42,201 nucleotides of DNA. It comes from Prevotella sp. (GTDB lineage Bacteria; Bacteroidota; Bacteroidia; Bacteroidales; Bacteroidaceae). The stretch spans positions 1 through 42,201 of the forward strand of contig JAFUVB010000099.1 in assembly GCA_017471245.1 (NCBI GenBank), given 5' to 3'. Below, piece after piece: positions 1 through 42,201 of the stretch; position 1 is the first letter of the stretch; each line of letters opens with the position of its first letter. The notes under the pieces are model-generated. The model searched no databases and was not told the origin of the DNA. It worked only from the letters and a program-made list of their open reading frames with translations. The position numbers and the translations under genes are program-made.

Positions 1-117
1 GGCAGCGTGGCAAAGGCTGCCCGCAATCAATTGGAAAGCCAGTTAGGTCATAGCGTTATTTCACCCGCCAAAGCCAGCGACTATCTGCTACCGGAGGAAA
101 GCCAAAACGAAGAATAA
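1..117 (+). CDS. C-terminal end of a DinD/BRO-like (phage antirepressor type) protein, truncated by the window edge
   Basis: An open frame enters from the left edge and stops with TAA at 115-117, giving 38 residues. The pattern VAKAARNQLESQLGHSVIS followed by an acidic tail resembles the C-terminus of DinD/BRO-family proteins, where an 'AR..LE..TG..V(I/V)(S/T)' stretch closes the protein. The family assignment is by memory of that pattern, not by alignment, so it is tentative. A decayed 5' end of what looks like the same family lies at 5571-5643. Both ends of such a gene therefore occur around this accessory region, although they need not come from one gene. The function of the family is poorly defined: DNA-binding or damage-inducible accessory proteins, often in prophages and restriction loci. 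Confidence 0.5.
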   Translation, partial: GSVAKAARNQLESQLGHSVISPAKASDYLLPEESQNEE

Positions 118-127
118 AGGAAACTAC

Positions 128-530
128 TATATGCCTACACTGAATTGGATAGGAAAAGATAAGGCGTTTGAAGTCCACGAGGCTTCTCAGAAAGCCAATG
201 AGAGTATTAACAAATTAGGGGTTGTACCTGTGAGTATATAATAATGACATGACAACGACAAAGAAAATAAACGCAAACGGAACTGAAATATCCGTATTGC
301 TGCAAGGCAACGAAAACGACTATATATGTCTGACCGATATGGCCAGATATAAAGACAAACAGCGTACTGACTACATCATCCAAAATTGGATGCGTTCCCG
401 TAATACCATTGAGTATCTTGGAGTGTGGGAGCAATTGCACAATCCAAATTTTAATCCCATCGAATTCGATGGGTTTAGAAACCAATCTGGATTAAATTCG
501 TTTTCTCTTACCCCGAAGGAATGGGCTGAT
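128..530 (+). repeat. Direct repeat copy 1 (mod remnant plus KilA-N 5' part)
   Basis: This stretch of about 403 bp matches 913-1317 at high identity with a 2-bp indel. Both copies contain a short ORF beginning MPTLNWI followed by the 5' third of a KilA-N gene. The offset is 785 bp at the left end and 787 bp after the indel. Similarity stops abruptly at GGGCTGAT/GGGCAGAT, which marks the recombination boundary. Copy 1 is the truncated one. Confidence 0.9.
131..241 (+). pseudogene. Remnant of a type III restriction-modification methyltransferase (mod) start, copy 1
   Basis: The ATG opens a 36-codon frame whose first residues, MPTLNWIGK, match from memory the usual N-terminus of type III Mod adenine methyltransferases. 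The sequence then departs from any Mod I know and ends LGVVPVSI before TAA. I read it as a deletion scar in which the first codons of mod are joined to the last codons of this or another gene. No catalytic DPPY or FxGxG motif remains, so it cannot be a methyltransferase. The same scar recurs at 916, which shows that the deletion preceded the duplication. Confidence 0.45.
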
Positions 531-563
531 ATCTCATCACAAATTGTGATAACAAACAAATAA
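249..563 (+). pseudogene. Truncated KilA-N domain gene (copy 1)
   Basis: The frame gives 104 residues. The first 94 are nearly identical to the full-length KilA-N protein at 1036-1902 (MTTTKKINANGTEIS... through PKEWAD). The frame then runs into ten unrelated residues and stops. The N-terminal KilA-N fold is cut before the conserved GRYGGTYAHKDIAF region present in the intact copy, so the product is unlikely to fold as a complete domain. It is best explained as the broken member of a tandem duplication. Whether it is transcribed cannot be judged from the sequence. Confidence 0.85.
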
Positions 564-578
564 AAACGATAATGCAAG

Positions 579-875
579 ATGAGTAACATACAAAATAGCA
601 ACGGCTCTTTTCTGAGTGACAATCAATTTCCTATGTTGTATTCTCAAGTGCAGAGCCATATCATAGAAATCAGGCATACGCCTGTAATCGTTGATGCAGA
701 TGTGGCCGCCTTATATGGCGTTGAAACCAAGAGGGTGAACGAAGCTGTAAGGAACAACCCCGACAAGTTCCCTGAGGACTATATGTTTGTTCTGACGGCA
801 GATGAGCTAAAGGATTTGCGGTCGAAAAATTCGTCCACAAAAGTATCTGCCAAGAGTCGGACATTGGTAAGATAA
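579..875 (+). pseudogene. Truncated ORF6N domain protein
   Basis: The predicted 98-aa product contains an ORF6N-type N-terminal domain at about residues 24-75: IIEIRHTPVIVDADVAALYG, then ETKRVNEAVRNNPDKFPEDY and the FVLTADEL segment. Such proteins normally continue through a 'SRTLP.AFTEKG.YMLAT' segment to about 180-300 aa. Here the frame stops right after KSRTLVR, so the second half is missing. It lies between the two copies of the KilA-N duplication. ORF6N and KilA-N are small DNA-binding domains common in phages and in restriction loci of Bacteroidales, and their function there is not established. Confidence 0.8.
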
Positions 876-912
876 AGCACACGGTTAAGAGGGTAAAAAA
901 AACAAAGATTAA

Positions 913-1317
913 TATATGCCTACACTGAATTGGATAGAAAAATATAAGGGGCTTGAAGGAGCCACGAGGCTTTGCAAAAAGCCAATGAGAGTATTAACAA
1001 ATTAGGGCTTGTTCCTGTGAGTATATAATAATGATATGACAACGACAAAGAAGATAAACGCAAACGGAACTGAAATATCCGTATTGCTGCAAGGAAACGA
1101 AAACGACTATATATGTCTGACCGATATGGCCAGATATAAAGACAAGCAACGCACTAATTATATTATCCAAAATTGGATGCGTGCTCGTAACACCATTGAG
1201 TATCTTGGCGTGTGGGAGCAATTGCATAATCCCAATTTTAATAGCATCGAATTCGATGCGTTTAGAAATCAATCTGGACTAAATTCGTTTTCTCTTACCC
1301 CAAAGGAATGGGCAGAT
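913..1317 (+). repeat. Direct repeat copy 2 (mod remnant plus KilA-N 5' part)
   Basis: This is the partner of the repeat at 128-530. It carries a net 2-bp insertion near position 960, which shifts the short mod-like frame. It continues without interruption into the intact KilA-N gene, so it is probably the parental copy. Confidence 0.9.
916..1005 (+). pseudogene. Remnant of type III mod start, copy 2 (frameshifted)
   Basis: This repeats the MPTLNWI start of copy 1 but is frameshifted after about 14 codons by the 2-bp indel and stops at codon 30. The frame encoding the copy-1 tail (KANESINKLG.VPVSI) is still open on this copy just upstream of the KilA-N start. That suggests the tail was once a real C-terminus. 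Confidence 0.45.
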
Positions 1318-1902
1318 AAGACGAATGCAATTGGCATTTATTCAAAGGCAGGTCGTTATGGCGGAACATACGCTCACAAGGATATTGCCTTCAATTTCGG
1401 CATGTGGCTGAGTCCCACCTTTCAATTATATGTTGTCAAGGAATATCAGCAGCTTAAAGAAAAGCAGAGCAACCCGTTACTACATAATTGGGACGTGAAA
1501 CGTATTTTGGCCAAGGCGAACTATACACTTCACACCGATGCCATCAAGAACATCATCATCCCAAAACTCTCTGTTGCCAAAAAGAAAGAGGGAATCATCT
1601 ATGCGACTGAGGCCGATATGCTTAACCTCGCCCTCTTTGGCTACACGGCAAAAGACTGGGAAGAAGCTAATCCTGACTTGGCAAAGAAACTGAACATGCG
1701 CGACACGGCATCCATCAATGAGCTTGTCGTCCTCTCCAATATGGAATCGCTCAACTCTGAACTTATCAAACAGGGAATACCTCGTGATGTCCGCTATGAC
1801 GTTCTTCATCGTATGGCAGAAGAGCAGCTGAAAGTTCTCAATAAGCAAAATGCGGAATATCGTTTCAAGAAACTAACAAGTGGAACTGATATAACAGAGT
1901 AA
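1036..1902 (+). CDS. KilA-N domain-containing protein
   Basis: The predicted product has 288 aa. The N-terminal KilA-N domain spans about residues 15-135 and includes the YICLTDMARYK segment, IIQNWMRARNTIEYLGVWE and the conserved SKAGRYGGTYAHKDIAFNFG with FGMWLSP after it. The rest (about 140-288) is charged and helical, a Bacteroidales-type extension with no domain I can name. KilA-N is a putative DNA-binding fold first seen in phage P1 KilA and large DNA viruses. In Bacteroidales such genes often sit inside restriction loci. The stop is 23 nt from the DUF262 nuclease start, so the two are probably co-transcribed. A broken duplicate of its 5' part lies at 249. Its role here is unknown; an accessory or regulatory part of a defence locus is an inference. 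Confidence 0.85.
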   Translation: MTTTKKINANGTEISVLLQGNENDYICLTDMARYKDKQRTNYIIQNWMRARNTIEYLGVWEQLHNPNFNSIEFDAFRNQSGLNSFSLTPKEWADKTNAIGIYSKAGRYGGTYAHKDIAFNFGMWLSPTFQLYVVKEYQQLKEKQSNPLLHNWDVKRILAKANYTLHTDAIKNIIIPKLSVAKKKEGIIYATEADMLNLALFGYTAKDWEEANPDLAKKLNMRDTASINELVVLSNMESLNSELIKQGIPRDVRYDVLHRMAEEQLKVLNKQNAEYRFKKLTSGTDITE

Positions 1903-1925
1903 CGAAGATAAAACACAACAAGAAT

Positions 1926-4034
1926 ATGGAACCTAAAAAAGTAAGTATTACGCAGTTAATAGCAGATGGGCATACATTTTATGTGCCTTTTTATCAAAGA
2001 GCCTATGTGTGGCCTGAGAAATTATGGAACCGTTTTATAAAGGACATGGAATACATTTCAAAAATGGATGAAGAGTATTTTATTGGTTCTGTAATTTTAA
2101 AGAAAAAAGAAAGGAATGAGCAGGATAGTCGTTATGAAACCCAAAAATGGGATGTCGTTGATGGGCAACAAAGGTTGACGACATTAGCTATATTATATAA
2201 AGTCATTAGTCTCAAGAATCCATCTGCTCACAATCCTTTTGATAAGAGATTCAGAATGGAAGACAACAAGTTAAATATTAAACACTCGTATAATGATAAA
2301 GAAGCGTTTTACAGAATCGCTTCCTTGACTGAAGATATCGAGATTGCTAATGAAGGACAAAGTAATCTCATTGCTGCATACAATTACTTTAGGAAGAATG
2401 TTGATGTAAAAAAGATTGACCATATCAAAATACAAAAGAATCTATGGTTCATATCTATTTACCTTGAACCATATGAGAAAGAACATAAAATATTTGACAC
2501 CATCAATTCTATTAGTTTGAAGCTAAACACGGAGGAACTACTGAAAAACTATTTGTTTACTTCTGATACCCTACAAGAATATCTGTCTATTTGGAAACCT
2601 ATCTTTGAAGCCAATGACACATGCCTCAATTATTGGAAGACAGAATATAGTTTCGCTCGAACAGGAAAGAAAACTCTTTCAGACAGATTCTTCCATATTT
2701 TATTGCAAATTATAATGCACGACCCTCGGAATAATATTCAAAGAGAGTATCGAGAGGAGTTTAGAAAATATGACGATGACAATAAATTTGATTATTATCA
2801 AAAAATAATTGAATCTGGCAATTGGTCATATATTGAATTCGCAAAAGAAATAGTAAAATACGCACAACTCTTTAGAATTGTATTTACTGGAAACGAAATA
2901 AAAGAATCGTCAGATTCATATAAAACGCCATTGAATAGGTTGTTGCTTGCAATATATACTTTAGATGTACATACTGCTATACCATACATATTATATATTC
3001 TTAGAAATGTAGACAATAAAACTGTCCGGAATGAGATTTTTTCTCTTTTGGAATCATATATTGTTCGTAGAGTCATTACTGGGGCAGCGTCCAACAACTA
3101 TAGTGATTTGTTTACAGAAAGCCTTATTGGGCAACAGATTTGCACTTATGATGGTTTATGTGATTATCTTGGGAACAAGGAATCCCATGAATCATTACAT
3201 ATGCCCTATAATTCTGAAGTTGAGGATGGAATCAAGACAAACAAAAAATTGTCAACAGAGAAAGCAAAAGGTATCCTTTATTTAATGGAATCCAAATTGA
3301 GAGAAAACTTTTCAAGCCAAACAGCGCTTTTGCCGTTTTCTCAATATACATTAGAGCATTTGATGCCTCAGAAATGGGATACTAATTGGAAAGCGCCCAG
3401 TGAATTGCCAGAAGCAGAATTAAAAGAGTTTACTATAAAAAGGAATTCTGCCATTGCCTCATTAGGTAATTTGGCCATTATAACTCAAGGCCTAAACACC
3501 AAAGCAAGTAACAAAGCTTGGCGTGAAAAACTCTCTTCTGGGCTCAAAGAAAAAGCTGCCGATCTAATAACCATGAAGGAAGTGATTAAGAAAAAGTCAT
3601 GGAATGAGGATACCATAGAAGAACGGGCCATATGGCTGGCTGACCATGCAAACGAAATCTGGTTTAATAATATATCTGTAGAAGATGTTGATCTCGAAAC
3701 AAAGGAGAAAACGAATGGCAAAAAGAAACGTTCTCCTAACAAACTGATTCGCATAGAATATCCCAATGGGGATTTCATACAGAAAGAAAAAGCAAACGAG
3801 ACACTTATAGAGTTTATACGACGCACAGGATGTAATAGAGTCAAAGAATTAAACATAAAAGTAGACTATAACAATCTTGTTTCTGAAGCAAAAGATGGCA
3901 CGAATTCATCCGAGTTTCATAAAGTAGACGATAAATGGTTTATTAATACACATAGTAGTAGCCAAGCCAAAGTTAAACAGATAAAAACTATTTCAGAGGC
4001 TTTGGGCTTACAAATAAAAGTGCACTTGCTGTAA
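1926..4034 (+). CDS. DUF262/DUF1524 protein, GmrSD-like modification-dependent nuclease
   Basis: The predicted product has 702 aa. The N-terminal DUF262 domain carries the VPFYQRAYVW segment (residues 20-29) and the diagnostic DGQQR motif (79-83), which in this family binds or hydrolyses nucleotides. The C-terminal DUF1524 domain has the HNH-type nuclease signature: YTLEHLMPQ with H478, an RN pair at 506-507 and LGNL with N515. A further basic domain of about 100 residues follows from 590, perhaps for DNA or partner binding. Fusion of these two domains is the architecture of GmrSD-type type IV restriction enzymes, which cut phage DNA bearing glucosylated hydroxymethylcytosine, and of related anti-phage nucleases such as SspE and BrxU. 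The actual substrate is unknown. The gene appears intact, AT-rich, and linked to KilA-N and other restriction accessory genes. Confidence 0.88.
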   Translation: MEPKKVSITQLIADGHTFYVPFYQRAYVWPEKLWNRFIKDMEYISKMDEEYFIGSVILKKKERNEQDSRYETQKWDVVDGQQRLTTLAILYKVISLKNPSAHNPFDKRFRMEDNKLNIKHSYNDKEAFYRIASLTEDIEIANEGQSNLIAAYNYFRKNVDVKKIDHIKIQKNLWFISIYLEPYEKEHKIFDTINSISLKLNTEELLKNYLFTSDTLQEYLSIWKPIFEANDTCLNYWKTEYSFARTGKKTLSDRFFHILLQIIMHDPRNNIQREYREEFRKYDDDNKFDYYQKIIESGNWSYIEFAKEIVKYAQLFRIVFTGNEIKESSDSYKTPLNRLLLAIYTLDVHTAIPYILYILRNVDNKTVRNEIFSLLESYIVRRVITGAASNNYSDLFTESLIGQQICTYDGLCDYLGNKESHESLHMPYNSEVEDGIKTNKKLSTEKAKGILYLMESKLRENFSSQTALLPFSQYTLEHLMPQKWDTNWKAPSELPEAELKEFTIKRNSAIASLGNLAIITQGLNTKASNKAWREKLSSGLKEKAADLITMKEVIKKKSWNEDTIEERAIWLADHANEIWFNNISVEDVDLETKEKTNGKKKRSPNKLIRIEYPNGDFIQKEKANETLIEFIRRTGCNRVKELNIKVDYNNLVSEAKDGTNSSEFHKVDDKWFINTHSSSQAKVKQIKTISEALGLQIKVHLL

Positions 4035-4140
4035 CTCCTGTAGATTTCTGTTAATTCCTCATGCCCGTAAAAAAAATAGTGATGTTTTGAATTACTGGTT
4101 AACTCTCAAGAGTTATTGGGAAACTATAATATACTTAGTG
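4035..4140. repeat. Spacer after the DUF262 gene with a perfect 16-bp dyad
   Basis: The only structure is TAACTCTCAAGAGTTA at 4100-4115, a palindrome with a CA centre. A degenerate version, TAATTCTCAGGAGTTA, lies at 5469-5484 in an equivalent context (CTGGTTAA on the left, a TAT-rich tract on the right). The spacer is therefore part of the repeated module of this island. No T-run follows, so it is not an obvious intrinsic terminator. Confidence 0.7.
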
Positions 4141-4206
4141 GGTAACTCGAAATGAGGTAGTTTAAAATAAAAATTTGTAACTTTGCAAGTGCAAGAAGAA
4201 AACGAT
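4141..4206 (+). promoter_or_regulatory. Leader/promoter module A
   Basis: The module starts with the imperfect dyad AACTCGAAATGAGGTAGTT. A Bacteroidetes -7 box TAACTTTG follows at 4178-4185 and an A-rich leader runs up to the ATG at 4207. The dyad and box recur in modules B and C, and the dyad alone recurs in D. No clear TTTG -33 box is visible. Confidence 0.75.
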
Positions 4207-4380
4207 ATGGAAGAGGACAAGACAATACAGACGACGATGTCGACTCTCATCAATGATGTAAGAAACATTGTTGATAGTGGGCTACGAAAGGTATATCAGA
4301 ATGCCAATGCAATAACCGTTCTCACTTATTGGCAAGTGGGAAGGCGTATTGTTAGTTCTGCTTGTGTTTCAATGATTTAG
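4207..4380 (+). pseudogene. 5' remnant of a DUF1016 (YhcG-type PDDEXK nuclease) gene
   Basis: The frame gives 57 residues beginning MEEDK. The stretch INDVRNIVDSGLRKVYQNAN followed by TYWQVGRRIV is the N-terminal DUF1016_N signature. Full-length proteins run to about 330-380 aa with a C-terminal PDDEXK nuclease. Here the frame breaks after GRRIV and ends eight residues later, so the nuclease domain is gone. Downstream, 4377-4448 holds the tail of another, displaced gene. DUF1016 proteins commonly accompany type I restriction genes in Bacteroidales. It is nonfunctional as a nuclease. Confidence 0.8.
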
Positions 4381-4448
4381 AGATTTGGTACACGCGAGTG
4401 CCAAATCTTACATGGGCACCTTGGACAAGCTAAGCGACAAGGGCGAGT
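4377..4448 (+). pseudogene. Orphan 3' gene fragment ending LDKLSDKGE
   Basis: An open stretch without a start codon encodes FRDLVHASAKSY, then MGTLDKLSDKGE and a TGA. I do not recognise the parent gene. A diverged copy of its last codons (LDKPSDK) lies at about 5506-5534, again directly before a leader module. The same gene end therefore preceded both module B and module D before the intervening DNA was lost. Confidence 0.5.
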
Positions 4449-4453
4449 GAGAG

Positions 4454-4513
4454 GGTAACTCAAAATGAGGTAGTTTAAAACAAAAATTTGTAACTTTGCA
4501 AGCGCAAATAGAT
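4454..4513 (+). promoter_or_regulatory. Leader/promoter module B
   Basis: This is almost identical to module A over the dyad (AACTCAAAATGAGGTAGTT) and the -7 box TAACTTTG at 4491-4498. It diverges just after TTTGCAAGCGCAA and leads into the rhuM fragment at 4514. The orientation is the same as A. Confidence 0.75.
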
Positions 4514-4765
4514 ATGAGTAACGAGATACAATTCTTATTATACCAATTGCCTGATGAGGAAGGAAGGGTGCAGGTGGTTATCAAGGACGAATCGATATGG
4601 GCCACGCAGAAAGCGATGGCGCAGTTGTTTGGTGTGGGCGTTCCTGTCATTAGTAAACATCTGACCCACATATTTGAAGAAAGAGAACTTGACAAAGACG
4701 TGGTTATTTCCAAAATGGAAATTGTCGTAAATCAGGGACATGGTCAAACGGGGGGGATAACTTGA
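4514..4765 (+). pseudogene. 5' remnant of a RhuM-family gene
   Basis: The frame gives 83 residues. The first ~70 match the N-terminus of RhuM/virulence RhuM family proteins (FLLYQLPDEEGRVQVVIKDE, then IWATQKAMAQLFGV, PVISKHLTHIFEE, VVISKMEI). The family normally runs to about 330 aa. After SKMEI the frame enters unrelated sequence and stops. The break lies only about 20 bp before module C, consistent with deletion by recombination at a module. RhuM genes are frequent cargo of Bacteroidales restriction loci and their biochemical function is unknown. Confidence 0.85.
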
Positions 4766-4820
4766 AATAAGGTAGTTTATAATAAAAGTTGTATTTTTGC
4801 AAGCGCAAGAAGAAAACTAT
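4755..4820 (+). promoter_or_regulatory. Leader/promoter module C
   Basis: The dyad is more diverged (AACTTGAAATAAGGTAGTT). The -7 box is TATTTTTG at 4792-4799. The leader from TTTGCAAG through the ATG and the first five codons (MEEDK) is nearly the same as in module A, although the downstream gene is unrelated. Confidence 0.75.
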
Positions 4821-5459
4821 ATGGAAGAAGATAAGGATTTTCTAAGGCAAGATAACAACTATCGGTCGTTGAAAGCATTTCAAAAAGCGGAGTGCATCTA
4901 TGATGTGACGTTCTATTTTGCCCATAAGTATCTGAAAATGGGTGATCGAACCATTGACCAAATGGTTCAGGCAGCAAGGTCGGGTAAGCAGAATTTGGCT
5001 GAAGGGAACATAGACGGCATCACATCACGAGAGATGGAACTGAAACTGACCAATGTGAATCGTGCATCGCTTCACGAACTGCTGCTGGACTACGAGGATT
5101 ATTTGCGTGTTCGAGGATTGGAGCAATGGAAGTATGACGATCCTCGTTGTGTCCAAACACGCGCATTTTGCAAGGCTCACCTTGAGTCTGCTGTCTATCG
5201 GGAGAAAATCAAGGAGCGCTCCGACGAGACGATTGCCAACATCGCCATTACGCTTATTCACCAGTGTGATGTACTTATACGGGGACTCATAGAATGGAAA
5301 AAGCGTGACTTTAAGGAGAAGGGTGGCATCAAGGAGGAAATGTACCGGGCCAGGAGAGACTGGCAACAACGAAACGGGTATAATGGGCGATATGGGACTT
5401 ATGGGCAACAGTCCAATCAGCCCAGTCAACCCACTCAGCCCAATAACCCCAAGAAGTGA
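4821..5459 (+). CDS. Four-helix-bundle protein (23S rRNA intervening-sequence-protein-like)
   Basis: The predicted product has 212 aa, starting at the ATG that follows module C. Residues about 15-165 resemble the S23/four-helix-bundle family: FQKAECIYDVTFYFAHKYL, then GDRTIDQMVQAARSGKQNLAEG, a pattern typical of these small helical proteins. The C-terminus is a low-complexity tail rich in Q, N, P, G and Y (about residues 180-212), as in Bacteroidales 'four helix bundle suffix' proteins. Such proteins are found in rRNA intervening sequences and in mobile or defence islands; their function is unknown. It appears to be the only module-driven gene here that stayed intact. Its first five residues are shared with the unrelated DUF1016 remnant, so the start region came with the promoter module. 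Confidence 0.75.
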   Translation: MEEDKDFLRQDNNYRSLKAFQKAECIYDVTFYFAHKYLKMGDRTIDQMVQAARSGKQNLAEGNIDGITSREMELKLTNVNRASLHELLLDYEDYLRVRGLEQWKYDDPRCVQTRAFCKAHLESAVYREKIKERSDETIANIAITLIHQCDVLIRGLIEWKKRDFKEKGGIKEEMYRARRDWQQRNGYNGRYGTYGQQSNQPSQPTQPNNPKK

Positions 5460-5570
5460 GTAGCTGGTTAATTCTCAGGAGTTAATAGGCATCTATATTA
5501 CACTTCTTAGACAAGCCAAGCGACAAGGTAGAGCGGCTAACTCGAAATGAGATAGTTAATTGAAGAAGAA
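5460..5570 (+). promoter_or_regulatory. Degenerate leader module D and preceding gene-tail remnant
   Basis: Left to right this stretch holds the degenerate dyad TAATTCTCAGGAGTTA (5469-5484), a diverged LDKPSDK gene tail (about 5506-5534) and the module dyad AACTCGAAATGAGATAGTT (about 5539-5557). An A-rich leader then ends at the ATG at 5571. The TAnnTTTG box of modules A-C is missing, so this copy has probably lost its promoter. Confidence 0.6.
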
Positions 5571-5643
5571 ATGAGCAAGACATCGATTCGCTTTTAAAGA
5601 CTATAAGGTTAGTGCCGTGTGGGACGAGGATTGGGGGGTATAA
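5571..5643 (+). pseudogene. Frameshifted 5' remnant of a DinD/BRO-like gene
   Basis: The ATG encodes MSKTSIRF and then a stop. Removing one T from the TTTT run at 5592-5595 gives a continuous reading MSKTSIRF-KDYKVSAVWDEDWGV, with TAA at 5641-5643. This matches the common N-terminus of DinD/BRO-like accessory proteins (IRLF...K.VR.VWDEE, from memory). It is both frameshifted and truncated. The C-terminal fragment at 1-117 may belong to the same family. Confidence 0.55.
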
Positions 5644-5718
5644 TCCTGAGCATTTAAAAGTCGAAATTGAATGTATTTCCAGAGGTAGAATTTACCTGCT
5701 TTAACAGTTTCCCGCCTG

Positions 5719-5828
5719 TAACTGCGAGTTTGAGAATCAGAAACTGCGAGTTTCCTTTTCAAAAACAGCGAGTTTTTGGATGAAAAACTGACAGTTTTTG
5801 GCATACAAACTGTCACGAACTCAAAAAT
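5719..5828. repeat. 22-bp palindromic repeat array 1
   Basis: Five consecutive units of exactly 22 bp start at 5719, 5741, 5763, 5785 and 5807. Cores are TAACTGCGAGTTT, AAACTGCGAGTTT, AAACAGCGAGTTT, AAACTGACAGTTT and a decayed AAACTGTCACGAA. The cores are dyads (AAACT/AGTTT arms) and the nine spacer bases vary. The array lies about 80 bp upstream of the nadB promoter. Confidence 0.85.
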
Positions 5829-5910
5829 GGGGTGAAAACAAACATCCACTTTCCTTTATAATCTGAGAAAGTTTTTATCTCAACAAGCCCATTATCTCGA
5901 TTTTTTTATC

Positions 5911-5918
5911 TATATTTG
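5911..5918 (+). promoter_or_regulatory. Promoter -7 box of nadB
   Basis: TATATTTG matches the Bacteroidetes TAnnTTTG -7 consensus and ends 20 nt before the nadB ATG. No convincing -33 box is visible. Confidence 0.6.
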
Positions 5919-5938
5919 CAGCATCAAACTGCAGAATT

Positions 5939-7528
5939 ATGATTTACAAATACGATTTCCTGATTATCGGGGCAGGCGTGGCTGGTATGAGCTATGCCCT
6001 GAAAGTGGCAAGAGCCAAGAAAGGCAAGGTGTGCATGATATGCAAGACTTCGCTCGATGAAGCGAACACCAGTTTCGCACAGGGCGGTGTGGCTTCAGTG
6101 ACTAATCTGGCAGTGGATAACTTCGAAAAGCACATTGAAGACACGATGATTGCCGGTGACTATATCAGCGACCGCAAGGCCGTGGAACAAGTAGTGAGGA
6201 ATGCGCCTGAACAGATTCAGGAACTGGTGAAATGGGGGGTGAACTTCGACAAGAAAGATGACGGAACGTTTGACCTGCATCGCGAGGGCGGTCACTCAGA
6301 ATTCCGCATTCTCCACCATGCCGATGACACCGGCGCCGAGATCCAGCGCGGACTGATGGCTGCCGTGCGCAGCAACCCTGACATCGAGATCAAGGAGAAT
6401 CACTTCGCCGTGGAGATTATCACGCAGCATCATCTGGGTGCGCGCGTCACAAGGCGCACTCCCTATATCAACTGCTACGGTGCCTATGTGCTGAACCCTG
6501 AGACACAGAAGGTGGACACCTATCTGTCGAAGGTCACGCTCATGTGCACAGGAGGCGTGGGGGCTGTATATCAAACCACATCGAATCCAATTATCGCCAC
6601 GGGCGACGGCATCGCGATGGTATACAGGGCAAAGGGAACGGTGGCAGACATGGAGTTTGTGCAGTTCCACCCTACAGTACTGCACTCGCCGGAGGAGACC
6701 CATCCTGCCTATCTGATTACGGAGGCGATGCGCGGATACGGTGGCATCCTGCGCCTACCCAACGGAGAGAGTTTCATGGAGAAATATGACGAGCGCCTGT
6801 CGTTGGCACCACGCGACATCGTGGCACGCGCCATTGACAAGGAGATGAAGATTCACGGACTCGACCATGTCTGTTTAGACGTGACGCATAAGGATCCTGC
6901 TGAAACGCGGAAACACTTCCCCAACATCTACCAGAAATGCCTGTCGATGGGCATTGACATCACAACCGACTACATTCCAGTGAGACCTGCGGCTCATTAT
7001 ATGTGCGGCGGCATCAAGGTTGACCTGAACGGCTGCAGCAGCATAGAGCGCCTGTATGCCATCGGAGAATGTTCTTGCACTGGCCTGCACGGCGGAAACC
7101 GACTGGCATCCAACTCTCTGATAGAAGCAGTGGTATATGCCGATGCGGCTGCCAAGCATTCGTTGGAGCACGTCGACCTGTACGACTTTAACGACAAGGT
7201 GCCTGAATGGAACGATGAAGGAACGATGACCAACGAGGAGAAAGTGCTGATCACACAGTCGGTGAAGGAAGTGGGCGAAATCATGTCCAACTATGTGGGC
7301 ATCGTGCGTAGCGACTTGCGCCTGAAGCGTGCTTGGGACCGTCTCGACATGCTCTATGAAGAGACAGAAAACTTGTTCAAGCGCGTGAAGGCGAGCAAGG
7401 ACATCTGCGAACTGCGCAACATGATCAATGTGGGATACCTGATTACGCGATGGGCCATCGAGCGCAAGGAATGCCGCGGACTGCACTTCACCATCGACTA
7501 TCCTGTGCATGCCTATGACAAGAGGTGA
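5939..7528 (+). CDS. nadB: L-aspartate oxidase
   Basis: The predicted product has 529 aa, the usual length for NadB. It oxidises L-aspartate to iminoaspartate with FAD, the first step of de novo NAD synthesis, in the cytoplasm. Visible signatures are the N-terminal FAD-binding IIGAGVAGMSYA (about residues 9-20), the SFAQGGVA segment, HREGGHSEFRILHHADDTG, and the C-terminal RPAAHYMCGG with GECSCTGLHGGNRLASNSL. The last two are diagnostic of the fumarate reductase/aspartate oxidase flavoprotein family. The C-terminal helical domain is present. No nadA or nadC lies beside it, so it is a stand-alone unit here with its own promoter and terminator. Its stop codon falls inside the first unit of a GA-rich repeat tract. 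Confidence 0.95.
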   Translation: MIYKYDFLIIGAGVAGMSYALKVARAKKGKVCMICKTSLDEANTSFAQGGVASVTNLAVDNFEKHIEDTMIAGDYISDRKAVEQVVRNAPEQIQELVKWGVNFDKKDDGTFDLHREGGHSEFRILHHADDTGAEIQRGLMAAVRSNPDIEIKENHFAVEIITQHHLGARVTRRTPYINCYGAYVLNPETQKVDTYLSKVTLMCTGGVGAVYQTTSNPIIATGDGIAMVYRAKGTVADMEFVQFHPTVLHSPEETHPAYLITEAMRGYGGILRLPNGESFMEKYDERLSLAPRDIVARAIDKEMKIHGLDHVCLDVTHKDPAETRKHFPNIYQKCLSMGIDITTDYIPVRPAAHYMCGGIKVDLNGCSSIERLYAIGECSCTGLHGGNRLASNSLIEAVVYADAAAKHSLEHVDLYDFNDKVPEWNDEGTMTNEEKVLITQSVKEVGEIMSNYVGIVRSDLRLKRAWDRLDMLYEETENLFKRVKASKDICELRNMINVGYLITRWAIERKECRGLHFTIDYPVHAYDKR

Positions 7529-7591
7529 GAGGATTAGAGGTGAGAAGCGAGAGGTGAGAAGATTAGAAGTGAGAGGTGAGAAGTGAGAGAA
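7521..7591. repeat. GA-rich degenerate direct repeats
   Basis: Several copies of GAGGTGAGAA/GAAGTGAGAG, some linked by GATTAGA, fill the stretch from the nadB stop to about 7591. The strand bias is strongly purine. I see no ORF or dyad in it. Confidence 0.7.
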
Positions 7592-7613
7592 TGGGGGAAA
7601 ACTTAAATTAAAT

Positions 7614-7645
7614 AAATAAAAGGGGGATTTTCCCCTTTTTATTTT
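7614..7645 (+). terminator. Intrinsic terminator after nadB
   Basis: A GGGG/CCCC stem extended by AAATAAAA/TTTTTATTT with a short ATTTT loop is followed by T-rich sequence. It separates nadB from the hut promoter. Confidence 0.8.
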
Positions 7646-7673
7646 GCTCTTTTCTGCAAAACAAGTAACTTTG
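7643..7673 (+). promoter_or_regulatory. Promoter of the ftcD-hutU-hutH operon
   Basis: A -33 TTTG (7643-7646) lies 19 nt before the -7 box TAACTTTG (7666-7673), matching the Bacteroidetes consensus. The ATG is 45 nt further on. No obvious operator is visible. Confidence 0.7.
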
Positions 7674-7718
7674 CAGAAAATCTATAACCTAATATATTTA
7701 TATTGCTAACTATATAAC

Positions 7719-9440
7719 ATGGCTAAACAAATTATCGAATGCGTTCCGAATTTCAGTGAAGGACGCAATCTGAGCGTTATCAAACAAATCACTGATGAAA
7801 TTGAGACGGTGAAGGGTATCAAACTTCTTGATGTGGATCCCGGTGAGGCGACCAACAGAACTGTGGTGACATTCGTGGGCGAACCCGCAGCAGTGGTTGA
7901 GGCAGCCTTCCGCGGTGTGCGCAAGGCAGGGCAACTGATCGACATGCGCCAGCATCATGGCGCTCATCCGCGCATGGGTGCTACAGATGTATGTCCGCTC
8001 ATTCCTGTTTCGGGAATCACTTTGGAAGAATGTGCCAAGCTGGCTCGCCAGTTGGCAGAACGCATTGCCAACGAACTGGCAATCCCCTGCTACTGCTATG
8101 AAGCAGCTGCCTTTACACCAGAGCGCAAGAACCTTGCCGTTTGCAGGGAAGGCGAATATGAAGCACTGGCAGAGAAACTATCCACCGATGGAAAGCAGCC
8201 AGACTTCGGCACGCGTGCCTTCGATGAAGGCGTTGCACGCACAGGATGCACTGCCGTAGGTGCCCGCGACTTCCTCATTGCCGTGAACTATAACCTGAAC
8301 ACCACCAGCACCCGACGCGCCAATGCCATTGCCTTCGACGTGAGAGAGAAAGGGCGACCCGTGCGCGAAGGCAATCCGATTACAGGCAAACCGAAGAAAG
8401 ACGAGAACGGCAATCCCATCATGCAGCCCGGAACACTGAAGAGCACCAAAGCCATTGGATGGTTCATCGATGAATATGGCATTGCGCAGGTATCAATGAA
8501 TATAACCAATATCAACGTCACCCCACTCCATGTCGCCTTCGACGAAGTATGTCGCTGCGCGCAAAACAGAGGCATACGCGTTACAGGAACAGAAATCGTG
8601 GGTCTGATTCCCAAGCGCACACTGATTGAAGCCGGTCGCTATTTCTTGGAAAAGCAGCACCGCTCAACGGGCATTCCGGAAGAAGACATCATCAATATCG
8701 CCATCAAGAGCATGGGACTGGATGACCTGAAACCATTCAACCCGTATGAGAAAGTGATTGAATTCCTGCTCGACCCGCCGTCGGCAACAGCAGGAGCCAC
8801 CGTAGTAAAACCTTCAAGACTGGTTGACTATACCGTGAAGGCATTTGCGGAGGAGACATCTCGCGAGAGTCCGGCACCGGGCGGCGGAACCATTTCAGCC
8901 TATATGGGAGCCTTGGGTGCTGCCCTGGGCACCATGGTAGCCAACCTTTCGTCGCACAAAGCCGGATGGGACGACCGTTGGAATGAATTCAGCCAGTGGG
9001 CAGACAAAGGACAGGAGCTGATGAGAGAACTGCTCCATTTGGTTGACGAAGACACCGAAGCCTTCAACCGCATCATGGCTGCCTTTGGACTTCCCAAGAA
9101 AACGGATGAAGACAAAGCTGCGCGCAGTGCCGCCATCCAGGCTGCAACGCTCTATGCCACACAAGTTCCCCTCCACACCATGCAGGCCTCTTTCCGTGCT
9201 TTCGAAATATGCAAGGCAATGGCAGAGACTGGCAATCCCAACAGTGTGAGCGATGCCGGCGTAGGAGCATTGGCAGCCCGCGCCGCCGTCTTGGGTGCCG
9301 GTCTGAACGTGAAGATCAATGCTGGCAGTCTGAAAGACCGTGAGACGGCCGACCAATTGATTGCAGAGGCAAACAATCTGATAGAGAAAGCAAATGAGGC
9401 TGAAAAAGAAATCATTGCTATTGTAGAATCCAAACTGTAA
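7719..9440 (+). CDS. ftcD: Bifunctional glutamate formimidoyltransferase/formimidoyl-THF cyclodeaminase
   Basis: The predicted product has 573 aa. Residues 1 to about 330 are the formiminotransferase, starting CVPNFSEGRN and containing GAHPRMGATDVCP, whose His83 corresponds to the catalytic His82 of the porcine enzyme. From about 365 to the end is the cyclodeaminase, with ESPAPGGGTISAYMGALGAAL and a helical bundle. The first half moves the formimino group from N-formimino-glutamate to tetrahydrofolate. The second releases ammonia to give methenyl-THF. This is the folate-dependent ending of histidine degradation. It is the first gene of the hut operon; hutU follows after 35 nt. Many bacteria encode the two activities separately (FtcD and FchA); here they are fused as in animals. 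Confidence 0.95.
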   Translation: MAKQIIECVPNFSEGRNLSVIKQITDEIETVKGIKLLDVDPGEATNRTVVTFVGEPAAVVEAAFRGVRKAGQLIDMRQHHGAHPRMGATDVCPLIPVSGITLEECAKLARQLAERIANELAIPCYCYEAAAFTPERKNLAVCREGEYEALAEKLSTDGKQPDFGTRAFDEGVARTGCTAVGARDFLIAVNYNLNTTSTRRANAIAFDVREKGRPVREGNPITGKPKKDENGNPIMQPGTLKSTKAIGWFIDEYGIAQVSMNITNINVTPLHVAFDEVCRCAQNRGIRVTGTEIVGLIPKRTLIEAGRYFLEKQHRSTGIPEEDIINIAIKSMGLDDLKPFNPYEKVIEFLLDPPSATAGATVVKPSRLVDYTVKAFAEETSRESPAPGGGTISAYMGALGAALGTMVANLSSHKAGWDDRWNEFSQWADKGQELMRELLHLVDEDTEAFNRIMAAFGLPKKTDEDKAARSAAIQAATLYATQVPLHTMQASFRAFEICKAMAETGNPNSVSDAGVGALAARAAVLGAGLNVKINAGSLKDRETADQLIAEANNLIEKANEAEKEIIAIVESKL

Positions 9441-9475
9441 AGGAACACCTTGATAAACCCTAAAACCACAAAACC

Positions 9476-11476
9476 ATGACTTTCAAAGAAGAAATACAAA
9501 TCGGTATTCCCGAAACATTGCCTGAACTTCAGGCATACGATCCGGAAATAAACCATGCGCCGAAACGCAAGGACATCCTGACTGCCGAGCAGAAGAAACT
9601 GGCATTGCGCAATGCGCTGCGCTACTTCCCGCAGCATCTTCACGCGCAGTTGGCACCTGAATTTGTGAATGAGCTCCATCAGTACGGGCGCATCTACATG
9701 TATCGCTATCGTCCGAGCTATCCCATGTATGCCCGTCCGATTGACGAATATCCCGCCAAATGCCGTCAGGCAGCAGCCATCATGATGATGATTCAAAACA
9801 ATCTCGACCCGAGAGTAGCACAGCATCCGCACGAACTGATTACCTACGGAGGCAACGGGGCTGTTTTCCAGAACTGGGCTCAATATCGTCTGGTGATGAA
9901 ATACCTCAGTGAAATGACCGATGAACAGACACTCGTGATGTATAGCGGTCATCCCCTGGGATTGTTCCCGTCGCACAAAAATGCGCCTCGCGTGGTGGTT
10001 ACCAATGGTATGGTGATCCCCAACTACAGCAAACCCGACGACTGGGAGCGCGGCAATGCCCTCGGCGTAACGCAATATGGGCAGATGACTGCCGGTTCTT
10101 ATATGTATATCGGACCGCAGGGCATCGTGCATGGCACCACAATCACAGTTTTGAATGCAGCCCGCAAGGTGGGTGGCGACAACATGAAACTGTTTGTCAC
10201 GGCCGGACTTGGCGGAATGAGCGGCGCTCAGCCTAAGGCTGGAAACATAGCAGGCGTGGTAAGCGTCACAGCAGAAATCAATCCGAAAGCAGCAGAGAAG
10301 AGATATGAGCAAGGTTGGGTGGATGAGCTGCACCACAACCTCGACGAACTGATACCTGCCATCCGCAAGGCCGTTGCTGAAAAGCGCGTGGTGTCAATGG
10401 CATACGTCGGCAATGTGGTTGACCTTTGGGAACGATTGGCTGAAGAAAATGTACATGTAGACTTGGGCAGTGACCAAACATCACTCCACAATCCGTGGGC
10501 AGGCGGCTATTATCCCGTAGGTCTGTCGCTCGAAGAAAGTAAGGTAATGATGGCTGAGAATCCCGATGAGTTTAAGAAATGCGTGCAAGCATCGCTGCGC
10601 CGCCAAGTAGCAGCCATCAACAAGCTCACCGCACAGGGCATGTATTTCTTCGACTATGGTAATGCCTTCTTGTTGGAATCGGGTCGCGCCGGTGCAGACA
10701 TTTTCGTTGAAAAGAACGGAGAAAAGAAGTTCCGCTATCCGTCATACGTTCAGGATATCATGGGACCGATGTTCTTCGACTACGGTTTCGGTCCTTTCCG
10801 CTGGGTATGCTCTTCAGGAGATCCGAAAGACCTTGAGACCACCGACCGTCTTGCCGCAGAAGTGCTTGAAGACATCCGCAAGCATGCCACCGACGATATC
10901 AAAGGGCAGCTTGATGATAACATCCACTGGATCAAGGAGGCCGGAAAGAACAAGCTGGTGGTCGGTTCGCAAGCCCGCATTCTCTATGCCGACAGCGAAG
11001 GCAGGACAAAGATTGCACTTGCCTTCAATGATGCCATCAGGCGCGGTGAGCTGAAAGCCCCAGTGGTATTGGGACGCGATCACCATGATGTATCTGGGAC
11101 AGACTCACCCTTCCGTGAGACATCCAACATCTATGACGGTTCGCAGTTCTGTGCCGACATGGCTGTGCAGAATGTCATTGGCGATTCCTTCCGTGGTGCC
11201 ACTTGGGTGAGCATCCACAACGGCGGTGGCGTAGGCTGGGGCGAGGTTATCAATGGCGGGTTCGGAATGGTCATCGATGGCAGTGATGACAGCAATCGCC
11301 ATATCCGCGAGATGCTCCTTTGGGATGTTAACAATGGTATTGCCCGTCGCTCATGGGCGCGCAACAAAGGATCCATGGATGCCATCCGCCGCGAAATGGA
11401 ACGCACACCAGGATTGGTTGTCACGCTCCCGAACCTGGCTGACGACGACCTCATCTCAAAATCCCTGAACGCATAA
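9476..11476 (+). CDS. hutU: Urocanate hydratase
   Basis: The predicted product has 666 aa, the longer Bacteroidetes-type urocanase (classical Pseudomonas/Bacillus forms are near 555 aa). It hydrates urocanate to 4-imidazolone-5-propionate using tightly bound NAD+ as electrophile. Visible signatures are YGGNGAVFQNWAQYRLVMKY, YSGHPLGLFPS, the NAD-binding TAGLGGMSGAQPKAGNIAG (about residues 240-260), FGPFRWVCSSGDPKDLETTD, and HNGGGVGWGEVINGGFGMV near the end. It lies between ftcD and hutH on the same strand with short gaps, so it is part of the hut operon. Confidence 0.96.
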   Translation: MTFKEEIQIGIPETLPELQAYDPEINHAPKRKDILTAEQKKLALRNALRYFPQHLHAQLAPEFVNELHQYGRIYMYRYRPSYPMYARPIDEYPAKCRQAAAIMMMIQNNLDPRVAQHPHELITYGGNGAVFQNWAQYRLVMKYLSEMTDEQTLVMYSGHPLGLFPSHKNAPRVVVTNGMVIPNYSKPDDWERGNALGVTQYGQMTAGSYMYIGPQGIVHGTTITVLNAARKVGGDNMKLFVTAGLGGMSGAQPKAGNIAGVVSVTAEINPKAAEKRYEQGWVDELHHNLDELIPAIRKAVAEKRVVSMAYVGNVVDLWERLAEENVHVDLGSDQTSLHNPWAGGYYPVGLSLEESKVMMAENPDEFKKCVQASLRRQVAAINKLTAQGMYFFDYGNAFLLESGRAGADIFVEKNGEKKFRYPSYVQDIMGPMFFDYGFGPFRWVCSSGDPKDLETTDRLAAEVLEDIRKHATDDIKGQLDDNIHWIKEAGKNKLVVGSQARILYADSEGRTKIALAFNDAIRRGELKAPVVLGRDHHDVSGTDSPFRETSNIYDGSQFCADMAVQNVIGDSFRGATWVSIHNGGGVGWGEVINGGFGMVIDGSDDSNRHIREMLLWDVNNGIARRSWARNKGSMDAIRREMERTPGLVVTLPNLADDDLISKSLNA

Positions 11477-11567
11477 TCACCATTTAACGATTGTGCCTGT
11501 TCGGACTTTCGCAACTATAGAGACTACAGGCACTACAGAAACCATAGAAACAAAAAAGAAAAAAACA

Positions 11568-13052
11568 ATGACACACGAAATATCAGCCGAGCATCTAACC
11601 ATCGAGCGCATCGGCGAAATCATCTATAACAACTATAAAATTGAACTCAGCGAGGATGCCAAACAGCGTATTCGCCGCTGTCGCACCTATCTCGACAAGA
11701 AGATTGCAAGCAACGGCGCACCCGTATACGGTGTGACCACTGGCTTCGGCTCACTCTGCAACGTTAGTATAGGAAAAGACCAGCTGTCGCAACTGCAAGT
11801 GAATCTGATCAAGAGCCATGCCTGCGGAACGGGCGAGCGCGTTCCCAACGACATTGTAAAGATCATGATGCTGCTCAAGATTCAGTCGTTGAGTTATGGC
11901 TATTCCGGGTGCAAGCTCGACACCGTACAGCGGCTCATCCAGTTTTTCAACAACGACATCTACCCCATTGTATATAAACAAGGATCTCTCGGCGCATCAG
12001 GCGACCTCGTTCCGCTGGCTCATCTCTGTCTGCCGCTCATCGGCATGGGCGAGGTGGAGTATCAGGGAAAGGTTTTGCCTGGGGCTGAAATGCTTCGGAA
12101 AAAGCGCTGGAAGCCCATCGAACTGGCATCCAAGGAAGGACTGGCATTGCTGAACGGTACGCAGAACATGAGCGCCTTTGCCGTATGGGCACTGCTACAG
12201 GCTCAACGGCTGAGCGCATGGGCGGACAAGATTGCAGCCATGTCATTAGATGCCTACGACGGAAGGATTGAACCATTCACCCATGCCGTGCATGCCGTGC
12301 GCCCCCATTTGGGACAAATCGAGACAGCCAAGCGCATGCGAGAGTTGCTTGAAGGCAGTCAGATCATCAATTCCATCAAGGCTCATGTGCAGGATCCATA
12401 TTCATTCCGCTGCGTGCCACAAGTGCATGGTGCCGTGAAAGACACTATCCGCTATGTGAAATCAGTGATTGACACAGAGATTAATTCTGCAACCGACAAT
12501 CCTACTGTATGTCCGGATGAAGACCTGATTATCTCAGCAGGAAACTTCCACGGTGAACCGATTGCCCTGCCCATAGATTTCCTAAGCATTGCCATGAGCG
12601 AACTCGCTGATATATCTGAGCGACGCATCTACCGCTTGGTATCAGGAACACGCGGTCTGCCCAGCTTCCTTGTTGCCAATCCTGGAGTGAATAGCGGTTT
12701 CATGATCACCCAATACACAGCAGCCTCTGTGGTTAGCCTCAACAAGAGCCTCGCCATGCCTTCGTCAGTAGACAGCATCCCGTCGTGCCAAGATCAGGAA
12801 GACCTGGTAAGTATGGGAGCCAATGCTGCCATTAAATTATATAAGGTGATACTGAACACAGAGCGTGTGCTCGCCATCGAACTGTTCAATGCTGCCCAGG
12901 CACTCGACTTCCGCCTGCCGCTTAAGTCTTCTCCTGAACTGATTGAACTGCACGATGAATTCAGGAAAGTGGTTCCGTTCATCCTCAACGACGAACTGAT
13001 GTATCCACACATCGAAGATGCCATTCAATTCATACGTAGCCACAATGCATAA
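11568..13052 (+). CDS. hutH: Histidine ammonia-lyase (histidase)
   Basis: The predicted product has 494 aa and deaminates L-histidine to urocanate, the entry step of the pathway. The sequence GSLGASGDLVPLAHL carries the A143-S144-G145 triad that cyclises to the MIO electrophile. YGVTTGFG is the usual N-terminal active-site loop. I chose the ATG at 11568 (MTHEISAEHLTIERIGEI). The frame is open to an ATG at 11493, but the extra residues are a low-complexity T/E/K string unlike any histidase start. The gap of 91 nt after hutU holds small CTACAG/ACCATAGA repeats and no promoter box. It is the last gene of the operon, followed by a strong terminator. Confidence 0.96.
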   Translation: MTHEISAEHLTIERIGEIIYNNYKIELSEDAKQRIRRCRTYLDKKIASNGAPVYGVTTGFGSLCNVSIGKDQLSQLQVNLIKSHACGTGERVPNDIVKIMMLLKIQSLSYGYSGCKLDTVQRLIQFFNNDIYPIVYKQGSLGASGDLVPLAHLCLPLIGMGEVEYQGKVLPGAEMLRKKRWKPIELASKEGLALLNGTQNMSAFAVWALLQAQRLSAWADKIAAMSLDAYDGRIEPFTHAVHAVRPHLGQIETAKRMRELLEGSQIINSIKAHVQDPYSFRCVPQVHGAVKDTIRYVKSVIDTEINSATDNPTVCPDEDLIISAGNFHGEPIALPIDFLSIAMSELADISERRIYRLVSGTRGLPSFLVANPGVNSGFMITQYTAASVVSLNKSLAMPSSVDSIPSCQDQEDLVSMGANAAIKLYKVILNTERVLAIELFNAAQALDFRLPLKSSPELIELHDEFRKVVPFILNDELMYPHIEDAIQFIRSHNA

Positions 13053-13057
13053 TTAAG

Positions 13058-13093
13058 AAAACGGCTGAAGGTTTTATTCTTCAGCCGTTTTTT
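13058..13093. terminator. Bidirectional terminator between hutH and the facing gene
   Basis: The stem AAAACGGCTGAAG/CTTCAGCCGTTTT has an 8-nt loop and is flanked by A- and T-runs. It can therefore serve hutH on the plus strand and, in reverse orientation, the minus-strand gene ending at 13106. Confidence 0.9.
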
Positions 13094-13105
13094 CATGATT
13101 CTCAC

Positions 13106-13597
13106 TCACTTCAACGTATTGTCAAACTCTCTCATTTTCTCGCGCGCACGCTTCAGATGCTTGCGGTCGCGCCGCCCCCTGACATCCAGCATGTTGGCAA
13201 AATCGAAAGTAAGGATAGGGAAAGCCACCGAATAGCGCGGCATGTTCCGGTTTTGCTCAGCACCGCGCCGCAAAGCCCTAAGCAAATCGGGACTGATTCC
13301 TGTGACGACCAACTCGGGCAACACGTTGTGCTGAGGCATCAGATACATCGTATCCGCTACCTCTGCCTGTGAAAGTTTCTCTTTATAATACTGCAGATGA
13401 GAGAAGGTAACACTATCGAATGGCACCGGCAGCTCCACAATGCCCTGATAATTGGTACGGCGCACCGTAACACTATCAATGATCACCGATACATCTGTTA
13501 CCGGCAGCTCGGTTTCAAAATCCAGCACTTTCACCTTGCGCTGTGCATGCGCTGCCAGACAAGACAGCAAAAACACCAAGAGAAAAACCTTCTTCAT
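13106..13597 (-). CDS. Secreted carboxypeptidase-regulatory-like domain protein (paralogue 2)
   Basis: The predicted product has 163 aa. A signal peptide, MKKVFLLVFLLSCLAAHA, is followed by Q at the cleavage site. The mature start, RKVKVLDFETELPVTDVSVI, reads as a CarboxypepD_reg/CNA-B-like beta-sandwich ('D..T..PV....V'). The C-terminus is strongly basic and helical (RGRRDRKHLKRAREKM). The start overlaps the stop of the upstream gene by four bases (ATGA), so the pair is translationally coupled. The two proteins share layout and several motifs and look like ancient duplicates. They are exported to the periplasm or surface; their function is unknown. Confidence 0.75.
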   Translation of the reverse strand: MKKVFLLVFLLSCLAAHAQRKVKVLDFETELPVTDVSVIIDSVTVRRTNYQGIVELPVPFDSVTFSHLQYYKEKLSQAEVADTMYLMPQHNVLPELVVTGISPDLLRALRRGAEQNRNMPRYSVAFPILTFDFANMLDVRGRRDRKHLKRAREKMREFDNTLK

Positions 13598-14082
13598 TTT
13601 TCGTCGTACTCCTCCAAAAGACGCTTTGTCCGCTCGCGCTTTCTCTCGCGCCGGCTCTTGTATTTGAAAAACTTCAATATTTTGTCTACCCCTATTCTCA
13701 ATGCAGGCTCTGCTGGATTGGGAAGCTGACGGTGGCTCTTCAGGTAATCCTTAATGCTTTCTTGCTGAGATATCACCGTCACTTCATCAATCATATTTTC
13801 TTTGGCAAAGAGAAATATAGTATCTCGTACTTCTTCAAACTTCAACATCTCTGTGGCATATCTCACATGACTGACATGTAGACTGTCGAACTTTTCGGGA
13901 ATGGAGGCCACGCCCATGCTATCGGTCTGCGTCCTCACGCCTGGATATGGAACCACAGCTGCCCTTCCCACAGGTTCACGCGTCTCAACATCGAGCACAA
14001 GAATCCTGCGCTGTGCTTTTACGGACAGACACCCCATGACCGTAAGCAATATAAGGCAATATCTAAGCATGTCCAGATTCAT
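13594..14082 (-). CDS. Secreted carboxypeptidase-regulatory-like domain protein (paralogue 1)
   Basis: The product has 162 aa from the ATG at 14082 (158 aa if the ATG at 14070 is used). The hydrophobic signal LRYCLILLTVMGCLSVKA precedes QRRILVLDVETREPVGRA, which aligns by eye with QRKVKVLDFETELPV in the downstream paralogue. Shared later motifs are FDSLHVSH/FDSVTFSH and VRDTIFLF/VADTMYLM. The C-terminal tail, KYKSRRERKRERTKRLLEEY, is very basic. A frame upstream of 14082 is open but lies above the promoter box at 14095-14102, so I excluded it. The gene pair sits between hutH and hutI, facing both. No role in histidine degradation is evident. Confidence 0.75.
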   Translation of the reverse strand: MNLDMLRYCLILLTVMGCLSVKAQRRILVLDVETREPVGRAAVVPYPGVRTQTDSMGVASIPEKFDSLHVSHVRYATEMLKFEEVRDTIFLFAKENMIDEVTVISQQESIKDYLKSHRQLPNPAEPALRIGVDKILKFFKYKSRRERKRERTKRLLEEYDEK

Positions 14083-14094
14083 AAGAATATGATG

Positions 14095-14102
14095 CAAAGA
14101 TA
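14095..14102 (-). promoter_or_regulatory. Promoter -7 box of the secreted-protein pair
   Basis: CAAAGATA on the plus strand reads TATCTTTG on the minus strand. It ends 12 nt before the ATG at 14082 and 24 nt before the one at 14070. The shorter protein would have the more usual leader length. Confidence 0.6.
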
Positions 14103-14186
14103 ATGGTAATATACATAATAACACGTTCTGTTTACCCGAATTAGTAAAAAACAACATTTATTGCTTTAATTATAAAAAAGTTTTTG

Positions 14187-14194
14187 TAAATTTG
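14187..14194 (+). promoter_or_regulatory. Promoter -7 box of hutI
   Basis: TAAATTTG matches the consensus and ends 20 nt before the hutI ATG. hutI therefore has its own promoter, separate from ftcD-hutU-hutH. Confidence 0.65.
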
Positions 14195-14214
14195 TGCCAA
14201 ATTAAAGATACACC

Positions 14215-15456
14215 ATGAAACAGACACTAATCACAAATATCGGAACACTGGCAGGGATCCTGCCAGCCGGGACATTGAAACGATGCGGCCATGAGATGGC
14301 AGAAATCACTTGCATAAACAACGGATGGATGCTGATTGAAGACGGAATGATCAAGGATTTCGGTGAAAATCCCATTCCAGAAACACTTAATTCCATTGAA
14401 GTCTTTGATGCGCAAGGCGGAACCGTGCTACCCTCTTTCTGCGACAGCCACACGCATATCGTCTATGCCGACAGCCGCGAAGGAGAGTTTGTTGATAAGA
14501 TTCGCGGTCTGAGCTATGCTGAGATTGCCCGCCGGGGAGGTGGCATCCTGAATTCAGCCGACCGATTGCACGAACTCACTGAGGAAGAACTATATGAACA
14601 GGCCATGCACAGGGTGAATGAAATCATCCAAAAGGGGACCGGAGCCGTGGAAATCAAAAGCGGATACGGACTAAATACGTACGATGAGCTGAAGATGCTG
14701 CGCGTGATACGCCGCATTAAAGAAACCGCTCCGCTGAAAGTGATGAGCACATTCTTGGGTGCCCATGCCGTAGGACGCGCATATACAGGCAGACAGGCAG
14801 AATATGTGGATTTGGTAATCAACGAGATGATACCCGAAGTGGGCAAGCAGCAGCTGGCAGATTTCATCGATGTGTTCTGCGACGAGGGTTTCTTTACTCC
14901 CGAAGAAACAGCCCGCATCCTGGAAGCTGGGGCAAGATACGGCATGCGTCCCAAGATTCACGGGCAGGAATTGGCAGACTCAGGAGGTGTAGAGGTAGCT
15001 GTAAGCCACCGTGCTCTTTCTGTGGACCATCTGGAAAGTATGACCGACAACGACATTTCACTTCTTGCCAGTCATGAAACCATACCCACCGCATTGCCGG
15101 GAACGTCTTTCTTCCTGAACATGCCTTTTGCTCCGGCTCGCAAAATGATTGAAGCAGGACTGCCCGTTGCCATTGCCAGCGACTATAATCCAGGCTCCAC
15201 GCCTTCGGGAGATATGAAGTTTGTTGTTTCACTGGCATGCATCAAGATGCGCCTGTTGCCAGCAGAAGCCATCAATGCAGCAACAATAAACACGGCTTGC
15301 GCCATGGGAATCAGCAGAGAGTGTGGCTCCATCACAAGGGGAAAGATTGCAAACTTCTTCATCACAGAACCGATTCCAAGCATCGACTACGTGCCTTACG
15401 CCTATACGCAACCCATCATCCGCCACATATTCCTCAATGGAATGCAAATCAAATAA
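14215..15456 (+). CDS. hutI: Imidazolonepropionase
   Basis: The predicted product has 413 aa, the usual length. It is an amidohydrolase that opens the ring of 4-imidazolone-5-propionate to give N-formimino-L-glutamate, the substrate of FtcD. The metal-binding HxH lies in CDSHTHIV (His79 and His81). Further signatures are RGGGILNSA, SGYGLNT, the KIHGQEL histidine, DHLE, and ASDYNPGS with the catalytic aspartate. The gene completes the hut set but is separated from ftcD-hutU-hutH by two minus-strand genes and has its own promoter. It is convergent with pafA across a hairpin. Confidence 0.96.
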   Translation: MKQTLITNIGTLAGILPAGTLKRCGHEMAEITCINNGWMLIEDGMIKDFGENPIPETLNSIEVFDAQGGTVLPSFCDSHTHIVYADSREGEFVDKIRGLSYAEIARRGGGILNSADRLHELTEEELYEQAMHRVNEIIQKGTGAVEIKSGYGLNTYDELKMLRVIRRIKETAPLKVMSTFLGAHAVGRAYTGRQAEYVDLVINEMIPEVGKQQLADFIDVFCDEGFFTPEETARILEAGARYGMRPKIHGQELADSGGVEVAVSHRALSVDHLESMTDNDISLLASHETIPTALPGTSFFLNMPFAPARKMIEAGLPVAIASDYNPGSTPSGDMKFVVSLACIKMRLLPAEAINAATINTACAMGISRECGSITRGKIANFFITEPIPSIDYVPYAYTQPIIRHIFLNGMQIK

Positions 15457-15503
15457 ACATACGGAAGTAGTTAGTTTCTGACTTCTTAACTACTTCCGTA
15501 TGT
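15457..15503. terminator. Hairpin between hutI and the phosphatase gene
   Basis: ACATACGGAAGTAGTTA pairs with TAACTACTTCCGTATGT across a loop of about 12 nt. The 17-bp stem is perfect but the T-run is weak. Its position between convergent genes fits a bidirectional terminator. Confidence 0.75.
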
Positions 15504-15544
15504 CGATTTCTTTCATAAATGCGTATTGTGTCGGAGGAAAAAGA

Positions 15545-17020
15545 CTATTTAGTAACCTGAATCACGGGATTGCCGATGCAGCCATTTGGAGCCTGTACGT
15601 GAATCAGTGCACAGACGGTAGGAGCAATATCTGTGATATGGCACTCCGCTTGTGTGCTTCCGTGAGAAACGCCCCAGCCCATCAATACAAACGGAATGTG
15701 ACAGTCGTATGGATTCCATGCCGAATGCGTGGTTCCTCCGTCAATCTCCTTCCACACATTATAGTGGGCAGGCTTCAGGATGATCTGTATGTCGCCGCTT
15801 CGCTCTCGGTTATACCCGTTGATCATCTTCTCGCGGATGAGCGAAGGAACACTGCTGTTGAGTATATTCTCCATGTCAACGCAATACTGCACCATAGGAT
15901 GGTGGTTGAAATGATCAACAATAGCGTGCCGCACTTTGCATTCCTCTATTCCGGCACGTGCAATGGCTTCATGATCAAGCACCACTTGATAGTTCATGAT
16001 GCTCTTGGTCAGTTTTTCCTCAGTGTTGAACACTTTGCAGAGTGCCGCGTTGAGAGCCGGCTCCTCACGGTCAACAAAGAAACCGCCAGCCGGAATCCTA
16101 TGCTCTTGGTTCTGCAAGATGCCGTTTGAGCCGCCATGGTCGGCTGTAAGGAACACCAGATACTGTCCTTTGCCCACCTCCTTGTCGAGGAAAGAGAAGA
16201 AATCGGCCAACTGACGGTCGAGATTCACATACTGCTCATGCGTCTTTTCGTGATGCGTTCCGTATTTATGCCCTACCATATCTGTGCATGAAAAACTCAC
16301 AGTGAGCATGTCAGTCTGCCCACGCTGACCCAGTTTCTCGTTCTCGACGGCTGCCCTTGCCATGCCTACGACGATTTCATTGCCGTAAGGTGAATACTGA
16401 ATCTCTTCCACAGGGAGCTTCTTGATATTACGATTGTATTTGTTTACCCATTCTGGCAATTGCTGCATGTAATAGGTGCTGGTGATAAAACGGAGCGCTT
16501 TCGAATCGAACCAATAGGCTGCATCGGCACTATGACCTGCAGGAAGGATGGCAGCACGGTTCTTATACGACACACCAATCACCTTCGACTGCCAATTGGT
16601 GGCGGTTTTCAGTTCATCGCCGATTGTTGTCACTAAAAGATTGCGCGGTGAATACTGGCCTGCATTTGTATCGCTTCCCACTGTTGTCACCGAAGGATCT
16701 GCCACGCAATTCACCGTTTTGCCATTCAGCAGAAAACTGTTGCCGGCTATTCCGTGTATGGAAGGCACACTGCCGGTGAACGCTGAAGAATGACCGATGC
16801 CTGTAACCGACGGAATATAGTTGATCATACAGTTCTCGCAGTTGAATCCTTCATCCATAAGACGGCGGAAACCACCTGATTCATACTCCTCGTAATAGCG
16901 GTAGAGATAATCCCACCGCATCTGGTCTACCACAATACCTACCACCAGTTTAGGACGGTCTTGCGAAAATGCTACCACACTAATAAGCAACATGACAAAT
17001 GTAAGCAATTGTTTTTTCAT
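15545..17020 (-). CDS. PafA-type alkaline phosphatase family protein, exported
   Basis: The predicted product has 491 aa. The signal peptide is MKKQLLTFVMLLISVVAFSQ. The alkaline phosphatase superfamily core is clear: VVDQMRWDYLYRY with a metal-binding Asp, SVTGIGHSS with the predicted nucleophile Thr73, IAGN with Asn94, a K153-x-R155 pair, SCTDMVGHKYG, and TADHGG. Thr, Asn and KxR are the pattern of the Bacteroidetes phosphate-irrepressible monoesterase PafA rather than of diesterases. It would release phosphate from organic monoesters in the periplasm. It is the last gene of a minus-strand run after sprA (64-nt gap), with which it may be co-transcribed. Substrate range is inferred. Confidence 0.88.
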   Translation of the reverse strand: MKKQLLTFVMLLISVVAFSQDRPKLVVGIVVDQMRWDYLYRYYEEYESGGFRRLMDEGFNCENCMINYIPSVTGIGHSSAFTGSVPSIHGIAGNSFLLNGKTVNCVADPSVTTVGSDTNAGQYSPRNLLVTTIGDELKTATNWQSKVIGVSYKNRAAILPAGHSADAAYWFDSKALRFITSTYYMQQLPEWVNKYNRNIKKLPVEEIQYSPYGNEIVVGMARAAVENEKLGQRGQTDMLTVSFSCTDMVGHKYGTHHEKTHEQYVNLDRQLADFFSFLDKEVGKGQYLVFLTADHGGSNGILQNQEHRIPAGGFFVDREEPALNAALCKVFNTEEKLTKSIMNYQVVLDHEAIARAGIEECKVRHAIVDHFNHHPMVQYCVDMENILNSSVPSLIREKMINGYNRERSGDIQIILKPAHYNVWKEIDGGTTHSAWNPYDCHIPFVLMGWGVSHGSTQAECHITDIAPTVCALIHVQAPNGCIGNPVIQVTK

Positions 17021-17084
17021 ATTCTTGTTTTTTAGTTATTATATGATATTGATTCTTCCTTTCCTCTTCCACCTATTATACTGT

Positions 17085-20000
17085 TTATCTGGTCAGAGAG
17101 AACTTCATACTCAGACCGAAGTCACGGGTGGTTGTCGGATAGCTGCTGCTCGAAAGGAGCGGCGTATTCGTCTGCTGGTCGTAATAAAAACTCATCGTCA
17201 GCAGGCGTGAAAGCGTATAGTCGGCAGAGAACGCCAGTTTGAAAGCCTTATTGCCACCGCTTGCCGTGCTTGTGACAGAAGCAATGTCTCGCACTATCGC
17301 TGCCTGGTTACGATAACTCAGGTCGAGCCGCAAATTCAAGTCATGATTCACATTGCTCTTTCTGTTTGTCGTATTCCTCTGCTGCTGATTCTTCTGTTGC
17401 TGGGCATTAGATTTGTTTCCAGTCTTCGACACGACCTTCTTCTTTCCTCCCATTAAGCTTGAGAAACTAAAGTCATTGATTTTATAGCCCATTCCTATCA
17501 CCCAGTCACGGCTGGAAGACTCGTTGATCTGCACACTGGTCATCGAAAGGTTCAATACGCGTGTTGTGCGGTATTCCAGTTTGCACGTCATGTTGTTCAA
17601 TAGTGTAACGTCCACACCAAGCAATGGAGAGAAAGCCTCGTTGATGCTAACTGTGCTGACGTTGTACATACTATTGGGGACAGGATTGCCTGTCGTGGCA
17701 TCATTGATGAATCCAAGCCCGTTCATGTATTCCATAAAGGTGCTATAACTACTATAAGAGCCGACCGCAAAGACACTCTTATATGAGTGATTGATATTCA
17801 CGCTCTTGAAATGATCGCGGAACCACGGCAACTGACTCAGACCGCTGTAGCGAAGAGTCCAATTGGGCAACAGTCTCGACAAAGCAGGGAAGATATCAAG
17901 CCCGTTTCCTCCCATACTCGCATAAGTGGAAAGGAACGCAGGAACCATGACGTCGGCACTGTATTTGTTCATACTTCCATTGGCTGCATCGAAAGTCTTT
18001 CCTGCCAGACTGCTTCCTGCAGGATAGGGTACATTGGCATATTGAGCCTCCACACGCTGACGGAATCCCTCAAGCGACTGGCAGAAACGCTCAAACGACG
18101 GTGAGTAATAGCCGTTATTGGCATTGCCCATTCCTTCCAGAGCACTACCCATGCTGATAGTAGTCATCGTGAACGTACCACTCTGCGTGGCTGGCATACC
18201 ATCGAACATATAATGGATGCTCTTAGCCTTCGTCTGAGTGCGGTTAGCGTTCAAATCAATCTTCAAGTTGCGGACAGGCTCCAGTGTCATGCGTATCTGG
18301 AAGTCTTCAGTATTGTTGAATGCTGCCGGTGTAGCCACACTGTCGGCCATCAGCAGCCATCCGTTCTCTGAAGCCTTGTCAATATAGCGGTCACCGGCAA
18401 GACCGAATGCGAAATCAAGTCCCGGCGACATGATATCCCCGCGCCGCTGACCGAACATGTCGCCCACGGAAGGCATGAATCCGGGAATGGACATGGCGCG
18501 CTGTGCACGATAAGACATACTGACATTGCGCACCAGCATCAACCCGCGCGCAATCACTTGCGCAGTCTTATACCATGTTTTGTTGTCATTGGGTTCCTTG
18601 GCAGTGACGGTAATCTTCACTTTCGTTGCGGAATCTACTTTTGTCAGGATTTGAATCTTGTTCTGATCCACCACCTTGTATTTCAAATTGAACAGCTTGC
18701 CATCGGGAGTCTTGGCATTCACCAGCAGTTTTTTGCTTTTCTTTCCGTGGTTCACAGTAATGGTAGTGTCAGGCAGGAGTGTTACTTCTCTCTCAAAACT
18801 CTGTTTGTTTTTTGGCAAAGCCTTCTGCTCCTTGGCATTCACCGCCTGTCCGCTGCTGCTTTTCTTCTGTTGGCGTGCCGCTTCACGCTTTTTCTTTTCT
18901 GCCTCTGGATTATAACGCTGCGTCTTGTTGAACCTTTCGTTTGTTTTCTTCAGGAACGGACTATGGTTATACAGTCGTTCCAGATTAAACGTCCCGTTGA
19001 CGTTGATCTGACGGTTGTTTGAAATGATGTTACCGAGTGAAGTGCCGTCTTCCAGGTCCGTTCCTCGCGTCCAATTGTAGGTGGCTGTAAAGTTGGCATC
19101 GGCATTCACCCAGTCGAAAATGGGAATCAGATTGAGCGGCAATTGATAGGATGCATTAAAGTTCTGGTTATAGTCGAGCGGAGTACCCATGTGCTTCACA
19201 CTGGTCCACACCGAATCCTTCCACGCCTCATACTGCGTTGGATACAGATCCTTGTTGATAGGCGTGTAAGGTTCCTCCACCTGCGCATGCGTAGCACTAT
19301 TGAAATTCATGTGAAGATTGCGCGTCAGATCCCATCGGATAGAGAATTCCCTGTTCCAAAGGAATTGTTCGCTGAACGTCAGCGGCAGTTCCGAATTCTC
19401 CAAGCTCTCCATATCGCGTTCTTGCAATTCGTAGTAATTACGCAAGATGTCAGAGTTGAACGTGATATTCTGCGGCAGCCAGTTCAATCCGAAGCGCTTC
19501 AGGATGTCGAGCCACTTGCTCTTGTTTTTGGCAAGCAATTTCTTGAAGGGTTCGAAAGTCTTATACACAGGTGTGTAGTTGTAACTCATGGCACCGCGCC
19601 ATTGATCTTCGTTCTCATAGACAGTTGTCTCTCCGCTTGCGTTGCGGTGGGAATGACTATATGAGAAAGAGAAGTTTCCTGGATCGTAAGGCATGGGGTG
19701 ACGCTTGGTGGTTATGCCGACGCGCATGTTCGATAACGAGAAGTTGGTGTTAGTGGTCTTTGTCACGGCAATGCTCTCGATGGAATCGCGCTCATGACGG
19801 CTTCCTGCTGTCTCCAAAGCGTCCTTCAACAACATATCGGTGTCAAGCGGATTATACTTGGGGCTCGACTTTTCCTTCGTGACTGAATAATACAATGGAG
19901 CACTGACTTTTGCCTTGTCGGGGAAGAATTTCCCCAGCTCAACGCTTGCCGTTGCACTATATGTGCCGTAGTTGTCGGTGCTGCGCTGAGCAACACCCTC

Positions 20001-23000
20001 CTCTAAGCCTCCAAATCCCTCACTGGTATAGCGACCAGACATATTGAGTGTACCCACATCAGACAGTTGCATGTTCATGGCTCCTTGGGCAGCCCATCCG
20101 CCCTCGTTGTTATATTCTTTCAGGCGCAACTCGTTCACCCACACCTCACCCGACTTCACTTCACCGGAAAGGTTGCGCACGCCGATAATCATCGTTTTGA
20201 TTTCGCCCAACGACGGATTACCCATAATACTCAGTTTATTCTGGGGCTTATCCTCCATGTATGCGGTGAACAGACGGTTGTAGGATGCCTGCCCCTCGGC
20301 TTTTGCACGGTTGCGCTCTTTCTTCAGGTTCGTGAACACTGTCAACGGCACATCCAGCATATTCTCTTCTGGCCAGACTGCACGACAGTCGGCGGGTGAA
20401 AAGCGGTTATAGTTGTTTCGCGGCTCCGTCAGTTTCAGCGGAATCTCATATTCATAATAATTATTCTTGTAGTCGGATCCCAGACGGATGAACAGAGCCA
20501 GCTGATTATCCTGAAGATTGGTAACATTCTGTTGCATCACATTGGCATGGACAAACATCTGAATACGTTTATACTGGCGCAAATCAACATTCGTGTTGCG
20601 ATAGACTGCCTTCGATTCACCTGATGACAGATTCGTCACCACAATGTCGAGTGCCTGCTCATTACTCTCCACCAGCTGCGGTTGCGTAGGATCCTGATCG
20701 CGACGGATGCCCGGCGGCAACACATAGTTTACAGGTTCCTTGTCGTTGTTCTCCTCTATGTTCACTGCACTGACCGACATCCTGCCGCTTTCGCTGCCGC
20801 CATTGCTGAGCGACTGCTCGTAGACCCGCCATTCGCCTCTCACAAGGTCAAGACTGCCAAAACGGAGCACGATGGGCTTTTTGAAATTAGTGAGGAACAT
20901 GCGCATAAACCGAATGGAGGTGAAGTCGCTGATCGACCCGATGCGCTCCTCGTAATCCTTCACGGGAATACGGAACTGATACCAGTTGACAGTCTCGGTG
21001 TTTCCATTCCTTAGTTTGCGCGAATCCTCGCGCTTGTCAACAATGAAATTATTGCCCACGACAAGGTCTTCCGGACGTATGCTCACGTGATACTGATAGT
21101 ATTTCTCATACTCGTTGAGCGTATAGTCCTGATTGATATCCTCCACATCTGGAGTCGACTTATAGGCAGTGCTATAGTTTTCTATGCTGTTATTATTTTC
21201 GGGAGAGTTGCCCTGCGGCATATTGATGCGTTTGTAGCGACGCAAGACGGGAGCCTCAATCTGATCGAAGTCGGAACCACGGAAATAATGATAGTCGTCG
21301 TTGGCGGGGTCATTGGCAATGCTGTCCATCACGGCCTGAGAAACCTTACCACTGATAGCATTGAGATATTCCCTGTAAACGCCAAACTCTCGCTCTTCAC
21401 TGTTGGTCAGTCCGTTGTAGCCAACATCCTGCCGCTCGCGCGAACCGGCAGTCGTGGCAAAGGCATAGGTCACCGTTGACTGAGTAGGAACCTTTCCCCA
21501 TTGCGTGGTAATAAAACTGCTTGAGCCGTCTACGGGCATTCCGCTCTCATAGAATTTCTTTCCGTCGCGAAGCACATCTTCGCTCACTTCGCCCAGATTG
21601 ATATAGAAGTCACCGCCATACTCATGCGCATCGGGTTCTTTACTGCTATAGATAAACGGGTCGAGCATCCAGAACTCTATATACTCGATATTGGCGGTTT
21701 CAAAATCATTCGTGTCCAACTTGCGCATCATTCCGCCCCATTTCGTCTGCGGACTGTTCAGCGTTCCGTCCTGATTCAGGTCGGTGTTCAGGTTATAGGG
21801 TCCGCGTTCTGAAGGATAAAAGGCAAGGTTCAGCACGGGCAGAGTTGACGTGGAGCCGCTATAACTTGCCTGATCGCGATTGGGATAAAGCTCGTTGACA
21901 TATATTTCGCGCACATACCAGTTAGACAACTGGTCTAAGTCGCTCTTGATATGACTCGGCGTAAGCGACGAAGAGCGGCGCGTGAACAGCGGATCAATAT
22001 TGTACCAAGCCAAGAGAGCGCGGTTGAAGCCGCTTGTCACGGATGTCTTGTCTCGGTATTCGGCGAACATGGTCGGCACGCTGGATATTGTCCACGAGGT
22101 GGGAGTTCCCACTTCTATCGAACTCTTCGTGTTTTCGAAATCGTCAAGATAGGAGGCATTGTCCTGAACGCCATGCGACTGTCCGGCAATGAGATGGGCA
22201 AACTCGCCGGTAAAGGAGAGTTGCGACGGTGCCGTACAATGCAGCCCCGGCAGTTTGCTGAGCATGTTTGTCAGCCACTGGCTCTCCTTCCTCCAGTTCA
22301 GGTTAACGCCCCACAACGTGTTGTTCAGAGGTTCGCTACCCATCGACACCTTGGTGGTTAGAGCCTGCTCCGAAAGATGTTGGAAGGTTCCGCTCAGTTG
22401 GAAATCCTTTGTGAAGTCGTATTGCCAGTTCACGCCATACATGGTCTTGCGCTGCTGGGCAAAGTCGGTATTGCTTTCCGAACTTGCACTGATGGGCGTT
22501 CCCGCATCGATGATGCTCTGGTTAAGAATGGTCACCTCGCCAGCCGAATAGTTCACACTGTAGTCGGATCCTTCGGTGAGCGTAACACCACCGGCGGTGA
22601 CCACCACGGAACCCTGTGGCACATTATAAGTTCCTAACGAGATGACATTGGCAGACGAGCCGCGGTATTGACCGGTCAGCATGTACTTGTCTTTCTCAGC
22701 TATCTGGCGGGCAATGGTCTTCGTGGAATCATACAGTTCGTTAAAACAATATTTTTCTGCCACGTTCTCGGCAATACCCTTTGAAACGAGATAGCGATAG
22801 AGATGTTCGCCAAATGGCTCAGCCTTGGGAAGGAACACGCGTCCGTTGCTCACGGTATACCCCTGCACATAGTCGAAATAGCCGTTGCTGTGAGCTTTCA
22901 TGTTATTATCCAGCCGGTCGGCTCCCATCACCTTGATGAGGGTCTGGTCCTTCACCTGTGGCTCTGGTATATAAGAAAGGTATACACCTGCCGTGTCGCT

Positions 23001-24761
23001 CTGGAACTTCACATCAAGCCTGAACTTGTCCTTTTCCACAGAACTTGCCAGATAGTATACATTCTTCATCATCAAGTCCCAGTTGCCCTGCGAAGGGTTG
23101 TTGCTCGTGTTTTTCAACGACTTCACAAAGAGAGCCTGCGTTACGTCGGTGATGTCAGAGGCAAATTCGCCCACCTGATACGTCATCCCTCCGTATGTGT
23201 ATTCAAATGCCACGGCAAGCACCTGATCAGTTTGTAGCGGAGTGTTCAGCGACACATAGCCCATCGCCTTGTTCAGCGTGTATTCCGTAGTTCCAAGCAA
23301 CCGCGCACTCTCCAGCTTTTCATAGTCAGAACCTCCCACGAAACCAGGAATGGCATCAAGCACAGTGCCTGCCTGGGCAATATCCCTCGCAGCGGCATAG
23401 GTGTTCACCATTTCAGAGTATTCGCCGTTGGCCTGATTACTGGGTACAGCACTTCCTGTAATTCCCCACATCGAGTTGGATACGGCATGGTTCTCGCCCA
23501 AGTCTGTGAGCGCAATGATATTGCGTGTATTGGTAGCCGTACCCGATTTATTGGTCACCCATATCTCCACACGGTTGATGGTCACGCCCGTTGTGATATT
23601 GGGCAGAGTGCTCATGGCTGCATCATAGTGGCTCCGGAAATACTGCGAGAGGAAGAAATGGCGGTTCTCCTCATAGTCGGCAGCATCTATCTCAAATGGT
23701 GTTGTCTGCACGCCGCCCTTGCTCGTCACGCTCGCGCTCGACGACTTTTTCTGTGAAATCACCGTCTGCAGCTTCAGTTTTCCGAACTGCATGTCCGTGC
23801 GGATACCAAACAACTGGGAGGCACCTCTCACTAACGAGGAATTGCTGGGGAAGGAGATGTTGCCCGCTTCCACCAACTTGATGATTTCATCCTCCTTACC
23901 ATCGTATTTCAGTTTCAGATTCTGCGAGTCGAAGTCAAACGTGGCATCGGTGTTGTAGTTCAGGTTCATGTTCACCTTGTCGCCCACCTTGCCATTTACG
24001 CTCAGATTGATCTTCTCGTCGAAGTTCATGTTCGTGGTCTTGCGGTTTCGGATAGGCAGCGACGGGTTGTCGATGTTTTTCATCGTGGCACCAAACTTCA
24101 GTTCCGCCGTTCCCTGCGTCTTCACGCGCACACCACCGGGACCGAAAATCTTCTCTGCCGGTCCTAAGTCGAAGTGCATATCAGAGAACGAGAATTTCTC
24201 CTTTCCTTTCTCCTGATAGATTTCATCATTCTTCTTTCGATAGAAATCCCTGCGCAGCTTCGTCTCTGCCCATTTCCCGAATTCATCGGCTGTCATCATG
24301 AAAGGCGTACCCACATAACCCGTACCCACTTTTGAACCGATTACATACGTGTCAAGCGTGTCGTTATACTCCACCTCCTGTTTCATGTTCGACGGCAGGT
24401 GCAAGTCCACCATTCCAGGCTCCAGGTCGTCCATCACCACGGGTTGAGTTCGCTGTATCTTCCACCGCGGATGGAGCAGCGAGTCGGGGATGCTATCCTC
24501 GTTGGCAAGAATGGGCTGCGCCGTAATCTTCGCCGTATCCCGCGCACCGCCCTGCGCATTCTGCCTGCGGTTGTTCTGGGAATTCTGCACCCTTTGGGGA
24601 CGTTGCGGATTCTGAGGCTCTTGACCATTCGGTGACTCCTGGGCGTTCTGTGAATCCCGAAATGCCCACGGACGGTTCTCCTGAAGCAGGGGCGCAGTAC
24701 CCCAGGCAAGCATGCTCATACCCACCAGCAACATTACGATCATCTGCTTCAGTCTTTTCAT
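17085..24761 (-). CDS. sprA: SprA/Sov, outer-membrane translocon of the type IX secretion system
   Basis: The predicted product has 2558 aa, in the SprA size range (about 2,300-2,500 aa). SprA forms the giant single-chain beta-barrel through which T9SS cargo crosses the outer membrane. A signal peptide (about residues 1-24) precedes a Q/N/P/R-rich, low-complexity stretch (about 28-75). Then comes a long run of beta-rich SprA-type segments (for example NMNFDEKINLSVNGKVGDKV, NMNLNYNTDATFDFD, SGEVKSGEVWVNELRL). A lysine-rich insert (YNPEAEKKKREAARQQKKSSS) lies in the C-terminal third. The end, YPTTTRDFGLSMKFSLTR, is a typical closing barrel strand. The gene sits 87 nt downstream of ruvA, a neighbour I recall for Bacteroidales sprA. 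The reading frame is uninterrupted. It implies that the organism has a T9SS. Confidence 0.95.
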   Translation of the reverse strand: MKRLKQMIVMLLVGMSMLAWGTAPLLQENRPWAFRDSQNAQESPNGQEPQNPQRPQRVQNSQNNRRQNAQGGARDTAKITAQPILANEDSIPDSLLHPRWKIQRTQPVVMDDLEPGMVDLHLPSNMKQEVEYNDTLDTYVIGSKVGTGYVGTPFMMTADEFGKWAETKLRRDFYRKKNDEIYQEKGKEKFSFSDMHFDLGPAEKIFGPGGVRVKTQGTAELKFGATMKNIDNPSLPIRNRKTTNMNFDEKINLSVNGKVGDKVNMNLNYNTDATFDFDSQNLKLKYDGKEDEIIKLVEAGNISFPSNSSLVRGASQLFGIRTDMQFGKLKLQTVISQKKSSSASVTSKGGVQTTPFEIDAADYEENRHFFLSQYFRSHYDAAMSTLPNITTGVTINRVEIWVTNKSGTATNTRNIIALTDLGENHAVSNSMWGITGSAVPSNQANGEYSEMVNTYAAARDIAQAGTVLDAIPGFVGGSDYEKLESARLLGTTEYTLNKAMGYVSLNTPLQTDQVLAVAFEYTYGGMTYQVGEFASDITDVTQALFVKSLKNTSNNPSQGNWDLMMKNVYYLASSVEKDKFRLDVKFQSDTAGVYLSYIPEPQVKDQTLIKVMGADRLDNNMKAHSNGYFDYVQGYTVSNGRVFLPKAEPFGEHLYRYLVSKGIAENVAEKYCFNELYDSTKTIARQIAEKDKYMLTGQYRGSSANVISLGTYNVPQGSVVVTAGGVTLTEGSDYSVNYSAGEVTILNQSIIDAGTPISASSESNTDFAQQRKTMYGVNWQYDFTKDFQLSGTFQHLSEQALTTKVSMGSEPLNNTLWGVNLNWRKESQWLTNMLSKLPGLHCTAPSQLSFTGEFAHLIAGQSHGVQDNASYLDDFENTKSSIEVGTPTSWTISSVPTMFAEYRDKTSVTSGFNRALLAWYNIDPLFTRRSSSLTPSHIKSDLDQLSNWYVREIYVNELYPNRDQASYSGSTSTLPVLNLAFYPSERGPYNLNTDLNQDGTLNSPQTKWGGMMRKLDTNDFETANIEYIEFWMLDPFIYSSKEPDAHEYGGDFYINLGEVSEDVLRDGKKFYESGMPVDGSSSFITTQWGKVPTQSTVTYAFATTAGSRERQDVGYNGLTNSEEREFGVYREYLNAISGKVSQAVMDSIANDPANDDYHYFRGSDFDQIEAPVLRRYKRINMPQGNSPENNNSIENYSTAYKSTPDVEDINQDYTLNEYEKYYQYHVSIRPEDLVVGNNFIVDKREDSRKLRNGNTETVNWYQFRIPVKDYEERIGSISDFTSIRFMRMFLTNFKKPIVLRFGSLDLVRGEWRVYEQSLSNGGSESGRMSVSAVNIEENNDKEPVNYVLPPGIRRDQDPTQPQLVESNEQALDIVVTNLSSGESKAVYRNTNVDLRQYKRIQMFVHANVMQQNVTNLQDNQLALFIRLGSDYKNNYYEYEIPLKLTEPRNNYNRFSPADCRAVWPEENMLDVPLTVFTNLKKERNRAKAEGQASYNRLFTAYMEDKPQNKLSIMGNPSLGEIKTMIIGVRNLSGEVKSGEVWVNELRLKEYNNEGGWAAQGAMNMQLSDVGTLNMSGRYTSEGFGGLEEGVAQRSTDNYGTYSATASVELGKFFPDKAKVSAPLYYSVTKEKSSPKYNPLDTDMLLKDALETAGSRHERDSIESIAVTKTTNTNFSLSNMRVGITTKRHPMPYDPGNFSFSYSHSHRNASGETTVYENEDQWRGAMSYNYTPVYKTFEPFKKLLAKNKSKWLDILKRFGLNWLPQNITFNSDILRNYYELQERDMESLENSELPLTFSEQFLWNREFSIRWDLTRNLHMNFNSATHAQVEEPYTPINKDLYPTQYEAWKDSVWTSVKHMGTPLDYNQNFNASYQLPLNLIPIFDWVNADANFTATYNWTRGTDLEDGTSLGNIISNNRQINVNGTFNLERLYNHSPFLKKTNERFNKTQRYNPEAEKKKREAARQQKKSSSGQAVNAKEQKALPKNKQSFEREVTLLPDTTITVNHGKKSKKLLVNAKTPDGKLFNLKYKVVDQNKIQILTKVDSATKVKITVTAKEPNDNKTWYKTAQVIARGLMLVRNVSMSYRAQRAMSIPGFMPSVGDMFGQRRGDIMSPGLDFAFGLAGDRYIDKASENGWLLMADSVATPAAFNNTEDFQIRMTLEPVRNLKIDLNANRTQTKAKSIHYMFDGMPATQSGTFTMTTISMGSALEGMGNANNGYYSPSFERFCQSLEGFRQRVEAQYANVPYPAGSSLAGKTFDAANGSMNKYSADVMVPAFLSTYASMGGNGLDIFPALSRLLPNWTLRYSGLSQLPWFRDHFKSVNINHSYKSVFAVGSYSSYSTFMEYMNGLGFINDATTGNPVPNSMYNVSTVSINEAFSPLLGVDVTLLNNMTCKLEYRTTRVLNLSMTSVQINESSSRDWVIGMGYKINDFSFSSLMGGKKKVVSKTGNKSNAQQQKNQQQRNTTNRKSNVNHDLNLRLDLSYRNQAAIVRDIASVTSTASGGNKAFKLAFSADYTLSRLLTMSFYYDQQTNTPLLSSSSYPTTTRDFGLSMKFSLTR

Positions 24762-24848
24762 CCCTGTCTGTTACGGTTCTTAATCAATGCAACACCGAAT
24801 AGCCGTCCACTTGTAGGCGACCATCGTTGATTAATCACGATCCACTCA
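24762..24848. other. ruvA-sprA spacer with a 19-bp dyad
   Basis: The spacer contains the near-perfect dyad ATCGTTGATTAATCACGAT (24823-24841) just past the ruvA stop. There is no T-run and no TAnnTTTG box on the minus strand. It may be an RNA hairpin modulating ruvA-sprA read-through or an operator. Confidence 0.45.
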
Positions 24849-25454
24849 TCATTTAATCTGCTTCAGCGCCAGCTTCACCACTTGCTCTACGGGCAGGTCG
24901 GGCTGTTCCTTCAGAATGGCAATCACCACCTTTGCCGAAGGTGCCGGCGAGAATCCCAACATTGTAAGGGCACCCACTGCCTCATCCTTCACACTGCTGT
25001 TCACCAGAACAGTTTCATTGCCGGCATTCGAAGGCAGCTCCTGAGCAATGCCACTGCTGATAATCTTGTCCTTCAAATCCACGATGATGCGCTGAGCAGT
25101 GCGCAGGCCGATGCCTTTCACACTCTTCAACACACGCTCGTTACCCGTTGAAATCACGTTGCATATCTCTGAAACGGTCATCTCCGAGAGTATCATCCGG
25201 GCTGTGTTTGCCCCTACCCCACTCACTGTAATCAGCAGCAGGAACATGTCGCGCTCTTGCTTCGTGGCAAAGCCAAACAGCGCATACGCATCCTCGCGTA
25301 TCGCCTCGTACACCCACAGGCGCACTTCTTTCTTACCTTGAATGGCGGTGTAAGTGTTCAACGAAATGTTCATGCCGTAGCCCACTCCATGGGCTTCAAC
25401 CACAGCATAGGCAGGGGTGAGGTCGGCAAGTTCACCCTTTACATATTCAATCAT
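24849..25454 (-). CDS. ruvA: Holliday junction branch migration protein RuvA
   Basis: The predicted product has 201 aa, as usual for RuvA. It binds four-way junctions as a tetramer and loads the RuvB motor. Domain I is the N-terminal OB fold ([30 protein letters not shown]). Domain II has the two helix-hairpin-helix motifs, seen as [14 protein letters not shown] and [21 protein letters not shown] flexible linker leads to domain III ([12 protein letters not shown] to the C-terminus), which contacts RuvB. An AAGGACA sequence nine bases before the ATG is a plausible ribosome site. It heads the minus-strand run ruvA-sprA-pafA. Confidence 0.96.
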
Positions 25455-25522
25455 AATCTGTCCTTTTTGTATATATACACTTTTTTAAACGCAAATCACT
25501 GTTTTTTATTGTCTGAACCTAT

Positions 25523-25717
25523 GCTTTTCACGCTCGAAAGTGGCATATTCCAAAAGTAAATCAATTTGATTTGCGCAGTAAATCAATTTGAATTGAAAAG
25601 TAAATTAAATTAATTTGCAAAGTAAATCAAATTGATTTGCAAAACAAATTAATGTAATTTGCACGGTAAATTAATTTAATTTGCTGATGCAAAGTGCCTT
25701 TTCGGAGCATGAAAAGC
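25523..25717. repeat. Inverted-repeat-bounded segment containing array 2
   Basis: The 23 bases at 25523-25545, read on the minus strand, match 25695-25717 on the plus strand at 18 of 23 positions; both include TGCC and GAAAAGC. They bracket the 22-bp array, giving a segment of 195 bp with MITE-like layout but no coding capacity. I could not identify a target-site duplication. Confidence 0.6.
25555..25686. repeat. 22-bp palindromic repeat array 2
   Basis: Six consecutive units of exactly 22 bp start at 25555, 25577, 25599, 25621, 25643 and 25665. Cores are AAATCAATTTGATTT, AAATCAATTTGAATT, AAATTAAATTAATTT, AAATCAAATTGATTT, AAATTAATGTAATTT and AAATTAATTTAATTT. All but the second are clean dyads. 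C-to-T changes in the left arm are matched by G-to-A changes in the right arm. The array lies about 100 bp above ruvA and 255 bp above the ddh promoter, between divergent genes. The rest of the 25455-25960 spacer shows no gene I can support. Confidence 0.9.
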
Positions 25718-25940
25718 GGTACTTTCAGTACGGTAAAACGCCGTTTCCTAAAGGGGAAAGCACATCATCGCACCACCGTTTCGGCAGATCTGGCATACTG
25801 ACAATTTCTTCGACATCCATTGCAGATGCTAATCATCCAAGACTGTCCGAGCGCCGCATTTTTGAAAATACTAACCACTCGGCATAATCATTGGTTTTGA
25901 AAATTATTGGCTTTTTGTTCTTTATTTCGATGAAAATGTG

Positions 25941-25948
25941 TAATTTTG
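25941..25948 (+). promoter_or_regulatory. Promoter -7 box of ddh
   Basis: TAATTTTG fits TAnnTTTG. It lies 39 nt before the chosen ATG at 25988. An upstream in-frame TTG overlaps the box and so cannot be the start. Confidence 0.6.
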
Positions 25949-25987
25949 CAACCCGAAACAATGCAAACAATCAAAAAAGTAAGTAAA

Positions 25988-26887
25988 ATGAAGAAAATCA
26001 GAGCAGCCGTAGTGGGCTACGGCAACATTGGAAAATTCACGATTGAGGCGCTTGAGGCATCAGAAGACTTCGAGATTGCAGGTGTGGTTCGCCGCAATGG
26101 AGCAGAAAACAAGCCCGCAGAACTTGCCAACTACGAAGTGGTGAAAGACATCAAGGAGCTGAAAGACGTGGACGTGGCTATCCTTGCCACCCCAACCCGC
26201 TCGTGCGAGGAATATGCCAAGCAGATTCTTCCATTGGGCATTAACACCGTAGACAGCTTCGACATCCACACAAACATACGCGGTTATCGCGAGCGACTGA
26301 TGGAGATCAATAAGCAGACAGGCACGGTGAGCGTGATTGCCGCCGGATGGGATCCGGGGTCTGACAGCATCGTTCGTACGCTGATGCAGAGTCTGGCACC
26401 GAAAGGCTTGAGCTATACAAACTTCGGACCGGGCATGTCGATGGGACATAGTGTTTGCGTACGTTCAAAGGCAGGCGTGAAGAACGCTCTTTCAATGACG
26501 ATTCCCCTTGGCGAAGGCATCCATCGCCGCATGGTTTACGTAGAACTTGAAGACGGTGCAAAGCTGGAAGATGTGACGGCTGCCATTAAGGCCGACCCCT
26601 ATTTCGCCAATGACGAGACACATGTGTTCGCCGTGGAATCAGTAGATGCAGTGAAAGACATGGGGCATGGTGTGAACCTGGTGCGCAAGGGTGTTTCCGG
26701 AAAGACACAGAACCAGCGTTTGGAGTTCAACATGAGCATCAACAACCCTGCGCTCACCGCACAGGTGTTGGTGAACGTGGCTCGCGCCTCACTGCGCCAG
26801 CAGCCAGGCTGTTATACCATGATTGAGATTCCGGTCATTGACATGCTCCCAGGTGAAAGAGCTGACTTGATAGAAAAGCTTGTTTAA
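25988..26887 (+). CDS. ddh: meso-Diaminopimelate D-dehydrogenase
   Basis: The predicted product has 299 aa from MKKIRAAVVGYGNIGK, the usual start in Bacteroidales. An ATG at 25961 would add nine residues but lies only about 12 nt after the -7 box. The N-terminal Rossmann fold has VVGYGNIGKFTIEALE and GVVRR, typical of an NADP-dependent enzyme. Other signatures are AGWDPGSDS and FGPGMSMGHS in the substrate domain. The enzyme converts tetrahydrodipicolinate directly to meso-diaminopimelate with ammonia and NADPH, a one-step route to lysine and peptidoglycan precursor. It stands alone on the plus strand; a long hairpin follows its stop. Confidence 0.93.
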   Translation: MKKIRAAVVGYGNIGKFTIEALEASEDFEIAGVVRRNGAENKPAELANYEVVKDIKELKDVDVAILATPTRSCEEYAKQILPLGINTVDSFDIHTNIRGYRERLMEINKQTGTVSVIAAGWDPGSDSIVRTLMQSLAPKGLSYTNFGPGMSMGHSVCVRSKAGVKNALSMTIPLGEGIHRRMVYVELEDGAKLEDVTAAIKADPYFANDETHVFAVESVDAVKDMGHGVNLVRKGVSGKTQNQRLEFNMSINNPALTAQVLVNVARASLRQQPGCYTMIEIPVIDMLPGERADLIEKLV

Positions 26888-26920
26888 GAAGCTATTCTTG
26901 ATTGAGGACTGAGAAATAAG

Positions 26921-27015
26921 AATTGAGAGTTTGCTACCGCTGTGGCATTGGTGTCAAGTGGTTTTGCGTCAAGCCACTTTGCGCAAAACACCAATGCGGT
27001 AACAAACTCTCAATT
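26921..27015. repeat. Long imperfect hairpin between ddh and the DUF4332 gene
   Basis: The outer arms AATTGAGAGTTTG / CAAACTCTCAATT are followed inward by TACCGC/GCGGTA, CATTGGTGT/ACACCAATG and an inner GTTTTGCG/CGCAAAAC. Together they form a nested stem of about 95 nt with small bulges. It sits between convergent genes and could terminate both, but it is larger than an ordinary terminator. Confidence 0.8.
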
Positions 27016-27051
27016 ATTATAATACTGTCAATTGGGGCTATCCCAGATTGA

Positions 27052-27459
27052 TTAATATTCCATCACTGCGGGCAGTTCTGCTGCTTCGGCCACCATGCGT
27101 TCCACTTCCTTGAGAGCAGGAACACGGCGAACGAGATGCTTCTCCTCGTTAACCTCCTCCAGCTTCGGCTGCAGGTTCTCTGGCTTGCGGTGCTTCAACT
27201 CCTTCACGGTGTCAACTCCAGCTGCTTCAAGCAGTTCAGAGAACTGAGGACCGATGCCATGAATGCGCATCAGGTCACAATGGTTTGCCCATGTGAGAAT
27301 CAGCTTGCCACTAATGCCGGTCTCCTCTTCCAAAGCCTTGCGGCCTGCAGGTTTTGCGCACTTCTCCAACAGAATGTCTGTATCTTTAATACCTACAGCG
27401 AGCAATTTCTCTGCATACACGGGACCAATACCCTCTACATCGATGATTTTGTACTTCAT
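27052..27459 (-). CDS. DUF4332 helix-hairpin-helix protein
   Basis: The predicted product has 135 aa. It consists of two helix-hairpin-helix-like repeats: IDVEGIGPVYAEKLLAVGI near the N-terminus and LMRIHGIGPQFSELLEAAGV at about residues 63-82. This layout defines DUF4332, small proteins with tandem HhH folds resembling DNA-binding modules of RuvA and polymerases. The C-terminal third is charged and probably helical. The cellular role is not known. It has its own promoter (TAAATTTG at 27507-27514 on the minus strand) and no operon partner. Confidence 0.82.
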   Translation of the reverse strand: MKYKIIDVEGIGPVYAEKLLAVGIKDTDILLEKCAKPAGRKALEEETGISGKLILTWANHCDLMRIHGIGPQFSELLEAAGVDTVKELKHRKPENLQPKLEEVNEEKHLVRRVPALKEVERMVAEAAELPAVMEY

Positions 27460-27506
27460 AATTGTATTTGGTTTTTGTTAAACATATAGATTAAAATAAA
27501 GTGTTA

Positions 27507-27514
27507 CAAATTTA
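27507..27514 (-). promoter_or_regulatory. Promoter -7 box of the DUF4332 gene
   Basis: CAAATTTA on the plus strand reads TAAATTTG on the minus strand, 47 nt before the ATG at 27459. Confidence 0.55.
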
Positions 27515-27587
27515 GTGTATTATTTTCTAAACTGCAACACTTTACGATGTTTTTTAACAAAGTTTCTTATTCTGTTTCCAGCCGCGA

Positions 27588-29021
27588 TTATTCGTCATAC
27601 TGGAAGAGCGGATCTTCGGGCATCACCAACACTGGCTTCTGCTCTGACATCTTCAGCATATCGGCTGGAACGTATTTTTTATCGACCACTAAACGGAACA
27701 TGTATTCGCGGAACCAGCGGTCGGTCATAATCAGGCAGCCCTTCTGTCCCCACGTTGCACCCCACGAATTCTCCACTTTCCATTTTGTAGCCTTTCCCTG
27801 AGCGTCGAGGTCTACTGCCGTCAGCGTCATGGCATGCGTGGAGCCGCTGTCGAAAGTGGAGATGCGCTGAGCCTTGTTCATCGGGAACTGCGTATCAAAA
27901 AGCATTCCATAGTCAAAATTGTCAAGGTCGGCATAACCACGTGTCCGGTCAAGCTGCTTGCCCACATCGTAGCTACTGTAGAGCTTTCGTCCGTCTTTCA
28001 GAGAAGCAATGGCAAGGTTCTCAATATCGTCCATCGGCAGGTTAAGGTATACCCAGTTGGTTCCATCCTGCACATGACGGTCGTATTCCACCTCGTAGGT
28101 CTTGTAATAGTCGCGTCGCGGATCGTTCATCACCATGATGAAAGTGCCGTTGAGTTTCTCCCCCACCACTTCTTTGTAGAACGACTGTGGCGTATATGTT
28201 TTCGGCTCTGAGAGTGCTTTCCCGTTTTTATCTTTAAAGGTATATGTGAACTCTTTCACGGGTTCGCCGAGCATGAGAGTCAGCATGCGGTATATCTCGG
28301 TGAGCATCTGTGTCTTTGTCTTGCTGATTTCCTTCTCACCTTTTCCTTTCTGCACCATGTCTCTCAACTGTAATCCCTGCTCGCGGAGCTTGCTCTTCAG
28401 CAAACGTGCCATCACAGTGGTGTTGTCAGCAGAATAGGTTTCGGGCATCACATCCTTGGGAACCAATCCGTAACGCTCCGTGAGGTCGGAAACGCCGCAG
28501 AATGTGCCGCCATCGTTAATCGGGCTATGGAAGAAGAACTGAACTCGCTGGTCGTCGATAGGTTTCTTTCCAGTATCAATGGTTCCTTGCAAAAACAGGT
28601 TAGCCTTCTCTAACTGATCCCAAAAGAAGAGGTAATCCTGAGAGAATTCCAACTGCACACTGGTGTCTGCCGGCTTAAAACCAGCCACCTCATCGGTGCG
28701 GTTGGCAAAATTGGAACGCAGCACATTCATACCGCTGAACATCCAGCATCGACCGGAACTCTTCTGATCGGTGATGCTCTGGCTCTTTGTTTCCACGCTG
28801 AAGTGCGTGTCGAAAGCTCCCTGATGTGCAAAATTCTTGGCGAGGTCATCAATCTTGTTCAAAGCCAGCGCATTGGCAATGGCCTTGGTTTGTGTTCCCG
28901 CAGGCTGATTCTTCTGGATTTCCTGGAGCATCTGAGGAGTGATACCTCCACCCCTTTGCTGAGCTGCAACAGACATGCCCATCAGCAACAACCCAGCAAT
29001 CATGAGATTCTTTCTTTTCAT
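27588..29021 (-). CDS. Exported C1-family cysteine peptidase (aminopeptidase C/bleomycin hydrolase type)
   Basis: The predicted product has 477 aa. A signal peptide, MKRKNLMIAGLLLMGMSVAA, is followed by QQ, so the enzyme is exported, unlike the cytoplasmic PepC of Firmicutes. The papain-like triad is visible: Cys92 in KSSGRCWMFSG, His396 in DSGSTHAMTLTAVD and Asn418 in KVENSWGATWG, with Gln86 in the oxyanion position (TDQKSSG). Spacing and the large insert between Cys and His fit the C1B (bleomycin hydrolase/aminopeptidase C) subfamily. It probably trims peptides in the periplasm or outside the cell, which fits an amino-acid-fermenting lifestyle. It has its own promoter and a gap of 128 nt before the DUF4332 gene. 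Confidence 0.9.
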   Translation of the reverse strand: MKRKNLMIAGLLLMGMSVAAQQRGGGITPQMLQEIQKNQPAGTQTKAIANALALNKIDDLAKNFAHQGAFDTHFSVETKSQSITDQKSSGRCWMFSGMNVLRSNFANRTDEVAGFKPADTSVQLEFSQDYLFFWDQLEKANLFLQGTIDTGKKPIDDQRVQFFFHSPINDGGTFCGVSDLTERYGLVPKDVMPETYSADNTTVMARLLKSKLREQGLQLRDMVQKGKGEKEISKTKTQMLTEIYRMLTLMLGEPVKEFTYTFKDKNGKALSEPKTYTPQSFYKEVVGEKLNGTFIMVMNDPRRDYYKTYEVEYDRHVQDGTNWVYLNLPMDDIENLAIASLKDGRKLYSSYDVGKQLDRTRGYADLDNFDYGMLFDTQFPMNKAQRISTFDSGSTHAMTLTAVDLDAQGKATKWKVENSWGATWGQKGCLIMTDRWFREYMFRLVVDKKYVPADMLKMSEQKPVLVMPEDPLFQYDE

Positions 29022-29055
29022 AAATTCATTTATTAGTTGATAATTTTATTTTGTG

Positions 29056-29087
29056 CAAAGATAATACAATTTGTACAAACCGCCAAA
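29056..29087 (-). promoter_or_regulatory. Promoter of the C1 peptidase gene
   Basis: On the minus strand a -33 TTTG (29084-29087) lies 20 nt from the -7 box TATCTTTG (29056-29063). The ATG is about 35 nt downstream. Confidence 0.65.
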
Positions 29088-29223
29088 GAAAAGCCGTTTT
29101 TTAAGAGCAAATGAGTGTCTGACGATTACTCTCCGACACTTTTTCTTTCATCATTTCATCCATCAAAGCACGAAAAACATACGATTCTGCACCTTTTATG
29201 ATGTTTTTTCAAAATAAAATTCG

Positions 29224-29231
29224 TAACTTTG
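29224..29231 (+). promoter_or_regulatory. Promoter -7 box of dxs
   Basis: TAACTTTG ends 25 nt before the TTG start of dxs and supports that start, since little room exists for an earlier one. Confidence 0.65.
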
Positions 29232-29256
29232 CAAGGTTAAAGTCATTTTCACAGAT

Positions 29257-31179
29257 TTGGAAACATCGAACTTAAACATACTCAACAAAATCAACACACC
29301 TGACGACCTGAGGAAACTGAAAGTGGAAGAACTGCCTCAGGTGTGCAGGGAACTGCGCGAGGACATTGTGCAGGAATTGTCGGTGAACCCCGGACATCTG
29401 GCATCAAGCTTAGGTGTCGTGGAACTGACCGTTGCCCTTCATTACGTTTTCGACACACCAGATGACCGAATCGTATGGGATGTGGGGCATCAGGCCTACG
29501 GACACAAGATTCTGACAGGACGACGGGACAGGTTCTGCACTAACCGAAAACTGAACGGCATCATGCCCTTCCCCTCGCCAAAGGAAAGCGAATACGACAC
29601 GTTTACCTGCGGACATGCTTCAAACTCCATCTCAGCAGCACTGGGAATGGCCGTAGCTGCCGACCTGAAGACAAAGGGCGTGCAGCAGGGAATGAAGAAA
29701 AAGAGACACGTGGTTGCCGTGATAGGCGATGGCGCCATGTCTGGCGGACTGGCCTTTGAGGGTCTGAACAATGCATCCTCATCGCCCAACGACCTGCTGA
29801 TTATACTCAACGACAACAACATGTCGATAGACCGAAGTGTAGGCGGAATGAAGGAATACCTGATCAACCTGAACACCAACGAGACATATAACCGCATCCG
29901 GTTTAAGGCAGCCCGATGGCTACATGGTAAAGGAATGCTGGAGGAAGAGCGCCGAAAGGGACTAATCCGACTGAGCAACGCCGTGAAGAGTGCCATCAGC
30001 CATCAGCAGAATATCTTCGAAGGTATGAACATCCGCTATTTCGGTCCCTTCGACGGACACAACGTGACGGAACTGGTAAGACTGCTTCGTCAGCTGAAGA
30101 ACATGAAAGGTCCGAAGCTTCTTCACCTGCATACGAAGAAAGGATACGGCTACGCACCGGCAGAAAAAGACGTAACCGTGTGGCATGCTCCTGGTAAATT
30201 CGATGCTGAGACAGGAGAACGCATCAAGGAGGATGCTGGTAACAAGCCGCCGAAATACCAAGAGGTTTTCGGCAACACACTGTTGGAACTTGCAGAACAG
30301 AACCCGAGAATAGTGGGAGTGACACCCGCCATGCCTACAGGATGCTCGATGAACATCATGATGAAAGCCATGCCTGATCGGACTTTCGACGTCGGCATCG
30401 CCGAAGGGCATGCCGTGACATTCTCCGCAGGAATGGCTAAAGACGGGCTTCAACCTTTCTGCAATATCTATAGTGCCTTCTCACAGCGCGCATACGACAA
30501 CATCATACACGACACGGCCATCCTGAACCTTCCCGTGGTATTGTGCTTCGACCGCGCAGGACTGGTAGGAGAAGACGGGGCTACCCATCATGGAGCCTTC
30601 GACCTTGCCGCCTTGCGCCCCGTACCAAACCTCACCATCTCATCGCCCATGAACGAACATGAGCTGAGAAAACTGATGTACACAGCACAATTGCCCGGAA
30701 AAGGAACGTTTGTTATCAGCTATCCGCGAGGCAGAGGTGTGCTGGTTGATTGGAGATGTCCATTGGAGGAGATACAAGTGGGTACGGGAAGGAAGCTCAA
30801 GGGCGGCAGCGACATTGCCATCCTAAGCCTCGGTCCGATAGGCAACAACGTTACAAAGGCAGTGGAACAACTCGCCACGGAACTTCCACAACTATCCATT
30901 GCCCACTACGACATGCGGTTCCTCAAACCACTCGATGAGAATATCCTTACTGAAGTGGGACAGCATTTCAAGAAGGTGATCACGATAGAAGATGGAACAA
31001 AATGCGGAGGACTGGGATCTGCCGTCCTTGAATGGATGTGCGATCACGAGTTCTCCCCCATCGTCAAAAGGCTGGGATTGCCTGACGAGTTCATCGAGCA
31101 TGGCTCCGTGGCCGAGCTCCAGCATATTGCAGGTATCGATGTTGAAACTATTAAAGAAACCATCAAGAGCATTATATGA
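29257..31179 (+). CDS. dxs: 1-Deoxy-D-xylulose-5-phosphate synthase
   Basis: The predicted product has 640 aa, near the family length. It condenses pyruvate and glyceraldehyde-3-phosphate with thiamine diphosphate, the first step of the MEP isoprenoid pathway. Signatures are [40 protein letters not shown], the thiamine-binding [17 protein letters not shown], and [18 protein letters not shown] in the pyrimidine domain. A transketolase C-terminal domain closes the protein. No in-frame ATG exists near the expected N-terminus. TTG at 29257, 25 nt after the promoter box, is the best start. The stop overlaps the trkA start (ATGA), so dxs is coupled to potassium-uptake genes. Confidence 0.95.
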
Positions 31180-32519
31180 AAATCATTATCGCCGGCGCAT
31201 ACGCCATTGGAACCCATTTGGCCAAGCTGCTCTCAAGGAACAATCAGGACACAGTGCTGATAGACAGTGACGAGGAACGGCTCGCTGCCATCACCAGCGA
31301 CTACGACCTGATGACAGTGCATGCCTCTGCTTCGAAAGTGAAGACTCTGAAAGATGCCGGAGTGAGCGGAGCCGACCTGTTCATCGCGGTAACCCTTGAT
31401 GAGAATCTGAACATGAACGCATGTATGCTTGCCAAGGCATTGGGAGCCAAACGGACCGTGGCAAAGGTGGATAACTACGAATACACCGATCCCAAACTGA
31501 AAGACTTCTTCGACAATGTGGGCATTTCCTCGCTCATCTATCCGGAGAACCTCGCTGCCAGGGACATTGCCAACGGACTGAAAATGTCATGGGTGCGACA
31601 GCGATGGGACGTGCACGACGGAGCGTTGGTAATGCTCGGCATCAAACTCCGTGAAACCTGCGAAATCCTAAATGAGCCATTGAAAGACCTGTGCAAGCCA
31701 GAATCACCCTATCACATCGTTGCAGTGAAAAGGGGCGAAGACACGATCATCCCAAGAGGCGATGACGTGCTGAAGCTGAACGACCTGGCCTATTTCATGA
31801 CCACACGCAACTATATTCCCTACATCCGCAAGATTGTTGGGAAAGAGCATTATGTTGACGTGAAGAATGTAATGATTATGGGTGGAGGCGCAACGGCTGT
31901 CAGGGCCACCACACTGATGCCCGAATACATGAGCACAAAGATTATCGAGCAAGACGAAAGCAGGTGTGAGAAGCTGAACGAACTGATCAACACCGACCGC
32001 GTGATGGTGATTCATGGCGACGGGCGCGACATTGCCTTGCTCAATGAAGAAGGCATCAAGCACACACAGGCTTTCGTGGCACTGACAGGCAATGCCGAAA
32101 CCAACATCCTGGCTTGCCTCACCGCCAAGCGCCTTGGCGTGCGCAAGACGGTGGCGATGGTGGAAAACCTCGACTATGTGAGTATGGCTGAGAGCTTAGA
32201 CATAGGAACCATTGTCAACAAGAAGGCTCTTGCCGCCAGCTATATCTACCAGATGATGCTGGATGCCGATGTCAACAACATCCGCTTCCTCATGACTGCC
32301 AACGCCGATGTGGCTGAGTTCACCGCGCAACAAGGCTCAAAGGTTACACGCAAGAAGGTGTTCGAACTGGGATTACCCAAAGGTGCTACCATCGGCGGAC
32401 TGGTGCGCCACGGCGAAGGACACCTCGTTTCTGGTGCCACGCAGATAGAGGCTGGCGACATCGTTGTGGTGTTCTGCCATAATATCAACATGTCGAAAAT
32501 CGAGAAATTCTTCCAATAA
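31176..32519 (+). CDS. trkA: Trk potassium-uptake regulatory subunit TrkA
   Basis: The predicted product has 447 aa with two tandem RCK modules, each with an N-terminal Rossmann part (TrkA_N, about residues 1-120 and 230-345) and a C-terminal part (TrkA_C). It is a peripheral cytoplasmic ring that gates TrkH in response to nucleotides. The first nucleotide loop reads [10 protein letters not shown], with Tyr9 where GxGxxG has its middle glycine. The second reads GGGATAVRA, lacking the last glycine. Either may bind ligand weakly or differently from E. coli TrkA. It overlaps dxs by four bases and trkH by one, so all three are translated from one message. Confidence 0.94.
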
Positions 32520-33976
32520 TGCTCAACATCAAGCTCATATACAAGATTATCGGCACACTTCTTTTCATTGAAGTGCCCATGATGCTGTGGTGCCTTGGCA
32601 TGTCCTTCTATTATGGCGAAGACGATTCTCTTGCGTTTATCATATCAATTATCCTCACCATCATGGGCGGTGTGTTCTTCAAATACATCGGTCGTGAGGC
32701 GGGTAATTCCCTTGGAAGGCGCGACTCCTACCTGCTGGTGACATCCACATGGATCATCTTCAGTTTCTTCGGAGCATTTCCCTTCATGATCAGCGGCTAC
32801 ATCACCAACTTCACGGATGCCTTCTTCGAAACCATCTCTGGCTTCACGACGACCGGCTGCAGCATCATTGACGACGTGGAAGTGCTGCCTCACGGACTGC
32901 TTTTCTGGCGCACCATGACGCAATGGATTGGCGGTTTGGGTATCGTATTCTTCACCATTGCCATCCTCCCGGCGTTTGGAAGTGGCAACGTGAAGGTGTT
33001 TTCTGCGGAGGCAACAGGTCCCATCAGAGCCCGAATGCACCCTCGGCTCAGCACACAGGCCAAGTGGATTTGGAGCATTTACCTGCTGCTGACCGTGGCT
33101 TGCGGGGCTTGCTACTATCTGGCTGGCATGGGATTGTTCGACTGCCTGAACTATTCGATGACCACAACAGCCACAGGAGGCTTTGCAACGCATAATGCCA
33201 GCACGGGATATTTTCACAACCCGTACATCGACTACACGGCCATCATCTTCATGTTCTTGTCGGGAACAAGTTTTGTGCTGCTATATTCTTTGATATTCAA
33301 AGGGCGCATCCTCCAGTTTTTCAAGAATGCAGAGTTCAAGTTCTATGTGCTTGTCGTGCTCCTTGCCACAGCCATCATCTCAGCAATCCTTGCAATCGAC
33401 AACCACTATCAAGTGATGGATGCCATCCGAGTGTCGCTCTTCCAGGTGGTTTCGCTCATCACGACTACAGGAATATTCAATGATGATGCAGGACAATGGC
33501 ACCATATCACATGGGTGATTCTCACCATCTGCATGTTCTGCGGTGCCTGCTCCGGCTCTACCAGCGGAGGTTTCAAGTGCATACGTTCCGTGATGCTTGT
33601 CAACATCCTGCGCAATGAGATAAAACGAATCATACATCCGCGCGCCGTATTGCCGGTAAAGGTAAACGAAACGACCGTCCCTTATTCGTCGCAGGTGACG
33701 CTATTGGCATTCCTTGCAGCCTACATGTGCCTCTGCCTCTTCACCTATTTCATCATGATTGTTACGGGTGTCGACAGCACGAACTCCATCACCATAGCCA
33801 TCAGCTGCGCCAGCAACGTGGGACCGACGTTAGGTCTGGAAATCGGTCCTACCATGTCGTGGAGCGTACTGCCAGCCATCGTGAAGTGGCTTCTCTCGGC
33901 ATTAATGCTCATGGGACGTCTTGAAATCTTCAGCGTCGTTGTTATTTTCTCTCCTTCATTCTGGAAAGACAACTGA
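32519..33976 (+). CDS. trkH: Trk potassium transporter membrane subunit TrkH
   Basis: The predicted product has 485 aa and is very hydrophobic, with at least ten membrane spans. The four selectivity-filter half-loops are visible: GFTTTGCSI (about residues 110), MTTTATGGFATH, ITTTGIFND, and SNVGPTLGLE near the end. They form the pseudo-fourfold K+ pore of the SKT superfamily. TSGGFKCIR is the usual gating-loop region. The start ATG shares its first base with the last base of the trkA stop (TAATG). TrkA and TrkH form the complete potassium-uptake system. Confidence 0.95.
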   Translation: MLNIKLIYKIIGTLLFIEVPMMLWCLGMSFYYGEDDSLAFIISIILTIMGGVFFKYIGREAGNSLGRRDSYLLVTSTWIIFSFFGAFPFMISGYITNFTDAFFETISGFTTTGCSIIDDVEVLPHGLLFWRTMTQWIGGLGIVFFTIAILPAFGSGNVKVFSAEATGPIRARMHPRLSTQAKWIWSIYLLLTVACGACYYLAGMGLFDCLNYSMTTTATGGFATHNASTGYFHNPYIDYTAIIFMFLSGTSFVLLYSLIFKGRILQFFKNAEFKFYVLVVLLATAIISAILAIDNHYQVMDAIRVSLFQVVSLITTTGIFNDDAGQWHHITWVILTICMFCGACSGSTSGGFKCIRSVMLVNILRNEIKRIIHPRAVLPVKVNETTVPYSSQVTLLAFLAAYMCLCLFTYFIMIVTGVDSTNSITIAISCASNVGPTLGLEIGPTMSWSVLPAIVKWLLSALMLMGRLEIFSVVVIFSPSFWKDN

Positions 33977-34035
33977 CAAGAGACACAAACAGAATACTGT
34001 AACACTGACAAAAAACTCAGAATAAACTCATTAGA

Positions 34036-34998
34036 ATGCAACCAATCAAATTTCAACCACTGCTCAAGTCAACCCTTTGGGGAGGCAATAAGATCATTCC
34101 CTTCAAGCATCTCGACAGCAACCAGCAACAAGTGGGCGAGAGTTGGGAAATATCTGGTGTGAAAGACAACGAAACCATTGTTGCCGAAGGACCGCTTAAA
34201 GGAAAAAGCCTCAACGAAATAGTCAGAGAAATGAAAGACTCGCTCGTTGGAACGGAGAACTACAAACGTTTCGGCGACGAGTTTCCATTGCTTATCAAGT
34301 TCATTGATGCCAGGCAAGACCTGAGCATCCAGGTGCATCCCACCGACGAGATTGCCAAGCGGCAGGGGAAACGGAGGGGCAAGACGGAGATGTGGTACAT
34401 CATGCCATCCGACAAGGAAGCCAAGCTTTATAGCGGATTGCAGCGGCAAATCACCCCGGAGGAATATAAAGAACTGGTTGAAAATGACACCATCTGCGAT
34501 GCCTTGTCGCAATATGAGGTGAGCGAAGGTGATGTTTTCTTCCTGCCGGCAGGGCGCATCCACGCCATTGGCACAGGCTGCTTCCTTGCTGAGATTCAGC
34601 AGACCAGTGATGTAACCTACCGCATTTACGACTTCAAGAGGAAAGACAAAGACGGCAACTACCGCGAACTGCATACCAAGGAGGCTGCCGAAAGCATTAA
34701 CTACCAAGTGGAAAGAGACTATCGCACGCATTACCATGCCATGAAGAACGAAGGAGTCTCATTGGTGGAATGCCCCTATTTCTCCACTGCCGTATACGAT
34801 CTTGACGAGCCAATGACACTCGATTATTCAGAACTCGACAGTTTTGTGATTCTCATCGGCATCGGCGGTGCAGGGATCATTACCGACAATGAGGGCAACA
34901 CCACATCGCTGAATGCCGGAGAAACCATTCTGATTCCTGCCACCACACAAAGCATTCATGTGTCGGGAACGCTGAAATTTCTGGAAACCTACGTATAG
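34036..34998 (+). CDS. manA: Mannose-6-phosphate isomerase, class I
   Basis: The predicted product has 320 aa, a short type I phosphomannose isomerase as in Firmicutes and Bacteroidetes. It interconverts mannose-6-phosphate and fructose-6-phosphate, feeding mannose use or GDP-mannose synthesis. Zinc ligands are visible: Gln99 and His101 in IQVHPTDE, Glu118 in KTEMWY and His176 in GRIHAIG. The C-terminal cupin segment ends LNAGETILIPATT. It follows trkH after 59 nt with no recognisable promoter box, so it may share the dxs transcript. It ends six bases before the facing DUF4435 gene, with no room for a terminator. Confidence 0.93.
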   Translation: MQPIKFQPLLKSTLWGGNKIIPFKHLDSNQQQVGESWEISGVKDNETIVAEGPLKGKSLNEIVREMKDSLVGTENYKRFGDEFPLLIKFIDARQDLSIQVHPTDEIAKRQGKRRGKTEMWYIMPSDKEAKLYSGLQRQITPEEYKELVENDTICDALSQYEVSEGDVFFLPAGRIHAIGTGCFLAEIQQTSDVTYRIYDFKRKDKDGNYRELHTKEAAESINYQVERDYRTHYHAMKNEGVSLVECPYFSTAVYDLDEPMTLDYSELDSFVILIGIGGAGIITDNEGNTTSLNAGETILIPATTQSIHVSGTLKFLETYV

Positions 34999-35004
34999 GT
35001 TTCC

Positions 35005-36024
35005 TCACTTCGTCTCTTCCGACTGGGTATTTTTGGCAAGGAACTGCCGTATGTCGGTCTGAATACGCCCGAAGGGTTCGGAGAAGGCATAACCGATGTT
35101 CTTTTTCAGCATCTGTGCTATGTCCTGCGTGCTATGACTGTAGCACGACAGTTCATTGCGCATTTGCGTGCTGTGCCGGGCCTGCCGGCGTATCTCTGCC
35201 TCGCGGGCATTGATCAGGCGCTTGCACACCTTGCTCATCACCGGCACCACCACCTTGTCGAACAAATGATGTCCCTGCACATAGAGATAGGTGGTCTGCG
35301 GCGTTACCCCCAACTCCTCAATCAATTCTTTCTTGAGTGCCAGATAACTCTCCTTGGCATCGGGGTGACGCTTCTGCAAAGCCGAGATTTTGGTGTATAC
35401 TTTGCGGCGCAGATGCTTGATACTGTCTTCGGGATTCTCTACGGAAAAACCGCCCAGCGTTACGATCATGTTGAACTCCGTGATGGTGAATTCTGTGTAG
35501 ATGGGGCGCCGGTAGTGCCAAATGCTCCATACGAAGAGCGGGAAGATGGCTTCGCTATATTGCTGCATGAATGTAGGGAAGTCAAAAACTTCGTGGTCGT
35601 TCAGCGTTACAGCCACTGCCACTGTGCGCAGCGAAGGGGCATAGCATTGCAGGTTTTCTATGCTGTAGGCATAAGTGTGAAACACGTAAGGACTCTCCAG
35701 CATGCGCTTGCTGGTCTCGGTGACTCCCTGTATCAGGTAATCATAGTCGGCATCCACACAGCAAATCAGATTCTTGCCGGCACTTTTCTTCAGCAGATTC
35801 ATCAGCACCGACTTCTTCCCTCTTTCCAGAGTCTTGTGCGAAGGAAGCATCACTTCGAAATAAAGCCTGTCGTTCTCAAACGATCCCAGCACGGTGCGCC
35901 AGAAAAAGATGTCGTCGTAGCTCTCGACATAAGCCACAATCTTATGCCTCGTATTTTTCGAGTTCAGCTTGTTTGCTGCCTCGATATAGCCTGACGAAAT
36001 GTTTTCCTTTAGCCGCGATGCCAT
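35005..36024 (-). CDS. DUF4435 (TOPRIM-like) protein, AriB-like effector candidate
   Basis: The predicted product has 339 aa from MASRLKENIS. An open upstream stretch overlaps the ATPase gene and was excluded. The N-terminal DUF4435 domain shows TOPRIM-type acidic residues: Glu34 in YVESYDDIFFW and the D91-x-D93 pair in LICCVDADYDYL. The C-terminal half is helical and basic (AREAEIRRQARH) with no domain I recognise. DUF4435 proteins paired with an AAA ATPase form PARIS (AriB is the TOPRIM nuclease held inactive by AriA) and other OLD-like systems. The preceding gene is such an ATPase with a 14-nt gap, so the pairing is visible here. That it defends against phage is inference; a housekeeping role is possible because the neighbours are core genes. 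Confidence 0.75.
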   Translation of the reverse strand: MASRLKENISSGYIEAANKLNSKNTRHKIVAYVESYDDIFFWRTVLGSFENDRLYFEVMLPSHKTLERGKKSVLMNLLKKSAGKNLICCVDADYDYLIQGVTETSKRMLESPYVFHTYAYSIENLQCYAPSLRTVAVAVTLNDHEVFDFPTFMQQYSEAIFPLFVWSIWHYRRPIYTEFTITEFNMIVTLGGFSVENPEDSIKHLRRKVYTKISALQKRHPDAKESYLALKKELIEELGVTPQTTYLYVQGHHLFDKVVVPVMSKVCKRLINAREAEIRRQARHSTQMRNELSCYSHSTQDIAQMLKKNIGYAFSEPFGRIQTDIRQFLAKNTQSEETK

Positions 36025-36038
36025 GAATGGTGTGTGAA

Positions 36039-36869
36039 TTAGCTGTTGGTGGTAATGTCGCTCACTTCGGTCACATTGTCCATCCACCCGTTCATGATGA
36101 CAGCAGGCGAATGGGTGGTCAGAATAATCTGCACATTGGGATTCAGCTCCAGTATCAGATCGATGAGCCGCTGCTGCCAGTCGATGTGCAGGCTCACTTC
36201 GGGCTCATCCATGAAAAGCACGTAGTTCTTGCCGTCTTCCACCAGTACGGTGAGCAGGATGGCAAGCATCTGTTTCTCACCGCTCGACAGTTGATAAGGC
36301 ACGAGGGTCTCCCCGATTTGCGAGAATCGGATTTCGTTTTCCGTGCGGACAATGGTTTTTCCTGTTTCCTTGAACAGATCGTCAACCAAATCCTGGAATT
36401 TCTTCTTAGGTTCGCTGTAAGCCTGCGCCTGCATAGCAGAGTCGGCACTGCCGCTTTGCAGGGCAGCGATGATTTTGTTTCCCACGTTCACCTGATAGTC
36501 GAGATACTTGCGCTGCAGCTTATACAGCTGCCAGTCTAATTCTGTGGCAAGACTCACATCCATCTTGCTCACCGATTCGGCATTCAGAATGGGACGGTCG
36601 AAAGACCGAATCACGTCGAAACGTATGTGGGTTGCGTCTACAGGATTGGTTTTCACATGCACCCCCTTCAGCAAATGATTGACAATGTCACCATTCGTGC
36701 TCACGCTCTTCACCACCTTATTTAATATAGTGCTCTTCCCCACTCCGTTGATTCCGCTGAGGATGTTCACACGACGGTCGAGGTTCCACACCACGTGGCG
36801 GCGCCCGCTCCAAAGCGAATCAATCTCAATCTGCTCAATGTAATCTGCGTACTTCTGCATAGCTGTCAT
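36039..36869 (-). CDS. AAA/ABC-type ATPase paired with DUF4435 (AriA-like candidate)
   Basis: The predicted product has 276 aa from MTAMQKYADYIEQ (an ATG at 36860 is also possible). It is an AAA_15/AAA_21-type ATPase of the SMC/RecF/ABC class. Walker A, GINGVGKST, lies at about residues 39-47. The signature LSSGEKQM is at about 194-201. Walker B, YVLFMDEPEVSLH, has Asp222/Glu223, and the H-loop LTTHSP follows at about 250. The middle region is short, so the protein is smaller than the AriA proteins I recall (over 400 aa). It precedes the DUF4435 gene in an evident operon with its own promoter. The pair could be a compact PARIS relative or another ATPase-TOPRIM system. Confidence 0.8.
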   Translation of the reverse strand: MTAMQKYADYIEQIEIDSLWSGRRHVVWNLDRRVNILSGINGVGKSTILNKVVKSVSTNGDIVNHLLKGVHVKTNPVDATHIRFDVIRSFDRPILNAESVSKMDVSLATELDWQLYKLQRKYLDYQVNVGNKIIAALQSGSADSAMQAQAYSEPKKKFQDLVDDLFKETGKTIVRTENEIRFSQIGETLVPYQLSSGEKQMLAILLTVLVEDGKNYVLFMDEPEVSLHIDWQQRLIDLILELNPNVQIILTTHSPAVIMNGWMDNVTEVSDITTNS

Positions 36870-36884
36870 GACCTTTTTCTGCCA

Positions 36885-36892
36885 CAAAGATA
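36885..36892 (-). promoter_or_regulatory. Promoter -7 box of the ATPase-DUF4435 operon
   Basis: CAAAGATA on the plus strand reads TATCTTTG on the minus strand, 15 nt before the ATG at 36869. It places the start at 36869 or 36860 rather than at an upstream TTG that overlaps the box. Confidence 0.6.
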
Positions 36893-37125
36893 TGAATAAA
36901 AAACGATAAGCGGCAATATTATGTGCAAAATTCTTTTAAATCCGGCAAAATTATAAGTAACAGTATCAGAAAAAGGAACTTGATATATAAGGCTATACGC
37001 ATGAATAGAGTGCAACGGTTTTTCAAAAAGATGGCATGTTAAATGGGCATTTCCCTTTGTATGCGCCTACCAATAAATGCTCTGATTTCCAAGATATTAC
37101 GAACTCTCCGACAGAAAAAGAAGAG

Positions 37126-37235
37126 TTCGCGATAGTTTTTATATCAAAAACTGCGAGTTTTTATTGCAAACACTTGCAGTTTTCAATTCAAAAAGTCGCT
37201 GTTTTTGAAAGAAACACTCGCAGTAATTCGCAGCC
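37126..37235. repeat. 22-bp palindromic repeat array 3
   Basis: Units of 22 bp start at 37126, 37148, 37170, 37192 and 37214. The clearest core is AAACTGCGAGTTT at 37148, as in array 1. The others are variants (ACACTTGCAGTTT, AAAGTCGCTGTTT, ACACTCGCAGTAA, and a left half-match at 37126). Spacers often end in CAA or GAA. It lies in the 526-bp divergent spacer between the ATPase operon and the helicase gene. The rest of that spacer (36893-37125, 37236-37337) shows no gene. Confidence 0.8.
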
Positions 37236-37337
37236 ACACTTTTTAAAAGCATTGGTCTGACGGTTTTGAAACCAGCAAGGAAACAGTTTCATTCGCATCT
37301 CCGACAGCTGTTCGCCTTACAATTTCGTCAGCGAAAG

Positions 37338-37369
37338 TTTGGCTATTCGGAAATAAAACATTACTTTTG
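37338..37369 (+). promoter_or_regulatory. Promoter of the helicase gene
   Basis: TTTG at 37338-37341 lies 20 nt before TACTTTTG at 37362-37369, and the ATG follows 25 nt later. Both boxes fit the Bacteroidetes consensus. Confidence 0.7.
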
Positions 37370-37394
37370 CAGAAAAGCCCATAAAGCAAATACA

Positions 37395-39851
37395 ATGGAA
37401 AGGCAACATAACCAAGAACTGAGAATGGCATGGGACTTTGTCACGAACACCGGGACGAGCATCTTCCTTACGGGAAAGGCTGGAACGGGAAAGACCACAT
37501 TCCTGAAAACACTGAAAGAGAAGTCGCCCAAGCGCATGGTGGTGGTGGCTCCTACCGGCGTAGCTGCCATCAATGCAGGCGGTGTAACCATTCATTCCTT
37601 TTTCCAGTTGCCGCTGTCACCCTACGTTCCGGAGGCTTCGTTCCAATCGAAATATGACTTCAGCAAGGAGAAACGCAGCATTCTCAAGACCATGGATTTG
37701 CTCGTTATTGATGAAATCAGCATGGTGCGCAGCGACCTTCTTGATGCCATCGACAACGTGTTGCGCCGCTACCGCAATCACAAGTTGCCATTCGGCGGCG
37801 TGCAGTTGCTGATGATCGGCGACCTGCAACAGCTGGCTCCCGTGGTGACCGAACAAGACGCACAGCTCATCAACAAATACTATGACACCCCCTTCTTCTT
37901 CGGAAGCCACGCGCTTCGTCAGACAAGCTATGTAACCATTGAACTGAAACAGGTGTACCGACAGAGCGACGAGCAGTTCCTACAGCTTCTGAACAACATA
38001 CGCGAGGGGAAAGCCACAGCGCAGGACTATGCGCTGCTCAACCAACGCTGCCAGCCGCATTTCAGTCCGAATGACAAGGAAGGATATATACGGCTGACCA
38101 CTCACAACAACATGGCGAAACGCTATAATGAAGAACAGCTGAAGAAACTGGACTCTCCCGCCCGGACTTTCAATGCTAAGATTGAAGGAACATTCCCGGA
38201 ATATGCCTATCCCACCGATGTTGAACTCACGCTGAAGGTAGGGGCGCAAGTGATGTTTGTGAAGAATGACCCGTCGCCTGCCCATCTTTTCTATAATGGC
38301 AAGATCGGTCACATCACGCAAATAGGTGAAGACCGTATTACAGTGCAATGTCCTGAAGACGACTACAAGATTGAAGTAGAAGCCATGGATTGGGAGAATG
38401 CCAAGTACGTTCTCAACGAAAAGACAAAAGAGATTGAGACTGAGGTGATGGGAATGTTCAGCCAATATCCCCTGCGATTGGCATGGGCTATCACGATACA
38501 CAAGAGCCAGGGACTGACATTTGAACGAGCCATCATCGACGCAAGCCTATCATTCGCATCAGGGCAGGTGTATGTCGCACTGAGCAGGTGCAAGACTCTG
38601 GAAGGGCTCATTCTGGCAAATCCCATTACGGAACATGCCGTCTTCAACGATCCGCGCATCAACAACTATATAGCGCAACAGGAATCCGCCGCAGCGCAAA
38701 GCATACGCATGCTGCCACAGCTCAAGGAGCAGTATTACGTGGAACAGCTTCGGGAACTGTTCGATTTCTCCGACTTGCACGAAAAGGAAGAGTGGATGAG
38801 CCGCGTGCTCGATGAGCATTTCTTCCGCCAATTCCCCACTTTATGCCGACAACATCGCATTGCCCTCCAAGGCTTGGCCGGCGAGGTGGTGAGCGTTGCA
38901 TCAAAATGGATTAGGGTTATCAACAGCATGAGTGCCGACCAGCTCCACGAAGGAGCTTTTCTGGAAAGGGTGTCACGCAGTGCGCACTTCTTTCACAAGA
39001 CCATCACCGACATCATGCAGCAATTGCTGGAAGACACCAATGTCACGTCCGACAACAAGGCGGCGAAGAAAAAATTCGAGGAAGCACTTGCAGATGTCAC
39101 TTTGTCATACGAGATGAAGCAGCGCATATTGCGTATGCAGATGACGAATGAGTTTTCCACGTCAAACTACTTGCGGTTTAAGGCGAAGGCCGTGCTGGAA
39201 GCCATCGAAGAAAGCAGCCCTAAAAAACAGACACGCAAACGCAAAAACGCAGTGGCGATGGGCGATATCAAGCATCCGGAACTCTATAAACGCCTGATTA
39301 TATGGAGAGAGAAAAAAGCAGCCTTGCTGGATACCAACCCAAACAATATCATCCAGCAGCGCGCTATAATCAGTATTGCGAACTATCTGCCTGCCGACCG
39401 GCCGTCGCTCATCGCGACACAATACGTGGGACGTGTCAGTGCCGACAGATACGGGGTGGAGATTCTTGAAATCGTCAACACATATCTTGTCCAAAACAAT
39501 CTATCCGGAACTTCCGTTGCCGACATTAAAAAGGAAGTAAAGCAGAAAAAAGGTGTTTCTGAGACATACCAGATTACATTCGATATGTACCAGCAGGGAA
39601 AAGCTCCGGAACTGATTGCGAAAGAGCGCGGAAACTCACTATCCACCATCATGGGACACCTGGCATACTTCGTTCAGCGCGGACAATTGCCGCTCTCAGC
39701 CTTTGTGTCTCCCACGCAGCAGCATGCCATCCTTCAGGCAATCGGCAAAGTTGGAGTCAAACACGGACTCACAGCCATAAAGAACAATTGTTCTGAAGAG
39801 GTTACTTACGACCAAATCAAGATGATGCTTGGTGCGACAAAGAAACAATAA
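37395..39851 (+). CDS. Pif1/RecD-like SF1 helicase with HRDC and C-terminal HTH domains
   Basis: The predicted product has 818 aa from MERQHNQELR. The frame is open upstream but runs across the promoter. The N-terminal half is an SF1B helicase: Walker A GKAGTGKTT (27-35), VVVAPTGVAAINAGG (motif Ia), LLVIDEISM (motif II), LMIGDLQQLAPV (motif III), and TIHKSQGLTFERA with YVALSRCKTLEGL (motifs V and VI), all Pif1/RecD-type. Residues about 625-700 (LYKRLIIWREKKAALLD...) read as an HRDC domain. The last 100 (ITFDMYQQGKAPELIAKERG, STIMGHLAYFVQRGQL) read as an HTH_40 winged-helix-like domain. Both are normally found at the end of RecQ. The likely role is unwinding of forks, R-loops or G-quadruplexes in genome maintenance. 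It is a stand-alone transcription unit. Confidence 0.88.
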   Translation: MERQHNQELRMAWDFVTNTGTSIFLTGKAGTGKTTFLKTLKEKSPKRMVVVAPTGVAAINAGGVTIHSFFQLPLSPYVPEASFQSKYDFSKEKRSILKTMDLLVIDEISMVRSDLLDAIDNVLRRYRNHKLPFGGVQLLMIGDLQQLAPVVTEQDAQLINKYYDTPFFFGSHALRQTSYVTIELKQVYRQSDEQFLQLLNNIREGKATAQDYALLNQRCQPHFSPNDKEGYIRLTTHNNMAKRYNEEQLKKLDSPARTFNAKIEGTFPEYAYPTDVELTLKVGAQVMFVKNDPSPAHLFYNGKIGHITQIGEDRITVQCPEDDYKIEVEAMDWENAKYVLNEKTKEIETEVMGMFSQYPLRLAWAITIHKSQGLTFERAIIDASLSFASGQVYVALSRCKTLEGLILANPITEHAVFNDPRINNYIAQQESAAAQSIRMLPQLKEQYYVEQLRELFDFSDLHEKEEWMSRVLDEHFFRQFPTLCRQHRIALQGLAGEVVSVASKWIRVINSMSADQLHEGAFLERVSRSAHFFHKTITDIMQQLLEDTNVTSDNKAAKKKFEEALADVTLSYEMKQRILRMQMTNEFSTSNYLRFKAKAVLEAIEESSPKKQTRKRKNAVAMGDIKHPELYKRLIIWREKKAALLDTNPNNIIQQRAIISIANYLPADRPSLIATQYVGRVSADRYGVEILEIVNTYLVQNNLSGTSVADIKKEVKQKKGVSETYQITFDMYQQGKAPELIAKERGNSLSTIMGHLAYFVQRGQLPLSAFVSPTQQHAILQAIGKVGVKHGLTAIKNNCSEEVTYDQIKMMLGATKKQ

Positions 39852-39984
39852 CACAGGACATCCACGCATCTGCATAGCAAATATACCACAGATGTGACAA
39901 TCTGTCATGTCTTTGTCATGCGTGCTCACATAATCACCATTGGCATAAATTTTGTTGTTTAATTATCGGATTGCGAAAGCATGA

Positions 39985-40000
39985 TCGCATTCAAATGCGA
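39985..40000 (+). promoter_or_regulatory. Palindrome in the dnaK leader
   Basis: TCGCATT-CA-AATGCGA is a perfect dyad about 50 nt before the dnaK ATG. It is not a CIRCE element. An operator or an mRNA hairpin is possible. The 197-bp spacer also has repeated TGTCATG at 39904 and 39914 and no clean TAnnTTTG box. Confidence 0.45.
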
Positions 40001-40048
40001 ACAGAATCTTTTAATTAACACGAGTATAAACAATAAAATAATACAACA

Positions 40049-41962
40049 ATGGGAAAAGTAATTGGAATTGACTTAGGTACTACTAACAGCTGCGTTGCCG
40101 TTTTCGAAGGCAATGAGCCAGTAGTGATTGCAAACAGCGAAGGAAAGCGCACCACTCCATCAGTGGTTGGATTCGTACAAGGCGGTGAGCGCAAGATTGG
40201 TGACCCGGCAAAGCGTCAGGCCATCACAAACCCGAAGAACACCGTTTACTCTATTAAACGTTTCATGGGCGAGAACTGGCAGCAGACAGAAAAAGAAATC
40301 TCTCGCGTGCCATATACAGTAGTTAATGAAAACGGTTATCCTCGTGTAGACATCGAGGGACGTAAATATACACCGCAGGAAATCTCTGCCATGGTGCTTC
40401 AGAAAATGAAGAAGACCGCAGAGGACTATCTCGGACAGGAAGTGACTGATGCAGTTATCACCGTACCGGCATACTTCTCCGACTCTCAGCGTCAGGCTAC
40501 GAAGGAAGCCGGACAGATTGCTGGTCTCAATGTTCGTCGTATTGTGAACGAGCCAACTGCCGCAGCATTGGCTTACGGTGTTGACAAGGCAAACAAAGAC
40601 ATGAAGATTGCCGTGTTCGACTTGGGTGGTGGTACGTTTGATATCTCCATTCTGGAATTCGGCGGTGGAGTGTTTGAAGTGCTCTCCACTAATGGTGACA
40701 CTCACCTCGGCGGTGACGACTTCGATCAGGTTATCATCGACTGGCTTGTACAGGAGTTCAAGAATGACGAAGGTGCAAACCTGAAAGACGACCCAATGGC
40801 TATGCAGCGTCTGAAGGAAGCTGCCGAGAAGGCAAAGATCGAATTGTCTTCAAGCACTTCCACAGAGATCAACCTGCCATATATCATGCCTGTAGGCGGT
40901 GTTCCCAAGCACTTGGTGAAGACACTGACCCGCGCAAAGTTCGAGCAACTGGCACACGACCTGATTCAGGCTTGTCTGGCACCGTGCCAAAAAGCCATGG
41001 CAGATGCCAAATTGTCAACGTCGGAAATTGACGAGGTTATACTCGTTGGCGGTTCAAGCCGTATCCCTGCAGTACAGACATTGGTAAAGAACTACTTCGG
41101 CAAGGAGCCTTCGAAGGGTGTGAACCCCGATGAGGTGGTGGCTGTAGGCGCATCTATCCAGGGTGCCATTCTGAACAAGGAAGGTGGTGTGGGCGACATC
41201 GTATTGCTCGATGTAACTCCGCTGACACTGGGTATCGAGACTCTTGGTGGCGTAATGACCAAGCTGATTGAGGCAAACACAACAATCCCCTGCAAGAAGA
41301 GCGAGACCTTCTCGACAGCTGCCGACAACCAGACAGAAGTAACCATCCACGTACTGCAAGGCGAGCGTCCAATGGCAGCACAGAATAAGAGCATCGGACA
41401 GTTCAATCTGACAGGTATAGCTCCTGCCCGCCGTGGTATTCCTCAGATTGAGGTAACCTTCGACATCGATGCCAACGGTATCCTCAAGGTAAGTGCCAAG
41501 GACAAGGCAACGGGAAAGGAACAAGCCATCCGCATCGAGGCATCCTCTGGTCTGTCACAGGACGAGATCAACCGTATGAAGGCTGAGGCTGAAGCCAACG
41601 CAGAGGCTGACAAGCGTGAGCGTGAGCGCATCGACAAGATGAACCAGGCCGACTCCATGATCTTCCAGACCGAAACCTTCCTCAACGAGAATGGTGATAA
41701 GCTCGGTGCCGACAAGGCTAACGTGGAGCAGGCCGTCCAGCAGCTGAAGGACGCTCACAAGAGCGGCGATGTTACTGCTATCGACAATGCCATCAACAAC
41801 CTGAACCAGGTAATGCAAGCCGCCTCTGCCAAGATGTACCAGCAGGCTGGTCCCCAGCCTGGAACTGATCCCAATCAAGGCGCAGGCTTCCAAGGCGGTC
41901 AGCAGGCCCAGTCGAACCCCAACGACGATGTCCAGGATGCCGACTTTGAGGAGGTGAAGTAA
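40049..41962 (+). CDS. dnaK: Chaperone DnaK (Hsp70)
   Basis: The predicted product has 637 aa, the usual length. The nucleotide-binding domain (1 to about 380) has [16 protein letters not shown], the phosphate-2 loop [14 protein letters not shown], and [11 protein letters not shown]. The interdomain linker [17 protein letters not shown] precedes the substrate-binding beta domain and the helical lid. The C-terminus is a glycine/glutamine-rich tail ending [12 protein letters not shown], close to the EEVK-type end that contacts co-chaperones. It folds client proteins with DnaJ and GrpE. Neither is adjacent here, so dnaK is a single-gene unit with its own leader and terminator. Codon use appears strongly biased, as expected for an abundant protein. 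Confidence 0.98.
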
Positions 41963-41989
41963 TCCACGATAAGAAACGATAAGAGAATC

Positions 41990-42036
41990 ATAAGAAAGTG
42001 GTGTAATCCAAGTGGTTACACCACTTTTCTTATTGT
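41990..42036 (+). terminator. Intrinsic terminator after dnaK
   Basis: ATAAGAAAGTGGTGTAA pairs with TTACACCACTTTTCTTAT across a 9-nt loop and is followed by TGTTAAATTTTG. The long stem lies 28 nt after the stop codon. Confidence 0.85.
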
Positions 42037-42077
42037 TAAATTTTGTTTTGATTCTTGCGCATTTCGGATTTTCGGGG

Positions 42078-42085
42078 TAATTTTG
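42078..42085 (+). promoter_or_regulatory. Promoter -7 box of the next gene
   Basis: TAATTTTG fits the consensus, 89 nt before the ATG at 42175. The leader between them contains GTAGAAAAGAT twice (42112 and 42164), the second copy directly abutting the ATG. Confidence 0.5.
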
Positions 42086-42174
42086 CATCATATTTGCGAC
42101 ACGACTTATTGGTAGAAAAGATTAAACTTATAAATACTTGTCGCTACTTAGATGGATTAAATAGTAGAAAAGAT

Positions 42175-42201
42175 ATGCCAGCGTTAAAATTCGAGATTAA
42201 A
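42175..42201 (+). CDS. Start of an unidentified gene, cut by the window edge
   Basis: Only nine codons are visible (MPALKFEIK). The ATG follows an A/G-rich stretch (AGTAGAAAAGAT) and a promoter box lies upstream, so a real gene start is likely. No function can be given from nine residues. Confidence 0.5.

Follow-up and report, generated by a model that had tools for sequence, protein, structure and literature searches.

The six-dyad array in the window (the whole 42,201-nucleotide stretch of Prevotella sp. DNA that was analysed) is one copy of a scattered, clade-private intergenic DNA element. Four other Prevotellaceae carry private, sequence-unrelated families of the same core build. The kept features are the 22-bp spacing, the usual build of four dyads, and the letters of the half-sites. 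Because unrelated sequences share one plan, what matters would seem to be the dyad spacing and dyad number, not the letters. No description of this element class in Prevotella was found in the literature available, which was mainly non-subscription.

The window array and the AAATY family

The core array (25558..25682, plus strand) was defined from the sequence, TRF, and shuffles. It contains six 15-bp dyads (AAATYAAWTTRATTT), which start at 25558, 25580, 25602, 25624, 25646, and 25668 and have 7, 6, 7, 7, 6, and 7 complementary pairs, respectively, with a maximum of seven. The 7-bp linkers between them are, in order, GCGCAGT, GAAAAGT, GCAAAGT, GCAAAAC, and GCACGGT. The first-pass annotation described six exact 22-bp units without slippage, each a 15-bp dyad with a 7-bp linker. 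TRF confirmed this (25553-25684, period 22, 6.0 copies, 0 percent indels), and both dyads and linkers are evident in the sequence itself. The TRF fits at periods 44 and 66 score higher than that at period 22 (162 and 173 vs 145), probably because the linkers alternate. A left boundary linker conserved in the family, CAAAAGT (25551..25557, plus strand), is seen in the sequence; the right boundary motif GCTGATGC (25683..25690, plus strand) is seen in the sequence and in the family profile. The profile of 77 arrays would place further outer units in the family register at 25492..25550 and 25691..25756, neither assigned to a strand. Both sets are degenerate here; GCTTTTCACGCTCGAAAGTGGCATA is still readable on the left, and the right flank is by eye inverted relative to the left one (AAAGTGCCTTTTCGGAGCATGAAAAGC).

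The array lies beyond chance expectation, as the lag-22 and chain counts are far above those of dinucleotide shuffles. The lag-22 matches in the spacer were 37/44, and the shuffles gave at most 28 (17 periods, 300 dinucleotide shuffles). Chains of at least four dyads numbered 64 in the spacers of 40 own sources (the window and 39 stretches of the same genome, all picked because they bear arrays), against none in 100 shuffles; the count is greedy, and one array may be counted in more than one phase. Shuffled spacers thus do not yield such arrays at an equal rate; an equal rate would, by the first-pass annotation, have counted against its own reading. The spacer was correctly placed between ruvA and ddh: it is bordered by ruvA (TIGR00084, minus strand) on one side and by diaminopimelate dehydrogenase (TIGR01921, plus strand) on the other, and is divergent. 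Immediately 5' of ruvA, at 25468-25479, there is a TGTATATATACA palindrome with ATACAATAAAA and GCGTTT motifs. These upstream motifs are kept in most of 11 relatives (L009-L022), independent of the array, and the palindrome may be a ruvA operator or promoter. Elsewhere in the window, a tandem repeat of 7 or 29 bp (AGAGGTG) is located at 7521-7589.

A BLAST search with the window array gave 95 matches in the own genome, which correspond to about 45 places by hand count; both strands are included because the units are near-palindromic, and 40 of 60 candidates were scored. A self-complementary dimer pattern (at most 3 mismatches) was found at 152 sites in the own genome and at 210 in the sister MAG UBA4268, whose RuvA is 96 percent identical. 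Eight other genomes had 0-1 sites each, and the reversed pattern, used as a control, had none. These dispersed copies support one of the two roles first offered, that of a repeat family with an unknown means of spread. Among 398 sampled genomes of the genus, 11 (own included) had matches to the own-type family at no more than 2 mismatches: 133 sites in the own genome, 28-29 in two, and 1-5 in eight, some of which show a different dyad centre. The AAATY family is therefore patchy and private to a clade.

The 47 own arrays with a known context were found in convergent (15), tandem (15), and divergent (10) spacers, at contig edges (5), and in short predicted ORFs (2). The 61 control spacers were 18 convergent, 32 tandem, and 11 divergent, and no strong bias was seen between them and the 40 placed own arrays. 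None of the 31 sister arrays lay inside an ORF by simple ORF calling. A terminator or promoter role based on context was dropped, since the spacer types have no strong bias. Array orientation in tandem spacers (12 to 3 in the own genome, 7 to 6 in the sister) was also dropped.

In total, 48 own arrays (from 40 sources; one two-dyad chain among them is probably chance) and 33 distinct sister arrays (from 31 loci) were extracted. Exactly four dyads are present in 38/48 own and 24/33 sister arrays, with a range of 2-9. The window array is thus a six-dyad member of a family in which four is the usual number; the sister array at ruvA has nine units, several of them identical. In four-unit copies the middle linker is GAAAAGT in 22/38 own and 16/24 sister cases, the first linker is most often GCTGAGT (16/38 and 9/24), and the third is GCRCGGT (12/38 and 18/24). 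The left boundary linker of own four-unit copies is GAAAAGT in 24/38 and CAAAAGT in 5/38, and the right boundary consensus GCTGAAGC is present in 11/38. Single inverted linkers (ACCGCGC for GCGCGGT) also occur between dyads, for example in L113, L117, L118, and L122. They look as if neighbouring palindromes had recombined and flipped the linker.

The flanks of the 77 arrays contain about three more units per side with a GC-richer dyad (about AAARCGSCGYTTT). The centres of these dyads fall on the same point of the 22-bp grid as those of the core dyads, and lag 22 is also the leading period when only the flanks are analysed (z 4.5 and 4.9), so that one register spans two dyad sequences. The ends of the AAATY family fade gradually, not abruptly. 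Tandem arrays of 22 bp with other sequences were also noticed in the own genome (L105 8454-8579, L098 5766-5887, L096 672-748, and L094 6221-6301), and some of them adjoin AAATY arrays.

Thirty sister loci were compared with own stretches, and the AAATY family differs in occupied spacers between the two sister species. In four cases (window, L107, L110, and L125), the shared spacer carries an array in both genomes. The own L111 has about 69 bp, vs about 534 bp with an array in the sister L144. In L147/L113 and L134/L103, the own side has no array, and only one flank aligns. The window itself has a second, sequence-unrelated 22-bp array (about AGTTTTTATTTCAAAAACTTGC) at 37134..37206, with 3.3 copies, 75 percent matches, and no strand assigned; the orthologous sister spacer (L137) has a four-dyad AAATY array instead. 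Near-identical copies at unrelated sites (L103, L104, and L109) share the core together with 56-74 bp on the left and 33-70 bp on the right. No clean target-site duplication was seen when the loci were compared by eye, and no transposase or parent element was found for the family.

Fixed spacing and weak arm pairing

The intervals between dyads are almost invariant. With a chain method that permitted only 21-23 bp, the interval was exactly 22 bp in 156/157 own and 104/105 sister cases; one sister array is listed both as L009 and as L135, and counting it twice gives 111/113. When no spacing was assumed and neighbours within 40 bp were taken, they were 22 bp apart in 154/155 own and 104/106 sister cases. 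Pooled over six genomes, 422/424 intervals have this spacing, which agrees with the geometry first proposed, in which a 22-bp spacing puts the dyads on one face of the helix. The 38 own four-unit cores contain 442 substitutions relative to their consensus. The near absence of indels in such drifting sequence argues that the spacing may be needed for the element to persist.

The arms behave differently from what was first proposed. The first-pass annotation noted that a change in one arm is matched in the other, and this stands for the pair Y5/R11 in the window, which is matched in all six units as read from the sequence. It does not stand as a rule. Among 248 dyads of 62 four-unit elements, Y5/R11 was complementary in 151 (odds ratio 2.4, p 0.001), and about half would be expected from the marginals by a hand estimate. 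T-G and C-A mismatches at this pair were equal (47 and 50). Position 3/13 was unpaired in 30/248 dyads, with no double changes. In four orthologous array pairs, 17/18 changed positions were paired in one species only. The two firmly aligned pairs (window/L135 and L107/L131) gave 12/12 one-armed changes; in L110/L143 (offset 1) and L125/L150 (flipped, offset -2) the units may be misaligned, and the only double change comes from L110/L143. Changes between relatives thus break pairing far more often than they keep it, and the claim that symmetry rather than sequence is kept, which had been made to depend on this comparison, is not supported base by base.

Local covariation was raised at three of the four own dyad centres (ranks 4, 11, and 16 of 346; D2 ranked 264), and was not clearly raised in the sister. 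With this weak covariation and the one-armed orthologous changes, the dyad appears to stem from the consensus of its half-sites and not from compensated pairing. Together with the equal T-G and C-A mismatches, the one-armed changes fit a dimer that recognises duplex DNA better than they fit hairpin recognition, although single strands can fold. Pairing of the whole element as one long hairpin was rejected. Covariation at the whole-element centre was strongly negative in the own set (-3.2). The negative value persisted after 6/38 own copies were re-oriented, and was read as copies with flanks in mixed orientation rather than as support for pairing. A link between Y5 of D1 and R11 of D4 (odds ratio 117 own, 2.5 sister) was ascribed to subfamilies.

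The same core build in other Prevotellaceae

A survey covered 250 intergenic spacers in 77 loci around ruvA from other Prevotellaceae and close kin; L009-L011 were excluded from this relatives set for dyad distances, lag periods, and palindromy. The commonest strong lag period was 22, found in 10 spacers of 9 loci, and each other period from 15 to 31 was found in at most three. The units of these 22-bp-lag spacers are mutually unrelated in sequence. Among arrays chosen blind to symmetry, those with a 22-bp period were palindromic in 8/12 cases and those with other periods in 1/13, the latter including overlapping pairs (L024 and L079). A previous symmetry test in the relatives, based on consensus sequences, gave 8/27 vs 1/17. 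The only palindromic array with another period is a strongly palindromic 21-bp one in L190 at 16582 (AATACTCCAAGAGTATT). L033 has a 22-bp array without significant palindromy. Dyad-dyad distances in the relatives' loci were raised at 11, 22, 33, 44, 55, and 66 bp, and also at 21 and 42 bp; few loci carry this signal, six of them with chains of three or more dyads at 22 bp.

No 22-bp dyad peak was seen in unselected DNA, whether in 20 stretches from the genus, in 20 from the order (16 genomes), or in 200 kb of E. coli, and the trait is therefore patchy. The two Bacteroidales sets, same-genus and same-order, had one 22-bp array each. A claim for the whole genus, or for bacteria at large, was dropped on these grounds.

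The units found at ruvA are repeated within their own genomes. The L022 unit was found at 40 or more sites in G047 (40 of 55 candidates scored), the L038 unit of P. brunnea at 40 or more in G048 (40 of 218 scored), the L086 unit of Hoylesella loescheii at 40 or more in G049 (40 of 166 scored), and the L037 unit at about nine sites in G046. Matches across genomes were none or few and weak: the L037 unit had one in G048; for the L038 unit, the own genome had three and G050 had one. Four dyads are modal in all four, with 5/9 arrays in G046 (repeats of the same sites, L239, L240, and L242, omitted), 19/20 called in G047, 11/16 in G048, and 9/15 in G049; L220 yielded no array in this count. Three dyads are present in 6/15 arrays of G049, and two dyads were called in 5/16 arrays of G048. 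The spacing in these four genomes is 22 bp in 162/162 intervals.

The outer parts are less uniform. The core ends fairly sharply in G046 and in G047, but not in G048, in which conservation reaches about 44 bp upstream (1.5-1.8 bits) and more than 80 bp downstream (1.3-1.6 bits) of the four units. Lag 22 was found in the flanks of G047 (z 2.6 and 4.0) and not in those of G048 (z 0.6), so in-register flanks were shown for two families only. By eye, the flanks look mutually inverted in the AAATY and G047 families, and their ends fade. A G047 site found by its flank motif (L263) has a two-dyad copy, and no transposase was recognised there by eye; nothing like a parent transposon was recognised at this single extra flank site. 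On either side of its four units, the P. brunnea element (G048, L243-L262) has a leader and a tail that are conserved as far as about -160 and +210; its third unit is a degenerate yet conserved dyad.

Candidate explanations and related systems

The explanation proposed here, with about an even chance of being correct, is a non-autonomous copied element of the BrickBuilt or REPIN kind, in which the dyads are putative protein sites on the same DNA face. The element would consist of a core of four dyads (six in the window) with centres 22 bp apart, flanked in register by dyad units of another sequence. Transposition or some other copying process would duplicate the element as a whole, with its length of about 200 bp. 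The dyads may be sites for a dimeric protein of the helix-turn-helix type, either a transposase or a regulator exploited by the element. Dimers would bind cooperatively, perhaps as pairs, with two helical turns between them and all on the same face of the DNA. Such an arrangement would keep the spacing, the dyad number, and the half-site letters while linkers and centres drift, and would leave arm pairing uncompensated. Binding by a dimeric or nucleoid protein, as also suggested in the first reading, is a plausible candidate role; no binder was found.

A broader claim, which we hold at somewhat less than even, is that some Prevotellaceae carry an element class defined by geometry and not by sequence: modally four odd-centred dyads at exactly 22 bp. 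Their letters would be private to a species or small clade, as if a rapidly diversifying, DNA-binding mobiliser and its sites co-evolve, and only the geometry imposed by the protein, with dimers on one face, stays constant. If this is right, the conserved unit is a spacing rule common to unrelated sequences and invisible to sequence search. It would also indicate that a dominant group of gut and oral bacteria has a so far undescribed family of proteins which build or bind these elements, and each genome would offer dozens of natural replicate sites for finding the protein.

Other explanations were weighed. The arrays might be a host binding platform and not a selfish element: operator or nucleoid-protein sites in use by the host, which recombination has spread and selection maintains. 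The exact spacing and the near absence of indels, intergenic positions in convergent, tandem, and divergent spacers alike, and half-sites about 8-11 bp apart by eye would all suit such a platform. It is nevertheless unlikely, as species carry unrelated sequences (the own-type family is in 11/398 sampled genomes), occupied spacers differ between sister species, and the preference for a spacer type is not strong. Quasipalindrome template switching is a mechanism that homogenises repeats, and a neutral minisatellite might arise if slippage multiplied palindromic 22-mers and template switching homogenised them, with no binder or mobiliser. Tandem homogenisation is visible in the nine-unit sister array at ruvA, with its several identical units, and dyad numbers from 2 to 9 do occur. 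Slippage, however, would not explain the modal four, the position-dependent linkers, or the in-register outer units. The link of 22 bp with palindromy in unrelated sequences and the dispersal to dozens of sites are also left unexplained, and arm changes between orthologues stay uncorrected. This makes a neutral origin improbable. An RNA-level element, such as a terminator, processing signal, or small RNA with four hairpins, is less probable still. The DNA strand has stable predicted folds; but no Rfam family matched at the gathering score in 10 loci, on which known RNA families were rejected, the changes have no strand bias of the G-U type, and divergent spacers also hold arrays (10/40 placed own arrays vs 11/61 controls).

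The main rival was a REP/BIME-type palindrome moved by a Y1 HUH (RAYT) transposase that recognises single-strand hairpins, because a Y1 subclass of Bacteroidetes (2.6) is reported, in the available part of its description, to lie between atypical structures of which the genome holds further copies (PMC6006769). REP, BIME, and REPIN sequences with RAYT are described in the parts of the sources available as high-copy, species-specific extragenic palindromes, some of them clustered (PMC3733652, PMC6006769). The Prevotella arrays are likewise palindromic, high-copy, species-specific, and intergenic. Six elements of five families gave DNA folding z values of -3.5 to -7.1, and the predicted folds are separate hairpins or one long hairpin. 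In contrast to REP and REPIN, the Prevotella arrays keep a regular 22-bp register over several units, and their dyads do not maintain symmetry by the paired changes of REP/RAYT hairpins: there is no wobble bias and almost no compensation. Y1_Tnp was undetected (E up to 0.001) in 5/9 carriers (G040, G048, G049, G046, and G065), of which two are isolates; some carriers are incomplete assemblies. It was detected in the other 4/9, the own genome included. The own Y1 protein is above the Pfam cut-off and just below the NCBIfam cut-off for IS200, and its 3.3-kb locus has neither an AAATY dyad nor a 22-bp array. RAYT/Y1 as a general mobiliser was rejected on its non-detection in the five carriers, and hairpin mobility of this kind is considered a poor prospect, about on a level with the minisatellite.

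Porphyromonas gingivalis and Prevotella belong to the same order. The BrickBuilt MITE of P. gingivalis is the closest element described in the sources available. As far as the available text of its description goes, BrickBuilt is intergenic and dispersed, consists of spacerless tandem 23-nt units with leader and tail flanks that have inverted ends, and is restricted to P. gingivalis and P. gulae (PMC4596501). The same text reports 22-nt repeats in strain W83, dyad symmetry taken as possible short stem loops, 1 to 22.8 copies with up to 6 percent indels, 19 copies in ATCC 33277, and 12-nt TIRs that resemble IS5-family elements (PMC4596501). A fixed dyad spacing and a modal number of four are not described in the parts available (PMC4596501). 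The Prevotella arrays are also intergenic, dispersed, and made of spacerless tandem units. Unlike BrickBuilt, with its 23-nt units, variable copies, and indels, they keep 22 bp in 156/157 own intervals and four dyads in 38/48 own arrays. No IS5-like TIRs (GAGACC..) were seen by eye in the flank consensus.

In the lambda operators OR and OL, pairs of dimers bind odd-centred dyads that measure about 17 bp and are separated by about two turns. Lambda has three such sites per operator at one or two loci, whereas the Prevotella arrays are present in dozens of dispersed copies. The ends of Mu and Tn7 have 22-bp transposase sites, four of which are adjacent in one Tn7 end. These sites are not dyads, unlike the Prevotella units, and the 22-bp length is common to both.
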